DNA of 64,000 nt, taken from positions 62,001 to 126,000 of the forward strand of contig JACQZQ010000113.1 of the NCBI GenBank assembly GCA_016213785.1, written 5' to 3'. Below are positions 1 through 64,000 of the stretch, in pieces. A program made the position numbers and the translations under genes. The stretch comes from Acidobacteriota bacterium. Its GTDB lineage: Bacteria; Acidobacteriota; Blastocatellia; Chloracidobacteriales; JADJPF01. How positions within the stretch are numbered: position 1 is the stretch's first letter; the number at the start of each line of letters is the position of its first letter. Under the pieces are notes generated by a model. It saw nothing but the letters and a program-made list of their open reading frames with translations, was not told the origin of the DNA and made no database searches.

Positions 1-237
1 TAAATTAGTTAATGGTCTATAACCTCCAGCAGGGTCATTTTTACCAAAATAGTTTTCAGCAAATAGAGTAGGTATATAAGCTAGAGATTTAACATTATAT
101 TTATCTACTATTAAAGTAGTATCGTCAGATATAAATTCCCCTAGTAAGCTATTAGCAAAACAAATAAAACTTACTAAAACTACTGTTAATACTATTAATA
201 TATTTTCTTTAGTTTCTTCAGAGATATTAAAGCTCAT
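1..237 (-). CDS. N-terminus of GT-C/TMTC-like multi-pass membrane protein (partial)
   Basis: Reading leftward from an ATG at 235-237 gives 79 codons with no stop before the window edge, so the 3' end lies outside. The peptide starts with a short cytoplasmic stretch and a hydrophobic segment (about residues 12-31). A short acidic motif (ISDDTTLIVD) and the phrase GGYRPLTNL follow. The same order (first TM, YDD-type acidic loop, YRP) appears in the complete protein at 3296-5056, where it reads FVYDDLFQV and YYRPIQS. This layout is typical of TMTC/PMT-like GT-C fold proteins that carry C-terminal TPRs. No clear SD is visible. It lies 66 bp downstream of the Gfo/Idh gene and could be the last gene of that run. 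Real gene: fairly sure. Family: moderate. Confidence 0.6.
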   Translation of the reverse strand, partial: MSFNISEETKENILIVLTVVLVSFICFANSLLGEFISDDTTLIVDKYNVKSLAYIPTLFAENYFGKNDPAGGYRPLTNL

Positions 238-303
238 ATTTGCCAATTAAACGAGATATTTTCTTTATTTTTTATAAATAATATGACTAGACCACTAAAA
301 TAT

Positions 304-1320
304 TTATAAGTCAGCAAGTTTTATAGGTGTTCCACCTTTTTCTAGAGATTTTTGAGCAGCAGTTAAAACTTTTAATACTTCAAGTCCATTTATTCCATCA
401 GTTAGAGGTTTTTTATTATTTATAATACAATCAATAAAATGCTGACACTCTAATTTTAAGGGTTCGACCATTTTAATTGCTGGAATAAAAATATCTCCAT
501 CTCGGATGGTATATTGTTGTTCATAAGAGACATATTCTTTGGAATCAATAACACCTTTATCATAAATACGTAATTTTTCTTTAGGCTCGGTATCATCAAA
601 GACAGCCATTTTTTTTCTAGAAACAATGGTGAACTGCCTTATTTTATGAGGATCCAGCCAACTAGCTTGACCATGCCCCATAATATTATTAGGGAAATTT
701 AAAGAGAAAAACACTACATCTTGGACATCAGACTTTATATAGCTGTTGCCTACAGCATTAATAACTTCAGGGCTTTGGCCTGTTAGGTACATCATTACAG
801 AAATATCATGGGGTGCAAGACTCCAAAGAGCATTTTCTGTGGTGCGGAGTGTTCCTAGATTTACACGAGTTGAGTAAATATAGAAAATCTCTCCCCATTC
901 ACCGCTATCAATATATTTTTTGATTGCTGTAACTATTGGATGATAAAGAAGTAAATGACCTACCATTAAGACTTGGCGTTTTTGCTCAGCTAGTTCTACC
1001 AATTCAATTGCTTGGTGTAAATCTAATGTAATAGGTTTTTCTACAAAAACCGCTTTACCTGCTAAAAGGGCATCTTTAGCTAATTTGTAATGAGTATCTG
1101 CATCTGTTGCTATTACAACACCAGCAATATTATCATCTTTTATTATTTGCTGATAATCATTAGTAAGAGGAATATTTTGAGAAATTTCTTTAACTTTTTG
1201 CAAACGTTTTTCAGACAGATCACAGACTAATTTCAGTTCACATTCAGGAAGTTGATGAAAAGTCCGAACATGGTTAAACCCCCAATTACCTATGCCAGCT
1301 ATTGCTAATGGTAGTGTCAC
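304..1320 (-). CDS. Gfo/Idh/MocA family NAD(P)-dependent oxidoreductase
   Basis: 338 aa. The N-terminal Rossmann fold begins with GIGNWGFNHVRTF, matching the family GxGxxG signature. EKPITL near residue 95 is the conserved EKP motif whose lysine helps catalysis and cofactor binding. The C-terminal half is the usual alpha/beta substrate domain. The start is GTG at 1318-1320, preceded by GGAGG at a 5-nt spacing. Family members oxidise or reduce sugars, sugar nucleotides or inositols, and the substrate cannot be read from sequence. It is the fifth gene of a minus-strand run behind an ABC exporter and TPR/GT-C proteins, so a role in making a surface glycan is a reasonable inference. Confidence 0.85.
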   Translation of the reverse strand: MTLPLAIAGIGNWGFNHVRTFHQLPECELKLVCDLSEKRLQKVKEISQNIPLTNDYQQIIKDDNIAGVVIATDADTHYKLAKDALLAGKAVFVEKPITLDLHQAIELVELAEQKRQVLMVGHLLLYHPIVTAIKKYIDSGEWGEIFYIYSTRVNLGTLRTTENALWSLAPHDISVMMYLTGQSPEVINAVGNSYIKSDVQDVVFFSLNFPNNIMGHGQASWLDPHKIRQFTIVSRKKMAVFDDTEPKEKLRIYDKGVIDSKEYVSYEQQYTIRDGDIFIPAIKMVEPLKLECQHFIDCIINNKKPLTDGINGLEVLKVLTAAQKSLEKGGTPIKLADL

Positions 1321-1372
1321 AACTTCCTCCTAAAATTTATATTTTACAAATTATTGGCTATCTATTTAGCAG

Positions 1373-2323
1373 TTATACAAGAGCTTGTTTTGTTAGACTA
1401 GAAGTTTTTTCTTTAACAAAAAAATCTTCTAATGCTGTTTTTACTGGGTTAATAGAAATTATTTTTCCATCATATTTACGAACTAAAAGAAGGATTTCAT
1501 CTATATGACTTTGATCAGGAATTTGAATTTGTAAACCGCTTGCTGTTTGTACTACTTTTTGTGCTTTAGCACAAAAATGAGGTAGGTTTTCATTAGAAAT
1601 TCCTTGGACTGATATTTCCATAGTAGCATCACGGCTTCCTTCTAATTCAGAAAGCTTTCCATACCCAGCTAAATCACCTTTCCTAAGAATTGCTACTCTA
1701 TCACATAAAACCTCTACATCAGATAAAATATGTGTTGAAAAGAAAATGGTTTTTCCTTGTTCGCGTAAAGAGCGGATAATTTCACGCACTTCTCTACGTC
1801 CTATAGGGTCTAGACCAGACATTGGTTCATCCATAAAAACTATTTTAGGGTCATTAACTAGGGCTTGGGCAATTCCAATTCTTTGTAACATACCTTTAGA
1901 AAATTTACGTAATTGACGATCGGCAGCAAAATCTAAATCTACAAGTTTAAGTAACTCATTAATACGGCGATTACGAGCATCATTTGAGAGGCCAAAAATT
2001 TTTCCACAGTAATCTAAAAACTCTTTTGCGGTCAAATAGTCATAAAAATATGGTGCTTCAGGTAGATAACCTATTTGTTTTCGCATCTCCAAATCGTCTA
2101 TAGACTTACCTAATATTTTAGCTGAGCCTGAGGTAGGAAACATTAGGGTCATTAGTATTTTTAGAGTGGTTGTTTTACCTGCACCATTACCCCCAAGAAA
2201 TCCAAAAATTTCCCCTTCATTTACTTGTAAACTTAAATTATTTAATGCTCTTTGTGGCTTAGGTCTCCAAAAACCTACCATATAATCTTTACATAAATTA
2301 TCAATCTCTATCACTGTTTTCAT
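1373..2323 (-). CDS. ABC transporter ATP-binding protein (ABC-2 exporter type)
   Basis: 316 aa. Walker A is GGNGAGKTT near residue 44. The ABC signature region reads FSKGMLQRIGIAQAL, Walker B is IVFMDEPMSGLDP, and the switch His lies in FFSTHILSDVE. The C-terminal ~90 residues form the extra domain common in NatA/CcmA-like exporter ATPases. An SD (GAGG) precedes the ATG. The likely membrane partner is the ABC-2 permease at 5064-5849, four genes upstream in the same direction; the two genes between them encode TPR/membrane proteins. The substrate is unknown. Confidence 0.9.
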   Translation of the reverse strand: MKTVIEIDNLCKDYMVGFWRPKPQRALNNLSLQVNEGEIFGFLGGNGAGKTTTLKILMTLMFPTSGSAKILGKSIDDLEMRKQIGYLPEAPYFYDYLTAKEFLDYCGKIFGLSNDARNRRINELLKLVDLDFAADRQLRKFSKGMLQRIGIAQALVNDPKIVFMDEPMSGLDPIGRREVREIIRSLREQGKTIFFSTHILSDVEVLCDRVAILRKGDLAGYGKLSELEGSRDATMEISVQGISNENLPHFCAKAQKVVQTASGLQIQIPDQSHIDEILLLVRKYDGKIISINPVKTALEDFFVKEKTSSLTKQALV

Positions 2324-2357
2324 TCATGTTCCTCACAAATTTAAGCTCTGGGTTAAA

Positions 2358-3272
2358 TTACTTTAAGGGATCAAAAACTCTGTAGGGCATATTTATTTTA
2401 CAATTAGTAGGATCATAGTTAAATTTATCTCCTAAAATGCTAATTAACTCGCCTTTTTCATTAACTTGAATTTGAATTATTTCTCCACACTCGCCTTTTT
2501 CTTGATTTTGTTGAACTGTTTTAATTAACAGTGTTAGCGATGGAGGACAAACTCCTGTAGCTTCTTTATAGCGTTCTAACAAAGAGTTTAAGTAGTCTAC
2601 TTGATTAAGCGCGTAAACTCGCTTAAGTTGTGTTTCCATTTGACCTTTAGTAAAGTCATCTGTAGCTTCTTGGTAAAGAGTTGCATAAAGTTGGCAAGCT
2701 GTAGCTCGACTACCTCCTTGAGAATACATTACACCACCAATAATCTTTAGCCAGGCTGGTGATTTAGGGATTTCCCCAGCTTTTAAGAAAATTTCTCCAG
2801 CTTTTTTATAATCTTTTATTTGCCAATAAACAGTTCCTAAAGCTTGATAAAGTCGCCAGTTATTAGGATTTTCTTTTATTCCTTTATAAAGTAAATCCAG
2901 TGCCAGTTTAGGATCATAATCTGGCAAAAATAACCCTCCAAACCGATAGGCTTGAACATATTGTGGATCAAGGGTTGTAGTTATATCTAACATAGGAAAG
3001 AGAAGTTTTTGATCTACTTTTTGGGAAAATGAGACTTCATTGTTTTCGTTAAGTAATTGGCGGCCATAATATTGAACACTCCTTAGCCAATAAAGATCAG
3101 CTAAAGCTCCATCAAAGCCAAAAGATAGCTCTTTAATGTGTGTAGGGGAAGATACATAAAGAAACTGTTGTACTTTTTCTTCTGGAGGATGGCTAGCATC
3201 TATAATTTTTTGTAGTGGGTAAAGAATAGAAAGACAAACTATAATAATTAAAACTGCAAAGTAGGTTTTCAT
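2358..3272 (-). CDS. TPR-containing membrane-anchored or exported protein
   Basis: 304 aa. A hydrophobic N-terminal segment (about residues 4-20) is an uncleaved anchor or signal sequence. The middle has TPR-like helix pairs (YQALGTVYWQIKDYKKAGEIF), and the C-terminal part has two Cys. The start has GGAGG 3-4 nt before the ATG. It lies between the GT-C/TPR gene (23 bp upstream) and the ABC ATPase (34 bp downstream), which implies co-transcription with the exporter. No enzyme motif was recognised. It probably works outside the cytoplasmic membrane as a scaffold in the same pathway. That role is inferred from context only. Confidence 0.7.
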   Translation of the reverse strand: MKTYFAVLIIIVCLSILYPLQKIIDASHPPEEKVQQFLYVSSPTHIKELSFGFDGALADLYWLRSVQYYGRQLLNENNEVSFSQKVDQKLLFPMLDITTTLDPQYVQAYRFGGLFLPDYDPKLALDLLYKGIKENPNNWRLYQALGTVYWQIKDYKKAGEIFLKAGEIPKSPAWLKIIGGVMYSQGGSRATACQLYATLYQEATDDFTKGQMETQLKRVYALNQVDYLNSLLERYKEATGVCPPSLTLLIKTVQQNQEKGECGEIIQIQVNEKGELISILGDKFNYDPTNCKINMPYRVFDPLK

Positions 3273-3295
3273 ATTCCTCCTTTAAAAATCTAGCT

Positions 3296-5056
3296 TTAAG
3301 ACTTTGGTTTATCTAGCTTTACTTTCTCGTTTAATTGTTTAATTACTTCTTGAACTTGCTTAGAATTTTGTCCATTAGGGTTAAGTTTTAAGCCTTGCTT
3401 ATAGTGATCAATTGCTAATGTCAAGTTACCACGTTTTTCATTAATAAACCCTAGGTTAAAATAGGCGGTTGATAAGATAAAACGGTTTTGGGTTAATTTA
3501 AGCATATTTTGAAAAGCTATTTCTGAGTTTACTAAATCATTATTTCTACCATAGAGTAGCCCTAATTTATAGTTGAGTGTAAGAGAATCGGGACAAACTG
3601 TTTTAGCCTTTTGATAGTAGACTAAAGCCATTTTATCATCTTGTTTATTTTCTTCACTTAAACGCCCTAGCTCTAAGTTTACAATACAAGAATTAGGAAC
3701 ATTTTCATAAGCTGTTGACCAGAGTTGCCACTCATTTGACCAAACATTATTTTGTTTAATGGTTATTATACTTGTAAGTATTATTAATAGTGTTAGTAGG
3801 GCTGTTAGTAATGGGTGTAAACTTAAAAAATTTAAGGAAATTGTTTTATTATTTGTTAATAAATGATTTAATTCTTTTACAATCAAAGCTAATATTATCC
3901 CTAAACCTATAGTTGACAAATAAAGATATCTATCGTGTACTAAATCTTCAGGCTTAAATGAGCGCACATCCATCACTGGTATAAGTGGTATTACTAGCCA
4001 AATCAAAGCAAGCTGAATAACTTTATACTTAAAAGCACAAATTATAGATAAAAATAATAACCCTAATAATAAGAGTAACGGTAAATAAAAGTTAACTAAA
4101 TTAAGCTCAGAAATAAACCTAGTTTCATACATTGGATTATTAGAAAAAGGCCAAACAAGTATTTGTAAATAATTTAATAAAATACTAGGTAGGGTAATTA
4201 AAGTGTTAAAGAGAGAGATGTTTTCTATACCAGGAAAATCCACATGTGCAGACTTACTCTTTATTGAACCTAAAATAGCTATACGTAAGTAAAAATAGCC
4301 AAGCGTAATTAATCCAAAGGCAGACAGTTTTACTAAAGCTAAGCGAAGTTTACTAAATAAATTAGAAGTTTGGGGAATAAGGAAAAATTCATAGCAAACT
4401 AAAATTGCAGGCAATATTATTGCAGCCTCTTTTGTTAAGAGGGCTAGAATATAAGATAAACAGCTAAGAATAAGCCATCTATAAGATTCTTTTAATTTTA
4501 AGTAAGCAAATAAACTAATAAAAATAAAAGTTGAATTTAAAGGATTTGTAAAAGCTGATACCCAAGCAACTGACTCTGTTTGCGCTGGATGAATTGCAAA
4601 ACAGGTACTTGCTATTAATGTAATTAAACTGATAGTTGTTGAGTTTTCATCATTAGGAAGAATGGTTTTTAAGGAACTGTTAATAACTTTATAACAAAAA
4701 AATACTGCAATTATATGTAGTATTACTGAACTTACATGCCAGCCAAAAGGGTTCAAGTTTGAATATGAATAGACCACCATAGAAAAAAAACTTTGTATAG
4801 GGCGATAATATTGAGAACGTAGTTTTCCTTCTGTAGCAAGATGTTGATTAACAAATCCCCAAAAATCTCTATCAAATAAGCGGACTAAATTTTCTTTACT
4901 CCAATCACCTAGTACAGGTGCTGCTTCAATAACTTGGAAAAGGTCATCATAAACAAATTGATAAGTTAAAGTATTTGAAAAACAAACTATTACCAGCAAA
5001 ATAGGTAGCCAAATAAATAGTTTTTCTTGTCTCTTTATTTGTTCAATTATGCTCAT
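3296..5056 (-). CDS. Multi-pass GT-C/TMTC-like membrane protein with C-terminal TPRs
   Basis: 586 aa. About ten hydrophobic segments span roughly residues 14-430, followed by a soluble TPR domain (about 445-575; LGFINEKRGNLTLAIDHYKQ is a clear TPR). The first extracytoplasmic loop holds FVYDDLF, and YYRPIQSFFS follows the second segment. Acidic residues in this first loop are typical of GT-C glycosyltransferases that use lipid-linked sugars (PMT, TMTC, STT3). A DVRSFKPEDLVHDRYLYL stretch near residue 365 resembles the conserved second loop of bacterial TMTC-like proteins. The gene starts 7 bp after the ABC permease and is probably translated from the same mRNA. Glycosyltransferase activity is inferred. 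The partial protein at 1-237 looks like a paralogue. Confidence 0.7.
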   Translation of the reverse strand: MSIIEQIKRQEKLFIWLPILLVIVCFSNTLTYQFVYDDLFQVIEAAPVLGDWSKENLVRLFDRDFWGFVNQHLATEGKLRSQYYRPIQSFFSMVVYSYSNLNPFGWHVSSVILHIIAVFFCYKVINSSLKTILPNDENSTTISLITLIASTCFAIHPAQTESVAWVSAFTNPLNSTFIFISLFAYLKLKESYRWLILSCLSYILALLTKEAAIILPAILVCYEFFLIPQTSNLFSKLRLALVKLSAFGLITLGYFYLRIAILGSIKSKSAHVDFPGIENISLFNTLITLPSILLNYLQILVWPFSNNPMYETRFISELNLVNFYLPLLLLLGLLFLSIICAFKYKVIQLALIWLVIPLIPVMDVRSFKPEDLVHDRYLYLSTIGLGIILALIVKELNHLLTNNKTISLNFLSLHPLLTALLTLLIILTSIITIKQNNVWSNEWQLWSTAYENVPNSCIVNLELGRLSEENKQDDKMALVYYQKAKTVCPDSLTLNYKLGLLYGRNNDLVNSEIAFQNMLKLTQNRFILSTAYFNLGFINEKRGNLTLAIDHYKQGLKLNPNGQNSKQVQEVIKQLNEKVKLDKPKS

Positions 5057-5063
5057 AATTGTT

Positions 5064-5849
5064 TTACTTAAAGTTGCGTTTTTGGAAAATTGCTATTGTT
5101 GCTACTAAAAGCAGGGTAGTGTAAATAACAGCATAAAGTGTCACAGTTAAAATATCATTGAGTGGAATCATATTGCCTTGTGCTACATAGGTTATGTAGT
5201 TAAAGTTACTAAAATTAGGCAAAATATAATATAAAAATAATGCAAGATATTTAGTAATAATAAAAGGAATTGTTTGTGCAAAAACAGGTAAATCCTTACT
5301 TAAAGAACCTATTATGTATATGATAATAGATAGGGTTATTGAAAGTGCTGGAGAAGAAAAAGATGAAAATAATAACCCTATTGCTACTATTAAAAGTAGT
5401 TGTAAAAATATTAAATAACCTGCTGGAATAAGCGCCCAAGCAATAGCAACGCTCCCATCAGTATTGTAACTTAAAATCGCATATGATAATAAAATACCCG
5501 ATAACATTACTAGGCAATTTACTAGTAATGTTAAACCTAAGCCGAAGAATTTTCCTAAAATAAATTCTCCACGACCAATAGGTTTAGCTAGCATTGCATA
5601 TATAGTGCGTTTATCAATCTCTTTATAAACAAGCCCTGTGCCTATAAATATTGCAATTAAACCACCAAAAAATAGCATTACACTTAAACCCATACGTGGA
5701 ATAATTAATTTTTCTTGATTAAGTGATAATTCTCCAATAATTAAAGAGCTTGCTACTAAAAGGACAGCAAAAAATAATAAATTATACAAAACCTTATCAC
5801 GAACAGATTCTCTAAAAGTATTTTGTGCTATGACAAGAATTGTATTCAT
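5064..5849 (-). CDS. ABC-2 type transporter permease
   Basis: 261 aa with about six TM segments. It starts MNTILVIAQNTFRESVRDKVLYNLL, the usual ABC-2/NosY-like permease opening. KEIDKRTIYAMLAKPIGRGEF after the second TM is the hallmark loop of this family. A G-run lies 8 nt before the ATG. This is the first gene of the 5849-to-304 minus-strand run, which also encodes the likely ATPase at 1373-2323. The complex would export or flip an unknown substrate across the inner membrane. Confidence 0.85.
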   Translation of the reverse strand: MNTILVIAQNTFRESVRDKVLYNLLFFAVLLVASSLIIGELSLNQEKLIIPRMGLSVMLFFGGLIAIFIGTGLVYKEIDKRTIYAMLAKPIGRGEFILGKFFGLGLTLLVNCLVMLSGILLSYAILSYNTDGSVAIAWALIPAGYLIFLQLLLIVAIGLLFSSFSSPALSITLSIIIYIIGSLSKDLPVFAQTIPFIITKYLALFLYYILPNFSNFNYITYVAQGNMIPLNDILTVTLYAVIYTTLLLVATIAIFQKRNFK

Positions 5850-6252
5850 TAAAAAAACCCCCAGTAAAATATTTTTAAGAAGTTTAGCTTAAGTTGTATA
5901 TTGAAATAAGTTATTTTAACGTGCTAGAAACTTATAATAAGCAATTAGTAGACCTATTTTACAAATTATAAAAAGTTTTGGAAAACAAGTTGGTTTGAAG
6001 CATTTACTTGTTTTGGATTATACCATTTTGTTCTTTAATTTGAAGTTAAGCGGCACAGTAGATTATAAAAATCAAAAACTTGTTTATAAAATATGATATT
6101 AAGAAGTTGAGATTGACATAAGTTGTTAAATGAACATTAACAAATTTTGTTAGCTAAAATTAGATATATAAAAAGTAAAATATAGATTCTAATAAGATCC
6201 TCAATAATAGCCTAAAGTAGCTACTCTAGGCTATTACACATAGAAATTAGCT
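5850..6252. other. Gene-free A/T-rich gap with two inverted repeats
   Basis: No open frame of useful length was found on either strand. An inverted repeat at 5982-5990 and 6006-6014 (AAAACAAGT/ACTTGTTTT, 15-nt loop) lies upstream of the exporter operon. A terminator-like hairpin lies at 6205-6236. The gap should hold the promoter of the minus-strand operon starting at 5849, but no convincing -35/-10 pair was identified. Confidence 0.5.
6205..6236 (-). terminator. Hairpin after the dienelactone hydrolase gene
   Basis: A 10-bp perfect stem (TAATAGCCTA/TAGGCTATTA) encloses a second 10-bp palindrome, AGTAGCTACT. It starts 16 bp past the hydrolase stop codon. No strong U-run follows on the minus strand, so its strength as an intrinsic terminator is uncertain. 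Confidence 0.5.
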
Positions 6253-6930
6253 TTAATAAAGGTGTTCTTTATATAGCTTTAATACTCTTTGCCAAGCATC
6301 TTCAGCTGCTTCTTTATTATAAACTTGCTCACGGGAATCATTAAAAAATGCATGATCAAGACCGGCATAGATTTTTATTTCAACCGTCTTTCCATGAGAT
6401 TTTAATGTTTCTTCTAATTTTTTGACTGACTCAACAGGGACAAAAGGATCATTTTCTGCATATAAGCCTAAAACAGCCGCTTTAATATTGGCTAAATCAG
6501 GCTCAAAGTGTGGGTGTATGCCATAGAAGATTACACAGGCATTTACTTTATCATTTTTAGAAGCAGCATAAAGTGATAATTGTCCTCCCATACAAAAGCC
6601 TACAGTTGCTATTTTTTTAGGGCTTACAGATGAGTGATTTGATAAAAAGTCAATTACTCCATCTAGTTCTTTTTGAGTTTGAGCTATATTTAGACTCATC
6701 ATTAACTTACCAGCTTGATCAGGTGAAGTTGTAGACTCACCATGATAGAGGTCTGGAGCTAAGGCTACATAACCAGCAGATGCAAACCTATCAGCTACAT
6801 CTTTAATATGGGGTACTAGTCCCCACCACTCTTGTAATACTATTACACCAGGGCCTTGCCCGCTTTTAGGTAAAGCCAAATAACCATCAATTGATGATTC
6901 ATTGTAAGGAATTTGCACCATTTCTCCCAT
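6253..6930 (-). CDS. Dienelactone hydrolase family protein
   Basis: 225 aa, the usual DLH length. The alpha/beta hydrolase has a Cys nucleophile in GFCMGG (about residue 120), Asp in AENDPF and His in GLDHAFF. The conserved Glu of the family lies in LQEWWG near residue 35. No signal peptide, so cytoplasmic. An in-frame stop just upstream confines the start to the ATG at 6928-6930 or a later codon. An AGGAGG lies 15 nt upstream, further than ideal. Family members hydrolyse dienelactones or other small esters, and the substrate here is unknown. It appears to be transcribed alone. Confidence 0.85.
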   Translation of the reverse strand: MGEMVQIPYNESSIDGYLALPKSGQGPGVIVLQEWWGLVPHIKDVADRFASAGYVALAPDLYHGESTTSPDQAGKLMMSLNIAQTQKELDGVIDFLSNHSSVSPKKIATVGFCMGGQLSLYAASKNDKVNACVIFYGIHPHFEPDLANIKAAVLGLYAENDPFVPVESVKKLEETLKSHGKTVEIKIYAGLDHAFFNDSREQVYNKEAAEDAWQRVLKLYKEHLY

Positions 6931-7061
6931 ACGTAGTTAATTAATCCTCCTAATAAGTTGCTTTTACAAAAACAGCTATGCTAACAAAGTTAAGCTTAAT
7001 AAGCCATAGTTCCTAGGATAAAGTATAGATATGGAAAATTTTAACCCTATTTGCTTTTAAG

Positions 7062-7397
7062 CTAGTAAATATTCATTATTCTTTTTACTTCTGCTTCCAT
7101 TTGACCCCGCCACATTAAATAATACATCCGAAAATCTGCTAGAAAAGAATATACAGGATACTTAAATGTAGCAGGACGGTTTTTCTCAATAAAAAAATGT
7201 GAAAACCAGGCAAACCCATAAGAAACCCATAATCCACCAAATAAAAACCATAAATTGCCAGTTAAAAATGCTAGTGTAAAACAAATTAATCCTAAAGTAG
7301 TTCCTATAAAATGAAAGACTCGTGTAGTAAGTAAACTATGTTCTTTAACATAAAAAGGCCAAAAATCTTCAAAATTATCAAAGCGTTCTAGAGACAT
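7062..7397 (-). CDS. DUF962 / Mpo1-like small membrane protein
   Basis: 111 aa from the chosen start. The opening FWPFYVKEHSLLTTRVFHFIG matches the DUF962 (YGL010w/Mpo1-like) pattern of F-x2-FY-x3-H followed by R-x2-H-x2-G; these His residues are metal ligands in yeast Mpo1. Two TM segments follow, then SHFFIEKNRPATFKYP, also typical. The start is ATG 7395-7397 because GGAGG lies 5 nt before it. An in-frame ATG 12 nt further up (7407-7409) overlaps that SD and is unlikely. Yeast Mpo1 is an Fe(II) dioxygenase acting on 2-hydroxy fatty acids; the role in bacteria is unknown. Confidence 0.8.
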   Translation of the reverse strand: MSLERFDNFEDFWPFYVKEHSLLTTRVFHFIGTTLGLICFTLAFLTGNLWFLFGGLWVSYGFAWFSHFFIEKNRPATFKYPVYSFLADFRMYYLMWRGQMEAEVKRIMNIY

Positions 7398-7549
7398 AAA
7401 TTCCTCCAATATTAAAATAATTATTTACTAACTAATGATAAACTTTGCTTTTAAGTCTTTTCAATAAGGTTTATAAAAGCTATTATTTGCAAATTGAAAG
7501 TAATTTTCATCCTAACATAAATACATAAATTATATAAACTCTTAAAACT

Positions 7550-8497
7550 ATGCCTGATAATCTACTAGGTGGGAGATATCTTGTAACGGAACTGTTGGGA
7601 GAGGGTGGTATAGGAGTAGTCTATAAAGCTGAAGATACAAAAGCGCATACAGAAGTTGCTATTAAATTTATGATTCAAGAACCCGCAACAGAGGTAAAAA
7701 CACAACAGATACGCCAAAGATATTTTGCCAGAGAAATAGCTATACTCTCAAAAATTCGCCATCCAGGGATTGTTGCACTCTATGATAGTGGTTTTACAGA
7801 GATAGGACTACCCTATTTTGTTATGGAATATGTTGTAGGACGGACACTTTTAGATATATTAAAAGAAGGCCCTTTAATATTAGGTAGAGCATTTAACTTA
7901 CTAAAACAAATAGGCTCAGCACTAAATTGTATTCATCAACATAATGCAATTCATCGCGACTTAAAACCAGAAAATATAATGATTGTTACTAAAGAAGGTA
8001 GAGAAGAAGCAAAACTTCTAGATTTTGGTATTGCTAAAATCTTAGAAGACACTCCAAGTGCTAGCGTTTTTATGCCTATCACTCAAGTAGGTCATATACT
8101 AGGAACGGTTGATTATCTTTCTCCTGAACAGTGGCAAGATAAACCCTTAGATCCTAGAGCAGATATTTATGCTTTTGGCCTTATAGCTTATGAGATGCTA
8201 ACAGGTGAACACCCTTTTCGAGGCGGGCTTTCTATAGGTGATACAATGATGAGACACTTAGAAGAAGAACCTCAACCCCCTTCTAGCCTTGATAAAGAAA
8301 TTCCTATTTTACTTGATGAAGTGATCTTAAAATCTTTAGCAAAAGACCGAAATAATCGATATAGTACTGTTATAGATTTTCTTACTGATTTTGAAGAAGT
8401 TTTAGCAGAAATTTATCGACGAAGTATGAGCTATTTATCTAACCCTGCAACAGAAACCCTAATGTATGAAATAGTTGATTTTGATGATGAGGAATAA
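7550..8497 (+). CDS. Cytoplasmic Ser/Thr protein kinase (Hanks type)
   Basis: 315 aa, little more than a kinase domain. The Gly-rich loop is LGEGGIGVVYKAE, the ATP-anchoring Lys lies in VAIKFM (about K39), the catalytic loop is HRDLKPENIM (about D137), the Mg loop is LDFGIAK, and SPEQW replaces APE. No TM segment, PASTA or sensor domain follows; the tail is short and acidic (DFDDEE). It is convergent with the FHA-GAF-cyclase at 8534. FHA domains bind phosphothreonine, so that neighbour is a candidate substrate or reader (inference). No SD is visible before the ATG. Confidence 0.9.
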   Translation: MPDNLLGGRYLVTELLGEGGIGVVYKAEDTKAHTEVAIKFMIQEPATEVKTQQIRQRYFAREIAILSKIRHPGIVALYDSGFTEIGLPYFVMEYVVGRTLLDILKEGPLILGRAFNLLKQIGSALNCIHQHNAIHRDLKPENIMIVTKEGREEAKLLDFGIAKILEDTPSASVFMPITQVGHILGTVDYLSPEQWQDKPLDPRADIYAFGLIAYEMLTGEHPFRGGLSIGDTMMRHLEEEPQPPSSLDKEIPILLDEVILKSLAKDRNNRYSTVIDFLTDFEEVLAEIYRRSMSYLSNPATETLMYEIVDFDDEE

Positions 8498-8533
8498 AGG
8501 CTTACTTAATAATTGGCTAATTAGTATATTTAA

Positions 8534-10138
8534 TTAATAAACTACCTGAAAAATATTAGGCACATCAGTCACCCCTTTTAGATTTAAGCCCGCTACTGGA
8601 ACTAAAGAAAACGCTTCATCAGTTTGTAAGCTTACACTTTCACTAATTAAGATTTGTTGCCCTCTAGATTGTTGCATTAGGCGTGCTGCTAAATTAACTG
8701 CATTACCAATAGCTGTATAGTCCATACGCATTTCTGAACCAATATAGCCTACTACTACCTCGCCCATATTAATACCTATTCCTATTTCAATAGGATCAAT
8801 TCCATAGCTTTGTAAGTCTTGATTAAGTAAATAAAGTTGTCTTTGCATAGTAATTGCAGCATTAACTGCATTAAAACTATCTTGATTACTTTGATAAGGC
8901 GCTCCAAAAAGTGCCATAAGGCCATCACCTAAAAATTTATCTAGTGTTCCTTGATAGGCAAAAATAATTTCTGTCATTGTAGAAAGGAAACGATTTAATA
9001 TATAAATAACAATCTCTGGATCGCCTTTCTCAACAAAAACATTAAAGTCTTTAATTGAAGCAAATAACACTGTTACAGTTTGAGTTAGACCATCACCTAT
9101 ACCTAATTGATCTGGTGATTGCAAGATAAGGTCTACTACTTGATTTGGTAAAAATCGTTGATAATTTGCCCTTAAAATAGCTTCTTGAGCTAACTGGTCA
9201 TAAGCAAAAGCATTGTCTATAGCAATTGCAGCCTGTGCTGCTACTGCTGTTAGTAAGTCTAAGTCATCTAGAGTAAATGGGTTAGCTATCCCTAATTTAT
9301 CTGCGTAAATTACCCCAAGAACACGTTGTTTTCCAATTAGTGGAACACACATTAAGGAATGGATATTTTGACAAGCAATAGAATCAGCAGCATTAAATCT
9401 TTCATCTAATTGTATATCTTCAGAAATTAATGCCACTTTATCTGTTATTACTTTTTGTGTAATAGTTCGACTAAGACTTAAAGTATGTTTTGCTAAGGAT
9501 TGATTAAAATCTGGATGAAAGCTAATTAAACGAGGTTCAACTAAGTTATTTATTTCATCCCAAGACAACATTGCACATCGTTCTGCACTAGTAAGCTTAA
9601 AACATAAATCAACTATTTCGCTAAAAACTTTATCTATATCAAAAACAGAACTAAGCGTTTTACCAAAGGCATAAAGCATTTCTATAGTTTGGACTTTTTC
9701 TTGTAGCTTAGTTTCTAGTTCTAAACGCTTATCAATTTGCTGTGGAACATCTTGTAATGCTTCTAAAAGGTTATTAAATACAGAGGTTCCTCTTACTTGG
9801 GAATATTGGCTAATAGGTGTTTCATGATAAGTAACATAAGCATCACCTACAGTATTTATTAGTTGTAAAATAAAATTTGCAATAGAAAATTTATCTCCTG
9901 CACTAATTAAACATTCATTAACTCGCTTTTTATTTACATATATTCCATTAGTGCTATTTAAGTCTTTTAGTAGATAACAACCATTTTGAAGCTTTAAGGA
10001 GGCATGTTGGACAGAAACTTGTTTAGATGATAGGACTAGATCGCTTCTAGCCGGATTTCGCCCAATTGTTATTTCAGGCTTTTCAATTGGAAATTCAAAA
10101 CTATTTCCATGAGTGTCTGTAATTAAGAGTTTAAACAT
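8534..10138 (-). CDS. FHA-GAF-class III nucleotide cyclase-like protein
   Basis: 534 aa. An FHA domain (about 1-95) has ITIGRNPARSDLVLSS and VSVQHASLK and should bind phosphothreonine. After a short helix comes a GAF domain (about 165-310), then a class III cyclase domain (about 350-534). Conserved catalytic parts are K401 and D405 (DKFLGDGLMALFG) and N482/R486 (VNLAARL). The first metal-binding Asp, expected in FADI, is replaced by Ser361 (VLFASIKDF). Activity is therefore doubtful or uses altered metal chemistry. No signal peptide or TM, so cytoplasmic. It is convergent with the kinase at 7550. Confidence 0.9.
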   Translation of the reverse strand: MFKLLITDTHGNSFEFPIEKPEITIGRNPARSDLVLSSKQVSVQHASLKLQNGCYLLKDLNSTNGIYVNKKRVNECLISAGDKFSIANFILQLINTVGDAYVTYHETPISQYSQVRGTSVFNNLLEALQDVPQQIDKRLELETKLQEKVQTIEMLYAFGKTLSSVFDIDKVFSEIVDLCFKLTSAERCAMLSWDEINNLVEPRLISFHPDFNQSLAKHTLSLSRTITQKVITDKVALISEDIQLDERFNAADSIACQNIHSLMCVPLIGKQRVLGVIYADKLGIANPFTLDDLDLLTAVAAQAAIAIDNAFAYDQLAQEAILRANYQRFLPNQVVDLILQSPDQLGIGDGLTQTVTVLFASIKDFNVFVEKGDPEIVIYILNRFLSTMTEIIFAYQGTLDKFLGDGLMALFGAPYQSNQDSFNAVNAAITMQRQLYLLNQDLQSYGIDPIEIGIGINMGEVVVGYIGSEMRMDYTAIGNAVNLAARLMQQSRGQQILISESVSLQTDEAFSLVPVAGLNLKGVTDVPNIFQVVY

Positions 10139-10174
10139 AGCTAATTGTTAAAACCTAAGTCTTAAACCTTAGGA

Positions 10175-11485
10175 TTATATATTTTCTTCTATTCTCATTG
10201 CTAAAGGTGTTTGAATTAAAAAGTCTAATTTTTTAATTTCTTCTAAAGCTTTGTGTAACTGTTGTGGTGTAGTTGGTTCAAGCATTGTTACAAAAGATAG
10301 ATTAGTTTTATCTGTAAGCAATTTATCTTGGGAAATAGAATGGATATTAATATTATTTTCTGAAAGTATAGAGGCTAGTTTTGCAACTACGCCTAGGTGA
10401 TTATTAACAGTAAATCTTACTGAAAATGAATAAGGTTGTGAAAGTTCTGTAACATTACTTTTTTCTAAATTCTGAAAACTAAAAGTAGAGCTAAGGCTAG
10501 TATGTCCATTAGTTAGTTCTCTGGCAATACGAATAATATCAGATACAACTGCTATACCTGTTGGCCCGCTTCCAGCACCACGACCATAATAAAAAGTTTG
10601 CCCTCCTGATGCGCCTGTTATCATTATTGCATTAAAACTCCCATTTACTTTTGCAAGTAGACTATTATGAGGAACCATTGTAGGTGCAACAGATAATAAT
10701 AAGTCATTATCTACAATTTTAGCCATACATAAGAGTTTTATTGTACAACGTGCTTGATTAGCATAAACAAAATCTATAGGGGTAAGTTGCGTAATTCCTT
10801 GTGTTGGAATTTCTTCTAAACTCGTGTAACGACCAAAACAAAACATTGATAGTATTGCTAGCTTATCTCGTGCGTCTAAGCCTTCAATATCTAAAGTAGG
10901 GTCTGCTTCTGCATAGCCTAATCTTTGCGCTTGCGCTAAGGTTATATCAAATGCAGCACCAGATTTTTCCATTTCTGTAAGAATAAAATTAGTAGTTCCA
11001 TTTAATATTCCATAGAGAGAAACTATTTTTTCTGCTGCAATACCTTCTCTAATTGCATTTAATATAGGAATGCCTCCTGCTACAGATGCTTCAATTGCTA
11101 GAGAAAGCTTTTTGCTTGCAGCAAGTTTAGCTAGATTAATTCCTTCTTGTGCTAGGAGTAATTTATTTGCTGTTACTACATTCTTATTTTGTTCAAATGC
11201 TTGATTAATATAGCTTAAAGCTGGCTCGCGGCCTCCAATTGCTTCTACTACTATATCAATTTCTGGGTCATTAAGTACTACATTAGGATCAGTAGTATAT
11301 TTAACCTCATCTCTTACCCACGAAGTATCACGCTTAGCAATATTTGGGCTGCAAATGGTTTTTACCTTTAGCCTTGGACTTAAGCGACTAGAAATTTCAA
11401 CATTATTTTCTTGCAAAATTCGCACAGCCCCAGAACCTACTGTCCCAAATCCTAGAAAGCCAATATTAACGATTTCTTTTCTCAT
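10175..11485 (-). CDS. hom: Homoserine dehydrogenase
   Basis: 436 aa. It converts aspartate-4-semialdehyde to homoserine in threonine/methionine synthesis. The NAD(P) loop is NIGFLGFGTVGSG at the N-terminus. The substrate-binding and catalytic stretch is DPTLDIEGLDARDKLAIL, with the conserved Lys. A C-terminal ACT domain (about 360-430) begins YSFSVRFTV and suggests allosteric control by an amino acid such as threonine. The chosen start is ATG 11483-11485, preceded by AAGAGAA and leaving the Rossmann motif near residue 6. A TTG 30 nt upstream is less likely. No thrB or thrC is adjacent. Confidence 0.93.
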   Translation of the reverse strand: MRKEIVNIGFLGFGTVGSGAVRILQENNVEISSRLSPRLKVKTICSPNIAKRDTSWVRDEVKYTTDPNVVLNDPEIDIVVEAIGGREPALSYINQAFEQNKNVVTANKLLLAQEGINLAKLAASKKLSLAIEASVAGGIPILNAIREGIAAEKIVSLYGILNGTTNFILTEMEKSGAAFDITLAQAQRLGYAEADPTLDIEGLDARDKLAILSMFCFGRYTSLEEIPTQGITQLTPIDFVYANQARCTIKLLCMAKIVDNDLLLSVAPTMVPHNSLLAKVNGSFNAIMITGASGGQTFYYGRGAGSGPTGIAVVSDIIRIARELTNGHTSLSSTFSFQNLEKSNVTELSQPYSFSVRFTVNNHLGVVAKLASILSENNINIHSISQDKLLTDKTNLSFVTMLEPTTPQQLHKALEEIKKLDFLIQTPLAMRIEENI

Positions 11486-11552
11486 AAATTCTCTTAATCT
11501 AATTAAATCGAGCAAAATCTATTTCTTAGAGCAAGCTAATTTGTAATAATTA

Positions 11553-11897
11553 TTAATTTGCAACGTACTCAATCAAAACATTTACTTTAATAGTATTGCT
11601 ACAGGGAAGTGCTGGTAGTTCTTCTGTTTCAAATGTCTCATCCCCGCTACAATCAACATTAAAATTTAGGACTGTTTGCTGGTTTTTAATAGCCTGGTCT
11701 AATTGTTGTTTAAGGTTAAAACCCGCAGACTCGCTATTATTATTAGTAATATGGCTAGGGTTTGGACAGCTTAAATTGTAAACAAAATCGCTATATGTTT
11801 TGGAGTTTTGATTATAATCAACTCCTTTACCTCTATTTACAACTGTAATTTCTACCTTTTTTATTAAAGGATGTTCATTATTTGTATTATTAGACAT
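11553..11897 (-). CDS. Hypothetical protein, 114 aa
   Basis: Not recognised. It is soluble and hydrophilic with no signal peptide or TM. It has three Cys (LSCPNP, VDCSGD, LPCSNT) and an Asn-rich N-terminus. Alternating hydrophobic residues (KVEITVVNRG, IKVNVLIEYV) suggest a small beta fold. AAGGA lies 6 nt before the ATG, which supports translation. It ends 67 bp upstream of the hom start on the same strand and may share its transcript. Confidence 0.6.
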   Translation of the reverse strand: MSNNTNNEHPLIKKVEITVVNRGKGVDYNQNSKTYSDFVYNLSCPNPSHITNNNSESAGFNLKQQLDQAIKNQQTVLNFNVDCSGDETFETEELPALPCSNTIKVNVLIEYVAN

Positions 11898-12071
11898 AAT
11901 TTTCCTTGTGGTTTATTTAGTTCACGAATAGCTTTTCAATTGACTTTTTCTTTAATACCATACAAAGAGAAAAAATTTTATCACTATTGCAGAAATTTGT
12001 AAGTTTAAAATTCTAGCAATTAAAAATTATTAAAGGCTATTAGGGTTTTATCCTGAAGAAAATTTTTATTT

Positions 12072-12500
12072 ATGAAATTAAATTATTTACCTCTCATTTT
12101 AGCTATTTTAGGTGGAGTTATTTATCATATTTCTCAAAAATCTATCCCACATAATTCTAACCCTATTTTTGCCGTAATTATTGCTTATATTGCAGGAATA
12201 TTAATATTGAGTTGTTTTTATTTTTTGTATCCTTCAGATAAAACTTTTTTAGAAACAATAAAGGAATTTAATTGGTCTATGGTAATGGTCGGGGTTGGTG
12301 CATCTATGATTGAAATAGGCGTACTACTTGCTTATAGGGTAGGTTGGAATATTGGTATAACTTCAACTATAATGGGCGCTAGCGTAGCTCTTCTTTTAAT
12401 TCCTGTAGGTATTATCATTTATAAAGAACAACTCTCTATTTGGAACTTATTAGGGGTTTTATTTTGTGTTATAGGGTTAGCTTTTCTAGTAAAGAAATAA
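12072..12500 (+). CDS. Half-size EamA/DMT-like membrane protein, four TM
   Basis: 142 aa with four or five hydrophobic segments. It ends in the typical EamA unit: STIMGASVALLLIPVG, a YKEQLS loop, then a last TM (LLGVLFCVIGLAFLVKK). Full DMT permeases have ten TM segments and two such units. A single unit is expected to dimerise, as in SMR or EamA half proteins. Substrate unknown. No strong SD. It is followed by a clear terminator shared with the convergent cytochrome gene. Confidence 0.75.
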   Translation: MKLNYLPLILAILGGVIYHISQKSIPHNSNPIFAVIIAYIAGILILSCFYFLYPSDKTFLETIKEFNWSMVMVGVGASMIEIGVLLAYRVGWNIGITSTIMGASVALLLIPVGIIIYKEQLSIWNLLGVLFCVIGLAFLVKK

Positions 12501-12513
12501 AGCTATTTTTTAC

Positions 12514-12559
12514 AATATTATCCTAAACTATATTAAATAGCTTAGGATAATATTTTTAA
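12514..12559. terminator. Bidirectional terminator between convergent genes
   Basis: A perfect 13-bp stem (AATATTATCCTAA at 12514-12526 and its complement at 12542-12554) is followed by TTTTT on the plus strand. On the minus strand a T-rich run follows the stem. It lies between the stops of the EamA gene (12500) and the cytochrome gene (12566) and can serve both. Confidence 0.85.
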
Positions 12560-12565
12560 TAAACT

Positions 12566-13306
12566 TTAATCTTTTTTAGATATTTCAGATTTACTTTCAG
12601 ATTTACTTTCAGGTTTACTTTCAACACCTGTTTTACCCTCTTGAGTAGGTTTATTTTCAGACTCTTTACTACTATTAGTTTTTTCTTCACCTGTCTTAGC
12701 ATTTTCAGTCTTAGCGGCTTTGTTTGCAGTAGTAGATGGCATAAGAGGTTTTAATTTATCTTTTTCACTTGGAAATAGTGGTGTAATAACGTAATCAACT
12801 GTATCTTTACCTGTATGGCAAGCTAAACAACCTTTAGGCTCGATTCCACGATTATCATGACAACCTATACAACCTATGTCGCTTCCCCTACCATGAAAAG
12901 CTTTTTCAGCCTCTATAGCAGTTTTTCCTGAGAAATCTTTTCCTGCATTTGTTCCTTTAATTTTGCAAGTAGTTTCTTCATCTGTATGACAGGTAGTACA
13001 TTTTGGCACATCTTCTTCTATTGCAATAGATAGGTCATTAGAGTTGGTATGATGACAAGTAACACAAGTTGTATTTGCACGAGTGCTAATATGTTGGTCA
13101 TGGTCAAAAGGGGCTTTAGGCTTTTCTCCTTTAGCATAAGGAGAATTTTTATTATCTGGATCATCTAAAATTATTATAGAAGGCATCACTTTACTAAATG
13201 CTTTTGTTAAGCTTAAATTTATATTTGGTAAGATAAAAAGAATTATAAATAAGAAAGAAAAAAGAATTATAATACTAAATTTTATATTTTTAATCTTATT
13301 AGTCAT
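12566..13306 (-). CDS. Tetraheme c-type cytochrome (class III/c7-like) with charged tail
   Basis: 246 aa. An N-terminal hydrophobic segment (about 10-28) targets or anchors it outside the inner membrane. Four CxxCH heme sites are visible: CVTCHH, CTTCHT, CIGCHD and CLACHT. HDQH upstream of the first and HGRG before the third supply possible axial His. The last ~75 residues are low-complexity Lys/Glu/Ser repeats (SKPESKSES), perhaps a linker or surface tether. GAGGT precedes the ATG. A paralogue without the tail lies at 55518-56084. It is likely a periplasmic electron carrier, and no redox partner gene is adjacent. Confidence 0.88.
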   Translation of the reverse strand: MTNKIKNIKFSIIILFSFLFIILFILPNINLSLTKAFSKVMPSIIILDDPDNKNSPYAKGEKPKAPFDHDQHISTRANTTCVTCHHTNSNDLSIAIEEDVPKCTTCHTDEETTCKIKGTNAGKDFSGKTAIEAEKAFHGRGSDIGCIGCHDNRGIEPKGCLACHTGKDTVDYVITPLFPSEKDKLKPLMPSTTANKAAKTENAKTGEEKTNSSKESENKPTQEGKTGVESKPESKSESKSEISKKD

Positions 13307-13404
13307 AGCATTACCTCTAAATTTTATGTTAATCTTCTTCCATTAGAGAACGCGAAATTTACCAACAAAATAGGGAGCAAAATAAAAAATATTTGGAGGT
13401 AAAA

Positions 13405-13977
13405 TTGGCAGAGGAAGATATTACTCAACTGTTAGCTAATTGGAATAAAGGTGATGAAGAAGCAAGAGATAAACTAATCCCCCTAGTTACACATGAATTA
13501 AAGAGAATTGCAAACCGTTACCTTTATGGTGAGCGTCAAGAACACACCCTACAAGCAACCGCGCTAATTAATGAAGCTTATATTCGTCTAGTGGATCAAA
13601 AAAATGTAGAATGGCAAAATCGCGCTCATTTCTTTGGCGTTGCGGCTCAACTAATGCGCAGAATCTTAGTTGATTATGCCCGCAATCGTAATGCAGCTAA
13701 ACGAGATGGTCAGCAACGAAAACTTTCTCTAGATGATGTTCTTAATCTCTCAGAAGAGCAAGACCGTAACCTAGTAGCTTTAGATGAGGCGTTAGAACGG
13801 CTTTCTAAGCTATTTCCTGAACGTAGCCAAATTGTTGAACTACGCTTTTTTGGTGGCTTAACTATTGAAGAGACAGCAAAGATTCTTGGTGTTTCTACTG
13901 ATACTGTAAAAGCAGAATGGCGACTAGCAAAGGCTTGGCTTTATCGAGAGATTAGTGTTATTCCAGAACCAGAGTAA
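13405..13977 (+). CDS. ECF RNA polymerase sigma factor (TIGR02999-like)
   Basis: 190 aa. Region 2 contains LKRIANRYLYGERQEHTLQATALINEAY (given in part) and QNRAHFFGVAAQLMRRILVDYAR, signatures of the sigma-70 group tied to kinases in Acidobacteria and Planctomycetes. Region 4 is the helix-turn-helix around FFGGLTIEETAKILGVS. The start is TTG 13405-13407, with GGAGG 5 nt before it. An upstream in-frame TTG at 13393 overlaps that SD. The giant kinase gene follows 91 bp downstream. No anti-sigma gene is present, so control may come from phosphorylation by that kinase (inference from known ECF-kinase pairs). Confidence 0.9.
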   Translation: MAEEDITQLLANWNKGDEEARDKLIPLVTHELKRIANRYLYGERQEHTLQATALINEAYIRLVDQKNVEWQNRAHFFGVAAQLMRRILVDYARNRNAAKRDGQQRKLSLDDVLNLSEEQDRNLVALDEALERLSKLFPERSQIVELRFFGGLTIEETAKILGVSTDTVKAEWRLAKAWLYREISVIPEPE

Positions 13978-14028
13978 CAAATCTAGATTTGTAGCGTTAA
14001 ACTTTAAGGATAGAGCTATGTCTCTACC
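13978..14028 (+). promoter_or_regulatory. Palindrome and hairpin between sigma factor and kinase genes
   Basis: A perfect 14-bp palindrome, CAAATCTAGATTTG, begins directly after the sigma-factor stop (13978-13991). A second hairpin follows: GG-TAGAG (14008-14015) pairs with CTCTA-CC (14022-14028) around CTATGT. These could attenuate or process the sigma/kinase transcript. The second hairpin resembles one at 38946-38973. Confidence 0.4.
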
Positions 14029-14068
14029 CTACTCTATTAAGTTAAAATAGCTAAAACTAGGGAAAGCT

Positions 14069-17000
14069 ATGACCACTCTGCACAAACAAATTGATGAACT
14101 ATTTCTTTATGTTTTGGATATGCTTCCAGAACAAAGAGAGGTATTTTTAGCTAGTCAAGATGCTAGTATACGTAAAGAAATAGAATCCCTACTTCTAGCC
14201 TATAATCAATCAAATAATTTTTTGGATAGCCCTTTAATTGTCCCTCAACTCCCTTTAGAACCTGTAATTGATAAGCTAATTGGACGTACCTTAGGCGATT
14301 TTATTATCCGTGAAAAAATAGGTGAAGGTGCTTTTGGTGCTGTTTATAAGGCTGAACAAATTACTTTAATGCGTGAAGTAGTTATAAAAGTTCTTCATCA
14401 AAAACATCTTGATAATCAAGAAATAATTGAGAGGTTTTTACGTGAAGCCCGCCTAGCATCGCGCCTTGAACACCCATTTACAGCACATATTTATGCTTTT
14501 GGTGCTGAGAGTGATGGGCTACTGTGGACAGCTATGGAAATTGTTCATGGCACTCCTTTAGATAAACTGCTTAAGACTCAAGGGACAATAGAACTTGAAC
14601 GCTTTGTTCCGCTACTTGATAAAATCTGTGAAGTTGTCCAAACCGCTCATGACTGTGGAATAATTCATCGAGACTTAAAACCAGCAAATGTTATGGTTAT
14701 TTCTCGCGCTGGTAGACTTCTTCCTAAACTTCTTGATTTTGGTATTGCTAAAACTCTAGATAGTAATACTAGCTATATTAACAAACTACAGATAGAAAAA
14801 GCTGATGAATTATTAACAGAAGATGATACAAGTAAAACTACAGGGCTACTTGGGTCAACTCCTTATATGCCTGCTGAACAATGGGAAAATGCTTCACAAG
14901 TAGATGCCCGTGCAGATATTTATGCCTTAGGAGTTTTTGCCTATGAGATGTTAGTAGGAAAAAGACCATTTTCTGGAGGCTCACCAGCAAGTTTTTATAA
15001 TTTGTATAAAGAGCATAAAGAAGCACCTGTTCCTAGTTTAGGAAAAGGTTTTCCTACTGCTTTAGACGCTGTAATTGCTAAAGCAATGGCAAAAAAGCCA
15101 GAAGAGCGTTATAAAAGCGCTTTTGAGCTTGCTACAGACTTTCGTCTAGCCGCAGGAATTAGCACTTATGAGGGCGTTTTACCACAGCTTGAAACTCAAC
15201 TCTATGAAAAACTTCTTGCTGCTGCGCCTCAGCCTCTTGCAGAAAGTGTTGCTAGATTTGCTTCTGCTCGTAGTCTACATCAATCTCGCGAACGAATGAT
15301 AAGCATACTTCGAGTAGTAATACGTTACTTAGCTTTACTTGCATTAGCCTCTCGTGCTCAAATTGGTAGCGGAAACAAAAAGGATAGTGAAAAAGTACAA
15401 AAATTTATTCAGAAAATTCGCAAACAAGAATTAAGTGATAAAGAGTGGCTTGAACTTACACAAGAACTTTGTAAACCCTTTGCACTCAAACGTGATGCTT
15501 ATCCAATCCCAGAATTAATCTCGCTATTTTTCCAGCCTAGTAGCACCAGTCAAACCGAGCAATGTAGAGTTTTTGAGTCTTTACTAGAATTTGAAAGGGC
15601 TAACTTACTAGGCGCTACTGAGGAAGAAGTACAAAGAAATATATCTAGTTATTTACCAGAGCTTACTAAAATCCTTCATTCTATTAGTTTTTTACTTGAT
15701 TATCCTTTAGTAGTAAAACGCTTAAACCATATAGAAAAAAGAATGGGAAGAGAATTAAGTTCTATCCAAATAAAACTTAATAAATTATCAGAAACCCAAG
15801 TTGCTTTGCTTGATAGTAGTTTAAGAATGGTTTTATCTCTTTGGCCTTTACTACAAGTTGCTGAACCCTTACCAGGTGCAAGAGAAGAAATCTTTTTTCT
15901 AGCTGGTAAAGGCCGTCATGGTGTAAAACTCATTACCATGCCAACAGGCTTTGAACGACAGGAAGAAAGAGTTTGGGAATGGTTTCAAGCAAATTTCTTT
16001 GATAGCAAAGAAGAATCATTTTTTAATAATCAGCAAGAAAGAACACCTTATTTAGGTTTAATGGCTTTTACTAGCGCAGATGCAGACCTTTTTTTTGGGC
16101 GTGAACGCGATACAGAAGCTTTCTTAAATAGACTTAAAATACAATCACTCCTTGCGATAGTTGGTACTTCTGGGGCAGGGAAGAGTTCATTTTTACAAGC
16201 AGGGGTTTTTGCTGAACTTGCTAATAATTGGCGCACTTTTACACTTAGACCAGGCGCTACACCTGTAGCTACATTGATTGCTAGACTAAATAAAGAATTT
16301 GGGCCTATAGATCAAGAACTAAAAGAACAACTAGCCTTAGATTCAAAAGTGTTAGGTAAATATCTAAAACTAGTGGCAGAAAAACACAATATAACAATTT
16401 TAATTTTTGTTGATCAGTTTGAAGAGCTTTTTACACTTTGTCCTGAATTAGAAGAGCGTCAGTTTTATGCTGCAATGCTAGCTCAAGCTGCACAATCAGC
16501 CGAAGAGCCAATTCGTCTTGTACTAGCCTTAAGAGATGACTTTTTAGTTAGAGCTAAACAATTAACAGCCTTAAAAGATCGTTTAACTCAAGGGCTAGAG
16601 CTTTTAACTACTCCTGCACCAGAAGATTTACTAAGAATTTTAATTACCCCTGCTGAAAGGCTTGGTTATCAATTTGAAGATGAAAATTTAGCTAAAGAAA
16701 TAGTTGCAGAAGTTGTTGACCAAGTGGGAGCATTACCTTTACTTGCTTTTACTGCTGCAAAGCTTTGGGAATTAAGAGATAGACATTTTAAGCAACTACT
16801 TAGAAAGACTTACTTGGGAATGGGTGGGGTAGGCGGTGCATTAGCCCAACATGCTGAACTAATGCTTGGAACAATGAATAATAGCCAGCAACGCCTTGTA
16901 AAAGAAACATTTAGACAATTAGTTACTGGTGAAGGGACTAGAGCCGTTTTAACTAAAAATGAATTAATGCATTTACTAGGAAATAGCCAAGAGGCTGAAA

Positions 17001-19894
17001 GTGTATTAGAAAAGCTAATTGCTGCTAGGCTCTTAGTCGTCTCAGAAGGTGAACTTGGGCAAGAACGTATAGAAATTGTCCATGAAGCTTTATTAATTGC
17101 TTGGCCTAGGCTAGTTCAATGGCAACAAGAAGAAAAAGAAAATATTAGACTTCGCGATCAATTACGTATAGCTTCTAAACAATGGCAAGATAGAGGCAAA
17201 GTAAAAGGTTTACTTTGGCGTGATGAGGCTTTAACAGAATATCGACTCTGGCAATCACGTTATAGCGGTAAATTAACAGAAAGTGAAGAAGCTTTTGTGC
17301 TTTCTAGCTTATCTGAAGCTAAACGAGGTCAACGTAGAACAAGGTTAATCGTATCAGGGATTTTATTAGGTCTAATAGTTGGATTTATTAGCGTTTTTTA
17401 TCAACAACAATTAGCAGAAGAAAGCGCAAAACGAGCCGAAGCTTATGCAAAAAAACTTGAAGTAATCAATAAAGAAGTTGAAGAAAAGGCACAACAAATC
17501 TTAGCCCAAAAACAAATAGCTGAAGATAGTACTGAAAAAGCTAATTTTGAAAAACACCGTGCAGATGAACAACGCCAATTAGCAGAAAGAAATGAAATCC
17601 AAGCTAAAGAACAAACTAAATTAGCAACAGATAGCACTCAAAGGGCTAAACGCCAATTATTAGAACTCTATGAAGAACGTGGTAGAAAAGAAATTCTAGT
17701 AGGTAATCCTATGATTGCAGCACTCTACTTAAGCGAAGCTTATCGCTTGGGTAAAACTAATCCATCATTAAAATATTTACTAGCTGATGCAATGCGTGCT
17801 CTAGACGCTCAAATAATTTCTTTAGAACATGGTAAAGAAAGAGTTTCTTTAGCTGAGTTTAGCCCTGATAGTAGTAGAATCTTAACAATAGGCAATGACG
17901 AAACAATAGCTAGTGAAACTTCTTCTGGTAATGAATCTACAGCTATACTTTGGCAAGCAAGTAATGGAAAACCTATTAAAACTCTCTCAGTATATAGTGG
18001 TAGCGAAGCCTTTGCTCGCTTTAGCCCAAATAACAAGTTAATAGCTATGGCAGGAGGTAATAATTGTAATTGTGTACAAGTTTTTAATTCTCTAGATGGC
18101 AGCCTATTACACACCTTACAAAAACACCCATCAAAAGTTGTCTCAACAAGTTTTAACCCAAAACAAAATCAAATACTTAGCGCTAGTCAAGATGGTACTA
18201 TAAATATTTGGAATTCTAATGGAAAATATTTATTCTCCTTAAAAAAACAGACAGAAGAGAAACGAACTAGCTTTTTATACTTGGCTGAATTTGACCCTCA
18301 AGGTACAAAAGTAGTAAGTATAGATGGTGAGGGTGTAAAAATCTGGAGCTTAAAAGATAAAACTCTATTAGGTAAAATCGATTATGAGAAAAGAATAAAC
18401 TCGGTTACTTTTAGCCCTGATGGAACAAGAATTTTAACTGCTAGTGAAGATAATACTGCAAAAATTTGGGATAGCGAAACAGGTAAATTAATTATTAGTC
18501 TAGAAGCTCATAAGGGTAATGTTTATTGGGCTGAATTTAATTCTTTAGGTACAAAGGTTGTTACTGCAAGCGCTGATAGCAGCGCAAAGATTTGGGATGT
18601 AAGTAACGGAAAAAATGTAAGCTCAGTAATTTCTTTAGAAGGACATCTAGAAATTGTTAACACTGCTCATTTTACGCCTGATAATACAAGAATTGTAACT
18701 ACTAGTAGTGATTTTACTGCAAAGATTTGGGATAGTGCTAGCGGGCTACCTTTAGCAACTTTTCAAGGGCATAGAGGAAATGTTTATAGTGCTGCTATTA
18801 GCCATAATGGTAAAAGGGTCATTACTGCTAGTAGCGATGGAAGTGCTAAGATTTGGGATACTTCTTACGATAAACTAAAACTAACTTATGAGGCTAATCA
18901 AGTTCGGGATTTATACGGGCTTTTTGCTGGTAAGGAACCTTGGGTTATTACTACTGATAGCAGTGATAGAGTAAAAATTTGGGATATTTTAAGTAGTAAT
19001 CTTTTAGTAGAGCTTAATAGCCCTATTATAGGTATTACTCTAGTCGAAATTAATCCTAATGCTACCGCTTTACTTACAGTTGATTATAGAAATTCTATCA
19101 AAATATGGGATCTAAAGTCAGGAAATGTTTTACTTAACCTAGAAGGCAATACTGCATCCTTTAGCTTTGATAACAAGCATATTGCTACTTTTACTAAAGA
19201 CAAAAATATTAAAATTTGGAATAGTGAGACAGCAAAATTAGAAAAAACTTTTCCTAGTAACTTAAATACAGTTAATTTTATTAGATTTAGCCCTAATGGT
19301 AACTATTTAATTACTGCTGGCACTATAGGTAAGGAAAGAAATATCCAACCAGTTGCACAAATTTTAGAAATTGCTACAGGAAAAATTCTAACTTCTTTTA
19401 CTAACCATCAAAGAAAAATTACTTCTGTGGAATTTAGCCCTGATGGAACTAGAGTTGTTACAGTAAGCGAAGATACAGTAAAAATATGGGATGCTAAAAA
19501 CGGTAAAGCCTTACCCTCTTTAGAAGACGATAAAGGAATAGTTTATTTGGTACATTTTAGCCCTGATAACACAAAACTACTTACAGTTAATAATGATAAG
19601 ACAGTAAAACTCTGGGATAGTGCTACAGGTCGTATGCTTGCCTCACTTGAAGGGCATAGAGGTAGTATTGATAATGCTTATTTTAGTAATGATAGTAAAC
19701 AGGTTATTACTACAAGTCGAGATAAAACAGTAAAAGTTTGGGATGTAAGCTTAGAGACTCGCTCAGCAGAAGAAATTTCAAAATTAGTTAGCCGTTTAGT
19801 TCCTTTTAGATTAAATGAAAGTCTTTTAATTTCTACTAAACCTAATGATAGCCATATAAATCTAGCAATCCCTTCTGTTAGAAAAAGAAAGTAG
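14069..19894 (+). CDS. Giant Ser/Thr kinase - nSTAND NTPase - WD40 protein
   Basis: 1941 aa. Residues 1-55 (LFLYVLDMLPEQREVFL) match the N-terminal segment of ECF-associated kinases. The kinase domain spans about 75-350: GEGAFGAVYKAE, VIKVL (K107), HRDLKPANVM (D202), DFGIAK. After a helical linker, an nSTAND1-type NTPase begins near 670 (YLGLMAFTSADADLFFGRE), with Walker A GTSGAGKSS near 697 and Walker B ILIFVDQFEELF near 777. One TM lies at about 1093-1112, then a coiled coil (EEKAQQILAQKQIAED). About 15 WD40 units follow (for example TASEDNTAKIWD), enough for two seven-bladed propellers. The propellers probably sense a ligand and the NTPase may act as a switch coupled to the kinase. It pairs with the sigma factor at 13405. 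Confidence 0.92.
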   Translation: MTTLHKQIDELFLYVLDMLPEQREVFLASQDASIRKEIESLLLAYNQSNNFLDSPLIVPQLPLEPVIDKLIGRTLGDFIIREKIGEGAFGAVYKAEQITLMREVVIKVLHQKHLDNQEIIERFLREARLASRLEHPFTAHIYAFGAESDGLLWTAMEIVHGTPLDKLLKTQGTIELERFVPLLDKICEVVQTAHDCGIIHRDLKPANVMVISRAGRLLPKLLDFGIAKTLDSNTSYINKLQIEKADELLTEDDTSKTTGLLGSTPYMPAEQWENASQVDARADIYALGVFAYEMLVGKRPFSGGSPASFYNLYKEHKEAPVPSLGKGFPTALDAVIAKAMAKKPEERYKSAFELATDFRLAAGISTYEGVLPQLETQLYEKLLAAAPQPLAESVARFASARSLHQSRERMISILRVVIRYLALLALASRAQIGSGNKKDSEKVQKFIQKIRKQELSDKEWLELTQELCKPFALKRDAYPIPELISLFFQPSSTSQTEQCRVFESLLEFERANLLGATEEEVQRNISSYLPELTKILHSISFLLDYPLVVKRLNHIEKRMGRELSSIQIKLNKLSETQVALLDSSLRMVLSLWPLLQVAEPLPGAREEIFFLAGKGRHGVKLITMPTGFERQEERVWEWFQANFFDSKEESFFNNQQERTPYLGLMAFTSADADLFFGRERDTEAFLNRLKIQSLLAIVGTSGAGKSSFLQAGVFAELANNWRTFTLRPGATPVATLIARLNKEFGPIDQELKEQLALDSKVLGKYLKLVAEKHNITILIFVDQFEELFTLCPELEERQFYAAMLAQAAQSAEEPIRLVLALRDDFLVRAKQLTALKDRLTQGLELLTTPAPEDLLRILITPAERLGYQFEDENLAKEIVAEVVDQVGALPLLAFTAAKLWELRDRHFKQLLRKTYLGMGGVGGALAQHAELMLGTMNNSQQRLVKETFRQLVTGEGTRAVLTKNELMHLLGNSQEAESVLEKLIAARLLVVSEGELGQERIEIVHEALLIAWPRLVQWQQEEKENIRLRDQLRIASKQWQDRGKVKGLLWRDEALTEYRLWQSRYSGKLTESEEAFVLSSLSEAKRGQRRTRLIVSGILLGLIVGFISVFYQQQLAEESAKRAEAYAKKLEVINKEVEEKAQQILAQKQIAEDSTEKANFEKHRADEQRQLAERNEIQAKEQTKLATDSTQRAKRQLLELYEERGRKEILVGNPMIAALYLSEAYRLGKTNPSLKYLLADAMRALDAQIISLEHGKERVSLAEFSPDSSRILTIGNDETIASETSSGNESTAILWQASNGKPIKTLSVYSGSEAFARFSPNNKLIAMAGGNNCNCVQVFNSLDGSLLHTLQKHPSKVVSTSFNPKQNQILSASQDGTINIWNSNGKYLFSLKKQTEEKRTSFLYLAEFDPQGTKVVSIDGEGVKIWSLKDKTLLGKIDYEKRINSVTFSPDGTRILTASEDNTAKIWDSETGKLIISLEAHKGNVYWAEFNSLGTKVVTASADSSAKIWDVSNGKNVSSVISLEGHLEIVNTAHFTPDNTRIVTTSSDFTAKIWDSASGLPLATFQGHRGNVYSAAISHNGKRVITASSDGSAKIWDTSYDKLKLTYEANQVRDLYGLFAGKEPWVITTDSSDRVKIWDILSSNLLVELNSPIIGITLVEINPNATALLTVDYRNSIKIWDLKSGNVLLNLEGNTASFSFDNKHIATFTKDKNIKIWNSETAKLEKTFPSNLNTVNFIRFSPNGNYLITAGTIGKERNIQPVAQILEIATGKILTSFTNHQRKITSVEFSPDGTRVVTVSEDTVKIWDAKNGKALPSLEDDKGIVYLVHFSPDNTKLLTVNNDKTVKLWDSATGRMLASLEGHRGSIDNAYFSNDSKQVITTSRDKTVKVWDVSLETRSAEEISKLVSRLVPFRLNESLLISTKPNDSHINLAIPSVRKRK

Positions 19895-19923
19895 AGACTT
19901 AAGAACAGCTAGTTAAACTTTTT

Positions 19924-19990
19924 GCCAATCTGGCGCGAGAAAGCCCACTTCAATTTTGCGCTAGCAAAATAAGTGGAGGGATGAATTGCG
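19924..19990 (+). ncRNA. IS200/IS605-type right-end / omega-RNA-like hairpin (solo)
   Basis: GCCA-atc-TGGC (19924-19934) is followed by GCGAGAAAGCCC. A hairpin then runs 19945-19976: CCACTT-ca-ATTTTGC, loop GCTA, GCAAAAT-AAGTGG. It is followed by AGGGATGA. The order GGCGCGAGAA-GCCC...stem...GGAGG(G)AT(G) is what I recall from the 3' ends of IS1341/IS605 tnpB genes, where the omega-RNA scaffold lies. It is 30 bp past the kinase stop and about 120 bp before the tnpB remnant. It is therefore not in the usual place, downstream of tnpB. No database check was possible. Confidence 0.45.
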
Positions 19991-20095
19991 TCTTAAGTTC
20001 TTAAATCATAAAATGAAAAAATGAATTAATATTAATAAGATAAGTTAAAAAAAAGATATTGTAAAAAAAAAAGTAATTATATAATAAAAAATTAA

Positions 20096-20777
20096 ATAAG
20101 AATTAAACACAAAACTATAGGAACAGTTAAAGTAAATGACTCTATTTTCCTCTATAAAATAGAATTAGAGAGTCTTTATCACATTAATGCATTAATGCAT
20201 AAGGTTAAATTTTCTAGGATAATAAAGAGAGTAATAAAAGCAAGGTTCTATGTTCAAATGGTACTAGAAGGCTTGCCTTATAAAAGCCTAAAAACCTTAA
20301 ACATACTATATACTACTGAAGATAAGGAAATAGTAGGGTTAGATTTGGGGTTTCGCACAATAGCAATCTCTACAGAAAGTTTTTAGCAAGAATTCTGTCC
20401 AGAGTTAAAGAAAAGGCAAAAAGAAATAAGGCTATTGCAAAGAAAGTTAGAGCATAGTTGTAGAAAAAATAATCTACAAAATTATAATGAAAAAGGAAGG
20501 ATAAAAATATGGGAAAAAAGTATGGAAAACAACAAAAAGTTACAACAAGCTAAAATTAGAACTAAAAGACTTAAATCGTAAACAAGCTTATTACCAAAAA
20601 AGTTTGCAAGGAAATTAGGCAAATAAAATAATAAGATTAGGAAATATAATAAATACAGAAAAAGTAAGTTATAAACCTTGGCAAAAACTCTATGGTAAGA
20701 GCATGCTTAATCAAGCATCATCAACCTTTGAAAGCATCCTTACCCAAAAAGCAGAGTCGCTAATGTGGTTCAATTAG
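20096..20777 (+). pseudogene. tnpB: Degenerate tnpB (IS200/IS605 OrfB) transposase-associated gene
   Basis: Pieces of a TnpB reading frame are spread over this stretch. The RuvC-I motif IVGLDLGFRTIAIS ends at an in-frame TAG (20384-20386). The same frame continues with CPELKKRQKEIRLLQRKLEH, typical of TnpB. After further stops and a frame change, INTEKVSYKPWQKLYGKS appears, matching the conserved SYKAWQKLFGKS region before RuvC-II. The frame then ends at TAG 20775-20777 without the zinc ribbon or RuvC-III. The N-terminal third is also missing. It is clearly non-functional as protein. No tnpA was seen. Confidence 0.8.
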
Positions 20778-20866
20778 ATTTCATTAGATATTAATAGTTA
20801 AAACTTTTGCTTCTAATGAGGTAATAGTGTAAATTCTTAAAAATAAATTTGCAGAGGTGTACAAAC

Positions 20867-23800
20867 ATGACGAGAAAATATGTGTTGGCTCTAACACTAG
20901 TGGTAATAATACTAGGGCTGGTTACTTTAGAATGGAAGGCTCAAGCTCAATCACAAGAAGGTAAAAGCCTTCAACAACGTGCTAAGGAAGCAGCTAAATC
21001 TAGAGAAGATAATCCAGAAAAATTTACAGAAGAAGAACTAGAAAAACTGGATTTAGCTAAAAAGCGTGGAAAATTTCTTTTTCAACAAAGAATTTTTCCT
21101 TTTGACACTTACCCAACAACAAAGCATCTAGAAGGTTTTAGACATGTACAAGCTAATAATATTAAACCTTTAGTAGAGACAAATGTAGTAGAACCGCTAA
21201 GAGCAATTGGCCCTGCTCCTATTACTAATGGTCAAACTACTGGTTTTAGCGTAAGAACAAATGTTACAGGGAGAGTCACAGGTTTGGCCTTTGATCCTCG
21301 TAATGCTAACACTATCTATTTAACAGGTGCTCAAGGTGGAATTTGGCGCTCTACAGATGCAGGGCAAAGCTGGCGCTCACTTGGTGATGATGTTCCTACA
21401 CAAGCTGCTGGGGCTGTAGCCGTTGATCCTACTAATTCAAATATTATTTATGTTGGTACAGGAGAAGGTAATTTATCAGGTGATACATTTTTTGGTATGG
21501 GAATACTAAAATCCACTGATGGAGGAAATACCTGGAGACAATTTGCCGCAGATACTTTTGTTGGTTCTGGAATAAATAAAATTGTTGTAGATCCTCGTAA
21601 CCCTAATAACGTATATGCGTCTGCGACTTTAGGTTTTGCAGGGGTTTCTGGTAGTTTAGGGGCACGAACTGACTCTAATGGAATTTATAAGTCCACGGAT
21701 GGTGGACAAACTTTTAGAATTTCTCTAAAAGTTACAACCCAAATTAGTGTGGGTGCTTTTGGATACGATATAGAAATGGATCCAAATAACCCTAACACTC
21801 TTTATGCAACATTAGAAGCTGAGGGTGTTTATAAAACTTCAAATGGAGGACAAAGTTGGACTAAACTAGGTGGTGGGCTTCCAACAAGAGATTTTGGCCG
21901 TTCAGATATAGCCTTACATCGTGCAAACCCAAATATTATTTATGCCTCTTTTGAAAGCTTACGCACAGGCGATATCTTAGATTTCTATAAATCAACAAAT
22001 GGTGGCGATAGCTGGACATTAATAGGAAAGCCTCGTGGTGATTTTACTTGCCAATGTGCCTATGACCAAATTATTGAAGTTGATCCAACAAATCCAGACT
22101 TAGTTTATTTTGGTGGTGTAAGTCTTTATCGTAGCACTGATGGTGGACAGAACTGGCCTGATATTGGTTCAAGCCTTCATGCTGATTTTCATGCAATGGC
22201 TTTTACCCCAGGTAATCCTAGACGCATAATTGTTGGAAATGATGGAGGTGTTTGGCTAAGCCCAGATGCTGGAAATACTTTTAACAACATTAATGGAAAT
22301 TTAAGTTTAACTCAGTTCCAAAGCGTTGCTATTCACCCAACTAACCCAAATATCACAATTGGGGGTACTCAAGATAATGGTACTAATATGTATACTGGTA
22401 ATTTAGTTTGGCAACACGCTGATGATGGTGATGGTGGTTTTGCACGTATTGATCAGCTAAATCCAGGTACTATGTATAGCACTAGATTTAATATTCCAGG
22501 GGTACTTGTTGGGCCTTTCCGTTCTGATTCTGCTGGTGCTTTAGGTTCTTGGCGCTTAATTCGTACTGGTATTAACCAAAGTGATGATGTGCTTTTTTAT
22601 GCTCCAATGGAATTAGACAATATTAAGCCTAATACTCTTTATTTTGGCACTTTCCGGCTTTATCGCAGCACTGACAAAGGAGATTCTTGGTCTGCTATAA
22701 GTGATCGTTTGACTAAACAAACTCGCCGAGCTATTTCTGCTATTGGTGTTGTAAGTGGAGGCTCAACCGTTTATACAGGTTCTTCTGATGGTGCAGTGTT
22801 TGTAACTAAAGATAATGGAGTATCTTTCCAAGATGTCACAGATAATTTACCTCCAAGGTATATTTCTGACGTTGTTCCAGATCCAAAAGATCCAAATACT
22901 GTTTATGTTTCCTTATCAGGTTTTAATACTGGTCACGTTTTTAAGAGCACAACTGGCGGTGGAAGTTGGCAAAATATTAATGGTAACTTGCCAGATGTCC
23001 CAGCTAATGCTTTAGCCATAAATCCTGCTGATCCTAAAAATATTTTTGTTGGTACAGATTTAGGTTTGTTTGAAACAATGGATGGTGGCGCTAATTGGAA
23101 TCGTGTTCCTGGTATGCCTATGGTTGCAGTATTTGATATTGCTATAAATGCAAATATGGGAATACTTCGCCTAGCTACTCATGGTCGTGGTATGTATGAA
23201 ACTAAGGTTAATACTACTCCTGCTGGAGTTCCTGATTTTACCTTAGCTGTTAGTCCAGCAACGCAAAATGTAATGGCAGGTGCTAGCACCACATTTACTG
23301 TTAGTAACCAAGCTACTAATGGGTTTAATGGAACAGTTTCTCTTTCTGCAACTACTGGTCAATCTAGTCTACAAACAACTTTTGCTTCAACAAATATTGC
23401 TGCTGGAGCAAGTACTACATTAACAGTTAGTACTACAGCTAGCACACCTAGTGGAGTAATTAATATTACTGTTACTGGTACATCAGGACAACTTGTTAGA
23501 ACTCAAATGGTTAGCATTAATGTAATGGCTAATGCTGCTAATGCTGCTCCAACAATAACCCCAATTCCTAGTCAAACTGTAATGGCTGGTAAGAGCTTAA
23601 CCGTTAAAGTTTCTGCTAATGACCCAGATGGTAATCAAGGATTAAGATTTTCTGTTAATAGTTCACAGTCTTTTATTAACTTAGTAGATGATGGTGATAA
23701 CAACGCTGGAACCATTAATTTAGTTATTGCAGTACCAGCAACTACTCCAGCAGGTAATTTTAATGTGTCTATTACAGTTACTGATCCAGGTGGTTTAAGC

Positions 23801-24076
23801 GCTTCAACTAGCTTTACTGTAAATGTCTTACCCGCGGTAACTATAAGTAATGTTACTTTTACTAAACCAACCCTTTCTATAACAGGGTCAGGTTTTGGTA
23901 CTAGTGGGGCTAAAGTCTCTGTTAATGGTCAAGATGTTAGCTCACTTATTAGCGGCCAAACTGATACAGCTATTGCCCTTAAAGGTAATAAAAAGAAGCT
24001 TAAATTAGTTAAAGGCAATAACTCCGTTACAGTTACAGTAAATGGAGTTACAGTAAGCGCTATGTTTACCTTTTAG
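20867..24076 (+). CDS. Secreted BNR/sortilin-like beta-propeller protein with Ig-like tail
   Basis: 1069 aa. A signal peptide ends near ...WKAQAQS (about residue 28). The body has many BNR/Asp-box-like units (STDAGQSW, STDGGNTW, SNGGQSW, STDKGDSW) separated by DPTNPNxIY phrases, as in VPS10/sortilin-type ten-bladed propellers and WD40/YVTN/BNR-like exoproteins (about 115-780). After residue ~790 come a threonine-rich Ig-like domain, a cadherin-like PxITxIPxQTV domain and an IPT-like end (GFGTSGAKVSVNGQ). The start is ATG 20867 with AGAGG 8 nt before it; an upstream TTG at 20849 is unlikely. It probably binds or processes polymers outside the cell. No catalytic motif was identified. Confidence 0.85.
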   Translation: MTRKYVLALTLVVIILGLVTLEWKAQAQSQEGKSLQQRAKEAAKSREDNPEKFTEEELEKLDLAKKRGKFLFQQRIFPFDTYPTTKHLEGFRHVQANNIKPLVETNVVEPLRAIGPAPITNGQTTGFSVRTNVTGRVTGLAFDPRNANTIYLTGAQGGIWRSTDAGQSWRSLGDDVPTQAAGAVAVDPTNSNIIYVGTGEGNLSGDTFFGMGILKSTDGGNTWRQFAADTFVGSGINKIVVDPRNPNNVYASATLGFAGVSGSLGARTDSNGIYKSTDGGQTFRISLKVTTQISVGAFGYDIEMDPNNPNTLYATLEAEGVYKTSNGGQSWTKLGGGLPTRDFGRSDIALHRANPNIIYASFESLRTGDILDFYKSTNGGDSWTLIGKPRGDFTCQCAYDQIIEVDPTNPDLVYFGGVSLYRSTDGGQNWPDIGSSLHADFHAMAFTPGNPRRIIVGNDGGVWLSPDAGNTFNNINGNLSLTQFQSVAIHPTNPNITIGGTQDNGTNMYTGNLVWQHADDGDGGFARIDQLNPGTMYSTRFNIPGVLVGPFRSDSAGALGSWRLIRTGINQSDDVLFYAPMELDNIKPNTLYFGTFRLYRSTDKGDSWSAISDRLTKQTRRAISAIGVVSGGSTVYTGSSDGAVFVTKDNGVSFQDVTDNLPPRYISDVVPDPKDPNTVYVSLSGFNTGHVFKSTTGGGSWQNINGNLPDVPANALAINPADPKNIFVGTDLGLFETMDGGANWNRVPGMPMVAVFDIAINANMGILRLATHGRGMYETKVNTTPAGVPDFTLAVSPATQNVMAGASTTFTVSNQATNGFNGTVSLSATTGQSSLQTTFASTNIAAGASTTLTVSTTASTPSGVINITVTGTSGQLVRTQMVSINVMANAANAAPTITPIPSQTVMAGKSLTVKVSANDPDGNQGLRFSVNSSQSFINLVDDGDNNAGTINLVIAVPATTPAGNFNVSITVTDPGGLSASTSFTVNVLPAVTISNVTFTKPTLSITGSGFGTSGAKVSVNGQDVSSLISGQTDTAIALKGNKKKLKLVKGNNSVTVTVNGVTVSAMFTF

Positions 24077-24115
24077 TTAACTTCTTTAGGACTATAAGTT
24101 TTTAAGTTTTAAGTG

Positions 24116-24150
24116 AAATAGGCTAGCAATCACCTAGCCTATTTTTATTT
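24116..24150. terminator. Bidirectional terminator containing the SpoU stop codon
   Basis: An 11-bp stem (AAATAGGCTAG at 24116-24126, complement at 24134-24144) with loop CAATCAC is followed by TTTATTT on the plus strand. The minus-strand gene's TAG stop (24123-24125) lies inside the left arm, so the hairpin serves the plus-strand BNR gene and overlaps the end of the methyltransferase gene. Confidence 0.8.
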
Positions 24151-24971
24151 AGCGAAGATTTAAACACTTCATAAAGAATTAGACTTCCAGCTATAGCAAC
24201 ATTTAGTGAGTCTGTGCCTTCTGCCATTGGAATACGTACAATTTGTTGACACATTGATTCTTGCTCTTGGCTTAAACCAGCACGTTCATTGCCAAGCATC
24301 AATATTGTAGGCTGTTGATAAGACACTTGGTTATAATCCATAGAACCTTTTGGAGAAGCCCCAACTACAGCTAGTTTGTGTTTTTTTATCCAGTGACGTA
24401 ATTCTTCAGCAGTCGTTTTTACAATAGTTTGCTTAAAGATAGCTCCCATTGTTGCTCTTACAACCTTTGGATCAAACGGATCTATACTATCTCCAATAAG
24501 AATAAAACCAGAAGACCCTGTAGCTGCTGATGTCCTAAGTAGTGTGCCTAGGTTTCCAAGTGAACAAATCTGATTAAGTACTGTCCAACATATATGATCG
24601 CTAGGGTTTATTTGATTAAGTCTTTGAACTTGCTGGTGAAAAATAGCTGCTATGCCCGATGCTCGTTCAGTTAAAGATACAATTCTAAATTGCTCTGGAG
24701 AAACTCGCGCAAACGCAACACCTTCGCGTTTTAACCTACGCACAAGTTTTCTAGCAATTGGGCAAATAAGAAGTTTTTCGCTATAAAATAAAGCATCTAT
24801 TGAGAAATTATGATCAACTGCTTCTACAAAATTACGTATCCCTTCAGCAAAAAATAGTCTTTTCTTATCACGATAGCCTCGATCAGACTGTAGCTTTTTA
24901 ATTTTTGTTAGTATTGGGTTTATTTCAAGTTGATGGAAATTCGTTAAAGTCTCATTATTTATGTTTATCAT
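24123..24971 (-). CDS. SpoU/TrmH family RNA 2'-O-ribose methyltransferase
   Basis: 282 aa. An N-terminal substrate-binding domain (about 10-100; FFAEGIRNFVEAV is a typical motif) precedes the SPOUT domain. The knotted SAM-site motifs are visible: NLGTLLRTSAATG (motif 1), MLGNERAGLS (motif 2) and IPMAEGTDSLNVAIAGSLILYE (motif 3, given over 20 sites in part). It methylates rRNA or tRNA ribose 2'-OH; the target (RlmB-, TrmH- or Tsr-like) cannot be decided. ATG start without a strong SD. Convergent with the BNR gene. Confidence 0.88.
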   Translation of the reverse strand: MININNETLTNFHQLEINPILTKIKKLQSDRGYRDKKRLFFAEGIRNFVEAVDHNFSIDALFYSEKLLICPIARKLVRRLKREGVAFARVSPEQFRIVSLTERASGIAAIFHQQVQRLNQINPSDHICWTVLNQICSLGNLGTLLRTSAATGSSGFILIGDSIDPFDPKVVRATMGAIFKQTIVKTTAEELRHWIKKHKLAVVGASPKGSMDYNQVSYQQPTILMLGNERAGLSQEQESMCQQIVRIPMAEGTDSLNVAIAGSLILYEVFKSSLNKNRLGDC

Positions 24972-25534
24972 ACTAGTCTATACACCTAAGAAAAATAAAA
25001 GGGAATTACCATTAACGATAAACTCAATAAATAAAGTGTTTTAGGAAAATACTACTTATTGAGAATAGCGCCAAAATAAATATAGAAGAGAGCTTTTTGC
25101 TAGAAATTTAACAAGAATTAGGCAGCTTTTTTTTGAAAAGTGAGTGGTAGAAATAAAGTTTTTCTTTAGTGTAGAATTGAGTAAGGAAAGGTTTGATTAA
25201 AAAATTATTTGAAGAAAGTAGAGAAATTTTACATAAAGTCATGCCAGTCAGCTATATATAGCGCAAAATTTTTGGGTTGCTGATTTCCAAAAGCACTAAA
25301 TTATTGAGTAAAAACTCTGGGCTAGACTCTAAGCTTTTAATTAAAGGCTGTCAAGGGAAAATTTAATAAATTAAAAACTTTAAAACGGCTCAGACCGTGT
25401 TATTTGTGGAGATAATTGGAGAGATAACATAAATTATCGCAGTTTATTGCCAACTAGCTGTAGTGTTGCAAAACCTAGCGCTGGCAGCAAGAATGTGGGG
25501 GGTTGTGTGGTTATGGAGATACCATCAAAATAAG
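24972..25534. other. Gene-free gap with short palindromes
   Basis: Divergent gap between the SpoU gene (minus) and the ABM gene (plus). A 12-bp palindrome GCTATATATAGC lies at 25251-25262. A half-site TTAACGATA at 25012-25020 matches half of the operator-like palindrome at 25560-25573. An open frame from GTG 25463 merges into the ABM gene but crosses its promoter and is not taken as coding. No RNA gene was recognised. Confidence 0.45.
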
Positions 25535-25573
25535 TTGACATCTTTTTGTTTATTAGTATTATCGTTAACGATA
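25535..25573 (+). promoter_or_regulatory. Sigma-70 promoter with overlapping operator-like palindrome
   Basis: TTGACA (25535-25540), 16-bp spacer, TATTAT (25557-25562). A perfect 14-bp palindrome TATCGTTAACGATA (25560-25573) overlaps the -10 box and the expected start of transcription, the usual site for a dimeric repressor. It leaves about 30 nt of leader before the ATG at 25601. The repressor is unknown. Confidence 0.6.
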
Positions 25574-25600
25574 GTTACTAGTATATTTGGGAAAGGTATT

Positions 25601-25903
25601 ATGGAAAAAAGTAAATCAATAATTGCAACTGCGCGTTTAGTTGCAAAACCAGGGGAAGAAGCAAGACTTAAATCTGCGCTTAAGCTCTTAATAGCTGCAA
25701 CTCGTAGAGAACCAGGAAGTATTAGCTATAGTTTTTACCAAAGTGATTATGATAAACATTTATTTATATCTCATGAAATATGGGAAAGCCATGAAGTTTT
25801 TGCTAGGCACTTAGAATCTGCTTATATTCAAGCTCTATTAGATGAAGCAGATGAGATTTTAGCTGAACCATTACAAGTAATGTTCTTAAATCCTATAGAG
25901 TAA
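25601..25903 (+). CDS. ABM-family monooxygenase (YgiN-like)
   Basis: 100 aa from the chosen ATG, the normal ABM length. The fold signature is clear: ATARLVAKPGEEARLKSAL, then TRREPGSISYSFYQS, then HEIWESHEVFARHLES with the conserved His. Relatives (YgiN, HmoA, ActVA-Orf6) are small cytoplasmic dimers that oxidise quinols or aromatic compounds without metal or flavin. AAAGG lies 5 nt before the ATG and a good promoter precedes it. A longer frame from GTG 25463 or ATG 25493 would add a hydrophobic stretch, possible as a signal but less likely. Substrate unknown. Confidence 0.85.
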   Translation: MEKSKSIIATARLVAKPGEEARLKSALKLLIAATRREPGSISYSFYQSDYDKHLFISHEIWESHEVFARHLESAYIQALLDEADEILAEPLQVMFLNPIE

Positions 25904-25922
25904 TAACAATTACTTGCTTTAC

Positions 25923-28900
25923 TTATAGTTTTGGATAGGGTAAAAGATCAAGTAAAAATATATGTAATTCTTCTGTAAAAGGAGTTAGACGCTTTTCTCC
26001 ATCACGTAGATCAGCTATTAATCCGCTTTTTAAGTCAAATACTAATCCTTCTTCTTCATAAACTCTAATGACATCCTGAAGTTGTGCTGGATTATTATTT
26101 ACAGAAACTTGTCCATCACTAAATAAAGATAGCCAATCATTATATTTATTATTAAACGTACTGATAAGCTCTATAGGGTTTTTGCTAGCAGTAACATCAA
26201 ATACTCTTACTTCTACGGGGTTTAATTGACCGCTTTCATCAATAAATAAATGGGTTCCTGCCTCTAATTGTGCTAATAAAAGGGCATGGGGCGCTTTAAC
26301 TAAAATGGCTCTATCTTTACTAGAATTATTGTCATTTAGTATAAATTCTTGAGATAGAACTCCTAGTTTATTATTAAATAAACGCAAATAGCTTTCTTGC
26401 AAAGCTTTTTGCGGAAAATGGTCTTTATCTTCTAGTTTTGGAATAAGTGAATGAATATAAATAATAACTTCTTTAGATGAGGAAATATCGGTTTGAAACA
26501 TTAATTGTAAAAGAGCAAACTCACGCAAGGCTTCGGCTAGCTGGTCATCAATTTCTCGGTTTATGGTGATGGCTTCTTTGGCAATTTCTTTTAGTGCTTG
26601 ATGTATATCATCTTCTTCAAAAAGCCTTTGCCAAATTCCTTGAAATTCTACACATTGTTTTAAGTTAATTTCTTTATAAGTAAACTTTGTACGATTAGTT
26701 TTAGGGTGATTATTTAAGGCAGTTGGTTTTTTAGGCGAATTTAGTCGTTGAGATAGATTGCGACAAATAGCATTTACCCTACGGGCTTGATCTCTAAGCT
26801 GAAAATATTGATAAATCTCAGGCGTAACATTACTAGGATCAATTGCACCTTTTGGGGCTAATTTATCAATTGCGTTTTCAAGTTTAACTAATGCTGTTTC
26901 TATTTGTTTAAGTTTTGTTTTTGTATCTTTTAAGTCTACTTTAGCAATGATGTTATTGTAACTTGAAGGCTCTTTTAAGCCTTCGATATGAACAACAATA
27001 TTTTCTTTACCAGGATAAATATTAATTACAGTAGGCGAATTACTTTGTAGACCAAGTAATTGAGTTGCAACAGGTTGTGTAATTTGGCGTTCAATAGTTC
27101 GTTTTAATGCTCTTGCTCCAAAAATTGGGTTATATCCTTCATCAATAATTTTTTCCATTGCTTGAGGATCAATATTAAGTAAGCATTTACGGCGTAATAA
27201 TCCTTCACGACTAAAGACGTTTTGAATAAGGAGCTTAGCTATTGATCCCATATCAGAACGCGAAAGTTTTCTAAAAGGGATAACTCTATCAATTCGGTTA
27301 AAAAATTCAGGACGGAAAAATCTTTGTACTGCTTGTAGATAAATAGCGCTCTCGCTACTTTCATTTTGCTGAAAACCTAATTGAGTATTAGCTTCTTTAA
27401 CTCCTAAGTTAGAAGTCATAATTAGTAGCACATTAGTGAAGTCTACAGTATTACCAGTTGCATCTGTTAAACGGCCTTCGCCCAAAACTTGAAGTAAAAG
27501 GTTAAACACATCAGAGTCAGCTTTTTCTATCTCATCTAGTAACAATACACTAAAGGGTTGGCGGCGTATAGCGCTTGTAAGTAAGCCTTCAGGTTGTCTA
27601 AATGTTCCTACTAAGCGAGTTAGAGCATCAGGAGTAATAAATTCATTCATATCAAATCTTATTAATCGCTCAGCATCACCAAAAATATATTTAGCTAAAG
27701 CTTTTGCACATTGAGTTTTTCCTACTCCAGTTGGGCCAAGGAAAAGAAAAGTTGCAATTGGCCTATCAGGATCATTAAGTTTAGCTTTTGTTAAAGTTAT
27801 AGCATCGGCTGCTGCTTCTAAGGCTAGAGGCTGCCCAATAATTTCTTTACTTAAGGCACTGGTGATTTCTTGGTGTGAAAGCCTAAGAGTATCATCTAGA
27901 AACTTAAGCGATAAACCGCTTTTAGCCTGAAATTCTTTTAATACGTCTTCTCTAGAAATATCATTATTACAATATTTAATAGATAGTTGCTTTAAGAAAT
28001 GAACGGCTTTACCAGGAAATACAGCATTACGAACATAGCGCTCTTGTAAATTAGTTGCTGTAGGCAGTGCTTCTAGAGCAAACTTACATTTTTGTTCAAA
28101 CTCAAAATTACGTTTTGACCTAATTAGAATTTTTAGAGTTTGGTCAGTAGAAGTTTCTTTAATAGGAAGGATTTGAAAAAAATCAGCAAAAGCTCTATCT
28201 CTTTCTTGTAGCACGCGCAAAGCCTCAGGCGTAATTTCGGCTAGCATTCTAAACTCACGTTTTTCAAGAAGGGGTTTTATTACATCAGCAACACTTAAAT
28301 CTGATTTACTTGTAACACCAGCATGGAAAAGACCTATTAGATCGTCAAAATAGAGGATCATTTTATCTTTTTTAGCTGTTTTTAGGATTGCCAATAATCG
28401 GTTTTCCCATTGACCTACATAAGACATTCCTGAAATAAGCCTTTGTGGTGAAATTAACCAAATGCTGCGTCTGCTAACAAAGGGGGATAATTTACGATTT
28501 TGAATAGTTTGGTAAACATACTCGTGAATTAAAGCTGTTTTTCCTACCATTCTAGGGCCAACTAGTAAAATAGGTCTTCGGTCACGGTTATTTATTAATT
28601 TAGTAAGTTCTTCTAGCTCTTGTTCTCTACAAAGAACCCTTTCTAAATCATCAGGATAGAGCCAGTTAAGACAACGGGCTACTTTTCTTAATTCTTCTGC
28701 TCCATCTAACTCAGTTTGACAGCCAATGCTAGCGCGTGGACGGGTTTCTTCTTTTTTCTCTCTAGGTGTATGTAATTGAAAATGTATGTCTATAGTTGTT
28801 GTCCAAGCCTTTCCTGCTACTGATAATGATTCAGGTGTAGGTGCTTCATCGCCTTCTTTTTTTTCTAATTTACGAAAGTATTGACTAAGAATTTCTGTTG

Positions 28901-29288
28901 CATGTTCTTGAAGCTTTATACCTTTAGGTAGCTCAAACCAAAAGTCAGGAATACTTGGAGTAAATACTAGGCGACGTTTTAAGCCCTTAAATACAACAAA
29001 AAGGAAATTTGCTCTAGCCATACGTTTTGCTAGCTCTAGTTTAAGTTTTAGAAAATGGTCTTCTATTTCAGGCGCAAATAAAAAATTTGCTATTTGTTCT
29101 TGAAAAAAATCTCTCCCAGAAATTTCTAAAGTAGTAGTCAAACTCTTAACCAGTTTATTAATTGCACGCTGAAGTTTTTCATCAGAAAATTCAGCGTATT
29201 CAAAAAATAAAGGCGTTACTTTGTAGGTAGGGAAAGAATCATAAGATGATGGTATTTGCTCTATATATAAAGGTATGGCAGTGTTCAT
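25923..29288 (-). CDS. Clp/Hsp100-like double AAA+ ATPase with novel N- and C-terminal regions
   Basis: 1121 aa. Residues 1-215 do not look like a Clp N-domain. D1 has Walker A GPRMVGKT (244-251), but the Walker B acidic pair is DD (ILYFDD, about 315-316), not DE. No ClpB-type middle coiled coil is evident. D2 is canonical: GPTGVGKT (518-525), VLLLDEIEKA (582-586), MTSNLG, arginine fingers in FFRPEFFNRID, sensor-2 GARALKR. LGF at 637-639 lies where ClpC/ClpA carry their ClpP-docking tripeptide. A ~350-residue C-terminal extension (from about 770), including a helical stretch, is not recognised. It is probably an unfoldase for specialised substrates. It lies alone, convergent with the ABM gene. 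Confidence 0.88.
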   Translation of the reverse strand: MNTAIPLYIEQIPSSYDSFPTYKVTPLFFEYAEFSDEKLQRAINKLVKSLTTTLEISGRDFFQEQIANFLFAPEIEDHFLKLKLELAKRMARANFLFVVFKGLKRRLVFTPSIPDFWFELPKGIKLQEHATEILSQYFRKLEKKEGDEAPTPESLSVAGKAWTTTIDIHFQLHTPREKKEETRPRASIGCQTELDGAEELRKVARCLNWLYPDDLERVLCREQELEELTKLINNRDRRPILLVGPRMVGKTALIHEYVYQTIQNRKLSPFVSRRSIWLISPQRLISGMSYVGQWENRLLAILKTAKKDKMILYFDDLIGLFHAGVTSKSDLSVADVIKPLLEKREFRMLAEITPEALRVLQERDRAFADFFQILPIKETSTDQTLKILIRSKRNFEFEQKCKFALEALPTATNLQERYVRNAVFPGKAVHFLKQLSIKYCNNDISREDVLKEFQAKSGLSLKFLDDTLRLSHQEITSALSKEIIGQPLALEAAADAITLTKAKLNDPDRPIATFLFLGPTGVGKTQCAKALAKYIFGDAERLIRFDMNEFITPDALTRLVGTFRQPEGLLTSAIRRQPFSVLLLDEIEKADSDVFNLLLQVLGEGRLTDATGNTVDFTNVLLIMTSNLGVKEANTQLGFQQNESSESAIYLQAVQRFFRPEFFNRIDRVIPFRKLSRSDMGSIAKLLIQNVFSREGLLRRKCLLNIDPQAMEKIIDEGYNPIFGARALKRTIERQITQPVATQLLGLQSNSPTVINIYPGKENIVVHIEGLKEPSSYNNIIAKVDLKDTKTKLKQIETALVKLENAIDKLAPKGAIDPSNVTPEIYQYFQLRDQARRVNAICRNLSQRLNSPKKPTALNNHPKTNRTKFTYKEINLKQCVEFQGIWQRLFEEDDIHQALKEIAKEAITINREIDDQLAEALREFALLQLMFQTDISSSKEVIIYIHSLIPKLEDKDHFPQKALQESYLRLFNNKLGVLSQEFILNDNNSSKDRAILVKAPHALLLAQLEAGTHLFIDESGQLNPVEVRVFDVTASKNPIELISTFNNKYNDWLSLFSDGQVSVNNNPAQLQDVIRVYEEEGLVFDLKSGLIADLRDGEKRLTPFTEELHIFLLDLLPYPKL

Positions 29289-29534
29289 AAATTATTCAAA
29301 AATTAGTTCCTTTATTCTAAAAGCTATTATGAAAGGTATTCTAAAAGAAAAAGTCAAGAAAAAAGTTCTTTTCTAAAAAATATTCTAACAGTTCTATGGC
29401 ATAAGATTAATGAAGATAGCTATAGATTTTCTACTCTTTAGCTGACATCTATTGACGCAATAGGTTAATCTGCGGTAAGACGTTAATTTTATTGCCATAG
29501 GGCTATCCTAACATTAGTTTTGAGGAACAATTAT

Positions 29535-31097
29535 ATGCAGCTACCTACTTTTTGTAATGAAACTTATCTAGACTTTACTGATGAAAATACCGTACATAAT
29601 TTTCAAAGATCTTTAGATTATGTTAAATCCCAACTAGGAAAAACCTATCCTTGTGTAGTTGGGGGAGAAAAGATAGAAACTGGAGATCTTCTTACTTCTA
29701 TTAACCCTAGTGAAAAATCTGAAGTAATTGGAAAGGTACATAAAGCTGACCAAGCTTTAGCTAGTCGTGCTATTGAGGAAGCAAATAAGGCTTTTGAAAG
29801 CTGGAAACGAGTTCCTGCTGAAGACCGAGCACGTTACCTTTTTTCAGCAACCGCAGAAATGAGACGACGTAAGAATGAATTTTCTTCTTGGATGGTTTAC
29901 GAAGTAGGTAAATCTTGGGCTGAAGCTGATGCTGATACAGCAGAAGCAATTGATTTTATGGACTTTTATGCTCGTGAAGCTATTCGCTATTCTAAAACTC
30001 AAGAACTTACTCCATCCCCTCTACCTAGTGAATTTAACCAGATGTTTTATATTCCTTTAGGCGTAGGTGTTGTAATTCCACCTTGGAACTTTCCTTTAGC
30101 AATTATGGTTGGAATGACTATGGCTGCTGTAGCAGCAGGAAACACTGTTGTTCTTAAGCCTTCAAGCGATACTCCAATAATTGGAGCAAAATTTATGGAG
30201 CTATTAGAATCAGTTTCCTTACCTCCAGGGGTTGTAAACTTTTTACCTGGTAGTGGTGGCAGAATAGGAGATTATTTAGTTAGTCATCCAAAAACTCGTT
30301 TTATTAGCTTTACTGGTTCGCGTGAAATTGGACTTCATATTAATGAACTAGCTTCTAAAACTGCACCTGGGCAGATTTGGATTAAACGTGTAGTTGCTGA
30401 GATGGGAGGTAAAGATACTATTGTAGTTGATTCTTCAGCAGATCTAGAAGATGCTGCCAGTGGTATTGTAGCTGCTGCATTTGGATTTTCTGGTCAAAAA
30501 TGTTCTGCTTGCTCTCGTGCAGTACTAGTTGAAGATATTTATGAACAAGTACTTGAAAAAGTAACCCAAAAAACCAAAGCTTTACGCGTTGGGCCGACTG
30601 TTGATGTAAATAACTTTATGGGGCCTGTAGCAAGTAAATCTGCATTTGATTCTATTATGGAATATGTAGAAATTGGCAAAGGCGAGGGTACTGTAGTTGC
30701 AGGCGGCGAAGCAATGCCAGAAGCAGGTGATGGTTACTTTATTCAACCAACTGTAGTTGCTGGAGTTGATCCTAAGGCTCGTATTGCACAAGAAGAAATT
30801 TTTGGCCCTGTACTGGCAGTTATTAAAGCTGATAACTTTGACCATGCTCTAGATATTGCTAATAATACTGAATATGGTTTAACAGGAGCCGTTTATTCAA
30901 AAAATCGTGAGCATCTAGAACGTGCTCGTATAGATTTTCACGTAGGTAATCTATATATAAACCGTAAATGTACAGGCGCTCTAGTAGATGTTCATCCATT
31001 TGGTGGATTTAATATGTCTGGTACTGACTCAAAAGCAGGTGGACGTGATTATTTAATGTTATTTTTGCAAGCTAAGACGGTAGCAGAAAAGTTCTAA
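29535..31097 (+). CDS. rocA: L-glutamate gamma-semialdehyde (P5C) dehydrogenase
   Basis: 520 aa, the stand-alone RocA/PutC size. It oxidises glutamate-5-semialdehyde to glutamate with NAD in proline and arginine breakdown. The N-terminal extension and PPWNFPLAIMVGM, FTGSREIGLHI, the catalytic Glu in VVAEMGGKDT and the catalytic Cys in GFSGQKCSACSRA all fit. The start is ATG 29535 with GAGG 9 nt upstream; a TTG at 29520 precedes that SD. No proline dehydrogenase is adjacent. A strong terminator follows. Confidence 0.92.
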   Translation: MQLPTFCNETYLDFTDENTVHNFQRSLDYVKSQLGKTYPCVVGGEKIETGDLLTSINPSEKSEVIGKVHKADQALASRAIEEANKAFESWKRVPAEDRARYLFSATAEMRRRKNEFSSWMVYEVGKSWAEADADTAEAIDFMDFYAREAIRYSKTQELTPSPLPSEFNQMFYIPLGVGVVIPPWNFPLAIMVGMTMAAVAAGNTVVLKPSSDTPIIGAKFMELLESVSLPPGVVNFLPGSGGRIGDYLVSHPKTRFISFTGSREIGLHINELASKTAPGQIWIKRVVAEMGGKDTIVVDSSADLEDAASGIVAAAFGFSGQKCSACSRAVLVEDIYEQVLEKVTQKTKALRVGPTVDVNNFMGPVASKSAFDSIMEYVEIGKGEGTVVAGGEAMPEAGDGYFIQPTVVAGVDPKARIAQEEIFGPVLAVIKADNFDHALDIANNTEYGLTGAVYSKNREHLERARIDFHVGNLYINRKCTGALVDVHPFGGFNMSGTDSKAGGRDYLMLFLQAKTVAEKF

Positions 31098-31127
31098 AAC
31101 TTTTTAAAAACTTCTTTATAGAGTTGA

Positions 31128-31166
31128 TTTCAGTGACAGGAAGCTTTAACCTGTCACTGAAATTTT
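31128..31166 (+). terminator. Intrinsic terminator after rocA
   Basis: A 13-bp stem, TTTCAGTGACAGG (31128-31140) and CCTGTCACTGAAA (31150-31162), with a 9-nt loop and TTTT following. Confidence 0.9.
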
Positions 31167-31186
31167 GCTAACTACTTTTATATCTT

Positions 31187-31687
31187 ATGATTACTAAAGA
31201 ACATATTGCTAAGAAATTACAAGAGAGATTAGAACGTAAGTGTACGGCTATTGGTTTAACTCATTGGGCAAAAGCAATAATGTTTGATTATTTTGAAGGT
31301 AAACGTATCTATGATCCAGCAGAAAAAGACCTACTAGAACGCGCCATAATGCGGATTGCAAACTCATCAACTAATTACCGAACTTTTTTATTTGATGCAG
31401 AAATTGTAAAGATTTTGACTCATTTAGGTTATAAAGCAAAATCTAATTCTCCTAATGGTGAGGTTTATAGTATTAGTATTATTCTTGGTCAACAAAATAA
31501 CCCAAAAAGCAAAGAAGCAATTAAAATAATTAGCGAACAGCTACCTAAAGAAAAAAATTTAAGTATTAGACAACAGGGTTCAGGCGTTGTTTTAACTGCA
31601 AATGAAATGAGCGAAAAAGAAATTCACACTCTAGCTTCTCTTTTACAGCCACATAGCTACATAATGTCACTTAATGATACTCGTTAG
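31187..31687 (+). CDS. Hypothetical protein, 166 aa
   Basis: Not recognised. Soluble, mixed alpha/beta, no signal or TM. The N-terminal ~70 residues are helical (KKLQERLERKCTAIGLTHWAK). Two later blocks (VYSISIILGQQ... and SGVVLTANEMSEKEIHTLASLL) look like beta-alpha units. It starts 20 bp after the rocA terminator and has no visible SD, so its expression signal is unclear. Confidence 0.6.
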   Translation: MITKEHIAKKLQERLERKCTAIGLTHWAKAIMFDYFEGKRIYDPAEKDLLERAIMRIANSSTNYRTFLFDAEIVKILTHLGYKAKSNSPNGEVYSISIILGQQNNPKSKEAIKIISEQLPKEKNLSIRQQGSGVVLTANEMSEKEIHTLASLLQPHSYIMSLNDTR

Positions 31688-31706
31688 GTTTCAATTAGGT
31701 TTAATA

Positions 31707-31746
31707 GCTCTAGCTAGCTCTAACTCGCTCTAACTCGCTCTAACTA
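31707..31746. repeat. Four-copy 10-bp tandem repeat
   Basis: Unit GCTCTAACTC occurs at 31717, 31727 and 31737 (last base of the third differs), with a diverged copy GCTCTAGCTA at 31707. It lies between two convergent genes. No function is apparent. Confidence 0.8.
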
Positions 31747-31770
31747 CTTCCATAATTTATAATTAAATTT

Positions 31771-32817
31771 CTAATAAGGTAATTTTCCTTGAGTATCATC
31801 TAATAAAAAAGGTAGATCTAATCCCATATGAGTATAAGCTGCTGGAGTTGCAGTTCTACCGCGTGGAGTACGATTAATAAAGCCTATTTGCATTAAATAA
31901 GGTTCTATCATTTCCTCAATAGCGTCTTTTTCTTCATTAATTGCTGCTGCTAGAGTGCTTATGCCTACAGGCCCGCCATTAAATTTATCTATAACGACAG
32001 ATAAGTATTTTCTGTCTACTTCATCTAGTCCAAACTGATCTACTTCCATACGGTTAAGAGCATCTTTAGAGACATCTAAAGTTATAATTCCATTATATAG
32101 AACTTCTGCCACATCTCTAACACGTCTTAATAGACGGTTTGCAATACGAGGTGTACCTCGCGCTCTTCTAGCTATTTCTCTTGCTCCTTGGCTTTCAATT
32201 CCTGCATTAATAATACTGGCAGATCTTTCTATGATTGTGCAAAGATCATCTTCAGTATAAAAGTCTAAGTGCATATTTATACCAAAACGACCCCTTAAAG
32301 GGGCTGTAACTAGCCCTGCACGAGTTGTTGCACCAACTAGAGTAAATTTAGGTAAATCTATTTTTATAGAGCGTGCTGAAGGGCCTTGACCAATAATGAT
32401 ATCTAGTTGGAAGTCTTCCATTGCAGGATAGAGGATTTCTTCTACAGCAGGGCTTAGACGGTGGATTTCATCAATAAATAAAACATCACCTTCTTGTAAA
32501 TTAGTTAGAATTGCTGCTAAATCTCCAGATTTTTCAATTACTGGCCCTGAAGTAGATTTAACTTGTACATTCATTTCGTTTGCAACAATGGTTGCAAGAG
32601 TTGTTTTACCAAGTCCTGGTGGGCCATGAAGTAAGACATGATCTAGGGATTCTCCTCTTCTACAAGCGGCTTTAATAAAGATTTCTAGATTTTCTGTAAC
32701 TCTTTGTTGTCCAATATATTCACGTAGTTTTTGAGGACGTAAGGATTTTTCAAAACTCTCTTCTTCAGTTAAAAGGCTTTTTGCCAGTACTCCTGATTCT
32801 GAAACATTTTTTTTCAT
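31771..32817 (-). CDS. ruvB: Holliday junction branch migration helicase RuvB
   Basis: 348 aa, the normal length. Walker A is [12 protein letters not shown], Walker B is [10 protein letters not shown], sensor 1 is LVGATTRAG, and the arginine-finger region is APLRGRFGI. The C-terminal winged helix ends with [17 protein letters not shown], as in other RuvBs. It forms the motor of RuvAB at Holliday junctions. ruvA and ruvC are not adjacent. ATG start with a GGGAG rather far upstream. Confidence 0.97.
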
Positions 32818-32919
32818 TTTAAGCTAAACTCCCTAAAAGTTAAGTTAGTCTAGCGAAATGCTGGCGAAAAGTCAAAGGTTTTTAGTCTTTTAAGTAAGTT
32901 TTCTAGGAAGGAGGTTTAA

Positions 32920-33507
32920 TTAAATATTTTTCTTTAATTCATTATAAAGCCACATTTTAGCTATTCTCCATTCTCGCATAACTGTAATAGCTGCAATATC
33001 TAAAGCTTTAGCAGTTTCTTCAACCGAAAGACCTGCAAAAAATCGTAGTTCAACAATTTGGCTTTGTCGTGCATCTAGTTGGGCAAGACGACTTAGCGCA
33101 TCATCTAAAACTATTAAGTCAACTCCTTGTTGGTCAGATAGGTTAACTACTTCATCAATAGAGACTTTTATCATATCGCCGCCTCTTTTATCAGCAGTTC
33201 GACTCCGAGCATGATCTACTAGTACTCGCCGCATCATTTGAGCCGCAACTCCATAGAATTGGGCGCGATTTTGCCAGGAAATATCTTTTTGATTAATAAG
33301 TTTTAAGTAAATTTCATTAACTAATGCAGTAGGTTGTAAGGTATGATCTCGTCGCTCATAACGTAAATAATTAGCTGCACGAGAATGCAGTTCTTGGTAA
33401 ACCAAATTTAGTAATTTAGAATGTGCCTCTGTATCTCCTGTAGTCCATTTATTGAGTAATTCTGTTACATCTTCTGGTTCTTGATTCTTAAATACAGAAT
33501 CTTCCAT
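32920..33507 (-). CDS. ECF RNA polymerase sigma factor (TIGR02999-like), orphan
   Basis: 195 aa, a clear paralogue of the sigma factor at 13405 (shared YERRDHTLQPTALVNEIYLKL, SWQNRAQFYGVAAQMMRR, QIVELRFFAGLSVEETAKAL). Both region 2 and region 4 are complete. AAGGA lies about 10 nt before the ATG. No kinase or anti-sigma gene is linked. It is divergent from the pilus-like operon across a 586-bp gap full of inverted repeats, so it may control itself or those genes (inference). Confidence 0.9.
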   Translation of the reverse strand: MEDSVFKNQEPEDVTELLNKWTTGDTEAHSKLLNLVYQELHSRAANYLRYERRDHTLQPTALVNEIYLKLINQKDISWQNRAQFYGVAAQMMRRVLVDHARSRTADKRGGDMIKVSIDEVVNLSDQQGVDLIVLDDALSRLAQLDARQSQIVELRFFAGLSVEETAKALDIAAITVMREWRIAKMWLYNELKKNI

Positions 33508-33969
33508 AGCCTATTATTCCTTATTAATGGTTTTAATTAATGGATTTGATTTACCAACATATTAATACATTAACATTCATTAACATTAAAGAGTTTAATT
33601 TTACTTGATTTTATTTGACTCTTAATAAATTCTATCATTTAGGGAATTCATATGTTATTAAATTTACCAGTTTCTCTGTAAGAAAAACTTACAGTAACAA
33701 AAGCTTTTTATATTCTCAATTAGAGTTAGGCCAAGAATAAATATAAACTCTAATGCAATCTCACTTATTAGCCTTTGTGGTTTCTAAAAGGGGCTAAGTA
33801 ACCTGTTTTACTATTTAGCACGTTGGTGTAAAATAGCAAATCTGTCAATTTTGGCAAGTTCGCCACTTTTGACAATCTCTTATCTGCCAAAAATGGCAGT
33901 AAAATGACAGTAGGTAGTTAAACGATTTTAATAATAGATCAAAAATTTTTATAACTAATTGAAAAACAA
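33508..33969. promoter_or_regulatory. Inverted-repeat-rich divergent regulatory region
   Basis: Five inverted repeats occur in sequence. They are CTGTAAG-A5-CTTACAG (33676-33694), TTAGAGTT/AACTCTAA (33720-33753), TTAGCC/GGCTAA (33768-33797), an imperfect 32-bp palindrome bounded by TGTCAA and TTGACA with TGGC/GCCA inside (33843-33874), and CTGCCA-AAAA-TGGCAG (33884-33899). TGACAG follows at about 33904. The last cluster of TGCCA/TGACA half-sites resembles operator sites. Alternatively part of this may be a structured RNA. Confidence 0.5.
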
Positions 33970-34077
33970 ATGATTTTTATAGTATGGGGATCTCTATTTT
34001 ATTTATTTTATTATGGCATAATTATTTCTTTAATATATTACATTCAAAATCAACCCCCAAAATTTGTTTTAATTTAA
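33970..34077 (+). CDS. Possible 35-aa hydrophobic small protein
   Basis: The frame starts MIFIVWGSLFYLFYYG and ends IQNQPPKFVLI, one long TM segment with a short polar tail. It ends 16 bp before the PilM-PilN gene on the same strand. No SD is visible, and A/T-rich DNA readily yields hydrophobic frames, so it may be chance. Confidence 0.25.
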   Translation: MIFIVWGSLFYLFYYGIIISLIYYIQNQPPKFVLI

Positions 34078-34093
34078 GTAAGGATTTATTGTT

Positions 34094-35608
34094 ATGGTTA
34101 ATCTTTTTAGCAAAACAAGGTCAATTTTAGCAATTGACTTAAGCAATGACCTTTTAACTAAAGTAGCTTTAGTTGCTAGTGATGGCGAGCGTTTTTCTTT
34201 AGAAGGTTGGGATTATTACTCGGAACAAAATAATGGTAATACAGATTTCCTACAAAACTTTAAGCCAGAAGCAGTTACAGTTGCTTTAAGTGATGCTCAT
34301 ACATTATGTTTTGCTGTTCCTGATCTTACAAGCTTTAATTTAGAAATGGAAAAACGTAAACGAGGGCTTTCAGTACAAACCCAATATTCTGACTTCTTAA
34401 AAATCTCTAATAGCTCAATACTTGCTGCTGTTCATAAGGATATGGCAGAAGAAGTATTGAAAAGTGTAAGAGACACATTTCCTAACATCCCTAAAGTCTC
34501 CATTAATCATTCAATGGCAGCCTTATTTTATATTTACTTACGTAGCTATCGCCCTCAACCTGAAATTCGTACTGCAATAGTACATTGGGCAGGAAATGTT
34601 GTTTCTATTTTAGTAGCTCAAACAGAGATTCCTATTTGGGAAGGATCTATAGATTTGAAAACTGAAGATAGAGAAGAAGCTTATTCAGAAATCTCTGCTC
34701 TGCTGCAAAGTGCAAATGAAAAACTTTCTGCTTCACAATATAACTTAATCTTATTAGCAGGAGATTGTGATGGCAATGATCTAAGAAAAATGCGTAATTT
34801 TGCTGATCAAGTAGAACTAATTTCACCTTATCGTAATGGGGCATTTGAACTTGGGCGAGGCCTAGGTACACGTCGTAAAGAAGCTCAAGTAGATGGCTAT
34901 CAACTTGCTGTAGCTATTGGTTGTGCTGGAATGTTATTAGAGGGTGTGGGTCTAAATTTAGCTGATACAGATGTAGAAATTTATAATGAACTTCCAATGG
35001 AAAGAATTATAGAAGTTGAACAAACAGTTATTAATATGGTATCTACAAAAGTAAAGGCTGCTATTAAAAAAACTGTGCCGCTACTCTTAGAACAAGCTCA
35101 ACTACTTGTTGCTGGGCTAATTATTGCGATAGGGCTTTTTGGATATCGTTTCTATAATAATTATCAAGAGGAACTTAAACTTTCCCAAGAAATTCTTAAA
35201 GAGGAAACTCGTGCAAATGAGCTTGCAGATATTCGCACTAAATATGATGAATATAATAGAAAAATAAAAACTATTAAAGAACGCTCTATTGCTATAGGTG
35301 AAATTGCCAAAGAACAACTTATTGTTAGAACTGTCTTAAAGGAAATTGACTCACGTATCCCTAAAGGAATTGTTTTTAGTGAACTTACTATTGAAGATAG
35401 GACAGTTAGAGTTAGAGGCTATGCACCAGATAAATTAGCAGTTTTTGATTTTGCTAAAAAAATAGGCACAAGCATAAATCTATTTGCTGATGTCATCCCA
35501 ACATATGATGATAAAACTAATATAGGTAATTATGAAATTACTTTTAGATATATAGGTGAAATACCTATTAATAATTTTTCAGCAGTTACAATAAATGGAA
35601 ATAAATAA
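34094..35608 (+). CDS. PilM-PilN-like fusion protein (type IV pilus alignment complex)
   Basis: 504 aa. The first ~300 residues follow the PilM/actin-like pattern (ILAIDLSNDLLTKVALV at the start), though several ATP-site motifs are weak. One TM (about 337-354, LLVAGLIIAIGLFGYRFY) is followed by a coiled coil and a PilN-like periplasmic domain (VLKEIDSRIPKGIVFSEL, VRGYAPDKLAVFDFAKKI). In most bacteria PilM is cytoplasmic and PilN is a separate inner-membrane protein. Here they are one chain. AAGGA precedes the ATG. pilO and the ATPase follow, so this is the head of a three-gene operon. Confidence 0.75.
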   Translation: MVNLFSKTRSILAIDLSNDLLTKVALVASDGERFSLEGWDYYSEQNNGNTDFLQNFKPEAVTVALSDAHTLCFAVPDLTSFNLEMEKRKRGLSVQTQYSDFLKISNSSILAAVHKDMAEEVLKSVRDTFPNIPKVSINHSMAALFYIYLRSYRPQPEIRTAIVHWAGNVVSILVAQTEIPIWEGSIDLKTEDREEAYSEISALLQSANEKLSASQYNLILLAGDCDGNDLRKMRNFADQVELISPYRNGAFELGRGLGTRRKEAQVDGYQLAVAIGCAGMLLEGVGLNLADTDVEIYNELPMERIIEVEQTVINMVSTKVKAAIKKTVPLLLEQAQLLVAGLIIAIGLFGYRFYNNYQEELKLSQEILKEETRANELADIRTKYDEYNRKIKTIKERSIAIGEIAKEQLIVRTVLKEIDSRIPKGIVFSELTIEDRTVRVRGYAPDKLAVFDFAKKIGTSINLFADVIPTYDDKTNIGNYEITFRYIGEIPINNFSAVTINGNK

Positions 35609-35636
35609 TAAAAAACAATTAGAAATGAGGTAAAAA

Positions 35637-36305
35637 ATGGCTAGAGAAAAAGAAAATAAACTTAATGGAATAGTAGCAGCAATTATAGCAGCATTAATTA
35701 TTATCTATGGGTCTTATGAAGTATCTAATATTTATTATTTTCAACCTGAAATGGAAGCCCGCTTAAAAGAACAACTAAAACTTGATGGCTTAAGAAATAA
35801 TAATAATGAAAGTGAAAGAATTAAAGCTAATGCTAGTGAACTAGAACAATCCTTAGCAAAAGCTGAAACTCAATTTAGTTCGCTAACTCCTTTAGTTCCA
35901 ACACAAGGAGAATTGCCACAAATACAAGATGGCTTAGCTAAAAAAGCCTCTGAACGAGATCTAAAATTTGACTTTTTTACACGTGCTGGAGAACCTAAAC
36001 CAATAGGTTCTATGCTAGAAATTCCACTTAAGGTAGATGTAGTTGGCTATTATGATAGTATTGGCCGTTATGTTGAAGAATTTTCTCGTTTTGAACGCTT
36101 ATTAAAAGTAAACTCTATAACAATGAGACTAGAAAAAGCTCCTATTCCTAGTACTTCTAACTCTACTAACTTAAGTACTTTAGATCCTCAAACTCAACAA
36201 ATGATCGCAGCAACTCAAGGCGCAATGGTAACAATGTTTCGCGGAACTATAAGTTTTTCTGCCTATGTAAGTAAAGAAAAACCTTCTTCTAAAGAAGTTA
36301 ATTAG
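35637..36305 (+). CDS. pilO: PilO-like type IV pilus inner-membrane protein
   Basis: 222 aa. One N-terminal TM (about 12-32), a coiled coil (to about 90), then a ferredoxin-like periplasmic domain. MLEIPLKVDVVGYYDSIGRYVEEFSRFERLLKVN contains the PilO pattern of a G-Y step followed by a conserved helix (quoted in part). It should pair with the PilN part of the preceding fusion. GAGG precedes the ATG; the gap to the upstream stop is 28 bp. PilP and PilQ are not present nearby. Confidence 0.75.
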   Translation: MAREKENKLNGIVAAIIAALIIIYGSYEVSNIYYFQPEMEARLKEQLKLDGLRNNNNESERIKANASELEQSLAKAETQFSSLTPLVPTQGELPQIQDGLAKKASERDLKFDFFTRAGEPKPIGSMLEIPLKVDVVGYYDSIGRYVEEFSRFERLLKVNSITMRLEKAPIPSTSNSTNLSTLDPQTQQMIAATQGAMVTMFRGTISFSAYVSKEKPSSKEVN

Positions 36306-36339
36306 CTTAAAAAATTTAGAAAAACCTAGGAGAAAACTT

Positions 36340-38325
36340 ATGGCTTTATTTGATAAATTTAGACGAACACCACAACCTACTAAAGCAGAAAATAAATCTC
36401 AAGCCAATAATAATTTAAATAAATTAACTTCTGCGCTTCGCCGTGATTCTGTTCAAGTAGAGGATACAACTAACCCATCAGCACCTCTTATACCAGCATT
36501 TGACCCTAATGCTTATGATGATGAACTCTCTATTCCAAGCCTTTCACCTGAAGCCTCAATGTATAAAACAGAAAGAATTATGGTTGATGGGCAAGAAATG
36601 TTTTTTGATAGATCTAAACTCTACAATATTGAGGATGAAATTTTAGCCCTAGTCGATCCTAAATTCGCTAAAGAGCAAATTTTAATACCAGTTGAGCGAC
36701 ATGGTAATGTTATTACGGTGCTTTGTGCTAGTAAGCAATCTCAGCGTGTTGCTGAACATATTCTTTCAGGACAACATAAAAGTTTACAGTTTAAGTTTAT
36801 TTTTTCTACTGAAGAAATAATTCAATCTGCTATTGAGTGTCATTACTTACGACGTGATCTACGTATTAATGAAGAGCAAAGAACTGAGCGCTACCGTCAG
36901 CTTTCTTCTCAAATTAAACAAGTTGCTACAGAACGTCGTCAGCGTAAACACTTAGTTTTTTCCACTGGTTCACGCCAATTTAGTCATAATGATAGCGCTT
37001 TAAGAGAATTAATAGAAAATCTTCTTTGTGATGGGCATTGGGCTAGAGCAACTGACATAGATATAGATCTTTTTCATTTAGACCCTAAATCAGGAGGTTA
37101 TGAAAAAAGCCGTGAATTAATGGTCTGTAGAATTCGTGTTGATGGTGAATACCAAACCATTCATGAAGAGCCTATGGAACTAGAAAAATATGAACGTATT
37201 CCTCAAGTCTTAAAAATTTACGCTGGCTTAGACCCTAATAATACTTGGGATGGTCAATCTGGCGTAATTCGCCCTACATTAACTTATGCTACAAGAGAAT
37301 CGCCTGTTGAATTTCGTGTTAACTTTATTCCAGGAGGCGATGATCGTGGCGAGTCAATATCAATTCGTTTACAAGAAAAAGATAACTTTGTTTTTACTTT
37401 AGATAAAATTGGGCTACTTCCTTTTCAAGAAGAAATATTTCACGATGAAATGATGATGCTTACTGATGGAATGATTGTTTTTTGTGGCCCAGTAAATAAA
37501 GGTAAAAACACTACAATGGTTTGCTTAATCAAAGAGTTTCAACAAAAATTTTCCACCAAAAAAATTGTCACTGTAGAAGACCCACCAGAATTTAACCTCC
37601 CTTATGTAACGCAAATCGGTGTTAGCCGTAAACGTGTTGATGAAAACTCAGGTAATGGAGAAAAAAGAGGCTTTCATTACTACTTGACACATATCTTAAG
37701 ACATAATCCTGATATTATTGTAATAGGCGAAGTTCGTGAACCAGAACCAGCGCAAATGGCTATAGAAACAGCAGGAATTGGTCATCTTGTCCTAACTACT
37801 ATGCACACTTCCAACACAATTGAGTCTATTGATCGCTTAAGAAATTTTGCAATTGAAAACTATAAAATTGCTGGCTCATTAAAATTTGTTGTTGCACAAC
37901 GCTTAGTAAAACGTATTTGCTCAGAATGTACTAGAGTCCCTGATGATGAACTACCAAAAATCCCTCGACTTCAAGAATATATTGAAAAAATTTCTTGGAA
38001 CTACCAAATACAGTTTATTAAAGGCAGTGGATATAATGCACGTGGTCAAGAATGTATGGTTTGTCGGGGTACAGGTTTTCATGGTCGTGTTGGTATTTAT
38101 GAAGTCCTACAAATTACTCGTCAAATCCGCTCTTTAATTAATCAATCTGCAACCCCCGATCAAGTTCGTGAACAAGCCTTAAAACAAGGGTTTAGATCTC
38201 TTTGGTCAATAGGGTTAGAAAGAGTTTTATTAGGTGATACTACTTTAGGGCAAATTATTTATCATATTGGTAGACCTGATCCTTACCTAGAAGGCTTACC
38301 TGAGGAAATAGATATAGATACATAA
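36340..38325 (+). CDS. PilB/GspE-like secretion ATPase with altered P-loop
   Basis: 661 aa. A long N-terminal region includes an MshEN-like part (ILALVDPKFAKEQILIPVER), followed by the GspE motor. The P-loop reads GPVNKGKNTT (383-392): the Ser/Thr that ligates Mg after GK is Asn390, and the usual GS before GK is NK. The Asp box (TVEDPPEF), Walker B (DIIVIGEVRE, E464), His box (HLVLTTMHTSN) and the Cys pairs of the C-terminal zinc motif (CSEC, CMVC) are intact. AGGAG lies 7 nt before the ATG. It may be a weak or regulatory ATPase, or work with a second motor encoded elsewhere. A terminator hairpin follows. Confidence 0.88.
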   Translation: MALFDKFRRTPQPTKAENKSQANNNLNKLTSALRRDSVQVEDTTNPSAPLIPAFDPNAYDDELSIPSLSPEASMYKTERIMVDGQEMFFDRSKLYNIEDEILALVDPKFAKEQILIPVERHGNVITVLCASKQSQRVAEHILSGQHKSLQFKFIFSTEEIIQSAIECHYLRRDLRINEEQRTERYRQLSSQIKQVATERRQRKHLVFSTGSRQFSHNDSALRELIENLLCDGHWARATDIDIDLFHLDPKSGGYEKSRELMVCRIRVDGEYQTIHEEPMELEKYERIPQVLKIYAGLDPNNTWDGQSGVIRPTLTYATRESPVEFRVNFIPGGDDRGESISIRLQEKDNFVFTLDKIGLLPFQEEIFHDEMMMLTDGMIVFCGPVNKGKNTTMVCLIKEFQQKFSTKKIVTVEDPPEFNLPYVTQIGVSRKRVDENSGNGEKRGFHYYLTHILRHNPDIIVIGEVREPEPAQMAIETAGIGHLVLTTMHTSNTIESIDRLRNFAIENYKIAGSLKFVVAQRLVKRICSECTRVPDDELPKIPRLQEYIEKISWNYQIQFIKGSGYNARGQECMVCRGTGFHGRVGIYEVLQITRQIRSLINQSATPDQVREQALKQGFRSLWSIGLERVLLGDTTLGQIIYHIGRPDPYLEGLPEEIDIDT

Positions 38326-38338
38326 TTTTATAAGGATA

Positions 38339-38381
38339 ACTTAAGTCGTTAGCAAGTATTTCTAATGACTTAAGTAGTTTT
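38339..38381 (+). terminator. Terminator-like hairpin abutting the exonuclease start
   Basis: A 14-bp stem with one G-U pair, ACTTAAGTCGTTAG (38339-38352) and CTAATGACTTAAGT (38362-38375), is followed by AGTTTT and then the ATG at 38382. It should end the pilus operon. It also leaves the next gene without room for an SD. Confidence 0.75.
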
Positions 38382-38939
38382 ATGAGACAAGAAATATATA
38401 TAAGTACTGATGTAGAAACAGATGGGCCAATTCCTGGTATAAACTCAATGCTTAGTTTTGGGTCGGCGGCTTATTTAGCAAATAAAACTTTAGTTAGTAC
38501 TTTTTCTGCAAATCTAGAAACCCTTCCCGAAGCTTCGCCAAACCCAAACACAATGGCTTGGTGGCAAACACAGCCTGATGCATGGAAAGCTTGCCGCAAA
38601 GACTTACAAAAGCCTGAAATAGCAATGAAAAATTATGTTACATGGGTTAAATCCTTATTAGGTAAGCCAGTATTTGTAGCCTATCCTGCTGCTTTTGATT
38701 TCTTATTTGTTTATTGGTATATGATTAGATTTACTGGGGAAAGCCCTTTTTCCCATTCTGCGCTTGATATAAAAACTTATGCAATGGCAATGTTAAAAAA
38801 AGATTATAGAGATTCTACTAAGCGCAATATGCCTAAGCATTGGTTTGATAATTTTCCTCACACTCACCAAGCCCTAGATGATGCAATTGAACAAGGTGCA
38901 TTATTTTGTAACATGCTAAAAGAAAATCAGCAGAAATGA
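38382..38939 (+). CDS. DEDDh-family 3'-5' exonuclease
   Basis: 185 aa. The four acidic residues and His of the DnaQ/RNase T fold are visible: DVETDG (motif I, residues ~10-15), [10 protein letters not shown] (motif II Asp), and [13 protein letters not shown] (motif III, His and Asp). No other domain, so a small stand-alone nuclease, probably acting on RNA or single-stranded ends. The start must be at this ATG because motif I begins at residue 10. No SD precedes it; a terminator hairpin ends 6 nt upstream. A hairpin similar to that at 14008 follows. Confidence 0.82.
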
Positions 38940-38947
38940 TTTTTATA

Positions 38948-38969
38948 GGATAAAGCTATGGTTTTATCC
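38948..38969 (+). terminator. Hairpin after the exonuclease gene
   Basis: GGATAAA (38948-38954) pairs with TTTATCC (38963-38969) around GCTATGGT. A T-run (GCTTTTTG) follows about 10 nt later. It may be a weak terminator. The stretch TAGGATAAAGCTATG is nearly identical to one at 14006-14020. Confidence 0.5.
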
Positions 38970-39061
38970 CTAGGGTTGCTTTTTGATCCTTCATCAAATA
39001 AAATTCTAATAAATTCTTCATTTATAATCCAAACCATATATTTATAAGGAGATAAGCTACT

Positions 39062-42000
39062 ATGGCCTTAAAAGGTGTTCGGCTGTTGGCAACGGCTGTG
39101 ATCTTGGCTATTGTCTTGTTATATTCCAACCAGACTTATGCTCAGTCCAGTGGGGGTACTTCAGCATCAGTAACAGGGGTTGTTCGTGATAATCAACAAG
39201 CTGTTATTGGCGGAGCTACTATAACAGCAAAAGATATTAGAACTAACCAAGTTAGAAAAGTAGTTACAGCAGAAGACGGTACGTTTTTAATCAATCAACT
39301 ACCTGCTGGAGAATATGAAATTAAAGCTACTTCAGATGGTTTTACAGGTAAGATCTTTCAATCTACTTTAATTATAGGAACAACTAGTGTTTGTAATTTT
39401 GATTTACAACCATCGGCAGTCAGCGATGTTGTGGTTGTTGAAGCCTCAGGTGGTATTTCTGTTGAAGGTCGTACAGAAAAAGCTACAAATATTGCTGTAG
39501 ATGAGATTAATAATCTTCCTATTAATCGCCGTGATTTTCTAGATTTTACTTTGACTACAGCAGGTGTAACACCTGATAGAGTATCTGCTACGGGTGCTGC
39601 TGCAAGCTCAGGGCTTTCTTTCAATGGGCAATCAGCACGTAATAATAATGTTAGTATTGATGGTCTTGATAATAATGAGCCTGGTAATGGAAGTGTACGT
39701 AGTACTTTTAGCCAGGATGCTGTACAGGAATTTCAAGTTATAGGTGCTAATTCTTCTGCTGAATTTGGGCGTTCAATAGGAGGAGTTGTAAATATTGTTA
39801 CTAAAGGCGGTTCTAATGAAATTCATGGAAGCCTTTATAATTATGTTCGTAACGACTCAACTAGCGCTAGGGATGCTTTTTCTGCATCAAAGCCTGAGTT
39901 TCGTCAATTTCAATTTGGTGCAACACTTGGTGGGCCAATAAAGAAAGATAAAGCTTTTTACTTTACTTCTTTTGAGCGTTTAACAATTAAACAGAATAAT
40001 ATTGTTACTATAAGCGACCAAGTAGTTAAATCCGTTCGCAAGCTAGGACTGCAAGCAAGTAACGGCCCAGTACCTTTTGCAGAAAATTCTTCTCGCTTTT
40101 TAGCAAGAGCAGATTTTCAAGTTAATCCTAATGATCGCTTAACTGTTCGCTACAACTATGCAGGTGTTTATAATGGAGCACTTCAAACCTTTGGGGGTGG
40201 AAGGGATTCATCTGCTGCTGGTGTTTTAGATCTAAATGATAATAATATTGGAATTAGCAATACTTGGATTAACCCTACTAGTAGCATAATTTATGAAACC
40301 AGATTTCTTTTTACTAGACGTGATGTAGATCTAAATCCTGTTGATGCTAATGGCCCTTCATTAAATATTTTTACTGCTGGCGGTTTAGCTAATATTGGAA
40401 GAGACCCACTACTACCACAAACTTCTTTGTCAAGATCCTATGAAATAGTAAATAACATTACCTTTAGTCGTGGAAAACATCAGATTAAAACAGGGTTTGA
40501 TTTTATTTTCCTAAGAATTCCTGATAAAAAAGTTTCTATCCCTGTCTTATTTGGGGGCTTAGCTATATTTACTCCCTTAGACTTCTCTCAAGCTTTAGGT
40601 ATTCCAGGCTTGCCTGCTTTTTCAGCAGAACAGTTCTTAGATCCTAGTCTACGTACTCCCGCACAGCTTGCTTTTCTTACTGTAGCCGCCAATGCTTTAC
40701 CAGCACAATTTCCTGGTTTTCCTGCTGGGCTTCCACTAGCAAATTTACCAATTCCTGTTAGTTTCTTACAAGGTTTTGGTAATCCTGTTACTTCAGTAGG
40801 CTATGATTATTACTCAGCTTTTGTACAAGATGATTTTCGTGTTAAGCCTAATTTGCTTATTAAAGCAGGCATTCGTTATGATCAAGAAAGAATTCGCTTT
40901 GCTCCTAAAAATAGCGGTAATTTTAGCCCTAGGCTTGCTTTCTTTTATAGACCTGGACAAAATGAACATCTTAGCCTTTTTGGTTCTTATGGTATCTACC
41001 ATGTTTCTACACAGTTTTCTCCTGCTACCGTTACACAATTCTTAGATGGAAAAACTGTAGCAACTCCAGTTCTTCCATTCCCATTCTCAATACTTCCTTT
41101 TAATGCTCCTGGTCGTCGTTTTCCTTCAGGTGCTTCGGTTCCTCAAGGTGTTCCACTTATTCCACAACTGGCACGAGATACTCTACTTTCCAAAGACTTA
41201 CGTAATGGTTATGCTCAGCAAGTAAATTTTGGTGTAAACTATGTATTTAATGATAAATATGGTATCTCAGCTAGCTATCAAATGGTAAGAGGGTTAAAGA
41301 TATTTTTAGCACGTAATATTAACCCCGTAGTTCGACCTGTTCCTAATGATCCTATTATGAGTGCAATTACTGGTAGAGCAAATCCTACTAGAGGAGAATT
41401 AATTAGTTTTGAAACCTCAGGCGATAGCTATTATCATGCTGGAACAGTGGCCTTTTTTGCTCGCCTTCCTAAACGCTTTTCTGTGTTAACTCATTTTACA
41501 GTTTCTAAAACTATTGATGATTATATTGATGCTTTACGTGTAGACATATTAGAGCTACAAAACCCCTTAGATTTTAAGTCAGAAAGAGCTTTATCTTTAC
41601 AAGATGTTAGAGGGCGTTTTGTTTTTTCTGGTAATTATGATACAGGATCGCTTAAGAACCCTTTCTTAAAAGATTTCCTATTTTCTTCAATTATTACTTT
41701 AAGTGCAGGGCAACCATTTAACTTACTAGTAGGAGCAGACTTAGATGGTAATGGTGATACTGCTGCACCAGCAGATAGACCTAATGGAATTGGTCGCAAT
41801 GCTGGCCGAGGCGCAGGTTTTGCCTCAGTTGATATGCGTGTAGCTCGTACTATTACTGTTGGGGAAAAAGTTAAGCTTATTGGTTATTTTGAAGCTTTTA
41901 ATGTCTTTAATAGATTAAATGTTAATGAAGTAAATAGAATCTTTCCACTAACACCAAATGGATTTAACTTAACGCCTCAAGAAGATGGACGTTTTACAGC

Positions 42001-42070
42001 AACTCCTGATCGCTTTGCTTCAGCTTTTCGTCCTCGTCAAATACAATTTGGTTTTAGAGTAACTTTCTAA
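39062..42070 (+). CDS. Oar-like TonB-dependent outer-membrane receptor
   Basis: 1002 aa. A signal peptide ends near residue 27 (SNQTYAQ). A carboxypeptidase-regulatory-like domain follows (about 35-120; VTGVVRDNQQAVIGGATITA), then a plug (NNLPINRRDFLDFTL, SIDGLDNNEP) and a large barrel ending in an aromatic residue (FGFRVTF), typical for BAM-inserted barrels. AAGGAG precedes the ATG. Such Oar/SusC-like proteins take up large ligands (peptides, glycans) in Acidobacteria and Bacteroidetes. No SusD partner is adjacent and the ligand is unknown. Confidence 0.88.
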   Translation: MALKGVRLLATAVILAIVLLYSNQTYAQSSGGTSASVTGVVRDNQQAVIGGATITAKDIRTNQVRKVVTAEDGTFLINQLPAGEYEIKATSDGFTGKIFQSTLIIGTTSVCNFDLQPSAVSDVVVVEASGGISVEGRTEKATNIAVDEINNLPINRRDFLDFTLTTAGVTPDRVSATGAAASSGLSFNGQSARNNNVSIDGLDNNEPGNGSVRSTFSQDAVQEFQVIGANSSAEFGRSIGGVVNIVTKGGSNEIHGSLYNYVRNDSTSARDAFSASKPEFRQFQFGATLGGPIKKDKAFYFTSFERLTIKQNNIVTISDQVVKSVRKLGLQASNGPVPFAENSSRFLARADFQVNPNDRLTVRYNYAGVYNGALQTFGGGRDSSAAGVLDLNDNNIGISNTWINPTSSIIYETRFLFTRRDVDLNPVDANGPSLNIFTAGGLANIGRDPLLPQTSLSRSYEIVNNITFSRGKHQIKTGFDFIFLRIPDKKVSIPVLFGGLAIFTPLDFSQALGIPGLPAFSAEQFLDPSLRTPAQLAFLTVAANALPAQFPGFPAGLPLANLPIPVSFLQGFGNPVTSVGYDYYSAFVQDDFRVKPNLLIKAGIRYDQERIRFAPKNSGNFSPRLAFFYRPGQNEHLSLFGSYGIYHVSTQFSPATVTQFLDGKTVATPVLPFPFSILPFNAPGRRFPSGASVPQGVPLIPQLARDTLLSKDLRNGYAQQVNFGVNYVFNDKYGISASYQMVRGLKIFLARNINPVVRPVPNDPIMSAITGRANPTRGELISFETSGDSYYHAGTVAFFARLPKRFSVLTHFTVSKTIDDYIDALRVDILELQNPLDFKSERALSLQDVRGRFVFSGNYDTGSLKNPFLKDFLFSSIITLSAGQPFNLLVGADLDGNGDTAAPADRPNGIGRNAGRGAGFASVDMRVARTITVGEKVKLIGYFEAFNVFNRLNVNEVNRIFPLTPNGFNLTPQEDGRFTATPDRFASAFRPRQIQFGFRVTF

Positions 42071-42096
42071 ATCCATTAGTTACATAGACTGAAGAA

Positions 42097-42135
42097 AATA
42101 AGCTCTAGTTAAAAAACTAGAGCTTATTTATTTTT
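42097..42135 (+). terminator. Intrinsic terminator after the Oar-like receptor gene
   Basis: A 14-bp perfect stem, AATAAGCTCTAGTT (42097-42110) with its complement at 42115-42128, 4-nt A loop, then TATTTTT. Confidence 0.88.
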
Positions 42136-42154
42136 GCAAACCCGGAAAATTTAG

Positions 42155-42183
42155 GGAAGAAAATCACTTTTCTTAAAGTCTAT
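42155..42183 (+). promoter_or_regulatory. Candidate ECF-type autoregulatory promoter
   Basis: GGAAGA (42155-42160), 17-bp spacer, GTCTAT (42178-42183), which resembles the GGAA...GTC pattern of ECF sigma promoters. The ATG of the ECF gene is only 8 nt further, so the message would be leaderless or nearly so. It rests on pattern similarity only. Confidence 0.4.
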
Positions 42184-42191
42184 TCTTAAGA

Positions 42192-42776
42192 ATGGAAAGT
42201 TTTCAGCTTCTTAGCGACACATCTGAAAAAGAGCTAATTCTTGCAGCCCAGCAAGGTAGCATAAGTGCTTTTAAAAAACTTTATCAAACTTATAAAGACA
42301 AAGTTTATAACTTTATTTTTTATTTTCTTGGACAAGCAACACTTGCTGAAGATGTGTTACAAACGGTTTTTATTAAAGCTTATCAAGCTTTGCCAAACTT
42401 TCGATTTGAAGCCAAATTTCTTTCTTGGCTTTATAGAATCGCAATTAATGAATGTCACGATCAACAAAAACGTTTAGCTAATTATTTACCTTTAGAAACA
42501 ATTTTAGGAACAGGCGAAGAGTTAGATATTAATCAATCTCCAGATAAACTTCACGCACAAGAACAACGTCAGGAAATTATTCAAACCTCTCTTTCCCAAC
42601 TTTCTCCTAATCTTAGAGAAGTGATTATCTTAAAATACTTAGAAGATATGTCTTATGAGGAAATAGCCCTGGTTCTAGATTGTTCAATAGGTACAGTAGC
42701 CTCGCGTCTTCATCGTGCATTAGCCCAATTAGAAAAAAATTTATTGCCGCTAAAAAGATTTCTTTTAGAGAGGTAA
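42192..42776 (+). CDS. RpoE-like ECF sigma factor
   Basis: 194 aa. Region 2 contains YKDKVYNFIFYFLGQATLAED and VFIKAYQALPNFRFEAKF (typical RpoE DVxQxxFxKxY core). Region 4 contains LREVIILKYLEDMSYEEIA and GTVASRLHRA. It belongs to a different branch from the two TIGR02999 proteins in this window. No SD is seen. Its anti-sigma gene follows after 6 bp and a TonB receptor after that, a classical surface-signalling or iron/nutrient uptake operon. Confidence 0.92.
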   Translation: MESFQLLSDTSEKELILAAQQGSISAFKKLYQTYKDKVYNFIFYFLGQATLAEDVLQTVFIKAYQALPNFRFEAKFLSWLYRIAINECHDQQKRLANYLPLETILGTGEELDINQSPDKLHAQEQRQEIIQTSLSQLSPNLREVIILKYLEDMSYEEIALVLDCSIGTVASRLHRALAQLEKNLLPLKRFLLER

Positions 42777-42782
42777 AATTTT

Positions 42783-43505
42783 ATGAAATGTTGGCGAATT
42801 GATTTACAAAGAAAATTAATTTATTACCTAAATAAAGAGCTAGCTGCTAAAAATATTGTAGCTTTAGAAAACCATCTACTTGATTGTGGTTATTGCCGCA
42901 GCAAATTAGCTCAACTGCGTACAGGACAAGCTTTTGTTGAACAATTAAAACCTATAAGCCTTAAAAAAGACCCTTGGGATCTAATTGAAGCCTCTATTTC
43001 TAAAGAAACTCTTAAAAGACAACCTGCAAAAATTAATTTTAGTAAATTTTTCCTTAAACCAAACTTACGTGCTGCAATGTGGTTTATTGGAGGGGTTTTA
43101 CTAAGTAGCTTACTATTAAGTGATATATTTTGGACTCCCAATAACTCTCGTGACTCTGACAAATACGTAGAAACCAGTGATAGAGAAATAGGATTTTCTA
43201 CAGAGAACTTTCGCTTAGTATCAATTAATGAAATGTCTAATAATACTGAGCCTCATATTGTTACAGAAGGCTATATTAGCGAAATACGTATTGATAGGGA
43301 TGGAGATACTACCTTTAAGCTTGTGGAGAAAATAGGGATAAGTGAACCCTTTATTGTATGTGAAATCATTGACCCTATTAAACTTCCGCTCCCAGAAGTT
43401 GGAAGTAAAGTAAAAGTTTATGGTGTTAGTCGTTATGATGAAAAAGTTAATCATCAATGGTATGAAGTTCATCCAGTCTTAAATATTGAAATTGTAAAAA
43501 ATTAA
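42783..43505 (+). CDS. Zinc-finger-type anti-sigma factor with extracytoplasmic OB-like domain
   Basis: 240 aa. The N-terminal ZAS motif HLLDCGYC (HxxxCxxC, about residues 31-38) marks an anti-sigma factor that binds the sigma protein from the preceding gene. One TM (about 99-115, WFIGGVLLSSLLLSDIFW) places the C-terminal ~115 residues in the periplasm. That part has GYISEIRIDRDGDTTFKLV and KVYGVSRYD...WYEVHPV, resembling small OB-fold beta-barrels. A ligand-binding role is inference. GAGAGG precedes the ATG. Release of the sigma factor probably requires a signal sensed outside or proteolysis. Confidence 0.85.
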   Translation: MKCWRIDLQRKLIYYLNKELAAKNIVALENHLLDCGYCRSKLAQLRTGQAFVEQLKPISLKKDPWDLIEASISKETLKRQPAKINFSKFFLKPNLRAAMWFIGGVLLSSLLLSDIFWTPNNSRDSDKYVETSDREIGFSTENFRLVSINEMSNNTEPHIVTEGYISEIRIDRDGDTTFKLVEKIGISEPFIVCEIIDPIKLPLPEVGSKVKVYGVSRYDEKVNHQWYEVHPVLNIEIVKN

Positions 43506-43522
43506 TAAAGTAGGAGTTAATA

Positions 43523-46261
43523 ATGTTGGTTAGGTCAACTCGTATATTTTTCTTTGCAACCAGTTTAATTTTATTAATAATGTTTTTTACTACAGTAAAG
43601 TTAAGTCAAGCTCAGGTAAGTCAAAACTTAGCAGGCAAGATACTTGATCCAACAAATGCCCCACTAAAAAAAGTAACAGTTTCTCTACTTAGCGCTAAAC
43701 AAACTGTAATTGCTAAAACAGAAACCGATGAAGAAGGTAGGTTTAGTTTTTCAAATATTGCATCAGGAAATTATTTATTAGAGGCTTATAAGTCAGATTT
43801 TGGCACTCAACGTTTTGTGGCAGAAATTACTGAGGGATCTAAAGATCTTGAATTAACAATGGAAATTAATCCACTTTCTGACCATATAACTATTACAGCA
43901 GAAACAGGCCAAGTAAGTGATACAGGCATAATTCCTCAACAAGTTAATGTTATTTCTGATGATGCTATTCGCCAACGCAGCACAGGAGTGCTTGCCCAAG
44001 TTGCAGATGAAGAAGAAGGGATTTTCCTTCAACGTACTAGCCCTACTATAGGCTCAGTTTATGTACGTGGTCTAACAGGTCGTTATGTCTCAGTCTATGT
44101 TGATGGAGTACGTTATACTACAGGCTCGCAACGGGGTGGAATAAATACATTTTTTAATTTAAATGAACCCAGTAATTTACGAGCAGTAGAAGTACTACGT
44201 GGCCCAAATAGTGCTCAATATGGCTCAGGCTCAATAGGCGGAACAGTCCAACTTGTTTCACAAGTCCCTGGTTTTGGTAGTAGTTCACCTGAATTTCATG
44301 GCGAGTTTAATACTTTCTTTACTAGCGCAGATCTTTCCTATGGTGCTAATTCTTTAGTCACTTATGGAACACGTAAATATGGCCTTCTTCTTAACTTAGC
44401 AAGTCGTCGAATTAATACCTTGCGCCCTGGTAAAGGTATTGATACACACTCTGCTATAACACGTTTCTTAGGCATTCCTTCAAATGTTTTAGGTGATAAA
44501 TTAACTGATACAGCTTTTACTCAATATGGTGGGACTGCTCATTTTGCTTTTGCTCCAACTGTTGATAGCCAAATCATCATTCAATATAAACGTAATCAAC
44601 AAGACGCGGGAAAACGCTATGATCAAACCTTAGGCGGAGATGGAAATCTTATTGCTGATCTGCGTAACCTGATGCTTGATTTTGGTTATGCACGTTTTAA
44701 TAAACAAAACTTAGTTTTTTTTGATAGCGGCTCTTTTACTTTTTCATTTAACTCTCAACGCGAAGAACGTGTAAACCAAGGCGGTCAAGGCAATCCTTTA
44801 GCTTCGATAACTTCACAATATGAGCGTACAAATGTCTTTGGTTTTAATTTCTTTCTAGATAAAAGACTTAATGAGCGTAGCACCGTTTTAATAGGCGCAG
44901 ATGTTTATAATGAGCGTGTTGATTCGCCCGCTTTTACTTTTAACCCAGCTAGTAAGAGTGTTACACCTTCTCGCCCTCGTATTCCTGATAATGCTCGTTA
45001 TACAACTTATGGTTTTTATGTACAAAATGGTTTTGAAGCTATTCCCAATCGCTTACGTTTTAGTAGTGCATTGCGTTTTGGTGTGTCATCTTACAAAGTT
45101 CGTTCTAAAGATAGTGTAATTGTACGAGGTCAACCATTATTTCCAGATGATAGCGTTAGGGTTGATGATTTTTCTGGTCGTATTGGCTTAGTTGCTACTC
45201 CAATACGTAACTTTAATGTTATTTTTAATTATAGCCGTGGTTTTAATGCTCCTAACACTACTGAGCTTGGAACATTAGGACTTACAGGAGATGGTTTTGA
45301 AGTTTCAACAGAAATAGCTAGAGCCTTAAATGGCACGATTGGATCAGTAGCGGGGGATAGAGCCGTTTCTACAGGAATATCTGTAAGTAAAATTAAATCA
45401 GAGCTAAGCAATAACTTTGACTTAGGCTTACGTTTTCATAATCGCCGTATTGATACAGAGATAACAGGGTTTATTATTGATATTAATGACCCTATTGTTA
45501 AACAATCTCTTATTCTTCCTCAAGGAGCAGTAGGTAAATTCCTAGGTGATCAACCTATTGTACGCCAACTTCCTAATGGTGTTGTTTTTGTTCCTCTTTC
45601 AGCTTCACCAGTATTAGTTAGAACTAATTTTGCAGATGCTCGCTCGTTTGGTTTTGAATATCGCTTAGAAGCTAAACTTACGTCAAAAGTTACTTTTACT
45701 GGCAATGTTACCTATATTAGATCTAAGGATAAAGCTACTGGCGCACCTCCTAACATTGAAGGTGGAACACCTCCAACCAATGGGTTTTTAAGCCTACGTT
45801 ATGCTCCTCAAGGTAAACGCTATTGGGTTGAAGCTTATGCAACTTTAGCTAATCGTCAAGATCGTCTTTCATCCCTTGACCTAGCTGATCGTCGTACTGG
45901 TGCACCCCGTTCGCGTTCAAATATTGCTAATTTCTTTAATAATGGCGCTCGTGTTCGTGGGTTAATTGGAGTAGGTGCAGATGGTCGTTTTGGTACGGCA
46001 GACGATATTCTTATCCCAACAGGCGAAACACTCGCCCAAGTACAAAATCGTGTAGTTGGCAATACTACAATGTCAATACCTATGTTTCCTGAACTACCTG
46101 GTTATGGTCTTTTTAACTTACGTGGTGGATTTAAGATTAATGAAAGTTCTAATGTTTCCTTTGATTTTGAAAATATTGGGGATAAAAACTATCGTGGAGT
46201 TAGCTGGGGAATTGATGGCCCAGGTAGAAGCGTTACCATAAGGTATAGCTATAAATTCTAG
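43523..46261 (+). CDS. TonB-dependent outer-membrane receptor
   Basis: 912 aa. Signal peptide to about residue 30 (SQAQ). A carboxypeptidase-regulatory-like domain (about 36-115) is followed by a plug (QVNVISDDAIRQRST, YVRGLTGRYVSVYVDGVRY, VEVLRGPNSAQYGSGSIGG) and a barrel ending VTIRYSYKF. The plug is of the classical siderophore/heme/vitamin receptor type, unlike the Oar-like one at 39062. GGAG precedes the ATG. It is the third gene of the sigma/anti-sigma operon and a likely target and reporter of that circuit. Substrate not determined. Confidence 0.9.
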   Translation: MLVRSTRIFFFATSLILLIMFFTTVKLSQAQVSQNLAGKILDPTNAPLKKVTVSLLSAKQTVIAKTETDEEGRFSFSNIASGNYLLEAYKSDFGTQRFVAEITEGSKDLELTMEINPLSDHITITAETGQVSDTGIIPQQVNVISDDAIRQRSTGVLAQVADEEEGIFLQRTSPTIGSVYVRGLTGRYVSVYVDGVRYTTGSQRGGINTFFNLNEPSNLRAVEVLRGPNSAQYGSGSIGGTVQLVSQVPGFGSSSPEFHGEFNTFFTSADLSYGANSLVTYGTRKYGLLLNLASRRINTLRPGKGIDTHSAITRFLGIPSNVLGDKLTDTAFTQYGGTAHFAFAPTVDSQIIIQYKRNQQDAGKRYDQTLGGDGNLIADLRNLMLDFGYARFNKQNLVFFDSGSFTFSFNSQREERVNQGGQGNPLASITSQYERTNVFGFNFFLDKRLNERSTVLIGADVYNERVDSPAFTFNPASKSVTPSRPRIPDNARYTTYGFYVQNGFEAIPNRLRFSSALRFGVSSYKVRSKDSVIVRGQPLFPDDSVRVDDFSGRIGLVATPIRNFNVIFNYSRGFNAPNTTELGTLGLTGDGFEVSTEIARALNGTIGSVAGDRAVSTGISVSKIKSELSNNFDLGLRFHNRRIDTEITGFIIDINDPIVKQSLILPQGAVGKFLGDQPIVRQLPNGVVFVPLSASPVLVRTNFADARSFGFEYRLEAKLTSKVTFTGNVTYIRSKDKATGAPPNIEGGTPPTNGFLSLRYAPQGKRYWVEAYATLANRQDRLSSLDLADRRTGAPRSRSNIANFFNNGARVRGLIGVGADGRFGTADDILIPTGETLAQVQNRVVGNTTMSIPMFPELPGYGLFNLRGGFKINESSNVSFDFENIGDKNYRGVSWGIDGPGRSVTIRYSYKF

Positions 46262-46311
46262 AGGTTTTCTTTAATAAATTTTTCCCTCGTCATGTATAGA
46301 AGTAAAATTTA

Positions 46312-46358
46312 TAGTAGTCTAAAGCTCTAAAGTTTAGGTTTTAGGCTACTAGGTTTTT
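46312..46358 (+). terminator. Terminator after the TonB receptor gene
   Basis: TAGTAGTCTAAA (46312-46323) pairs with TTTAGGCTACTA (46340-46351) with one G-U. GGTTTTTA follows. Confidence 0.75.
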
Positions 46359-46454
46359 ATCCCCCTTAAACTTCCTCTATAATACCTTTAGTCTTTTTAA
46401 GTTTTTAACCTTCTCAAATTTTATTTCCTATAAATATAACAATAGGAGCAATTT

Positions 46455-49421
46455 ATGAAAGATTGGCAAGAAAGCCTAAAAACGGCTGATGCTAAAAAGC
46501 TCAATACTATTTGTTGCTTCTGTTCATGTGGTTGTGGAATGACTGCTTCTGTAAAAGAGGGAAAACTAATTGGTTTAGAAGGTGATCCTAATCACCCAAT
46601 CAACCAAGGTGCATTATGTAGCAAAGGTGCAGCAGCAGCAGAACTTCATCGATCACCTGATAGAATAGCTCAACCTCTTTATAGAAAAGGCTATAGCAAT
46701 AGCTGGGAAGCGGTAACTTGGGATTTTGCGCTTTCTTTTATTGCAAAAAAAATCTATCAAACCCGTGAAAAATATTGGGAGAGCCAAGAAATTCTCTCTA
46801 ATGGTCAAACAATAGCTGTTAAGCGGATGGATGCAGTAGCTTTTTTTGGTTCAGCAGTATGTACAAATGAGGAAACTTACTTAGAAAAAAAACTAGCCCT
46901 TCTTTTAGGTACAAGTTATATTGAGCATCAAGCCCGGCTTTGACATAGCCCAACTGTTCCTAGTTTAGGAGCAAGCTTTGGACGTGGTGCTTCCACTAAC
47001 CACTATATTGATTTTAAGAATTCTCGCTGTTTTTTGATTGAAGGCAATAATACGGCGGAAAATCATCCTATGGCTATGCCTTGGATTATGGAAGCCAAAA
47101 TGAAAGGGGCAAAAGTTATTCATGTTGACCCGCGATTTACTCGTACTTCTGCGGTAGCTGATATCTATGCCCAAATTCGCCCAGGTAGTGATATTGCTTT
47201 TCTTGGAGCAATGATTAATTACATTATCACTAATAAACATTATGACGAAGAGTATCTAAGAGATTTTACAAACGCAGCTTACTTAATACATCCAGATTAT
47301 AAATTTGAAGAAGGTTTATTTATTGGTTTTGATGAACTAAATATTAGTTATGATACTAGCAAATGGTCTTATCAGTTAGATAGCGAAGGTAAACCAAAGA
47401 TTGCAACAGATTTAGAGTCTCCTCACACAGTTTTTTCCCACCTTAAAGCTCATTTTGCAGAATATAGTTTTGAAAAAGCATCTAAAACTACTGGAATTGC
47501 TGTTTCACGCCAAAAATTAATTGCTGATACCTTTATTAATAACCGCCCTGGAACAATTCTTTATGCTTTAGGTGCTACACAGCATACTTATGGCACACAA
47601 CATATTCGTTGTTATCCAATTATTCAACTTTTATTAGGAAATATTGGAAAACCTGGGGGAGGGGTCGCTGCAAATCGCGGGGAATCAAATGTCCAAGGAG
47701 CAACTGATATTGGTGTAGCTTGGGATAAACTCCCAGGTTATTTAACTGCACCATCAACAGATACTCCAACGCTTGCAACTTGGACAGAAAAAAATGGTAC
47801 TTCTAGAGCCAAATATTTAATTAATTTTCTAAAAGCAATTTATGGAGATGCTGCCAAAGAAGAAAATGATTTTTGCTATGATTGGTTGCCTAAACAAAGC
47901 ACTAAGTTAAATTACTCTGCTTTTAAGATGTTTGAAGCAATGGCTGATGGAAAAATTAGAGTATTAATTAATATTGGGCAAAACCCTGCCGTATCTAATG
48001 CCAATCATTCTGTTACAATGCAAGGGCTTGCTAATCTAGATTTACTTGTTGTAGTAGACATTTTTGAAACTGAAACAGCCTCATTCTGGAGAGATCCAAA
48101 TTTTAAGAAAGATGTAGCAACAGATGTATTACTACTACCTGCTGCAAGTTTTTTAGAAAAATCCGGTTGTATTACTCATAGCGGGCGTTGGTTGCAATGG
48201 CGTGATGAATGCGTTTTACCACCTGGACAAGCAAAAACTGACCTAGACATTTTAGATCAGCTTTTTAAGCAAATTAGAACTTTATATAAAGATTCAAAAG
48301 ACCCTAAAGATGCACCAATACTTAATGCTATTTGGGATTATGGCAAGAAGGCTGATTATCTAGAAGTTCTAAAAGAAATTAGCGGAAAAGTTTATTTAGA
48401 TAGAGAAATTACTATAGCTAATCAAAAAATAGTTTTATGTAAAGGTCATCAAGTTCCTTCTATAAAAGCACTTCAAGCAGATGGTTCAACTAGTGCGGGT
48501 TGCTGGCTTTACTCAGGTGCAGTAGGTGAAGAGAATGGAAAAATAGTTAATTATACTGCACGACGAGATCCTAAAGATGAAAGTGGACTAGGTCTTAGCC
48601 CTAATTGGGCATGGTCATGGCCTGGAAACATTCGTATTCTTTATAATCGTGCTTCTTGTGACCTAGAAGGCAAGCCTAGAGAAGGAGTAAAGCCTTTAAT
48701 ATGGTGGGATAAGGAAAAAGAAAAATGGCTAGGTGTGGATGTGCCTGACATAGTAGATCCACTAGCTAGACCAGATAGCGAAAACGGGCGTAATGCTTTC
48801 CGTTTTTTAGCCGAAGGCCGTGCAAGACTTTTTGCTGCTCCTTATAGTGAAAAAGATCCTAAAACAGGAATGGTACTTGATAAATCGCCTGTTTTAGTTG
48901 ATGGGCCGCTTCCTGTTTATTATGAGCCTATAGAAAGCCCAACAATAAATATTTATCATAAAGTACAGAATAATCCTCTAGTAAAACATCGTGGTTCAAA
49001 CCCTGCCACTTTGGAGCAAGCATCAAGGGAATTTCCTTATATTTTATGTACAGGTTTTATACATGAAATGTGGGGAGGTGGTGCAATGACACGCCGAATG
49101 CCAAAACTAGTTGAGCTAATTCCAGAACCTTTTGTTGAAATGAGTAAACAGCTAGCTACTAGTTTAGGAGTAAAAGCAGGCGATCGCGTTAAACTAACGA
49201 CTACAAGAGGCTTTGCTACTGCTAGGGCTGTTGTAACAGGAAGAATACAAACTCTATTGATTAATGGCAAAGCTATAGAAACTCTTTGGGCACCTATGCA
49301 TTGGGGAAGTTTAGGCATAAGCTCAGGGCATGCTATTAATGCTGTTACTATAGACGCACTTGAGCCAAATGTACAAATTGCTGAAAATAAAGCTTGTTTA
49401 TGTAATGTTGAGAAAATCTAG
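46455..49421 (+). CDS. fdnG: Formate dehydrogenase catalytic subunit, selenoprotein (UGA = Sec163)
   Basis: 988 aa when the in-frame TGA at 46941-46943 is read as selenocysteine. It would oxidise formate to CO2 on a bis-MGD molybdenum/tungsten centre. Residues before and after the TGA match FdnG/FdoG: EHQARL-U-HSPTVPSLGASFGRGA, against the E. coli NQARV-U-HGPTVASLAPTFGRGA (quoted in parts). The [4Fe-4S] motif is ICCFCSCGC plus GALCSKG. MGD-binding stretches such as HVDPRFTRT and the C-terminal GDRVKLTTTRG follow. AGGAG precedes the ATG. Unlike FdnG there is no Tat signal (no RR motif), suggesting a cytoplasmic enzyme. No FeS beta or cytochrome subunit gene is adjacent. A hairpin 12 nt after the TGA fits a bacterial SECIS. 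Confidence 0.93.
46941..46972 (+). promoter_or_regulatory. Sec UGA codon and candidate bSECIS hairpin
   Basis: TGA at 46941-46943. A 7-bp stem, GTTCCTA (46956-46962) with TAGGAGC (46966-46972, one G-U), has loop GTT. The stem begins 12 nt and the loop 19 nt past the UGA, and the loop's first base is G. Both features fit published bacterial SECIS models for SelB binding. Confidence 0.7.
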
Positions 49422-49493
49422 CTCACTCATTTCAACTATACTCCTTAAATTTACTCGCTTAATCTAAAAATCATCTAAGAAAAATACAACCGT

Positions 49494-49532
49494 AAGTAAG
49501 CCTAAAGTAATTTAAGCTTACTTTGTTTTTTT
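49494..49532 (+). terminator. Terminator after the formate dehydrogenase gene
   Basis: AAGTAAGC (49494-49501) pairs with GCTTACTT (49516-49523) and is followed by TGTTTTTTT. Confidence 0.8.
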
Positions 49533-49609
49533 GTAACGCAGAAAATAACCTGTAGTGAACTCCTAACCGCAGAATATGATCTGAATAAAAATAAAATCAG
49601 AATATTATG

Positions 49610-49637
49610 TTGACAAATAAAAATATATCCGTATAAT
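49610..49637 (+). promoter_or_regulatory. Consensus sigma-70 promoter for the Lrp gene
   Basis: TTGACA (49610-49615), 16-bp spacer, TATAAT (49632-49637). The ATG at 49645 is 7 nt past the -10 box, where transcription should begin, so the mRNA is probably leaderless. This also argues against the ATG at 49636, which lies inside the -10 box. Confidence 0.75.
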
Positions 49638-49644
49638 GTGCTCT

Positions 49645-50109
49645 ATGGACAAGATTGATACACAAATTCTTCGGCTACTAATAGCAGATAGCCATATAAC
49701 AAATAGCAAATTAGCTAAACAAATAGGTTTATCTGAATCTGCAACTCTAGAAAGAGTTAAAAGATTAGAAGCAGCAAAAATTATTCGTCGCTATACAATA
49801 GAAGTTGATTTAGCAAAAATTGGGCGTGCTCTAGAGGTTTTTATTACCTTTACCTTAAAAAATCAGCATGTAGAAGAAATAGAATCCTTTATGAGAGCAA
49901 TGCAAGAATTAGACGAAGTTCTAAGCTGTGCTCAAGTCTTAGGTAGATTTGATTTTGTAGCTCATATTGCTGTTAAAGATGTTGAAGCACTTCAACAGTT
50001 TATCAATAATAAACTGATTCCTCTAGGTTGTATTGCTAGGATGGAATCCCTAACCGTACTAAAAACGGTGAAACGTATTCACCAACCCAACCCAGTTGAA
50101 AGCGAGTAA
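49645..50109 (+). CDS. Lrp/AsnC family transcriptional regulator
   Basis: 154 aa from the chosen ATG. An N-terminal winged helix-turn-helix opens MDKIDTQILRLLIADS, the usual Lrp opening, with LAKQIGLSESATLERVKRLE as recognition helices. A C-terminal RAM/AsnC ligand domain follows (VLGRFDFVAHIAVKDVEAL). Such proteins bind amino acids and form octamers on DNA. Its promoter is near consensus and its message probably leaderless. The heme-oxygenase-like gene starts 5 bp after the stop, so both are expressed together and the ligand may relate to that enzyme. Confidence 0.92.
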   Translation: MDKIDTQILRLLIADSHITNSKLAKQIGLSESATLERVKRLEAAKIIRRYTIEVDLAKIGRALEVFITFTLKNQHVEEIESFMRAMQELDEVLSCAQVLGRFDFVAHIAVKDVEALQQFINNKLIPLGCIARMESLTVLKTVKRIHQPNPVESE

Positions 50110-50114
50110 AGATT

Positions 50115-51017
50115 ATGCATACACAAATAGAAATAAATTCAAATAATCAGTCAATAGCTGCTTTTGCAGAATCAATTAATACAAAAAAACATAGTGGTAA
50201 ACTTTCGGAATCAAAAGCAGAAGAGTTTTTAGATTTTCTACAAGAAGTTAATCAAGAGTTTTTACAACATTCTATTGTTACAAATAATCTTTATACTTAC
50301 TGGTTTCAACAAGGGGGTTTTTCATTAAAACACTTAAGACATTTTACAGTTCAATTTTCTGTATTTTCTAATCAGTTTTTAGTAGCTCAACTTAAGAAAA
50401 TGATTAATGCTGATTCATTAGAAGCAATGCGTTCAGCTAAGGAAATACTAGCTAATGAAATAGGAGTAGTTTTTTATAATAAAGCAAAGAAAAAACAAAA
50501 ACTTAATGCTGAGGAAATTGAGAAAGAAGGCGACCCAGAACTAGTTAGTATTTCTGGAAGCATAGATGGCGGGACTTTTCGTTTTACTGCTGCACATTTT
50601 GAATGGTTGCTTTCTTTTGCTAAGCCACTAGGGCTAGGTTTTGGTGACATGGGAAAACTCTCTTATGCAACAGATTCAACAAAGTTTTTCTGTGAGGAAT
50701 TATGCCGTATTTATGCTAGTGAAGATGCTAATATTGCTGCTGGTGCTAGTTTTGCAATTGAAAATTGGGCTGCGGCAGGTTTTTGGCAACAGCTTGTTGA
50801 TGGTCTAACTATTTTCAAAAAAACACAAGTCCCAGAACTACACTTAGCCTTTTTCACTTGGCATAATCGCCTTGAAGCACAACATGCACATAGCACCTTA
50901 AAAGAGCTAGAAGAAATATTTTTTAAGCCAAATTTTGATAAAGAAAAGTTTTTAATTGGTGGTATAGCAATGCTCAATGCTTTATCAATTTTTTGGAATG
51001 GAATGTTTGAGGATTAA
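50115..51017 (+). CDS. Heme-oxygenase-like diiron (HDO/TenA-like fold) protein
   Basis: 300 aa, all-helical. Candidate metal ligands are the Glu in ILANEIGVVFY, His in AAHFEWL, Glu in FAIENWAAAGFW, and the cluster WHNRLEAQHAHSTLKELEE near the C-terminus. This pattern fits the iron-containing redox enzyme family (Haem_oxygenase_2), whose studied members include UndA, BesC, CADD and SznF domains. Those cleave C-C bonds or oxidise amino or fatty acids with O2. No SD; translation is probably coupled to the Lrp gene ending 5 bp upstream. The substrate is unknown, but the Lrp neighbour hints at an amino-acid-related one. Confidence 0.7.
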   Translation: MHTQIEINSNNQSIAAFAESINTKKHSGKLSESKAEEFLDFLQEVNQEFLQHSIVTNNLYTYWFQQGGFSLKHLRHFTVQFSVFSNQFLVAQLKKMINADSLEAMRSAKEILANEIGVVFYNKAKKKQKLNAEEIEKEGDPELVSISGSIDGGTFRFTAAHFEWLLSFAKPLGLGFGDMGKLSYATDSTKFFCEELCRIYASEDANIAAGASFAIENWAAAGFWQQLVDGLTIFKKTQVPELHLAFFTWHNRLEAQHAHSTLKELEEIFFKPNFDKEKFLIGGIAMLNALSIFWNGMFED

Positions 51018-51162
51018 TTAAAAAGATCTACTTATACAAATGATTTAACTCTACCAACAGGAGTTTATGTTTTAGTTAAGTATTCTTCAAAATTCTGTTG
51101 CCGGGATTTATTAGGGGTTGCATCTACTCTAAAAAAAGTAAACTACTCAAGGAGATGAAGTT

Positions 51163-51522
51163 ATGCAAACCCTAGCTATTGAAAATACTAATGGTAAATT
51201 ATTAAATGTATCAAAATTTTTTGCTCAAGAATCTTTATTATTAGATTCTGAGCTAAATGGTTTTGAGGTAGTAACAGAAAACAATATTTACACTTTTATT
51301 AAAACAGGAAAAACTCTTGATGGTGCGCCTAAGTGGTATGTTATTGATGGACAACAAGATATAATTGGGAAAGAGGTTGAGATTTTAGGTCTTTCCAAAA
51401 CAGGTTTATCTTTTAAGGTTAATCGAGGCGATTCTTTAGCAATTTATTTAGAGCAAGAGCCTACAATTATGGCTAAAATTTGGTATACAACCAAAATCTT
51501 AAATTTTTCTATTATTAAATAA
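51163..51522 (+). CDS. Hypothetical protein, 119 aa
   Basis: Not recognised. Mainly beta by pattern (FEVVTENNIYTFIKTGK, WYVIDGQQDIIGKEVEIL, LSFKVNRGDSLAIYLEQ). No signal, TM or Cys. AAGGAG lies before the ATG, a strong sign of real translation. It lies between the heme-oxygenase-like and SH3 genes, with gaps of 145 and 96 bp. Confidence 0.65.
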   Translation: MQTLAIENTNGKLLNVSKFFAQESLLLDSELNGFEVVTENNIYTFIKTGKTLDGAPKWYVIDGQQDIIGKEVEILGLSKTGLSFKVNRGDSLAIYLEQEPTIMAKIWYTTKILNFSIIK

Positions 51523-51618
51523 ATTTAGTCGAGTTAATTTTTTGCTTGTATTTACTTGTAATATATCTATATTGAAGAAGCATTTTTAACTTTTAGTTTT
51601 TAACTTTAGGGGATTAAA

Positions 51619-52620
51619 ATGTCTTCTTCATATCTAATAAAATTATTTATCTTCTCCACTATTCTAATAAGTTTTATTTACACTCCTATTAATGCCAATA
51701 ATTTATTACAAGAAAAATCTAGGATTATTACGGCCTCTGCTGTAAGGGTACGTAGTAATCCTCAAACCTCTTCTCAAGAGATTACTAAACTTTCCGTAGG
51801 CACAATAGTAAAGGAAATAGAAAAATCTGACCGAAAAGAAAAAATAGGACAACAAGAAGATTTTTGGTATCAAGTTGTTTTATCTGATGGTAAACAGGGT
51901 TGGGTTTTTGGTGCTTTTACTAAAAGCTTTGAAACAGATAAACAAGAACAAATTTACATTAATTTGCTTAATGATCGTTTAACGGCAAAGACATCATTTA
52001 ATGATCAAGTAGATTTAGTTAATTTCTTAGAGCGCATTGCTAAAGAAGTCAAAACTCCAACAATTTCAGCAGAATTAGAACTTGGCGCACTTTTAGCTTT
52101 ACGCCAATCTCTACATTCAATCCCTTTTGATAAGGATGACTCGGGGTTATATAAATCTTGGTTAAAAAAGCAAGATCCTAAGATTGTTTATAATGAACCA
52201 GCGGGTTCTTGGGAAGTTAGATCAGATATGTTTTGGGACTTACAAAAAAAATATAGCTTTTTACCCGTAGGAGACAAAATTGCTTGGGAGGCAGCACGTA
52301 ATGTTATTCCAGGCGAATGTGAAGGCTATTTTCCTTGTTATATTGCTGCAATCAATTTAAGCTTGGGGGAATATCTATCACTATATCCTAATGGAAAATA
52401 CTCACAAGAAGCTCTTCAAGAGATCCAAGATGTTGTAAATGGTTTTTTAGAAGACTTGAAAAATCCTGAGCAAAGTTACAGGTTTCTTGATGAAGCGGAA
52501 TCTCGTAAAGACGCACAAGGGCAGTTAAACAAGCTACAAAAACAGATTTCCAAAGTCCCAGGAGCAAAAACAGTTACTATATCCAAACAAATCGAGCAAT
52601 TAATTCAAAAACTCAATTAA
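51619..52620 (+). CDS. Exported bacterial SH3-domain protein
   Basis: 333 aa. A signal peptide (about 1-27) precedes an SH3b domain (about 38-110): ASAVRVRSNPQTSSQEITKL and WYQVVLSDGKQGWVFGAFT. The remaining ~220 residues are helical with no recognised motif and two Cys (ECEGYFPCY) that may form a disulphide. AGGGG precedes the ATG. SH3b proteins often bind peptidoglycan peptides, so an envelope role is likely. Its stop overlaps by 4 bp the stop of the convergent radical SAM gene. Confidence 0.8.
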   Translation: MSSSYLIKLFIFSTILISFIYTPINANNLLQEKSRIITASAVRVRSNPQTSSQEITKLSVGTIVKEIEKSDRKEKIGQQEDFWYQVVLSDGKQGWVFGAFTKSFETDKQEQIYINLLNDRLTAKTSFNDQVDLVNFLERIAKEVKTPTISAELELGALLALRQSLHSIPFDKDDSGLYKSWLKKQDPKIVYNEPAGSWEVRSDMFWDLQKKYSFLPVGDKIAWEAARNVIPGECEGYFPCYIAAINLSLGEYLSLYPNGKYSQEALQEIQDVVNGFLEDLKNPEQSYRFLDEAESRKDAQGQLNKLQKQISKVPGAKTVTISKQIEQLIQKLN

Positions 52621-53591
52621 GCTAGTGCTCCTGCGCAAGAGGATCCTCGACCAGCAGTACAGCCAAAGCAATGATTAGCAGTTACAATTTTTCTCCCTTT
52701 TAATAAATTAATATCAAAATCTTTAATATTTTGAGGTACTTGTTTATCTACTTTTAGTCTTAGAGCTAAATTAAAATCGCAATCATAAAGATTTCCATCC
52801 CAATCAACTTCTATTTGACTTAGGCACATCAACCTATCTATGGTTCCAGTATTAAAAGTATTTTCTAGTAACTCTTTATAGTTATTAGATTTACTTTGTT
52901 TTCGCAAATCACTAGAAAATCGACCAATTGACATATTAGTAATAGTAAGTAATTGATTAAATTGTATCTTATGCATTTCCCAAAGCTCTTTTTTATAAGT
53001 TTTTTCTAGTTTTTCTTGATCTGGGGGTAGAAAACTGCCTAATGGGTTATAAACTAAGTCTAAAATCAGTCCAGGTAAAATACCATAGCCAGCTTTATTA
53101 AGGCGTTTTAAGGCTTCAATACTAGCTAAATAAACCCCCAACCCTCTTTGTTTATCGACATTTTCTTGTAAATAACAAGGCAAAGAGGCTACTAATTTAA
53201 CCTTGTTATCAGAAAAAAACTCTATCATTGTTTCTTGATCTGGTTCTAGGAGTACTGTCAAATTAGTACGAACTTGAACTTTTTGGCCTTGCTTACTTAA
53301 AGCACTAATAAATTTTCTTAAATTTGGGTTAAGTTCTGGTGCCCCACCAGTTATATCAACTAACTTACATTTAGTTTCTTTAGCAACTTCTAGAATTTTT
53401 TCCATAACAGGCCAATCCATTACTTCTTTCCTTTTAGGAGACGAACTGACATGGCAATGCTCACAGGATTGGTTACACTTTAAGCCTACATTTACTTGAA
53501 TAGTTTCTAAGCTCTGATTATACAGGGGTTGTCCTATTTGAATTAAGATTTGCTCATCAAATGATTTTTTAACTGATAAGGCTTTAGACAT
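52617..53591 (-). CDS. arsS: Radical SAM protein of the ArsS family
   Basis: 324 aa. The radical SAM cluster motif is CNQSCEHCHV (CxxxCxxC, about residues 38-45). DITGGAPELNPNLR is the GGxP-type SAM motif. The C-terminal part has MCLSQIEVDWDGNLYDCDFN and ends HCFGCTAGRGSSCAGAL, Cys-rich motifs of ArsS/DUF3641 proteins with auxiliary clusters. ArsS acts with ArsM in arsenosugar synthesis. No arsM or other ars gene is in the window, so the role here is open. TAGGA precedes the ATG. Confidence 0.82.
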   Translation of the reverse strand: MSKALSVKKSFDEQILIQIGQPLYNQSLETIQVNVGLKCNQSCEHCHVSSSPKRKEVMDWPVMEKILEVAKETKCKLVDITGGAPELNPNLRKFISALSKQGQKVQVRTNLTVLLEPDQETMIEFFSDNKVKLVASLPCYLQENVDKQRGLGVYLASIEALKRLNKAGYGILPGLILDLVYNPLGSFLPPDQEKLEKTYKKELWEMHKIQFNQLLTITNMSIGRFSSDLRKQSKSNNYKELLENTFNTGTIDRLMCLSQIEVDWDGNLYDCDFNLALRLKVDKQVPQNIKDFDINLLKGRKIVTANHCFGCTAGRGSSCAGALA

Positions 53592-53646
53592 AATTTTTCC
53601 TAATTTTTAATGTTTTTTAATGTAATCCTAGTGCTAAAGAATTTAT

Positions 53647-54180
53647 TCACTGCTTTTCTTTTAAAGAATCCAAAAACATAGCCTTAGTTATTTTATAGTA
53701 AGAGAGATCCTTAGCATAGAAATAAGCCATTTTTTCATATTTAAGACCTACTTTTTCTATTACTTTGTGAGATGCGATATTTTCAGGGTCAATTACAGCA
53801 ACAATTTCAGGTAGGCTTAATTTATTAAACCCATAATTAATGCAGGCTTTAGCGGCTTCTGTCGCAAGTCCTTTTCCCCAGAAGGCTCTAGCTAGACGAT
53901 ATCCAACTTCAACATTTTCAGTATTTTCTAGAAATTGTAGACCACATAACCCAATGAATAACGAATCTTCTTTGTTAATTACAGCCCAGATTGCAAACTG
54001 GTGTTTTTCTTGATGTTCAAGATAGAAATTAAATCTTGCTAGAGTTTGCTCTCTAGGCATTGGCTCGCCACCAGTAATATATTTAACTACTTCAGGATCA
54101 GAATTTAGTTTTACTACACTTTCTAAATCTTCACTAGCTAAACTACGTAAAAGTAAATTATTTGTCTCAAGGATTATCAT
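53647..54180 (-). CDS. GNAT N-acetyltransferase (RimJ/RimL type)
   Basis: 177 aa. Opening LLLRSLASEDLESVVKLNSDPEVVKY is the RimJ/L family start (first part only needed). VGYRLARAFWGKGLATEAAKAC contains the acetyl-CoA pyrophosphate loop, and NIASHKVIEKVGLKYE is motif B. It acetylates a protein N-terminus, polyamine or drug; the substrate is unknown. No SD, but the gene starts 5 bp after the stop of the secreted-protein gene, suggesting coupling. Confidence 0.88.
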   Translation of the reverse strand: MIILETNNLLLRSLASEDLESVVKLNSDPEVVKYITGGEPMPREQTLARFNFYLEHQEKHQFAIWAVINKEDSLFIGLCGLQFLENTENVEVGYRLARAFWGKGLATEAAKACINYGFNKLSLPEIVAVIDPENIASHKVIEKVGLKYEKMAYFYAKDLSYYKITKAMFLDSLKEKQ

Positions 54181-54185
54181 ATAAA

Positions 54186-55316
54186 TTAGTCTAGTAGTTT
54201 TACATCTGTATCAAACTTGTTATATTTGTTAAAAGAAATGCAGTTAAGTGCTGTAAATCTATCTTCTCTACTGGTTAAAGATACTTGAGCATTAACAGGG
54301 AGAAGATATTCTTGAGTGCCTATAGTTACCCAACCAAAATCTACTACAGAGGTTGCATCTAGGATAGGAAAAGAGTAGGGGATTTCAATAGCTTCTTGCT
54401 CCATTCTAAGAACTTGTTTAGATTCTTGATGGATATAGAGTCTACCACGATAGCCTGTAATGGCTTGTGCTCCACCAATTTTTATTTGTTGGCGCGAGTT
54501 TCTAGTTTCTACTTTGTAGTCAAAAACCAAACATGGTTGACCATAAAAATCGACATTGCCTTTTTCAACAAATTCTGTTTTTGAATCTGGGCTAAAGATT
54601 GCTGAGAGTTGCCCTGCAAATTGTCCTGTAGAAGTCAGTCCTCCAACTTCTTCGAATGTAGTATTTGCTGTTCTTCCATTTTTTAACCTAAGTTTAATTT
54701 CTTCACCACGATCAACAGAATAACTAACTGCTAGCTCTAAGTAATCGCCTAATTTCCAACCTTCAATTAAGGGTCTGCCATAGCGCTGTACTTGTTGACG
54801 TACAATAAAATTAGGTAGTGATGATACATAAGCTTTTGCTATAGCACGAGCTTGTTCTATAAATGGAAGAGCTTTAAGCTCTTTTTTAGTTTCCTCAGGG
54901 AGAGTTTCTAGAGTTGTGTTTTCTAAGCTTTTTGGCTTAGTCATTAAAGCTTTTCGTCGTTCATCTGCTCTAGATAAAGCATTATTAACTATGCTAGCTC
55001 GCAAAAATCTTAGTTGGTTAAATAGTTGATCTGTTGGAACAAAATTAATTCCACGTTGATCTACATCAGACGCAATATCATCAAAGTCCTGATTTGAGGT
55101 TCGTGCTGCTTTAACACGATTAAGAATTTCTTCTTGGCCTAAAGGAGGCTGATTAATATATGAAACTAGCGCTGGAGGGAGGTTTTTAGTCGTTTGGTTA
55201 GTTGTTTGATTAGTTTGGTTATTTGGAGATAAAGGTTTATTTGATTGGGAAAAAGATATTTGAGTGATAGAAGAAAATAAAAAACACACTAAAAAAAATA
55301 CTTTAAGCTTAAACAT
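54186..55316 (-). CDS. Secreted protein of unknown function
   Basis: 376 aa. A signal peptide (about 1-23, ends ISFSQ) is followed by an Asn/Thr/Gln-rich linker and a large beta-rich domain. The latter half (QPCLVFDYKVETRNSRQQI, GRLYIHQESKQVLRMEQEA, VDFGWVTIGTQEYLLPVNA) resembles the LolA/RseB-like fold seen in acidobacterial exported proteins. No catalytic motif. It probably acts in the periplasm. An AGGAG lies 16 nt before the ATG, too far to be certain. Confidence 0.65.
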   Translation of the reverse strand: MFKLKVFFLVCFLFSSITQISFSQSNKPLSPNNQTNQTTNQTTKNLPPALVSYINQPPLGQEEILNRVKAARTSNQDFDDIASDVDQRGINFVPTDQLFNQLRFLRASIVNNALSRADERRKALMTKPKSLENTTLETLPEETKKELKALPFIEQARAIAKAYVSSLPNFIVRQQVQRYGRPLIEGWKLGDYLELAVSYSVDRGEEIKLRLKNGRTANTTFEEVGGLTSTGQFAGQLSAIFSPDSKTEFVEKGNVDFYGQPCLVFDYKVETRNSRQQIKIGGAQAITGYRGRLYIHQESKQVLRMEQEAIEIPYSFPILDATSVVDFGWVTIGTQEYLLPVNAQVSLTSREDRFTALNCISFNKYNKFDTDVKLLD

Positions 55317-55435
55317 AGCTTTAGCAAGATTTCTCCTAAGTTAAATGTGGGCGCTTTTAATCTTGACAGCACTAAGCTTTTAGCACAAGAGCAACTAATA
55401 GAAAAAATAGCTACTTTTTTAATTTTTCTAGAAAC

Positions 55436-55499
55436 GAAAGGCCGAGATTTTTATACCTCAGCCTTTCTAAATCTTTCTTATTTCTTAAGAACTTAAGAA
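55436..55499 (-). terminator. Hairpins after the second tetraheme cytochrome gene
   Basis: GAAAGGC-c-GAG pairs with CTC-a-GCCTTTC (55436-55467). Beside it lies a perfect repeat TTCTTAAG-aa-CTTAAGAA (55482-55499). Both lie downstream of the minus-strand cytochrome stop at 55518. No clean U-run follows on that strand. Confidence 0.5.
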
Positions 55500-55517
55500 T
55501 ATAACCTTAGAGTTAAA

Positions 55518-56084
55518 TTATTCGTCATAATGGTCTGGTTTTTGATCAGTATGACATTCATTACAGCCAACAGGGAAAATGTCTCTTTCCTTATGGCAAG
55601 TAATACAGCCTGCTAATTTAGAGTTAGGCTTGCTTTCATCGCCTGTACCGTGATAGGCATCTTTAGCGTTAAGAGCATTTTTACCTTTGAATTTAACATC
55701 TTCATTGGTGCCTTCAAATTCACAAGTTGAGTCATCAGTTTTATGGCAATCATCGCATCTACGTACACCTTCTTCCATAGCTTTAGTTAAGCTTTTGGTA
55801 TTGGTGTGGTGGCAGATAACACAAGAATCTTTATACTGAGCAAAGCGTTTTGGAAAAGCATGGTGTTCGTGATTAAAGTAAGTGATTCCTTTGTCACCAG
55901 CAGCAGATGAACGTTTCTTTTCTGGATCGTCAAGAATTATTTTAGCTTTATCACCTGTGGGATACTCTTTGATAAGATCATAAGCAGCAGCACTTATTTT
56001 AGTATAACTTAAACTGAGAAGCGCAATAAGAGCAAAAGATAATACTAATGCTCCCTTAACTTTTTTAGTCAAAGTTTTTTCCAT
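55518..56084 (-). CDS. Tetraheme c-type cytochrome (class III/c7-like)
   Basis: 188 aa. A signal sequence or anchor (about 10-30) is followed by four heme sites: CVICHH, CDDCHK, CITCHK, CNECHT. NHEHH upstream gives axial His candidates. It aligns along its length with the cytochrome at 12566-13306 (shared IILDDP, CHHTN, GTN, HGTG/HGRG blocks) but lacks the charged tail. The start is ATG 56082-56084; a GTG 24 nt upstream precedes the GGAGG and is excluded. A GC-rich two-hairpin leader precedes it. Likely a periplasmic electron carrier. Confidence 0.88.
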   Translation of the reverse strand: MEKTLTKKVKGALVLSFALIALLSLSYTKISAAAYDLIKEYPTGDKAKIILDDPEKKRSSAAGDKGITYFNHEHHAFPKRFAQYKDSCVICHHTNTKSLTKAMEEGVRRCDDCHKTDDSTCEFEGTNEDVKFKGKNALNAKDAYHGTGDESKPNSKLAGCITCHKERDIFPVGCNECHTDQKPDHYDE

Positions 56085-56131
56085 ATTTAGTTTTTTCCTC
56101 CATAGCACGAGCGCTGATAATTTACTTTCTA

Positions 56132-56177
56132 GTAGGGGCTACCTACAAAGTACAGAAGTGCTTTCCCGGCGGCACTT
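56132..56177 (-). promoter_or_regulatory. Two-hairpin GC-rich leader upstream of cytochrome gene
   Basis: On the minus strand AAGTGC...GCACTT (56156-56177, loop CGCCGGGAAA) precedes GTAGG-TAGCC-CCTAC (56132-56146). It stands out from the A/T-rich surroundings and lies about 50 nt before the start codon. It could be an RNA regulatory element, but matches no riboswitch I can confirm. Confidence 0.35.
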
Positions 56178-56373
56178 AAGCAAGATTACTAAATAACATT
56201 GTGAAATTTACGCCCAAGCTTATTTTGATGTGTACTCGCGCAAGAATAACATAGCTTTAGTCAAAGTGTCTAGATTATTGACGATAATGCTATGATTGCT
56301 TAACTTAGTAGTTTAACAATAAACTTACGTTGTCTTTTGTTCTAATAAATGTTTTGGAGAGTAATAAGAATAT

Positions 56374-57516
56374 ATGTTAAGTAATAATTTTGATGTTATT
56401 GTGCTAGGTGCTGGTGCAATGGGAAGTGCTGCTGCTTATCAACTTGCTCAAGAAGGAAAGAAAGTCTTACTCCTAGAACAGTTTGAGATTGCTCATAGTC
56501 GGGGAAGTACTCACGGAGAATCACGTATCTTTAGGTTTGCTTATACTAACTTAGCTTATGCTGAACTTGCTTTTCAGTGTAAAGAGCTTTGGCGAGAGTT
56601 AGAAAAATTTTCAAATGAAAAATTACTAACTATTTTAGGAGGAATAGATTTTGCTGAAGACGAGATAGGAAAACAAAATGTTTTAGAAGTAAAAAATGCA
56701 TTAAAACAACTTGGTAGCGAATTTGAAGAATTGGGTTTTAAGGAACTAAATAAACGCTACCCTCAGTTTAACTTAAGCAAATCCGCTTTAGCTATATATT
56801 CACCAGATACAGGAGTTATTAACCCAACCCAATCTATAAAAGTAATGGTCAACTCTGCAAAAAGACTTGGCGCAATAGTCCAAGATAATGAAATGGTTAA
56901 AGAAATCCGACCATCAAAAGAGCTTGTAGAAATAATTACAGAAAAAAATCATTATAAAGCTAGTAATTTAATTATTTCAGTTGGGGGATGGACAAATAAA
57001 CTATTGAAATATTTTGATTTAGAACTTCCTTTACAAGTCTCTCAAGAACAAACCGTTTATTTTAGACCCATTAGAAATCATCAATTATTTACTAGAGAAA
57101 ATTTCCCTGTATGGATTAACTATCAGGGAAATATAGTCTACGGAATACCTTCTTTTCTTGAGCCAGCTATAAAAGTAGGTTTTCATCATAGCGGACATTA
57201 CTTAGATATAATAGATTATCATCAGCAAATAAACCAAGAGAAAATAGAACAATTAAGAGACTATCTAAAACAATATATTCCAGATTTAGCAGGAGAGGAT
57301 TTTGGGGCAAGTACTTGTATTTATACTAACACCCCAGACCATGATTTTCTTGTAGACTTATTGCCAAATTATCCAAATGTCGCAATTGCAGCAGGTTTTA
57401 GTGGGCACGGGTTTAAGTTTTCTATTGGTATAGGTAAAGCTTTAAGTGATTTACTTAATGATGGGAAAAGTAGCATGAGAATAGAGCATTTAAGTATTAG
57501 ACGATTCTTAGTTTAA
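56374..57516 (+). CDS. Monomeric sarcosine oxidase / N-methyl amino acid oxidase family
   Basis: 380 aa, the family's usual length. The FAD-binding Rossmann motif is VIVLGAGAMGSAAAYQLA at the N-terminus, followed by SRGSTHGESRIFRFAY, the MSOX/MTOX signature. Cys315 in GASTCIYTNTPDHDFLVD is the residue that carries covalent FAD in MSOX. It demethylates secondary or tertiary N-methyl amino acids, giving formaldehyde and H2O2; sarcosine or N-methyltryptophan cannot be decided. GGAGAG precedes the ATG. The stop overlaps the convergent small gene by 4 bp. Confidence 0.9.
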   Translation: MLSNNFDVIVLGAGAMGSAAAYQLAQEGKKVLLLEQFEIAHSRGSTHGESRIFRFAYTNLAYAELAFQCKELWRELEKFSNEKLLTILGGIDFAEDEIGKQNVLEVKNALKQLGSEFEELGFKELNKRYPQFNLSKSALAIYSPDTGVINPTQSIKVMVNSAKRLGAIVQDNEMVKEIRPSKELVEIITEKNHYKASNLIISVGGWTNKLLKYFDLELPLQVSQEQTVYFRPIRNHQLFTRENFPVWINYQGNIVYGIPSFLEPAIKVGFHHSGHYLDIIDYHQQINQEKIEQLRDYLKQYIPDLAGEDFGASTCIYTNTPDHDFLVDLLPNYPNVAIAAGFSGHGFKFSIGIGKALSDLLNDGKSSMRIEHLSIRRFLV

Positions 57517-57842
57517 CTTTTTGTTACTTTCTGATCGATTTGATTTTTATCACTTTCATCGCTTTCATCGTCGCCATCATCGCCTTGTTTTTTTGTTTTA
57601 GTTTGACCTTGTTTTTCATCTTCTAGCTGTTGAATTGCAGCAGCTAAATTTGGCTTAAGAAATTTTTCTAGCTCTAATAAGCCAGTCCTAGCTAAGGCTT
57701 CGCCTGTAATTCCTTGTTTATCAAGATCTTTTTTATACTGCTCTACTGTGCGGGATTGTTTGTATTGATAATCATAGGTCAATGCCCAAAAAGCGCCTAT
57801 TATAATAAAAAGCGCTAGAATCCAAGTTATAAGCTCACTCAT
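57513..57842 (-). CDS. Small single-pass membrane protein (paralogue of the next gene)
   Basis: 109 aa. One N-terminal TM (about 4-22), then YDYQYKQSRTVEQYKKDLDKQ and an acidic/Lys low-complexity tail (DDGDDESDESDKN). The segment after the TM resembles that of the 52-aa protein encoded 3 bp upstream. AAGGAAG overlaps the end of that gene and serves as SD. No family recognised. Last gene of the minus-strand run. Confidence 0.7.
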   Translation of the reverse strand: MSELITWILALFIIIGAFWALTYDYQYKQSRTVEQYKKDLDKQGITGEALARTGLLELEKFLKPNLAAAIQQLEDEKQGQTKTKKQGDDGDDESDESDKNQIDQKVTKS

Positions 57843-57845
57843 ATA

Positions 57846-58004
57846 TTACTTCCTTTTTTTCTTACGTCTAATGCCTTGTATTTCTAGGTCTTTGACAAAT
57901 TCTTTGTCACCTCGGTTTTTCTTACGTTTATAGTCGTAAATTAGTATCCAAGAAACAGTAGCAATTATGGCTAGACTTAGTACCCATCCAAAAATCCCGT
58001 CCAT
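57846..58004 (-). CDS. 52-aa single-pass membrane protein
   Basis: ATG 58002-58004 to TAA 57846-57848. One TM (WVLSLAIIATVSWILI), then YDYKRKKNRG, DLEIQGI and a basic end (RRKKKRK). AAAGG lies 6 nt before the ATG. It follows the nucleotidyltransferase gene by 9 bp. The order TM, YDY, K-rich, KDL-x2-QGI is shared with the 109-aa neighbour (KDLDKQGI), which supports both as real and paralogous. Function unknown. Confidence 0.7.
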   Translation of the reverse strand: MDGIFGWVLSLAIIATVSWILIYDYKRKKNRGDKEFVKDLEIQGIRRKKKRK

Positions 58005-58013
58005 AGAAAACCT

Positions 58014-58916
58014 TTACAATAAATTATTTACTTTTTCTAAAATAGCTTTTATATCTCGCAATGCTGAAACAGCCGCATCTGGATTAACAACACAATCTTC
58101 TAAATTACCATAATGTTCTTCTAAGCATTCTAGGAGTAATTTTTTAATCTGTGCCTCATCTGGTGAATAAGGTAATTTACTTTCTACATAAAGCTTTTCT
58201 AGATCGCGTTCTTTACTGGCAAAATATTCTCTAATTTCTTCTTCTTTCCATTCACCACGACGGATAGATTTAAGTTGCTCACGGTTGCGTTGCAAGTCAA
58301 TATCGCCTTCAATCAAAATCTGTTCTACTTCATTAAGTAAACGCACTACATGGTAAGCAAACTTAACGTCATAGCCATAGGTTTCCCTAATTTCTACTCT
58401 ATTACCTGTAGGGTTTTTAGTATTCATTTTATGTAATTGCGAATAAGCATAGCCCTTAAATTTATGCCAAGAACCTTTATGTAAAAAGATCCGGCGGCTA
58501 TCTCTAACCATATTTCCAACTTTTGTAATATGTAAGACGCAATTGGCTGGAGTAAAAAGAGAGTCAATCATATTAGGATTATTTTCCATACATAATTGAA
58601 AATACTTAACTATAGAATAGACTGTTAAGTCATAACTTCGACCTGAACCAGCTAATGCGCTTTTATCTAAAATATGGTGCTCTTGATATTGTTCAAAACG
58701 TTTAATTTGGCTTCCAAAGCCTAGAATTTCTCCTGCTAAGTGAGGGAAAATCATATCTTTAGGTGGAATACAGAACCCATAAACATCCATATCTGAAGTA
58801 TCAGATGATACTCCATAAGCAACAGAACCCATAATTGTTTCATAATGAATGTTATGTGGGATAAAACTAGGCGGATTAATTAATCCTGCTTCTTTTAATC
58901 TTTTTGTCGTACTCAT
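58014..58916 (-). CDS. Predicted nucleotidyltransferase (YcgL/COG3541, Pol-beta fold)
   Basis: 300 aa. The nucleotidyltransferase core reads GSVAYGVSSDTSDMDVYGF, with GS and the DxD pair that bind metal. The third acid is less clear. The rest is helical. Proteins of this family are found beside phage, toxin and tRNA functions but are little studied; target unknown. It starts 4 bp after the acyltransferase stop, so translation is probably coupled. Confidence 0.82.
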   Translation of the reverse strand: MSTTKRLKEAGLINPPSFIPHNIHYETIMGSVAYGVSSDTSDMDVYGFCIPPKDMIFPHLAGEILGFGSQIKRFEQYQEHHILDKSALAGSGRSYDLTVYSIVKYFQLCMENNPNMIDSLFTPANCVLHITKVGNMVRDSRRIFLHKGSWHKFKGYAYSQLHKMNTKNPTGNRVEIRETYGYDVKFAYHVVRLLNEVEQILIEGDIDLQRNREQLKSIRRGEWKEEEIREYFASKERDLEKLYVESKLPYSPDEAQIKKLLLECLEEHYGNLEDCVVNPDAAVSALRDIKAILEKVNNLL

Positions 58917-58920
58917 TTTG

Positions 58921-60279
58921 TTAATTCTTATGTTCTAAAAATACTTCTCGCGCTTTATCTAATTGTCTTATGAGAAGTTCGCGCTCTTGAACCAACCTTT
59001 TTAATCTGCCTTTTTGATTCATAAAAAGATAGAGTAAATGTATTCTATTACGAAAGTATTGTAAACCATTAAAATAACGAATTGCATAAGCTCCAGTTAA
59101 AGGTATACTGATTAAGTAAAATAGCCCGATTAAATAGCCTGTTTGAGATATTACAAAACCTGTTTGTAAGCTGTAAAATAGAGGGAAAGTAATGATACTA
59201 GCTAAAAATCTAATTGTTGCATAATCAGTTTCTTTACGAGCACCAAAATGGCTAATTAGTCTGGGAAGAAAATAAGGTAGTAGATGCTGAATTACAGCAT
59301 AGAGAAAAAATGGTAGCCCTATTATTACTTCAATTAAAATTAATGTGTAACCATTTGTAGAAAACCCTTCTTTAAATTCTTGTCTAAACGCAGATTCAGG
59401 TAATTCTAGATAATCTCTCTTACGTTTATAATTTTTAATACTTATGTAGAGTTCATTAAATTTTTCAGGAAGATAATGTTGGTAAAATTCTACTGCATCA
59501 ATAATTTGTTGGCTAAGTGTAAAGGCTTCCGCTCGTTCTTTATGGCCTTCTCTATGTAATTTTTCAGTAAGATAGGTTTTATAAATTTCTTCTAGATCTT
59601 GGACAATAGGCTGAATTTCTACTTGCTCTATATTAAGTAGTTTTCCTTCTAAGGCTTCTTGTAGCTTATTAGTAAGGTCAATAATAGCATTTCGTTCTTC
59701 TGATTTTGATATAGGTTTAGTAAAGGGTTGTACTGGCTGACCAAAATTAATGGTTACACAACGTTGGAATGATTTACGGGAAAGAAAATTAATTCCTATA
59801 GGCATAATTTTCAAGCCTAATTGAAAATTACTATGTGTTTCCGCTTCAAGTGCCATTCTTGCCGCACCAGTTTTGATTTTATGTAAAAAATGGTCTGAAT
59901 GGGTTATCCCTTCAGGATAAATGGCTACTACACCACCTTTTTGTAAAATTTCAGTCACTTTGGCAAATGTTTGTTTATTTTTTTCCTCATCTCCTCCATC
60001 TTGTTTACGATAAACAGGTATTACTCCAGAGGCAGTTAAAATAGAGGCTAAAATAGAATTTTTAAATAGCTGTCCTGTAGCAAGAAAATGAATTTTTCTA
60101 GGAAATACACTTGCAATTAATACCGAATCTAATAAGTTATTAGGATGATTAAGAACAATTAACAAAGGGCCTTGATTAGGAATTAAATCTGCGTCTAAAA
60201 TAGATAATTCCTTAAAGAAAAACTTTACCCAAAAACGAACTAGTGCCCTTAGATAAGGGTATAACCAATTGTTTACCAT
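58921..60279 (-). CDS. PlsC-family acyltransferase with C-terminal membrane domain
   Basis: 452 aa. The acyltransferase core has the HX4D box in NHPNNLLDS, then GVIPVYRK and YPEGITHSDHFLHKIKTG as later blocks. The C-terminal third has three or four TM segments (for example LILIEVIIGLPFFLYAVIQ). It resembles glycerol-3-phosphate or lysophosphatidate acyltransferases; the exact acyl acceptor is unknown. The run also includes lpxI, so envelope lipid synthesis is a fair context. Confidence 0.87.
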   Translation of the reverse strand: MVNNWLYPYLRALVRFWVKFFFKELSILDADLIPNQGPLLIVLNHPNNLLDSVLIASVFPRKIHFLATGQLFKNSILASILTASGVIPVYRKQDGGDEEKNKQTFAKVTEILQKGGVVAIYPEGITHSDHFLHKIKTGAARMALEAETHSNFQLGLKIMPIGINFLSRKSFQRCVTINFGQPVQPFTKPISKSEERNAIIDLTNKLQEALEGKLLNIEQVEIQPIVQDLEEIYKTYLTEKLHREGHKERAEAFTLSQQIIDAVEFYQHYLPEKFNELYISIKNYKRKRDYLELPESAFRQEFKEGFSTNGYTLILIEVIIGLPFFLYAVIQHLLPYFLPRLISHFGARKETDYATIRFLASIITFPLFYSLQTGFVISQTGYLIGLFYLISIPLTGAYAIRYFNGLQYFRNRIHLLYLFMNQKGRLKRLVQERELLIRQLDKAREVFLEHKN

Positions 60280-60311
60280 TTAATTAACTTATTTGACTAG
60301 GAGTTAGAGTT

Positions 60312-61166
60312 TTAATTTAAAGATGCAATTTCTGCTTTAATTTTTTGTAAACCTTTACTTACTACTTCGCTTTCTTGGTTTTTAGGAGCATAGGTTAAAT
60401 AAAATTCTAAATCTTGAATTGCTAAAGAATATTTACCTAAGCGATAATTAACAAATCCACGATCTCTTATTTCATTAATTGCTTGTGGGGTAATAAGTAA
60501 AAGCCTTTCTATAGTAGCAAGTGCGCGTAAATGATCGCTAGAGGAAAGATAAATATTTTTTAAGTTATTTAACATACGGATTAAAATCTCTTTTTTGCTT
60601 ACAGTTCGGAAAAAAGAGGGTCTTAATTCTATTTCAGAGCCATAAAGGTTACTAACTAGTTCTTGGCAAGCATCTTTATCTAATATTTGACCTTGGTTAA
60701 AAGCATCTAGAATAATTTCTGTGTCTTCTACATAGCATTTCATTAAAAAATGACCAGGCATTCCAACCCCATCAATCTTTAAGCCTAGTCTTCGTGCAAT
60801 TTCCATATAAAAAACAGACAGGGTAATAGGTATTCCTAAACGACGTACTAATACTTCATTAAGAAAGCTATTTCTTGGATCATAATAGTTTTCTTTATTG
60901 CCTTGAAATGCTAAATCTTCATAAATATGCTCATTTATTTCTTTGATTATCAGTAAAGGGTTTATTAGAGAAGACTTTTCTGGCAGCCTAGACTTAATAA
61001 CGCTAGCAATTTCATCTAAGAGAGAAAGATAGAAATCAATATCTAGTTTAATATATTCACACTTAGCCATTAAAAGAGCAGCACGGCCAAGATCTACTTC
61101 TTCTTCAGGTTTAAGTATTTCTTTAGCAAAAATTTTTGATAAATTATCATCATTTGCTATAGACAT
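60312..61166 (-). CDS. SirB1-family transglutaminase-like / TPR protein
   Basis: 284 aa. NEVLVRRLGIPITLSVFYMEIARRLG and GVGMPGHFLMKC are SirB1 signatures (transglut_core2). The last ~90 residues form TPR-like helices (YRLGKYSLAIQDLEFYLTY). Family members are usually found beside prmC/prfA and have no proven activity. Here it is followed by the acyltransferase gene after 32 bp. Cytoplasmic by sequence. Confidence 0.85.
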   Translation of the reverse strand: MSIANDDNLSKIFAKEILKPEEEVDLGRAALLMAKCEYIKLDIDFYLSLLDEIASVIKSRLPEKSSLINPLLIIKEINEHIYEDLAFQGNKENYYDPRNSFLNEVLVRRLGIPITLSVFYMEIARRLGLKIDGVGMPGHFLMKCYVEDTEIILDAFNQGQILDKDACQELVSNLYGSEIELRPSFFRTVSKKEILIRMLNNLKNIYLSSSDHLRALATIERLLLITPQAINEIRDRGFVNYRLGKYSLAIQDLEFYLTYAPKNQESEVVSKGLQKIKAEIASLN

Positions 61167-61180
61167 CTATTTTCTAACTC

Positions 61181-61651
61181 TTATTTTGGAGCATTTATAA
61201 GGTTAAACAAGTTTTTGATCATTCTGAAAAGATCTTGTTTATCCAGGTTTCTTTCAATAGACGATAGGAAAATACTAACGTGCCAACGTTGCATTTTTTC
61301 TTCTTTTTTACCTAAATTATCAAATTCCATTTCTGTATCAATAAAATAGTAATAACCTATTTTACCAGCAAGCGCTTCGTCTGGAGGAAGGTCTGTAAGT
61401 AGGGGGATTTCATCTGAACCGCAGTAGAGCAGATCTTTTGCTAGACTAAATGCTATTTCTGGTTGATTAATAGCATCTTCGTTAAGATTAAGCCCTGTAA
61501 TAGCGTTTTCCATTTGAAAACCAAGAATGATAGTAAATGGTTGTGGATTTAAATCTGAGTCTTGAACCTGTAGTTCAATACAAAAAGCATTTTCCTGTCC
61601 ATCTGGTAATGGTAAAACATTAACTTCAATAAAATCTTTTGATGCTGACAT
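61181..61651 (-). CDS. Hypothetical protein, 156 aa
   Basis: Not recognised. Soluble, no signal or TM, acidic. Blocks FIEVNVLPLPDGQENAF and FTIILGFQMENAI suggest a beta-sheet core, and the end is helical (LFRMIKNLFNLI). The start is ATG 61649-61651 with AAGG 5 nt before it; a TTG 12 nt upstream overlaps that SD. First gene after a 190-bp gap, so a promoter should lie there. It precedes the SirB1 gene by 14 bp. Confidence 0.65.
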   Translation of the reverse strand: MSASKDFIEVNVLPLPDGQENAFCIELQVQDSDLNPQPFTIILGFQMENAITGLNLNEDAINQPEIAFSLAKDLLYCGSDEIPLLTDLPPDEALAGKIGYYYFIDTEMEFDNLGKKEEKMQRWHVSIFLSSIERNLDKQDLFRMIKNLFNLINAPK

Positions 61652-61841
61652 TGTGACCTTCAAATATTCAAGTATTTGGTTTTGCTAAATTGCTAATTTG
61701 CTAGACTAAGCCTACAAATATACACAAGTTGACCAAGATTATACAAAGCAACCACGCAGATATTTAATAAATATATCTAGTGTTATTACTATAGCTTTGT
61801 TAATAGTTTACAAAAAGGTATTTATCCCTTCTAGAAAATGT

Positions 61842-62693
61842 TTAAAGGCTTGTTCCAATAATAGAAATATTATTTTTATTAGCTAGAGCTAACATTTCTT
61901 CACGATCAAATACTAGAGTTTTTTGAGAGGTGATTGATAAAGAACTTGCTCTAGCTTTAATCATTGTCTCAATAGTAGGTAATCCTACTACTGGAACATC
62001 AAAACGCATATCTTGATTTGGCTTAGCTACTTTAACTACTGTAAGAGGACGACCATTAGAAAGCGTTCCAGCACGCAAGATAGTTTGATCGGTGCCTTCC
62101 ATAGCTTCTACTGCAACAACAGCACGATCACAGACTACAATGGTTTGCCCTAAATCTAGACGGGCAATTTCTCTAGCTACTTCTACTCCATAACTAATAT
62201 CAGCAAGTTCTTTTTCGTTAGGTTCTCTTAAAGTTAAAGCTCCACTAGTAGCTAAAAGAGGAGTAAGAAAAGTAGTTGAGTCAATAACCATAATCCCTTC
62301 ATTTGCAAACTCTTTAGTTACCGCTCCAATTAAACTATTAGTGTTTTTAGTAAGAAGACTTGCTAGGAGTTTTACCATTCTAAAATCTGGGATTGCTTTG
62401 CTAAAGATTTGATTATGTTTAACTTGTCCTGCCATTAAAGCATGAGTTACTCCCTCACGCTTAAAGAAATTTATTAATTTTCCTAGTTGTCCTATCCCCA
62501 TCCATTCAATGGTCTTAGCGTGTTTGCTTAAGTCAGGAAAGGTTTCTTCCTTAATAGCTGCTACTACCATTTCTACCCCTTGAGAGCGTGCAGCATCAAG
62601 CACTAGAAAAGGAAAACGCCCATTACCAGCAAGCAAACCGTATTTTAATGGTCTATTAGGATCTAAAGGGGTTTTTTGTTGCCAACCAAACAT
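61842..62693 (-). CDS. lpxI: UDP-2,3-diacylglucosamine pyrophosphatase LpxI
   Basis: 283 aa. It hydrolyses UDP-2,3-diacylglucosamine to lipid X in lipid A synthesis, replacing LpxH in many bacteria. The N-terminal domain opens LKYGLLAGNGRFPFLVLDAARSQG, and ALMAGQVKHNQIF follows. The C-terminal DUF1009 part has DRAVVAVEAMEGTDQTILRAG with the conserved catalytic-region acidic residues, and FDVPVVGLPTIETM. It follows the aminopeptidase gene by 35 bp. Its presence argues for an LPS-bearing outer membrane. Confidence 0.93.
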   Translation of the reverse strand: MFGWQQKTPLDPNRPLKYGLLAGNGRFPFLVLDAARSQGVEMVVAAIKEETFPDLSKHAKTIEWMGIGQLGKLINFFKREGVTHALMAGQVKHNQIFSKAIPDFRMVKLLASLLTKNTNSLIGAVTKEFANEGIMVIDSTTFLTPLLATSGALTLREPNEKELADISYGVEVAREIARLDLGQTIVVCDRAVVAVEAMEGTDQTILRAGTLSNGRPLTVVKVAKPNQDMRFDVPVVGLPTIETMIKARASSLSITSQKTLVFDREEMLALANKNNISIIGTSL

Positions 62694-62728
62694 AATCCAA
62701 CCGTTTTTTAACTACTTATTTTATAACC

Positions 62729-64000
62729 TTAACCTTGCTTTTCCAAAGCTTGATAAACACCACGAGCAACGCTTTTAATATGATCTATAGCTTCTTCTTT
62801 TTCTACATTTTTAAGTAAAGTAATTGCACGTTTATCCCCAAATTTACCTAAGGCTTTACAAACTTGGAAGCGAGTACGCCATGCAGGGTCTTTAAGTAGT
62901 TCTGTTAGGCGCTCAAAAGCTTTTTCATCACCTTTGGCACCTTCACCAAGAAAACGAATTGCCCCATCACGAGCAGGAACTAGATTACCATATTCGCTAA
63001 GTTTTATTGCTAGTGGGATAGCACGTTTTTCTTTTAATTGAATAAATGCTGTAAATGCTCCATTAACAATAACTTCTCTATAAGATTGTCGCTCTAGTGC
63101 AGAAGAAATTATGTCAAAAGCTTGTTCTGTTTTAGTATTTGCAATGGCTTGTAGTGCGGTTGCTACAACAAAATCGCTACCATCATTTTCTATAGCATTG
63201 CGTAAAAAGTGTAGAAGGCTATCATCAAGTGTAAATTTGCCTAATGCCCATATACAGGCTCTACGAACCATACCACTTTTGCTAGTTAAATAACATTGTT
63301 CCAATGCTTTACGCGCAGTTTCTCCTTTTAACTCAGAAAGAGAAATAGCACTAGCTACAGCAACACCCCAAGCCAAATCTTCTTTTAGCACAGTTGCTAG
63401 AGTGTTAATTACTATATCATCATTAAAATTAACTAGCTCACGAGCTGCTCGGATTCTTCCTAAAACCATGTCATGTTTAAGCTGATAAAGATATTCTTCC
63501 TTAGATTTAGCAAAACTAAGTGTTTTTAAGATATGGTCGCCTTTATCAAAAATTACCATAAGCGGTTTACTATCTAGTGGAAAATAATAGTCAGCTTCTC
63601 TTTTTTCAACTAAAATAGTAAATTCCTTACGTTCTTTAGCTGTAGTTATTTCTAAAGCTACTCTTAAACGGAAAAGAGGGGTATCTTGGTCTACTTTTTG
63701 AGTTTGGCAGACATTTAGCCGTAAAAGTTTTTGTTCATTATCCCAGTAGCTACTTACGGAAAACTCAGGATATCCTGCACGATAAAGCCATTGTTGAAAG
63801 AATGTGTCAAGCTCTTTTCCTGTAGCCTCTTCCATAGCAATTTTTAGGTCATGAGTTTCTGTAGCTTTGAATGCATGTTTATGTAAATAATGTTTAATAC
63901 CCTTAAAGAAAGCTTCCTCTCCTAATTCTTTACGTAACATATGAACAATTAAAGAGCCTTTTTGATAAGCATGGCGGTCAAAAAGCTCTACTGAATATGC
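62729..64000 (-). CDS. M1-family aminopeptidase with HEAT repeats (5' part outside window)
   Basis: The frame is open to the window edge, adding 20 codons upstream of an internal Met (FDRHAYQKGSLIVHMLRKELG). The catalytic HExxH-E zinc site lies beyond the edge. The visible part has the M1 helical region (GKELDTFFQQWLYRAGYPEF), a beta domain and then a C-terminal HEAT-repeat array (ACIWALGKFT, RFQVCKALGKFGDKRAI). It trims N-terminal residues from peptides. The HEAT extension is seen in acidobacterial and related M1 enzymes. Confidence 0.88.
   Translation of the reverse strand, partial: AYSVELFDRHAYQKGSLIVHMLRKELGEEAFFKGIKHYLHKHAFKATETHDLKIAMEEATGKELDTFFQQWLYRAGYPEFSVSSYWDNEQKLLRLNVCQTQKVDQDTPLFRLRVALEITTAKERKEFTILVEKREADYYFPLDSKPLMVIFDKGDHILKTLSFAKSKEEYLYQLKHDMVLGRIRAARELVNFNDDIVINTLATVLKEDLAWGVAVASAISLSELKGETARKALEQCYLTSKSGMVRRACIWALGKFTLDDSLLHFLRNAIENDGSDFVVATALQAIANTKTEQAFDIISSALERQSYREVIVNGAFTAFIQLKEKRAIPLAIKLSEYGNLVPARDGAIRFLGEGAKGDEKAFERLTELLKDPAWRTRFQVCKALGKFGDKRAITLLKNVEKEEAIDHIKSVARGVYQALEKQG

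Follow-up and report, generated by a model that had tools for sequence, protein, structure and literature searches.

A candidate sigma-docking segment in a kinase-nSTAND1-WD40 chain encoded beside an ECF43-type sigma factor gene

An Acidobacteriota bacterium of the Blastocatellia carries an ECF sigma factor gene directly before a gene for a chain that combines a Ser/Thr kinase, a STAND NTPase and WD40 repeats. The window, the 64,000-nucleotide stretch of DNA that was analyzed, had been described in an earlier note, which proposed that propellers sense, the NTPase oligomerizes and the kinase phosphorylates the sigma factor.

The sigma factor and the adjoining chain

The sigma factor gene (13405..13977, + strand) scores 219 bits against TIGR02999 (curated cut-off 126) and 191 bits against PF07638, which identifies it as TIGR02999/ECF43-type. 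Its TTG start at 13405, as first proposed, agrees with a Shine-Dalgarno-like GGAGG at 13395-13399; the ORF program places the start 12 bases 5' of this TTG. A perfect 14-bp palindrome (13978..13991) lies immediately 3' of the stop codon, and a promoter scan returned 21 matches against 23.4 in shuffles.

Within the sigma2.2 motif QATALINE (13552..13575, + strand), QATA takes the place of the acidic contact, the hallmark of ECF43. Its threonine, T52 (codon 13558-13560, + strand), aligns with T51 of EcfK (PMC13147305) and is the predicted phosphosite. Across 50 aligned sigma rows, in which one gene is counted twice (L129 and L151), position 3 of the motif is threonine in 45 and serine in 5; an acidic residue appears at position 4 in one row and at position 1 in two. 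The same replacement by threonine and an adjacent Hanks kinase are shared with two ECF43 systems, PknS-EcfK of Xanthomonas citri and PknT-EcfP of Vibrio parahaemolyticus. T52 stands at the place where kinases phosphorylate both EcfP and EcfK. The window locus likewise pairs its sigma factor with an adjoining Hanks-type kinase, and no anti-sigma factor was found in the seven neighboring proteins scanned, in line with the earlier note. With the ECF43 hallmark at a site that kinases target, the kinase-to-sigma circuit belongs to an established mechanism type.

The chain gene (14069..19894, + strand) follows after 91 bases on the same strand and encodes 1941 residues. The Hanks-type kinase domain (aa 80-348; 14306..15112) contains the kinase loop, HRD and DFG motifs, and the nSTAND1 NTPase (aa 660-1044; 16046..17200) matches PF20703 at 324 bits with Walker A, Walker B, RDD, GALPLL and HEALL motifs all present. 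There follow a predicted transmembrane helix with a basic N-terminal flank (aa 1093-1111; 17345..17401), which hydropathy marks as the only strong hydrophobic stretch of the chain, a coiled coil predicted from sequence, and WD40 repeats (17789..19783) covered by WD40 models over about aa 1241-1905. The repeats number 12 by pattern and about 15 by eye when degenerate ones are included, a count compatible with two propellers. The gene order, the kinase, the intact NTPase, the membrane helix and the repeats stand as the earlier note had read them.

Two further parts had been overlooked. Between kinase and nSTAND1 lies an undescribed alpha-then-beta domain of ~270 residues (aa about 376-644; 15194..16000) with a confident model (pLDDT 86, pTM 0.84); it matches no Pfam family above its cut-off and no PDB fold with E < 0.001. 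The chain also begins with a ~55-residue three-helix segment (about aa 3-57; 14075..14239), a proposed sigma-docking module. All these parts of the chain lie on the + strand.

The N-terminal segment and its link to sigma factors

The segment matches no Pfam family. A profile of 11 segments searched against PDB sequences gave a single significant match, residues 9-56 of 9EED_A (E 4.8e-5), which is PknS. The 80 N-terminal residues of the window chain found no PDB match as a single-sequence query, and phmmer with chain residues 1-365 produced an alignment to PknS that begins at residue 6. The profile match and this alignment show sequence homology to the PknS N-terminal segment. Phosphorylation of the sigma factor by the kinase, as the earlier note proposed, is by analogy well supported for this class by the threonine motif, the adjacent Hanks kinase and the homology to PknS, a proven kinase, that extends into the segment (PMC13147305). 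That source states that the PknS segment "may play a functional role" and leaves the role unassigned; the literature searched contained no paper giving the segment a function, and none describing an ECF43 kinase with nSTAND1.

Segments cluster with sigma genes. Across eight Blastocatellia genomes, we compared 76 of 81 segment rows (five with E above 1e-4 were left out) with 66 sigma rows above cut-off. A TIGR02999 sigma gene lies within 486 bp of 51 of the 76 segments, on the upstream side in every one of these close pairs, and 51 of the 66 sigma factors have a paired segment. When G000, the source genome of the model, is excluded, 41/59 segments and 41/52 sigma factors remain paired. The same-strand arrangement of the window is the commonest (45/51 pairs). 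Against docking, 25 of the 76 segments are more than 1 kb from any sigma gene, and 19 have none within 4 kb. Segment-bearing kinases away from sigma genes are also present in the genome of the window. In favor of docking, a natural receiver-kinase-sigma fusion of that genome shows no segment.

The association extends between genomes. In eight myxobacterial-type MAGs (completeness not stated), namely those of the nine non-Blastocatellia genomes with a chain relative that remain when that of L077 is left out, segment and sigma factor co-occur in the same three and neither was found in the other five, a match for which the chance odds are about 1 in 56.

Segment and sigma factor also diverge together. 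Our set comprised 46 pairs with both genes called, less than 1000 bp apart and with a first segment match above 19 bits (L105, L125, L133, L136, L150 and L154 were left out). Sigma and segment distances correlate at r 0.548, a value equaled in 0/2000 global and 0/2000 within-genome permutations. Sigma and kinase domain correlate at r 0.366, above chance (1/2000 within-genome permutations reach it), and segment and kinase at 0.196, the lowest of the three. By kinase block, the correlation with sigma is 0.45 for the block adjoining the segment and 0.16-0.34 for later blocks. Because the segment's coding DNA is usually the nearest to the sigma gene, linkage may contribute to this co-divergence. 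As a check on linkage, six pairs with a distant segment have row correlations like the others but only modestly above random (26/1000 random draws reach them), which leaves room for linkage. The window's own row is weak, at 0.15 for sigma and segment versus 0.43 for sigma and kinase.

These patterns bear on whether the segment instead serves the kinase, by autoinhibition or dimerization, within an ordinary ECF43 circuit. The commonest place of the segment is immediately N-terminal of the kinase domain, as such a role would suggest, and the 19 segments that lack a sigma gene within 4 kb are easily accommodated by it. In L126, however, the N-terminal segment is about 680 residues from the kinase, and in two families (L105, L166) two copies lie at the C terminus. 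Segment presence follows sigma presence between genomes, and the segment-kinase correlation is the weakest of the three. We therefore regard a purely kinase-directed role as unlikely, if still a serious competitor to docking.

Less probable again is that the segment acts as an anti-sigma-like domain that silences the sigma factor up to its phosphorylation by the kinase. A small helical domain paired with a sigma gene, with no separate anti-sigma factor in the scanned neighbors, would suit such a role. But Foldseek returned 24 matches, all insignificant (best E 4.8) and none to an anti-sigma domain, leaving the fold without a PDB counterpart, and unphosphorylated EcfP is intrinsically inactive, as PMC8999054 reports.

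Relatives of the chain

Kinase-nSTAND1 chains occur elsewhere in the same Blastocatellia family and in Myxococcota MAGs, most with WD40 repeats. Kinase, middle domain and nSTAND1 follow one another as in the window chain; identity to the relatives is 25-41% in the middle domain and 36-59% in nSTAND1, with 63% over one cut end. Phylogenetically, the window chain falls inside a set of 19 such stand-alone chains (supports 98/98 and 100/100). The segment is present in 0/19 of them, and a six-frame search found a TIGR02999-type sigma factor in the fetched flanks of 0/19; the same search recovered both segment and sigma factor at 7/7 control loci. A search of called ORFs can miss genes in GC-rich DNA, and the six-frame repeat gave the same absence. 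Within the chain family, only the window member has both sigma factor and segment.

The one close ortholog, an 81% identical chain of the same genus, sits on a 4.3-kb contig that ends inside the middle domain, with the 5' part absent. Two segment-bearing contig ends considered as its missing half proved to be other genes, 29-33% identical. The same-genus assembly yielded no high-identity 5' half of the chain and no sigma factor over 58%. In the genome of the window, three sibling chains adjoin other, dissimilar genes. Three paralogous kinases there lack the segment and, with the kinase-sigma fusion, would be natural controls for a docking role. The exact sigma-chain pair was not found in the relatives compared, so the co-conservation that the earlier note had looked to fails for the pair itself and holds strongly for segment and sigma factor as a module.

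Might sigma factor and chain be chance neighbors, the true partner being a segment kinase elsewhere in the genome? The absence of the pair in relatives and the segment kinases distant from sigma genes in this genome lend the idea something, but the sole family member with a sigma factor is also the sole one with a segment, and the 91-base, same-strand spacing follows the commonest arrangement; we judge coincidence very improbable. The defense or cell-death role raised earlier, with the sigma gene a neighbor or minor part, has just as slight a chance: systems proposed to act in biological conflict do include nSTAND1 or related STAND NTPases (PMC7159879, PMC10907252), but the scanned neighbors include no defense gene; of 33 PADLOC hits, the 25 listed fall in the kinase stretch alone, and none of these covers the NTPase or sensor as a model of Avs-like anti-phage STAND systems would; the segment links this chain with ECF43 kinases; and the sibling chains keep dissimilar company.

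A proposed circuit and its implications

On the sequence evidence, we lean toward reading the locus as a sigma circuit of the ECF43 type that is switched on by phosphorylation and has an uncommon sensor, in which the segment would be a portable docking module and an nSTAND1-WD40 kinase would have been rewired by gain of segment and sigma factor. The WD40 part, probably periplasmic because of the basic flank of the membrane helix, would bind a ligand; the NTPase would convert binding into oligomerization; and the kinase would thereby turn active. Sensing by WD40 and oligomerization by the NTPase are our inference. Holding the sigma factor by the three-helix segment, the kinase would phosphorylate Thr52 and supply the negative charge required for binding core RNA polymerase. 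A pre-existing stand-alone kinase-nSTAND1-WD40 chain may have been wired to transcription when it acquired both segment and sigma gene. Among 52 segment-bearing chains, nSTAND1 was detected in one, with a profile built from the window's chain family that remote STAND domains may escape and with a few chains end-cut; the sensor part hence rests on one locus.

PknS, which has the homologous N-terminal segment, carries periplasmic TPRs where the window chain has the undescribed domain, nSTAND1 and WD40. APAF-1-like STAND proteins also join WD40, a STAND NTPase and an effector in one chain (PMC7159879), an analogy only: unlike APAF-1, the window chain has a predicted transmembrane helix between NTPase and propellers, and its effector, a kinase, is encoded next to a sigma gene. 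The kinase-to-sigma circuit is an already established mechanism type; new here is the segment's association with sigma factors.

A broader claim, to which we give somewhat less than even weight, is that the ~55-residue module is a general ECF43 address tag for Hanks kinases in several phyla, that it moves between chains, and that the window captures a natural rewiring. With 170 PF00069 kinase matches and 14 TIGR02999 sigma factors above cut-off, members of a class dependent on phosphorylation, the genome of the window raises the question of how each ECF43 sigma factor is matched to its kinase. If the claim is true, kinase-sigma wiring could be predicted from sequence by means of the segment, which would also offer a part for engineering phospho-controlled sigma factors.

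Anatomy of the sigma-kinase locus

Domain scans bore out the composition that the earlier note had read from this locus, a sigma factor followed by a kinase-STAND NTPase-TM-WD40 chain. The sigma factor (13405-13977) scores 219 bits against TIGR02999 (cut-off 126) and also exceeds the cut-off of PF07638. After a gap of 91 bases, and on the same strand, the chain (14069-19894) comprises kinase, nSTAND1, TM and WD40 parts in 1941 aa. Directly 3' of the sigma stop codon lies a perfect 14-bp palindrome, CAAATCTAGATTTG (13978-13991). Two parts of the chain are absent from the earlier note: a ~55-aa N-terminal segment and, between kinase and nSTAND1, a ~270-aa domain (15194-16000, + strand). The latter is an undescribed alpha-then-beta domain with a confident predicted model (pLDDT 86, pTM 0.84), common to about 20 chains from Blastocatellia and Myxococcota; no Pfam family matched it over cut-off, and no PDB fold matched the model with E < 0.001.

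ECF43 factors lack the acidic sigma2.2 contact to core RNA polymerase and have at that site a Thr that the adjoining kinase phosphorylates, as shown for EcfP and EcfK; the linker of EcfK carries additional phosphosites (PMC13147305, PMC8999054). The window sigma reads QATALINE, with T52 aligned to EcfK T51. Of 50 aligned sigma rows from the window genome and seven related genomes, 45 have T and 5 have S at this position; one row has an acidic residue at the position that follows. Given the EcfP/EcfK precedent, T52 and the T or S in every aligned row, the kinase-to-sigma step of the earlier note corresponds to the established mechanism of the ECF43 class, with T52 as the predicted phosphosite.

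A segment often found beside sigma genes

A profile built from ten other sigma-adjacent kinases of the same genome, with the window left out, matches roughly the first 60 residues of the chain at 40 bits. Against 177,635 PDB sequences, an 11-row segment profile (A2) gave one significant match, residues 9-56 of 9EED_A (E 4.8e-5), confirmed as the kinase PknS; this stretch was not visible to its authors in the crystal, and they give it no function (PMC13147305). AlphaFold2 predicts three helices (3-16, 20-28, 32-53; mean pLDDT 81). Across 46 segment members, no Pfam family matched more than two, and those weakly, and the literature searched assigned no function to the segment's domain family.

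In eight genomes, A2 gave 76 matches (E up to 1e-4), and 66 TIGR02999 sigmas exceed the cut-off. For 51 of these matches such a sigma gene is no more than 486 bp away; 45 of them follow it on the same strand and 6 are divergent. With the window genome, the source of the profile, excluded, 41 of 59 segment matches and 41 of 52 sigmas are paired. Six more matches have a sigma at a distance of 2.8-3.9 kb (one in a second tandem kinase, five where the kinase gene is tail-to-tail with the sigma gene or divergent from it). For the remaining 19, some close to the end of a contig, there is no sigma within 4 kb. A second TIGR02999 sigma in the window (32920-33507, - strand; motif QPTA) adjoins no kinase gene, and a same-genus genome holds a close copy of it in comparable surroundings; it is a candidate target of segment-bearing kinases without an adjoining sigma gene.

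The window genome holds 17 segment matches against 170 PF00069 matches, the latter a very large Hanks kinase set for 6.4 Mb. One of its sigma-paired kinases (contig C78, L023:6985-10602, + strand) is broken by an in-frame stop, a pseudogene or sequencing error.

Eight myxobacterial-type MAGs, picked solely for carrying a chain relative and of completeness not given, yielded either both segment and sigma (G061, G064, G065) or neither (the other five), a concordance expected by chance about once in 56. All six of their segment matches share a contig with a sigma, three within 1 kb and three at 2.8-3.3 kb; of the six sigmas that pass the cut-off, one lies on a contig without a segment.

Module behaviour varies among four chains whose architectures were confirmed with Pfam. 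In one chain (L126) the segment is still N-terminal though the kinase is about 680 aa away. In two-component-regulator-propeller chains of two different families (L105:1975-5919, L166:2433-6566), two tandem copies stand at the C-terminus behind the kinase, divergent from an adjoining ECF43-type sigma gene. In a 690-aa frame of the window genome (contig C21, L028:7596-9668, - strand), a response-regulator receiver and a Hanks kinase are joined to an ECF43-type sigma (QSTALINE), and the frame adjoins a hybrid histidine kinase gene; by its domains it reads as a two-component input that reaches a sigma factor through a Ser/Thr kinase, all within one chain. No segment was seen in this single natural fusion, as expected if the segment serves only to bring kinase and sigma together.

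Co-divergence and origin

In 46 pairs, the correlation between sigma distances and segment distances is r 0.548, a value reached by 0 of 2000 permutations both overall and within genomes. The corresponding values are 0.366 for sigma and kinase domain (1 of 2000 within-genome permutations) and 0.196 for segment and kinase domain (59 of 2000). Dropping the ten most divergent sigmas gave 0.418 for sigma-segment versus 0.350 for sigma-kinase, and 41 non-redundant pairs gave 0.499 versus 0.303. Of 20 kinase blocks of 55 columns each, none exceeds 0.45; the highest adjoins the segment, so simple linkage may contribute. For six pairs in which kilobases separate segment from sigma, the mean row correlation is 0.32, versus 0.33 in the rest, and 26 of 1000 random draws reach this mean; the row of the window pair itself is weak, at 0.15. 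Co-divergence is thus support, not proof.

We sought chain relatives in 58 relatives and in GTDB contigs; a middle-domain search across 396 of the phylum's genomes matched only the window genome and same-family G003. The window genome's three sibling kinase-nSTAND1 chains begin with the kinase itself and lack an adjoining sigma gene; one of them (L033:5024-10642, - strand) ends, after its WD40 repeats, in a formylglycine-enzyme-type domain (PF03781, residues 1653-1869). Among 19 distinct other chains with an N-terminus, none carries the segment. In a tree, this family encloses the window chain together with its same-genus ortholog (98/98 and 100/100); the simplest reading is that segment and sigma were acquired on their branch.

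Conservation of the exact sigma-chain pair, on which the earlier note had placed weight, was not found: the pair is a single locus, a six-frame scan of the fetched DNA (flanks up to 6 kb, often ended by contig ends) found no TIGR02999-type sigma gene beside any of the 19 other chains, and the 5' part of the ortholog is absent from its assembly. The same scan recovered both segment and sigma at 7 of 7 control loci.

A proposed signalling route

The class mechanism and the anatomy are supported. From domain knowledge, the WD40 part, placed outside, would sense a signal that nSTAND1, inside, would amplify by oligomerising. The kinase would then dock the sigma factor via the segment and phosphorylate T52; a docking role for the segment is suggested by its association with sigma genes and by the chain-family, co-divergence and module comparisons. 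The phage-defence or cell-death role raised by the earlier note found no positive evidence in this analysis.

The locus is of a known kind, an ECF43 kinase-sigma pair, with a sensor that sets it apart: of 52 distinct segment-bearing chains examined, the nSTAND1 profile finds one, the window's, and was not seen to match the other 51. The exact sigma-chain pair is one locus; the segment module is general.

Follow-up and report, generated by a model that had tools for sequence, protein, structure and literature searches.

We found that the PilB/GspE-type ATPase encoded in a 64,000-nucleotide stretch of an Acidobacteriota genome (the window) carries a P-loop rebuilt in a conserved way, with threonine replaced by asparagine directly after the P-loop lysine (K+1) and, in most members, glycine replaced by asparagine three residues before it (K-3), and with the other catalytic apparatus kept. 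On comparative grounds the K+1 replacement is a real, selected redesign, conserved in ten distant copies that we call the GKN subfamily. We reasoned that the GKN protein is an ATP-binding, probably hydrolysing, kinetically altered motor of a lineage-specific T2SS/T4P-like machine, and give this reading a probability of about 0.5. The Ser/Thr that follows the P-loop lysine is treated as indispensable, and putting Asn in its place is how P-loop enzymes are disabled in textbook examples. The GKN lineage occurs naturally, has been duplicated several times and keeps an otherwise intact site, and thus tests directly whether a motor needs this hydroxyl; it may also bring to light a pilus motor that is slow or acts like a switch, or another way of coordinating Mg. 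No natural GKN Walker A motif and no degenerate pilus ATPase turned up in the open-licence literature searched, where both the GKN ATPase lineage and a T2SS/T4P-like system with such an ATPase in Blastocatellia are apparently undescribed. The features of the window locus are as follows.

34094..35608, + strand: PilM-PilN fusion (GspL layout), 504 aa, with an actin-like cytoplasmic domain, a TM segment, a coiled coil and a PilN-like domain
35637..36305, + strand: PilO/GspM-like inner-membrane protein, 222 aa (Pfam PilO, 53.8 bits; conserved in all loci)
36328..36332, + strand: AGGAG, ribosome-binding-like, 7 nt upstream of the ATPase ATG (seen directly)
36340..38325, + strand: GKN ATPase, PilB/GspE-type, 661 aa (translation, Pfam, NCBIfam and fold match)
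37315..37317, + strand: Arg326, arginine finger, equivalent to Geobacter PilB R271 (invariant in 10/10 GKN members and 137/137 canonical sequences)
37366..37368, + strand: Arg343, arginine finger, equivalent to Geobacter PilB R286 (invariant)
37486..37515, + strand: P-loop GPVNKGKNTT, residues 383-392 (read from the translation)
37495..37497, + strand: Asn386, K-3 (Asn in 8/10 GKN members; Gly in 137/137 canonical)
37507..37509, + strand: Asn390, K+1, codon AAC (Asn in 10/10 GKN members; Thr/Ser in 137/137 canonical)
37576..37590, + strand: Asp box EDPPE, residues 413-417, with Glu417 equivalent to the Geobacter PilB Mg ligand E357 (alignment)
37729..37731, + strand: catalytic Glu464, in GEVRE, equivalent to Geobacter PilB E395 (invariant)
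37783..37806, + strand: His box, His482 to His489 (His489 invariant; His482 in 8/10)
37918..38064, + strand: tetracysteine zinc site, Cys527/530/572/575 (four Cys invariant in 10/10 GKN members)

The ATPase is a member of the T2SSE superfamily (Pfam PF00437, 211.7 bits vs a cut-off of 24.9), and it scores far below the NCBIfam cut-offs of both the PilB equivalog (TIGR02538; 254 vs 676 bits) and the GspE equivalog (TIGR02533; 234 vs 630 bits); the Walker A pattern GxxxxGK[ST] of the PilB/GspE clade is absent from the GKN subfamily (10/10). Its AF2 model (mean pLDDT 74) superposes on 5oiu with a TM score of 0.85 by target length, which indicates the PilB/GspE N2D+CTD fold. The best Foldseek matches are PilB structures (Geobacter 5tsg/5tsh and Thermus PilF 5oiu; E about 1e-36); the nearest solved structures are PilB and GspE, and the model matches AMP-PNP-bound PilB. 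By alignment, Asn390 corresponds to Thr332 and His489 to His420 of Geobacter PilB, the protein from which residue roles were taken and in which the Asp-box glutamate E357 is the structure-assigned Mg ligand (PMC5424180). In this family, where Gly already occupies the Walker B acidic position and Mg is held by the Asp-box Glu, the protein therefore has a Mg ligand besides the Walker A hydroxyl. An earlier sequence-only reading had described GPVNKGKNTT with Asn390 alongside a kept Asp box, Walker B Glu, His box and zinc Cys pairs, all of which the translation confirms; the K-3 change, Asn386, was absent from it. A promoter and terminator scan of the ATPase locus gave no signal above shuffled sequence.

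Across a 148-row alignment, K+1 is Asn in all ten GKN members vs Thr (128) or Ser (9) in the 137 canonical sequences. The ten come from six genomes (G000-G005, G000 being the window's own) and share 21-79% identity over the ATPase region; besides the window ATPase, G002 (70%), G003 (59%) and G005 contribute one each, G004 two and G001 four paralogues. The relatives' P-loops read GPINKGKNTT, GPVNRGKNTT, GPVNHGKNTS, GRINTGKNGS, GATGVGKNTT, GSINRGKNCT, GPTNSGKNGT, GVMNSGKNGT and GPTGSGKNGT, and the first 203 loci yielded 152 distinct T2SSE-like P-loops, of which 142 read GKT/GKS and the other 10, all from this subfamily, read GKN. The sequence-only reading had held that homologues all carrying GKT would point to a sequencing error or a single decayed copy; aligning close homologues, as it had proposed, instead revealed GKN in all nine close relatives. 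The window does belong to a draft genome, and we found no support for an assembly error or a single decayed gene, an explanation refuted by ten concordant sequences from six genomes, with differing codon contexts (the lysine before the Asn is AAA or AAG) and identities down to 21%. Blastocatellia assemblies under distinct accessions match three of the genomes: JAEUQL01 for G002, JANWYG01 for G003 and JAHFUF01 for G001.

The altered P-loop stands in a protein that is otherwise strongly constrained. Only 31 of 443 columns (residues 203-645) are invariant among the ten proteins, whose median pairwise identity is 29%, and all 12 of the tested catalytic and zinc residues fall among them (hypergeometric p about 1e-15); conserved in 10/10 are the Lys of the P-loop, the two Arg fingers, the Glu residues of the Asp box, catalytic Glu464, His489 and the four zinc Cys. 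The sequence-only reading's description of a motor with a selectively altered P-loop is therefore supported, the Asn being conserved in ten members and every other tested catalytic residue being invariant. Between the window and G002 ATPases, dN is about 0.22 with saturated dS, which implies purifying selection.

The subfamily is separable and narrowly distributed. When 162 genomes of the class and 396 genomes of the phylum were searched with a profile, its members scored at least 376 bits and everything else at most 334 bits, and members occurred only in G000-G005, all in one order of Blastocatellia. We also considered that GKN might be a scattered polymorphism, and rejected this: two profile-independent DNA-pattern searches (K as AAG or AAA, N as AAY, followed by EDPxE) matched 38 loci in 297 genomes of the phylum, five of which were in-frame GKN...EDPxE, all known members. 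The best 80 loci from a four-row alignment search of the genome collection included no additional GKN member; phyla beyond Acidobacteriota were sampled through those 80 loci, and the restriction to one order holds as far as searched. In the phylogeny, the GKN ATPases fall outside the canonical PilB/GspE clade and form, together with a GKT sister from G005 (L053), one clade vs 22 canonical rows (100/99.9), on long branches that leave the deep branching order uncertain. A strict clade of GKN members alone was rejected (AU p 1.2e-6), L053 grouping with the G004/G005 members, so the Asn was either gained twice or gained once and reverted in L053.

The genes for PilMN, PilO and the ATPase are consecutive in the window, with gaps of 28 and 34 nt. 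The PilN part of the fusion is a weak Pfam match (21.2 bits vs a cut-off of 22.8; 29.7 in a homologue), and the best PDB matches of the fusion model are PilM, with GspL cytoplasmic domains also matched. In relatives the order is PilMN, PilO, GKN ATPase, GspF and then several prepilin-like genes whose position and N-terminus recall GspH, I, J and K; these assignments were made by reading, and the main evidence that the proteins are pilins is the N-terminal methylation motif. The GKN system thus holds a T2SS-type set, that is, a GspL/GspM-like pair, GspF and pseudopilins with the ATPase. In the window's genome it is split: the PilMN-PilO-ATPase run lies in the window, and a GspF-like gene with three prepilin-like genes lies on contig C42 after housekeeping genes (L068, C42:86000-95284, at 5973-9283 within it), the last running off the contig end. 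This GspF is 59% identical to that of G002 and 49% to that of G003, and the finding of GspF and pilin genes on C42 led us to reject a truncated, dead operon. No secretin was recognised in the GKN loci read; the window's genome has two, one with T4aP genes (C93) and one beside canonical GspE (C131), and the GKN system may share one of these. Apart from the GKN system, the window's genome encodes T4aP components, with pilMNOPQ on C93 and canonical PilB/PilT/PilC on C70, as well as a canonical T2SS on C131.

Several neighbours of these loci were recorded along the way. Directly downstream of the window ATPase, at 38382-38939, where relatives have GspF, lies an exonuclease-like gene (Rv2179c-like/RNase_T, near the cut-off). 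The GKN operon of G003 has a gene for a HAMP/HisKA histidine kinase immediately after its prepilin genes (L048, 2176-3603). Upstream of another GKN operon (L045, 1901-3364) is a gene for a predicted protein with a proprotein-convertase P-domain and an M91 peptidase domain, a possible substrate. The four divergent gene sets of G001 (L043, L044, L045 and L046) carry ATPases about 30-35% identical to that of the window; two adjoin IS200-like Y1 transposases, and sigma-/anti-sigma-like genes (by reading) lie near some. On contig C90 of G005, the GKT sister follows PilMN and PilO in a run that lacks GspF and pilins, and another T2SSE-like ORF lies nearby (L053, 2586-7026 and 9453-10892), and on C36 of the same genome a PilMN-PilO-like pair without an ATPase adjoins type VI secretion-like genes (ClpV-/TssK-like by eye; L210, 3-7055).

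We propose that the machine, built of PilMN, PilO, the GKN ATPase, GspF and prepilins in one order of Blastocatellia, would work as follows. ATP would still be bound, by Lys389 and the backbone, and Mg2+ would be held mainly by Asp-box Glu417, as in PilB, and by phosphate oxygens, with the Asn390 amide or a water standing in for the Thr hydroxyl. With Glu464 and the trans fingers Arg326/Arg343 in place, ATP would still be hydrolysed, probably at a lower rate or with ADP bound relatively more tightly, and the ring would still drive GspF in building a short prepilin filament. Such a loop would make a tuned slow motor or a long-dwell clutch, in contrast to the rapid motor of twitching pili. That the catalytic Glu, the Arg fingers and the Asp box persist at a median identity of about 29% speaks for hydrolysis that is altered, not lost, since relaxed selection on hydrolysis would have let Glu464 and the fingers drift. 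Also counting for an altered motor are the keeping of the PilB Mg ligand (E357) as Glu417, the conservation of a dedicated GspF (beside the ATPase in most relatives' loci), the persistence of four divergent GKN paralogues in G001, the purifying selection between window and G002, and the fold match to AMP-PNP-bound PilB.

The main rival is a non-hydrolysing switch or scaffold, a ring that binds ATP/ADP and GspL-GspF and gates assembly or signalling, doing no motor work, in the manner of Ras S17N-type trapping. The sequence-only reading had suggested nucleotide binding without normal turnover, which is possible. In Ras-type GTPases, replacing Ser/Thr at K+1 by Asn, as in Ras S17N, is the classic way in which Mg/GTP binding is lost, and it is known as a change that costs Ras-like GTPases their turnover. 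Other positions around the site have changed as well. The equivalent of PilB T411, which touches the His box, is Ile480 in the window and Ile/Leu/Ser/Thr among GKN members (Ile/Leu in 6/10) vs Thr in 136/137 canonical sequences, and Walker-B Gly463 is Ser/Thr in 3/10 GKN members; together with the Ras precedent, these changes mean that hydrolysis could be lost in some or all members. PilB-type proteins can, moreover, act without being motors: in the Walker A mutant K327A of Myxococcus xanthus PilB, ATP binding is strongly reduced and EPS signalling still works (PMC5544727). Strict conservation of Glu464, both Arg fingers and His489 in 10/10 members is, however, unexpected if hydrolysis goes unused, and we consider such a switch unlikely, if a possibility to be taken seriously.

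A different account of the altered loop is that Asn386 and Asn390 bind K+ or another cation, MnmE-style, offsetting the lost Thr hydroxyl. Asn386 aligns exactly with Asn226 of MnmE (GxxNxGK), whose side chain coordinates the activating K+ at a position where most P-loop NTPases carry Gly or Ala (PMC6310460), and the Asn/Asp at K-3 by which K+-dependent NTPases are recognised is found here (Asn in 8/10 GKN vs Gly in 137/137 canonical). However, K-3 is still Gly in two GKN members (L045 and L052) and Asp in the GKT sister; the K-3 and K+1 changes thus lack strict coupling, and we rejected a strict pairing of them; the Arg fingers are also kept, and MnmE-type enzymes belong to a different class. 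We hold cation-assisted catalysis to be quite improbable, and it is likewise doubtful that Asn in place of the near-universal P-loop Ser/Thr Mg ligand, paired with a K+-binding-type Asn at K-3, amounts to a naturally evolved alternative metal/cation chemistry in an ASCE rotary-type motor. Residue 341, which precedes finger Arg343 by two positions, is Val in 135/137 canonical sequences but Ser/Thr/Cys in every one of the ten GKN members and Thr in the GKT sister, and it likely lies on the same strand face as Arg343; a compensating hydroxyl at 392 was rejected, Thr/Ser there being common to both groups. Specific compensation for Asn390 by other site changes is suggestive only, since none of them is strictly coupled to it.

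The sequence-only reading had also offered a partner role to a second ATPase, in which the GKN protein would form mixed hexamers with, or help, a canonical GKT ATPase of the same cell. The search it had called for, for another pilB/pilT in the genome, did find candidates, as the window's genome encodes three canonical GKT GspE/PilB proteins. These lie elsewhere, however, and two (on C70 and C131) adjoin their own GspF/PilC genes; the GKN loci hold no second ATPase, most of them have a separate, conserved GspF, and an inactive partner would be expected to lose the catalytic Glu. This role therefore gained little support, and we think it improbable.

Compared with known systems, the GKN ATPase, which we favour as a working but altered motor, resembles type IVa PilB (Geobacter, Thermus) in its fold, Arg fingers, Asp box, catalytic Glu, His box, tetracysteine zinc site and PilM/N/O neighbours, and differs from it in the Asn residues at K+1 and K-3, the altered T411 equivalent and an extra conserved C-terminal DxxxEG motif. 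Like T2SS GspE, it is accompanied by a GspL-like fusion of PilM and PilN, by GspM/PilO and GspF, and by proteins resembling pseudopilins; unlike GspE, it has the GKN loop, lacks a secretin in its loci and falls below the GspE equivalog cut-off. With MnmE-type K+-dependent NTPases the window ATPase shares Asn at K-3; these, however, are TRAFAC GTPases with Ser at K+1 and a K-loop, which we did not find in the GKN ATPase. Finally, engineered mutants of the Ras S17N type carry Asn at the same K+1 position, but Ras S17N is an engineered inhibitory mutant, whereas GKN is the naturally conserved wild type of an ASCE motor ATPase.
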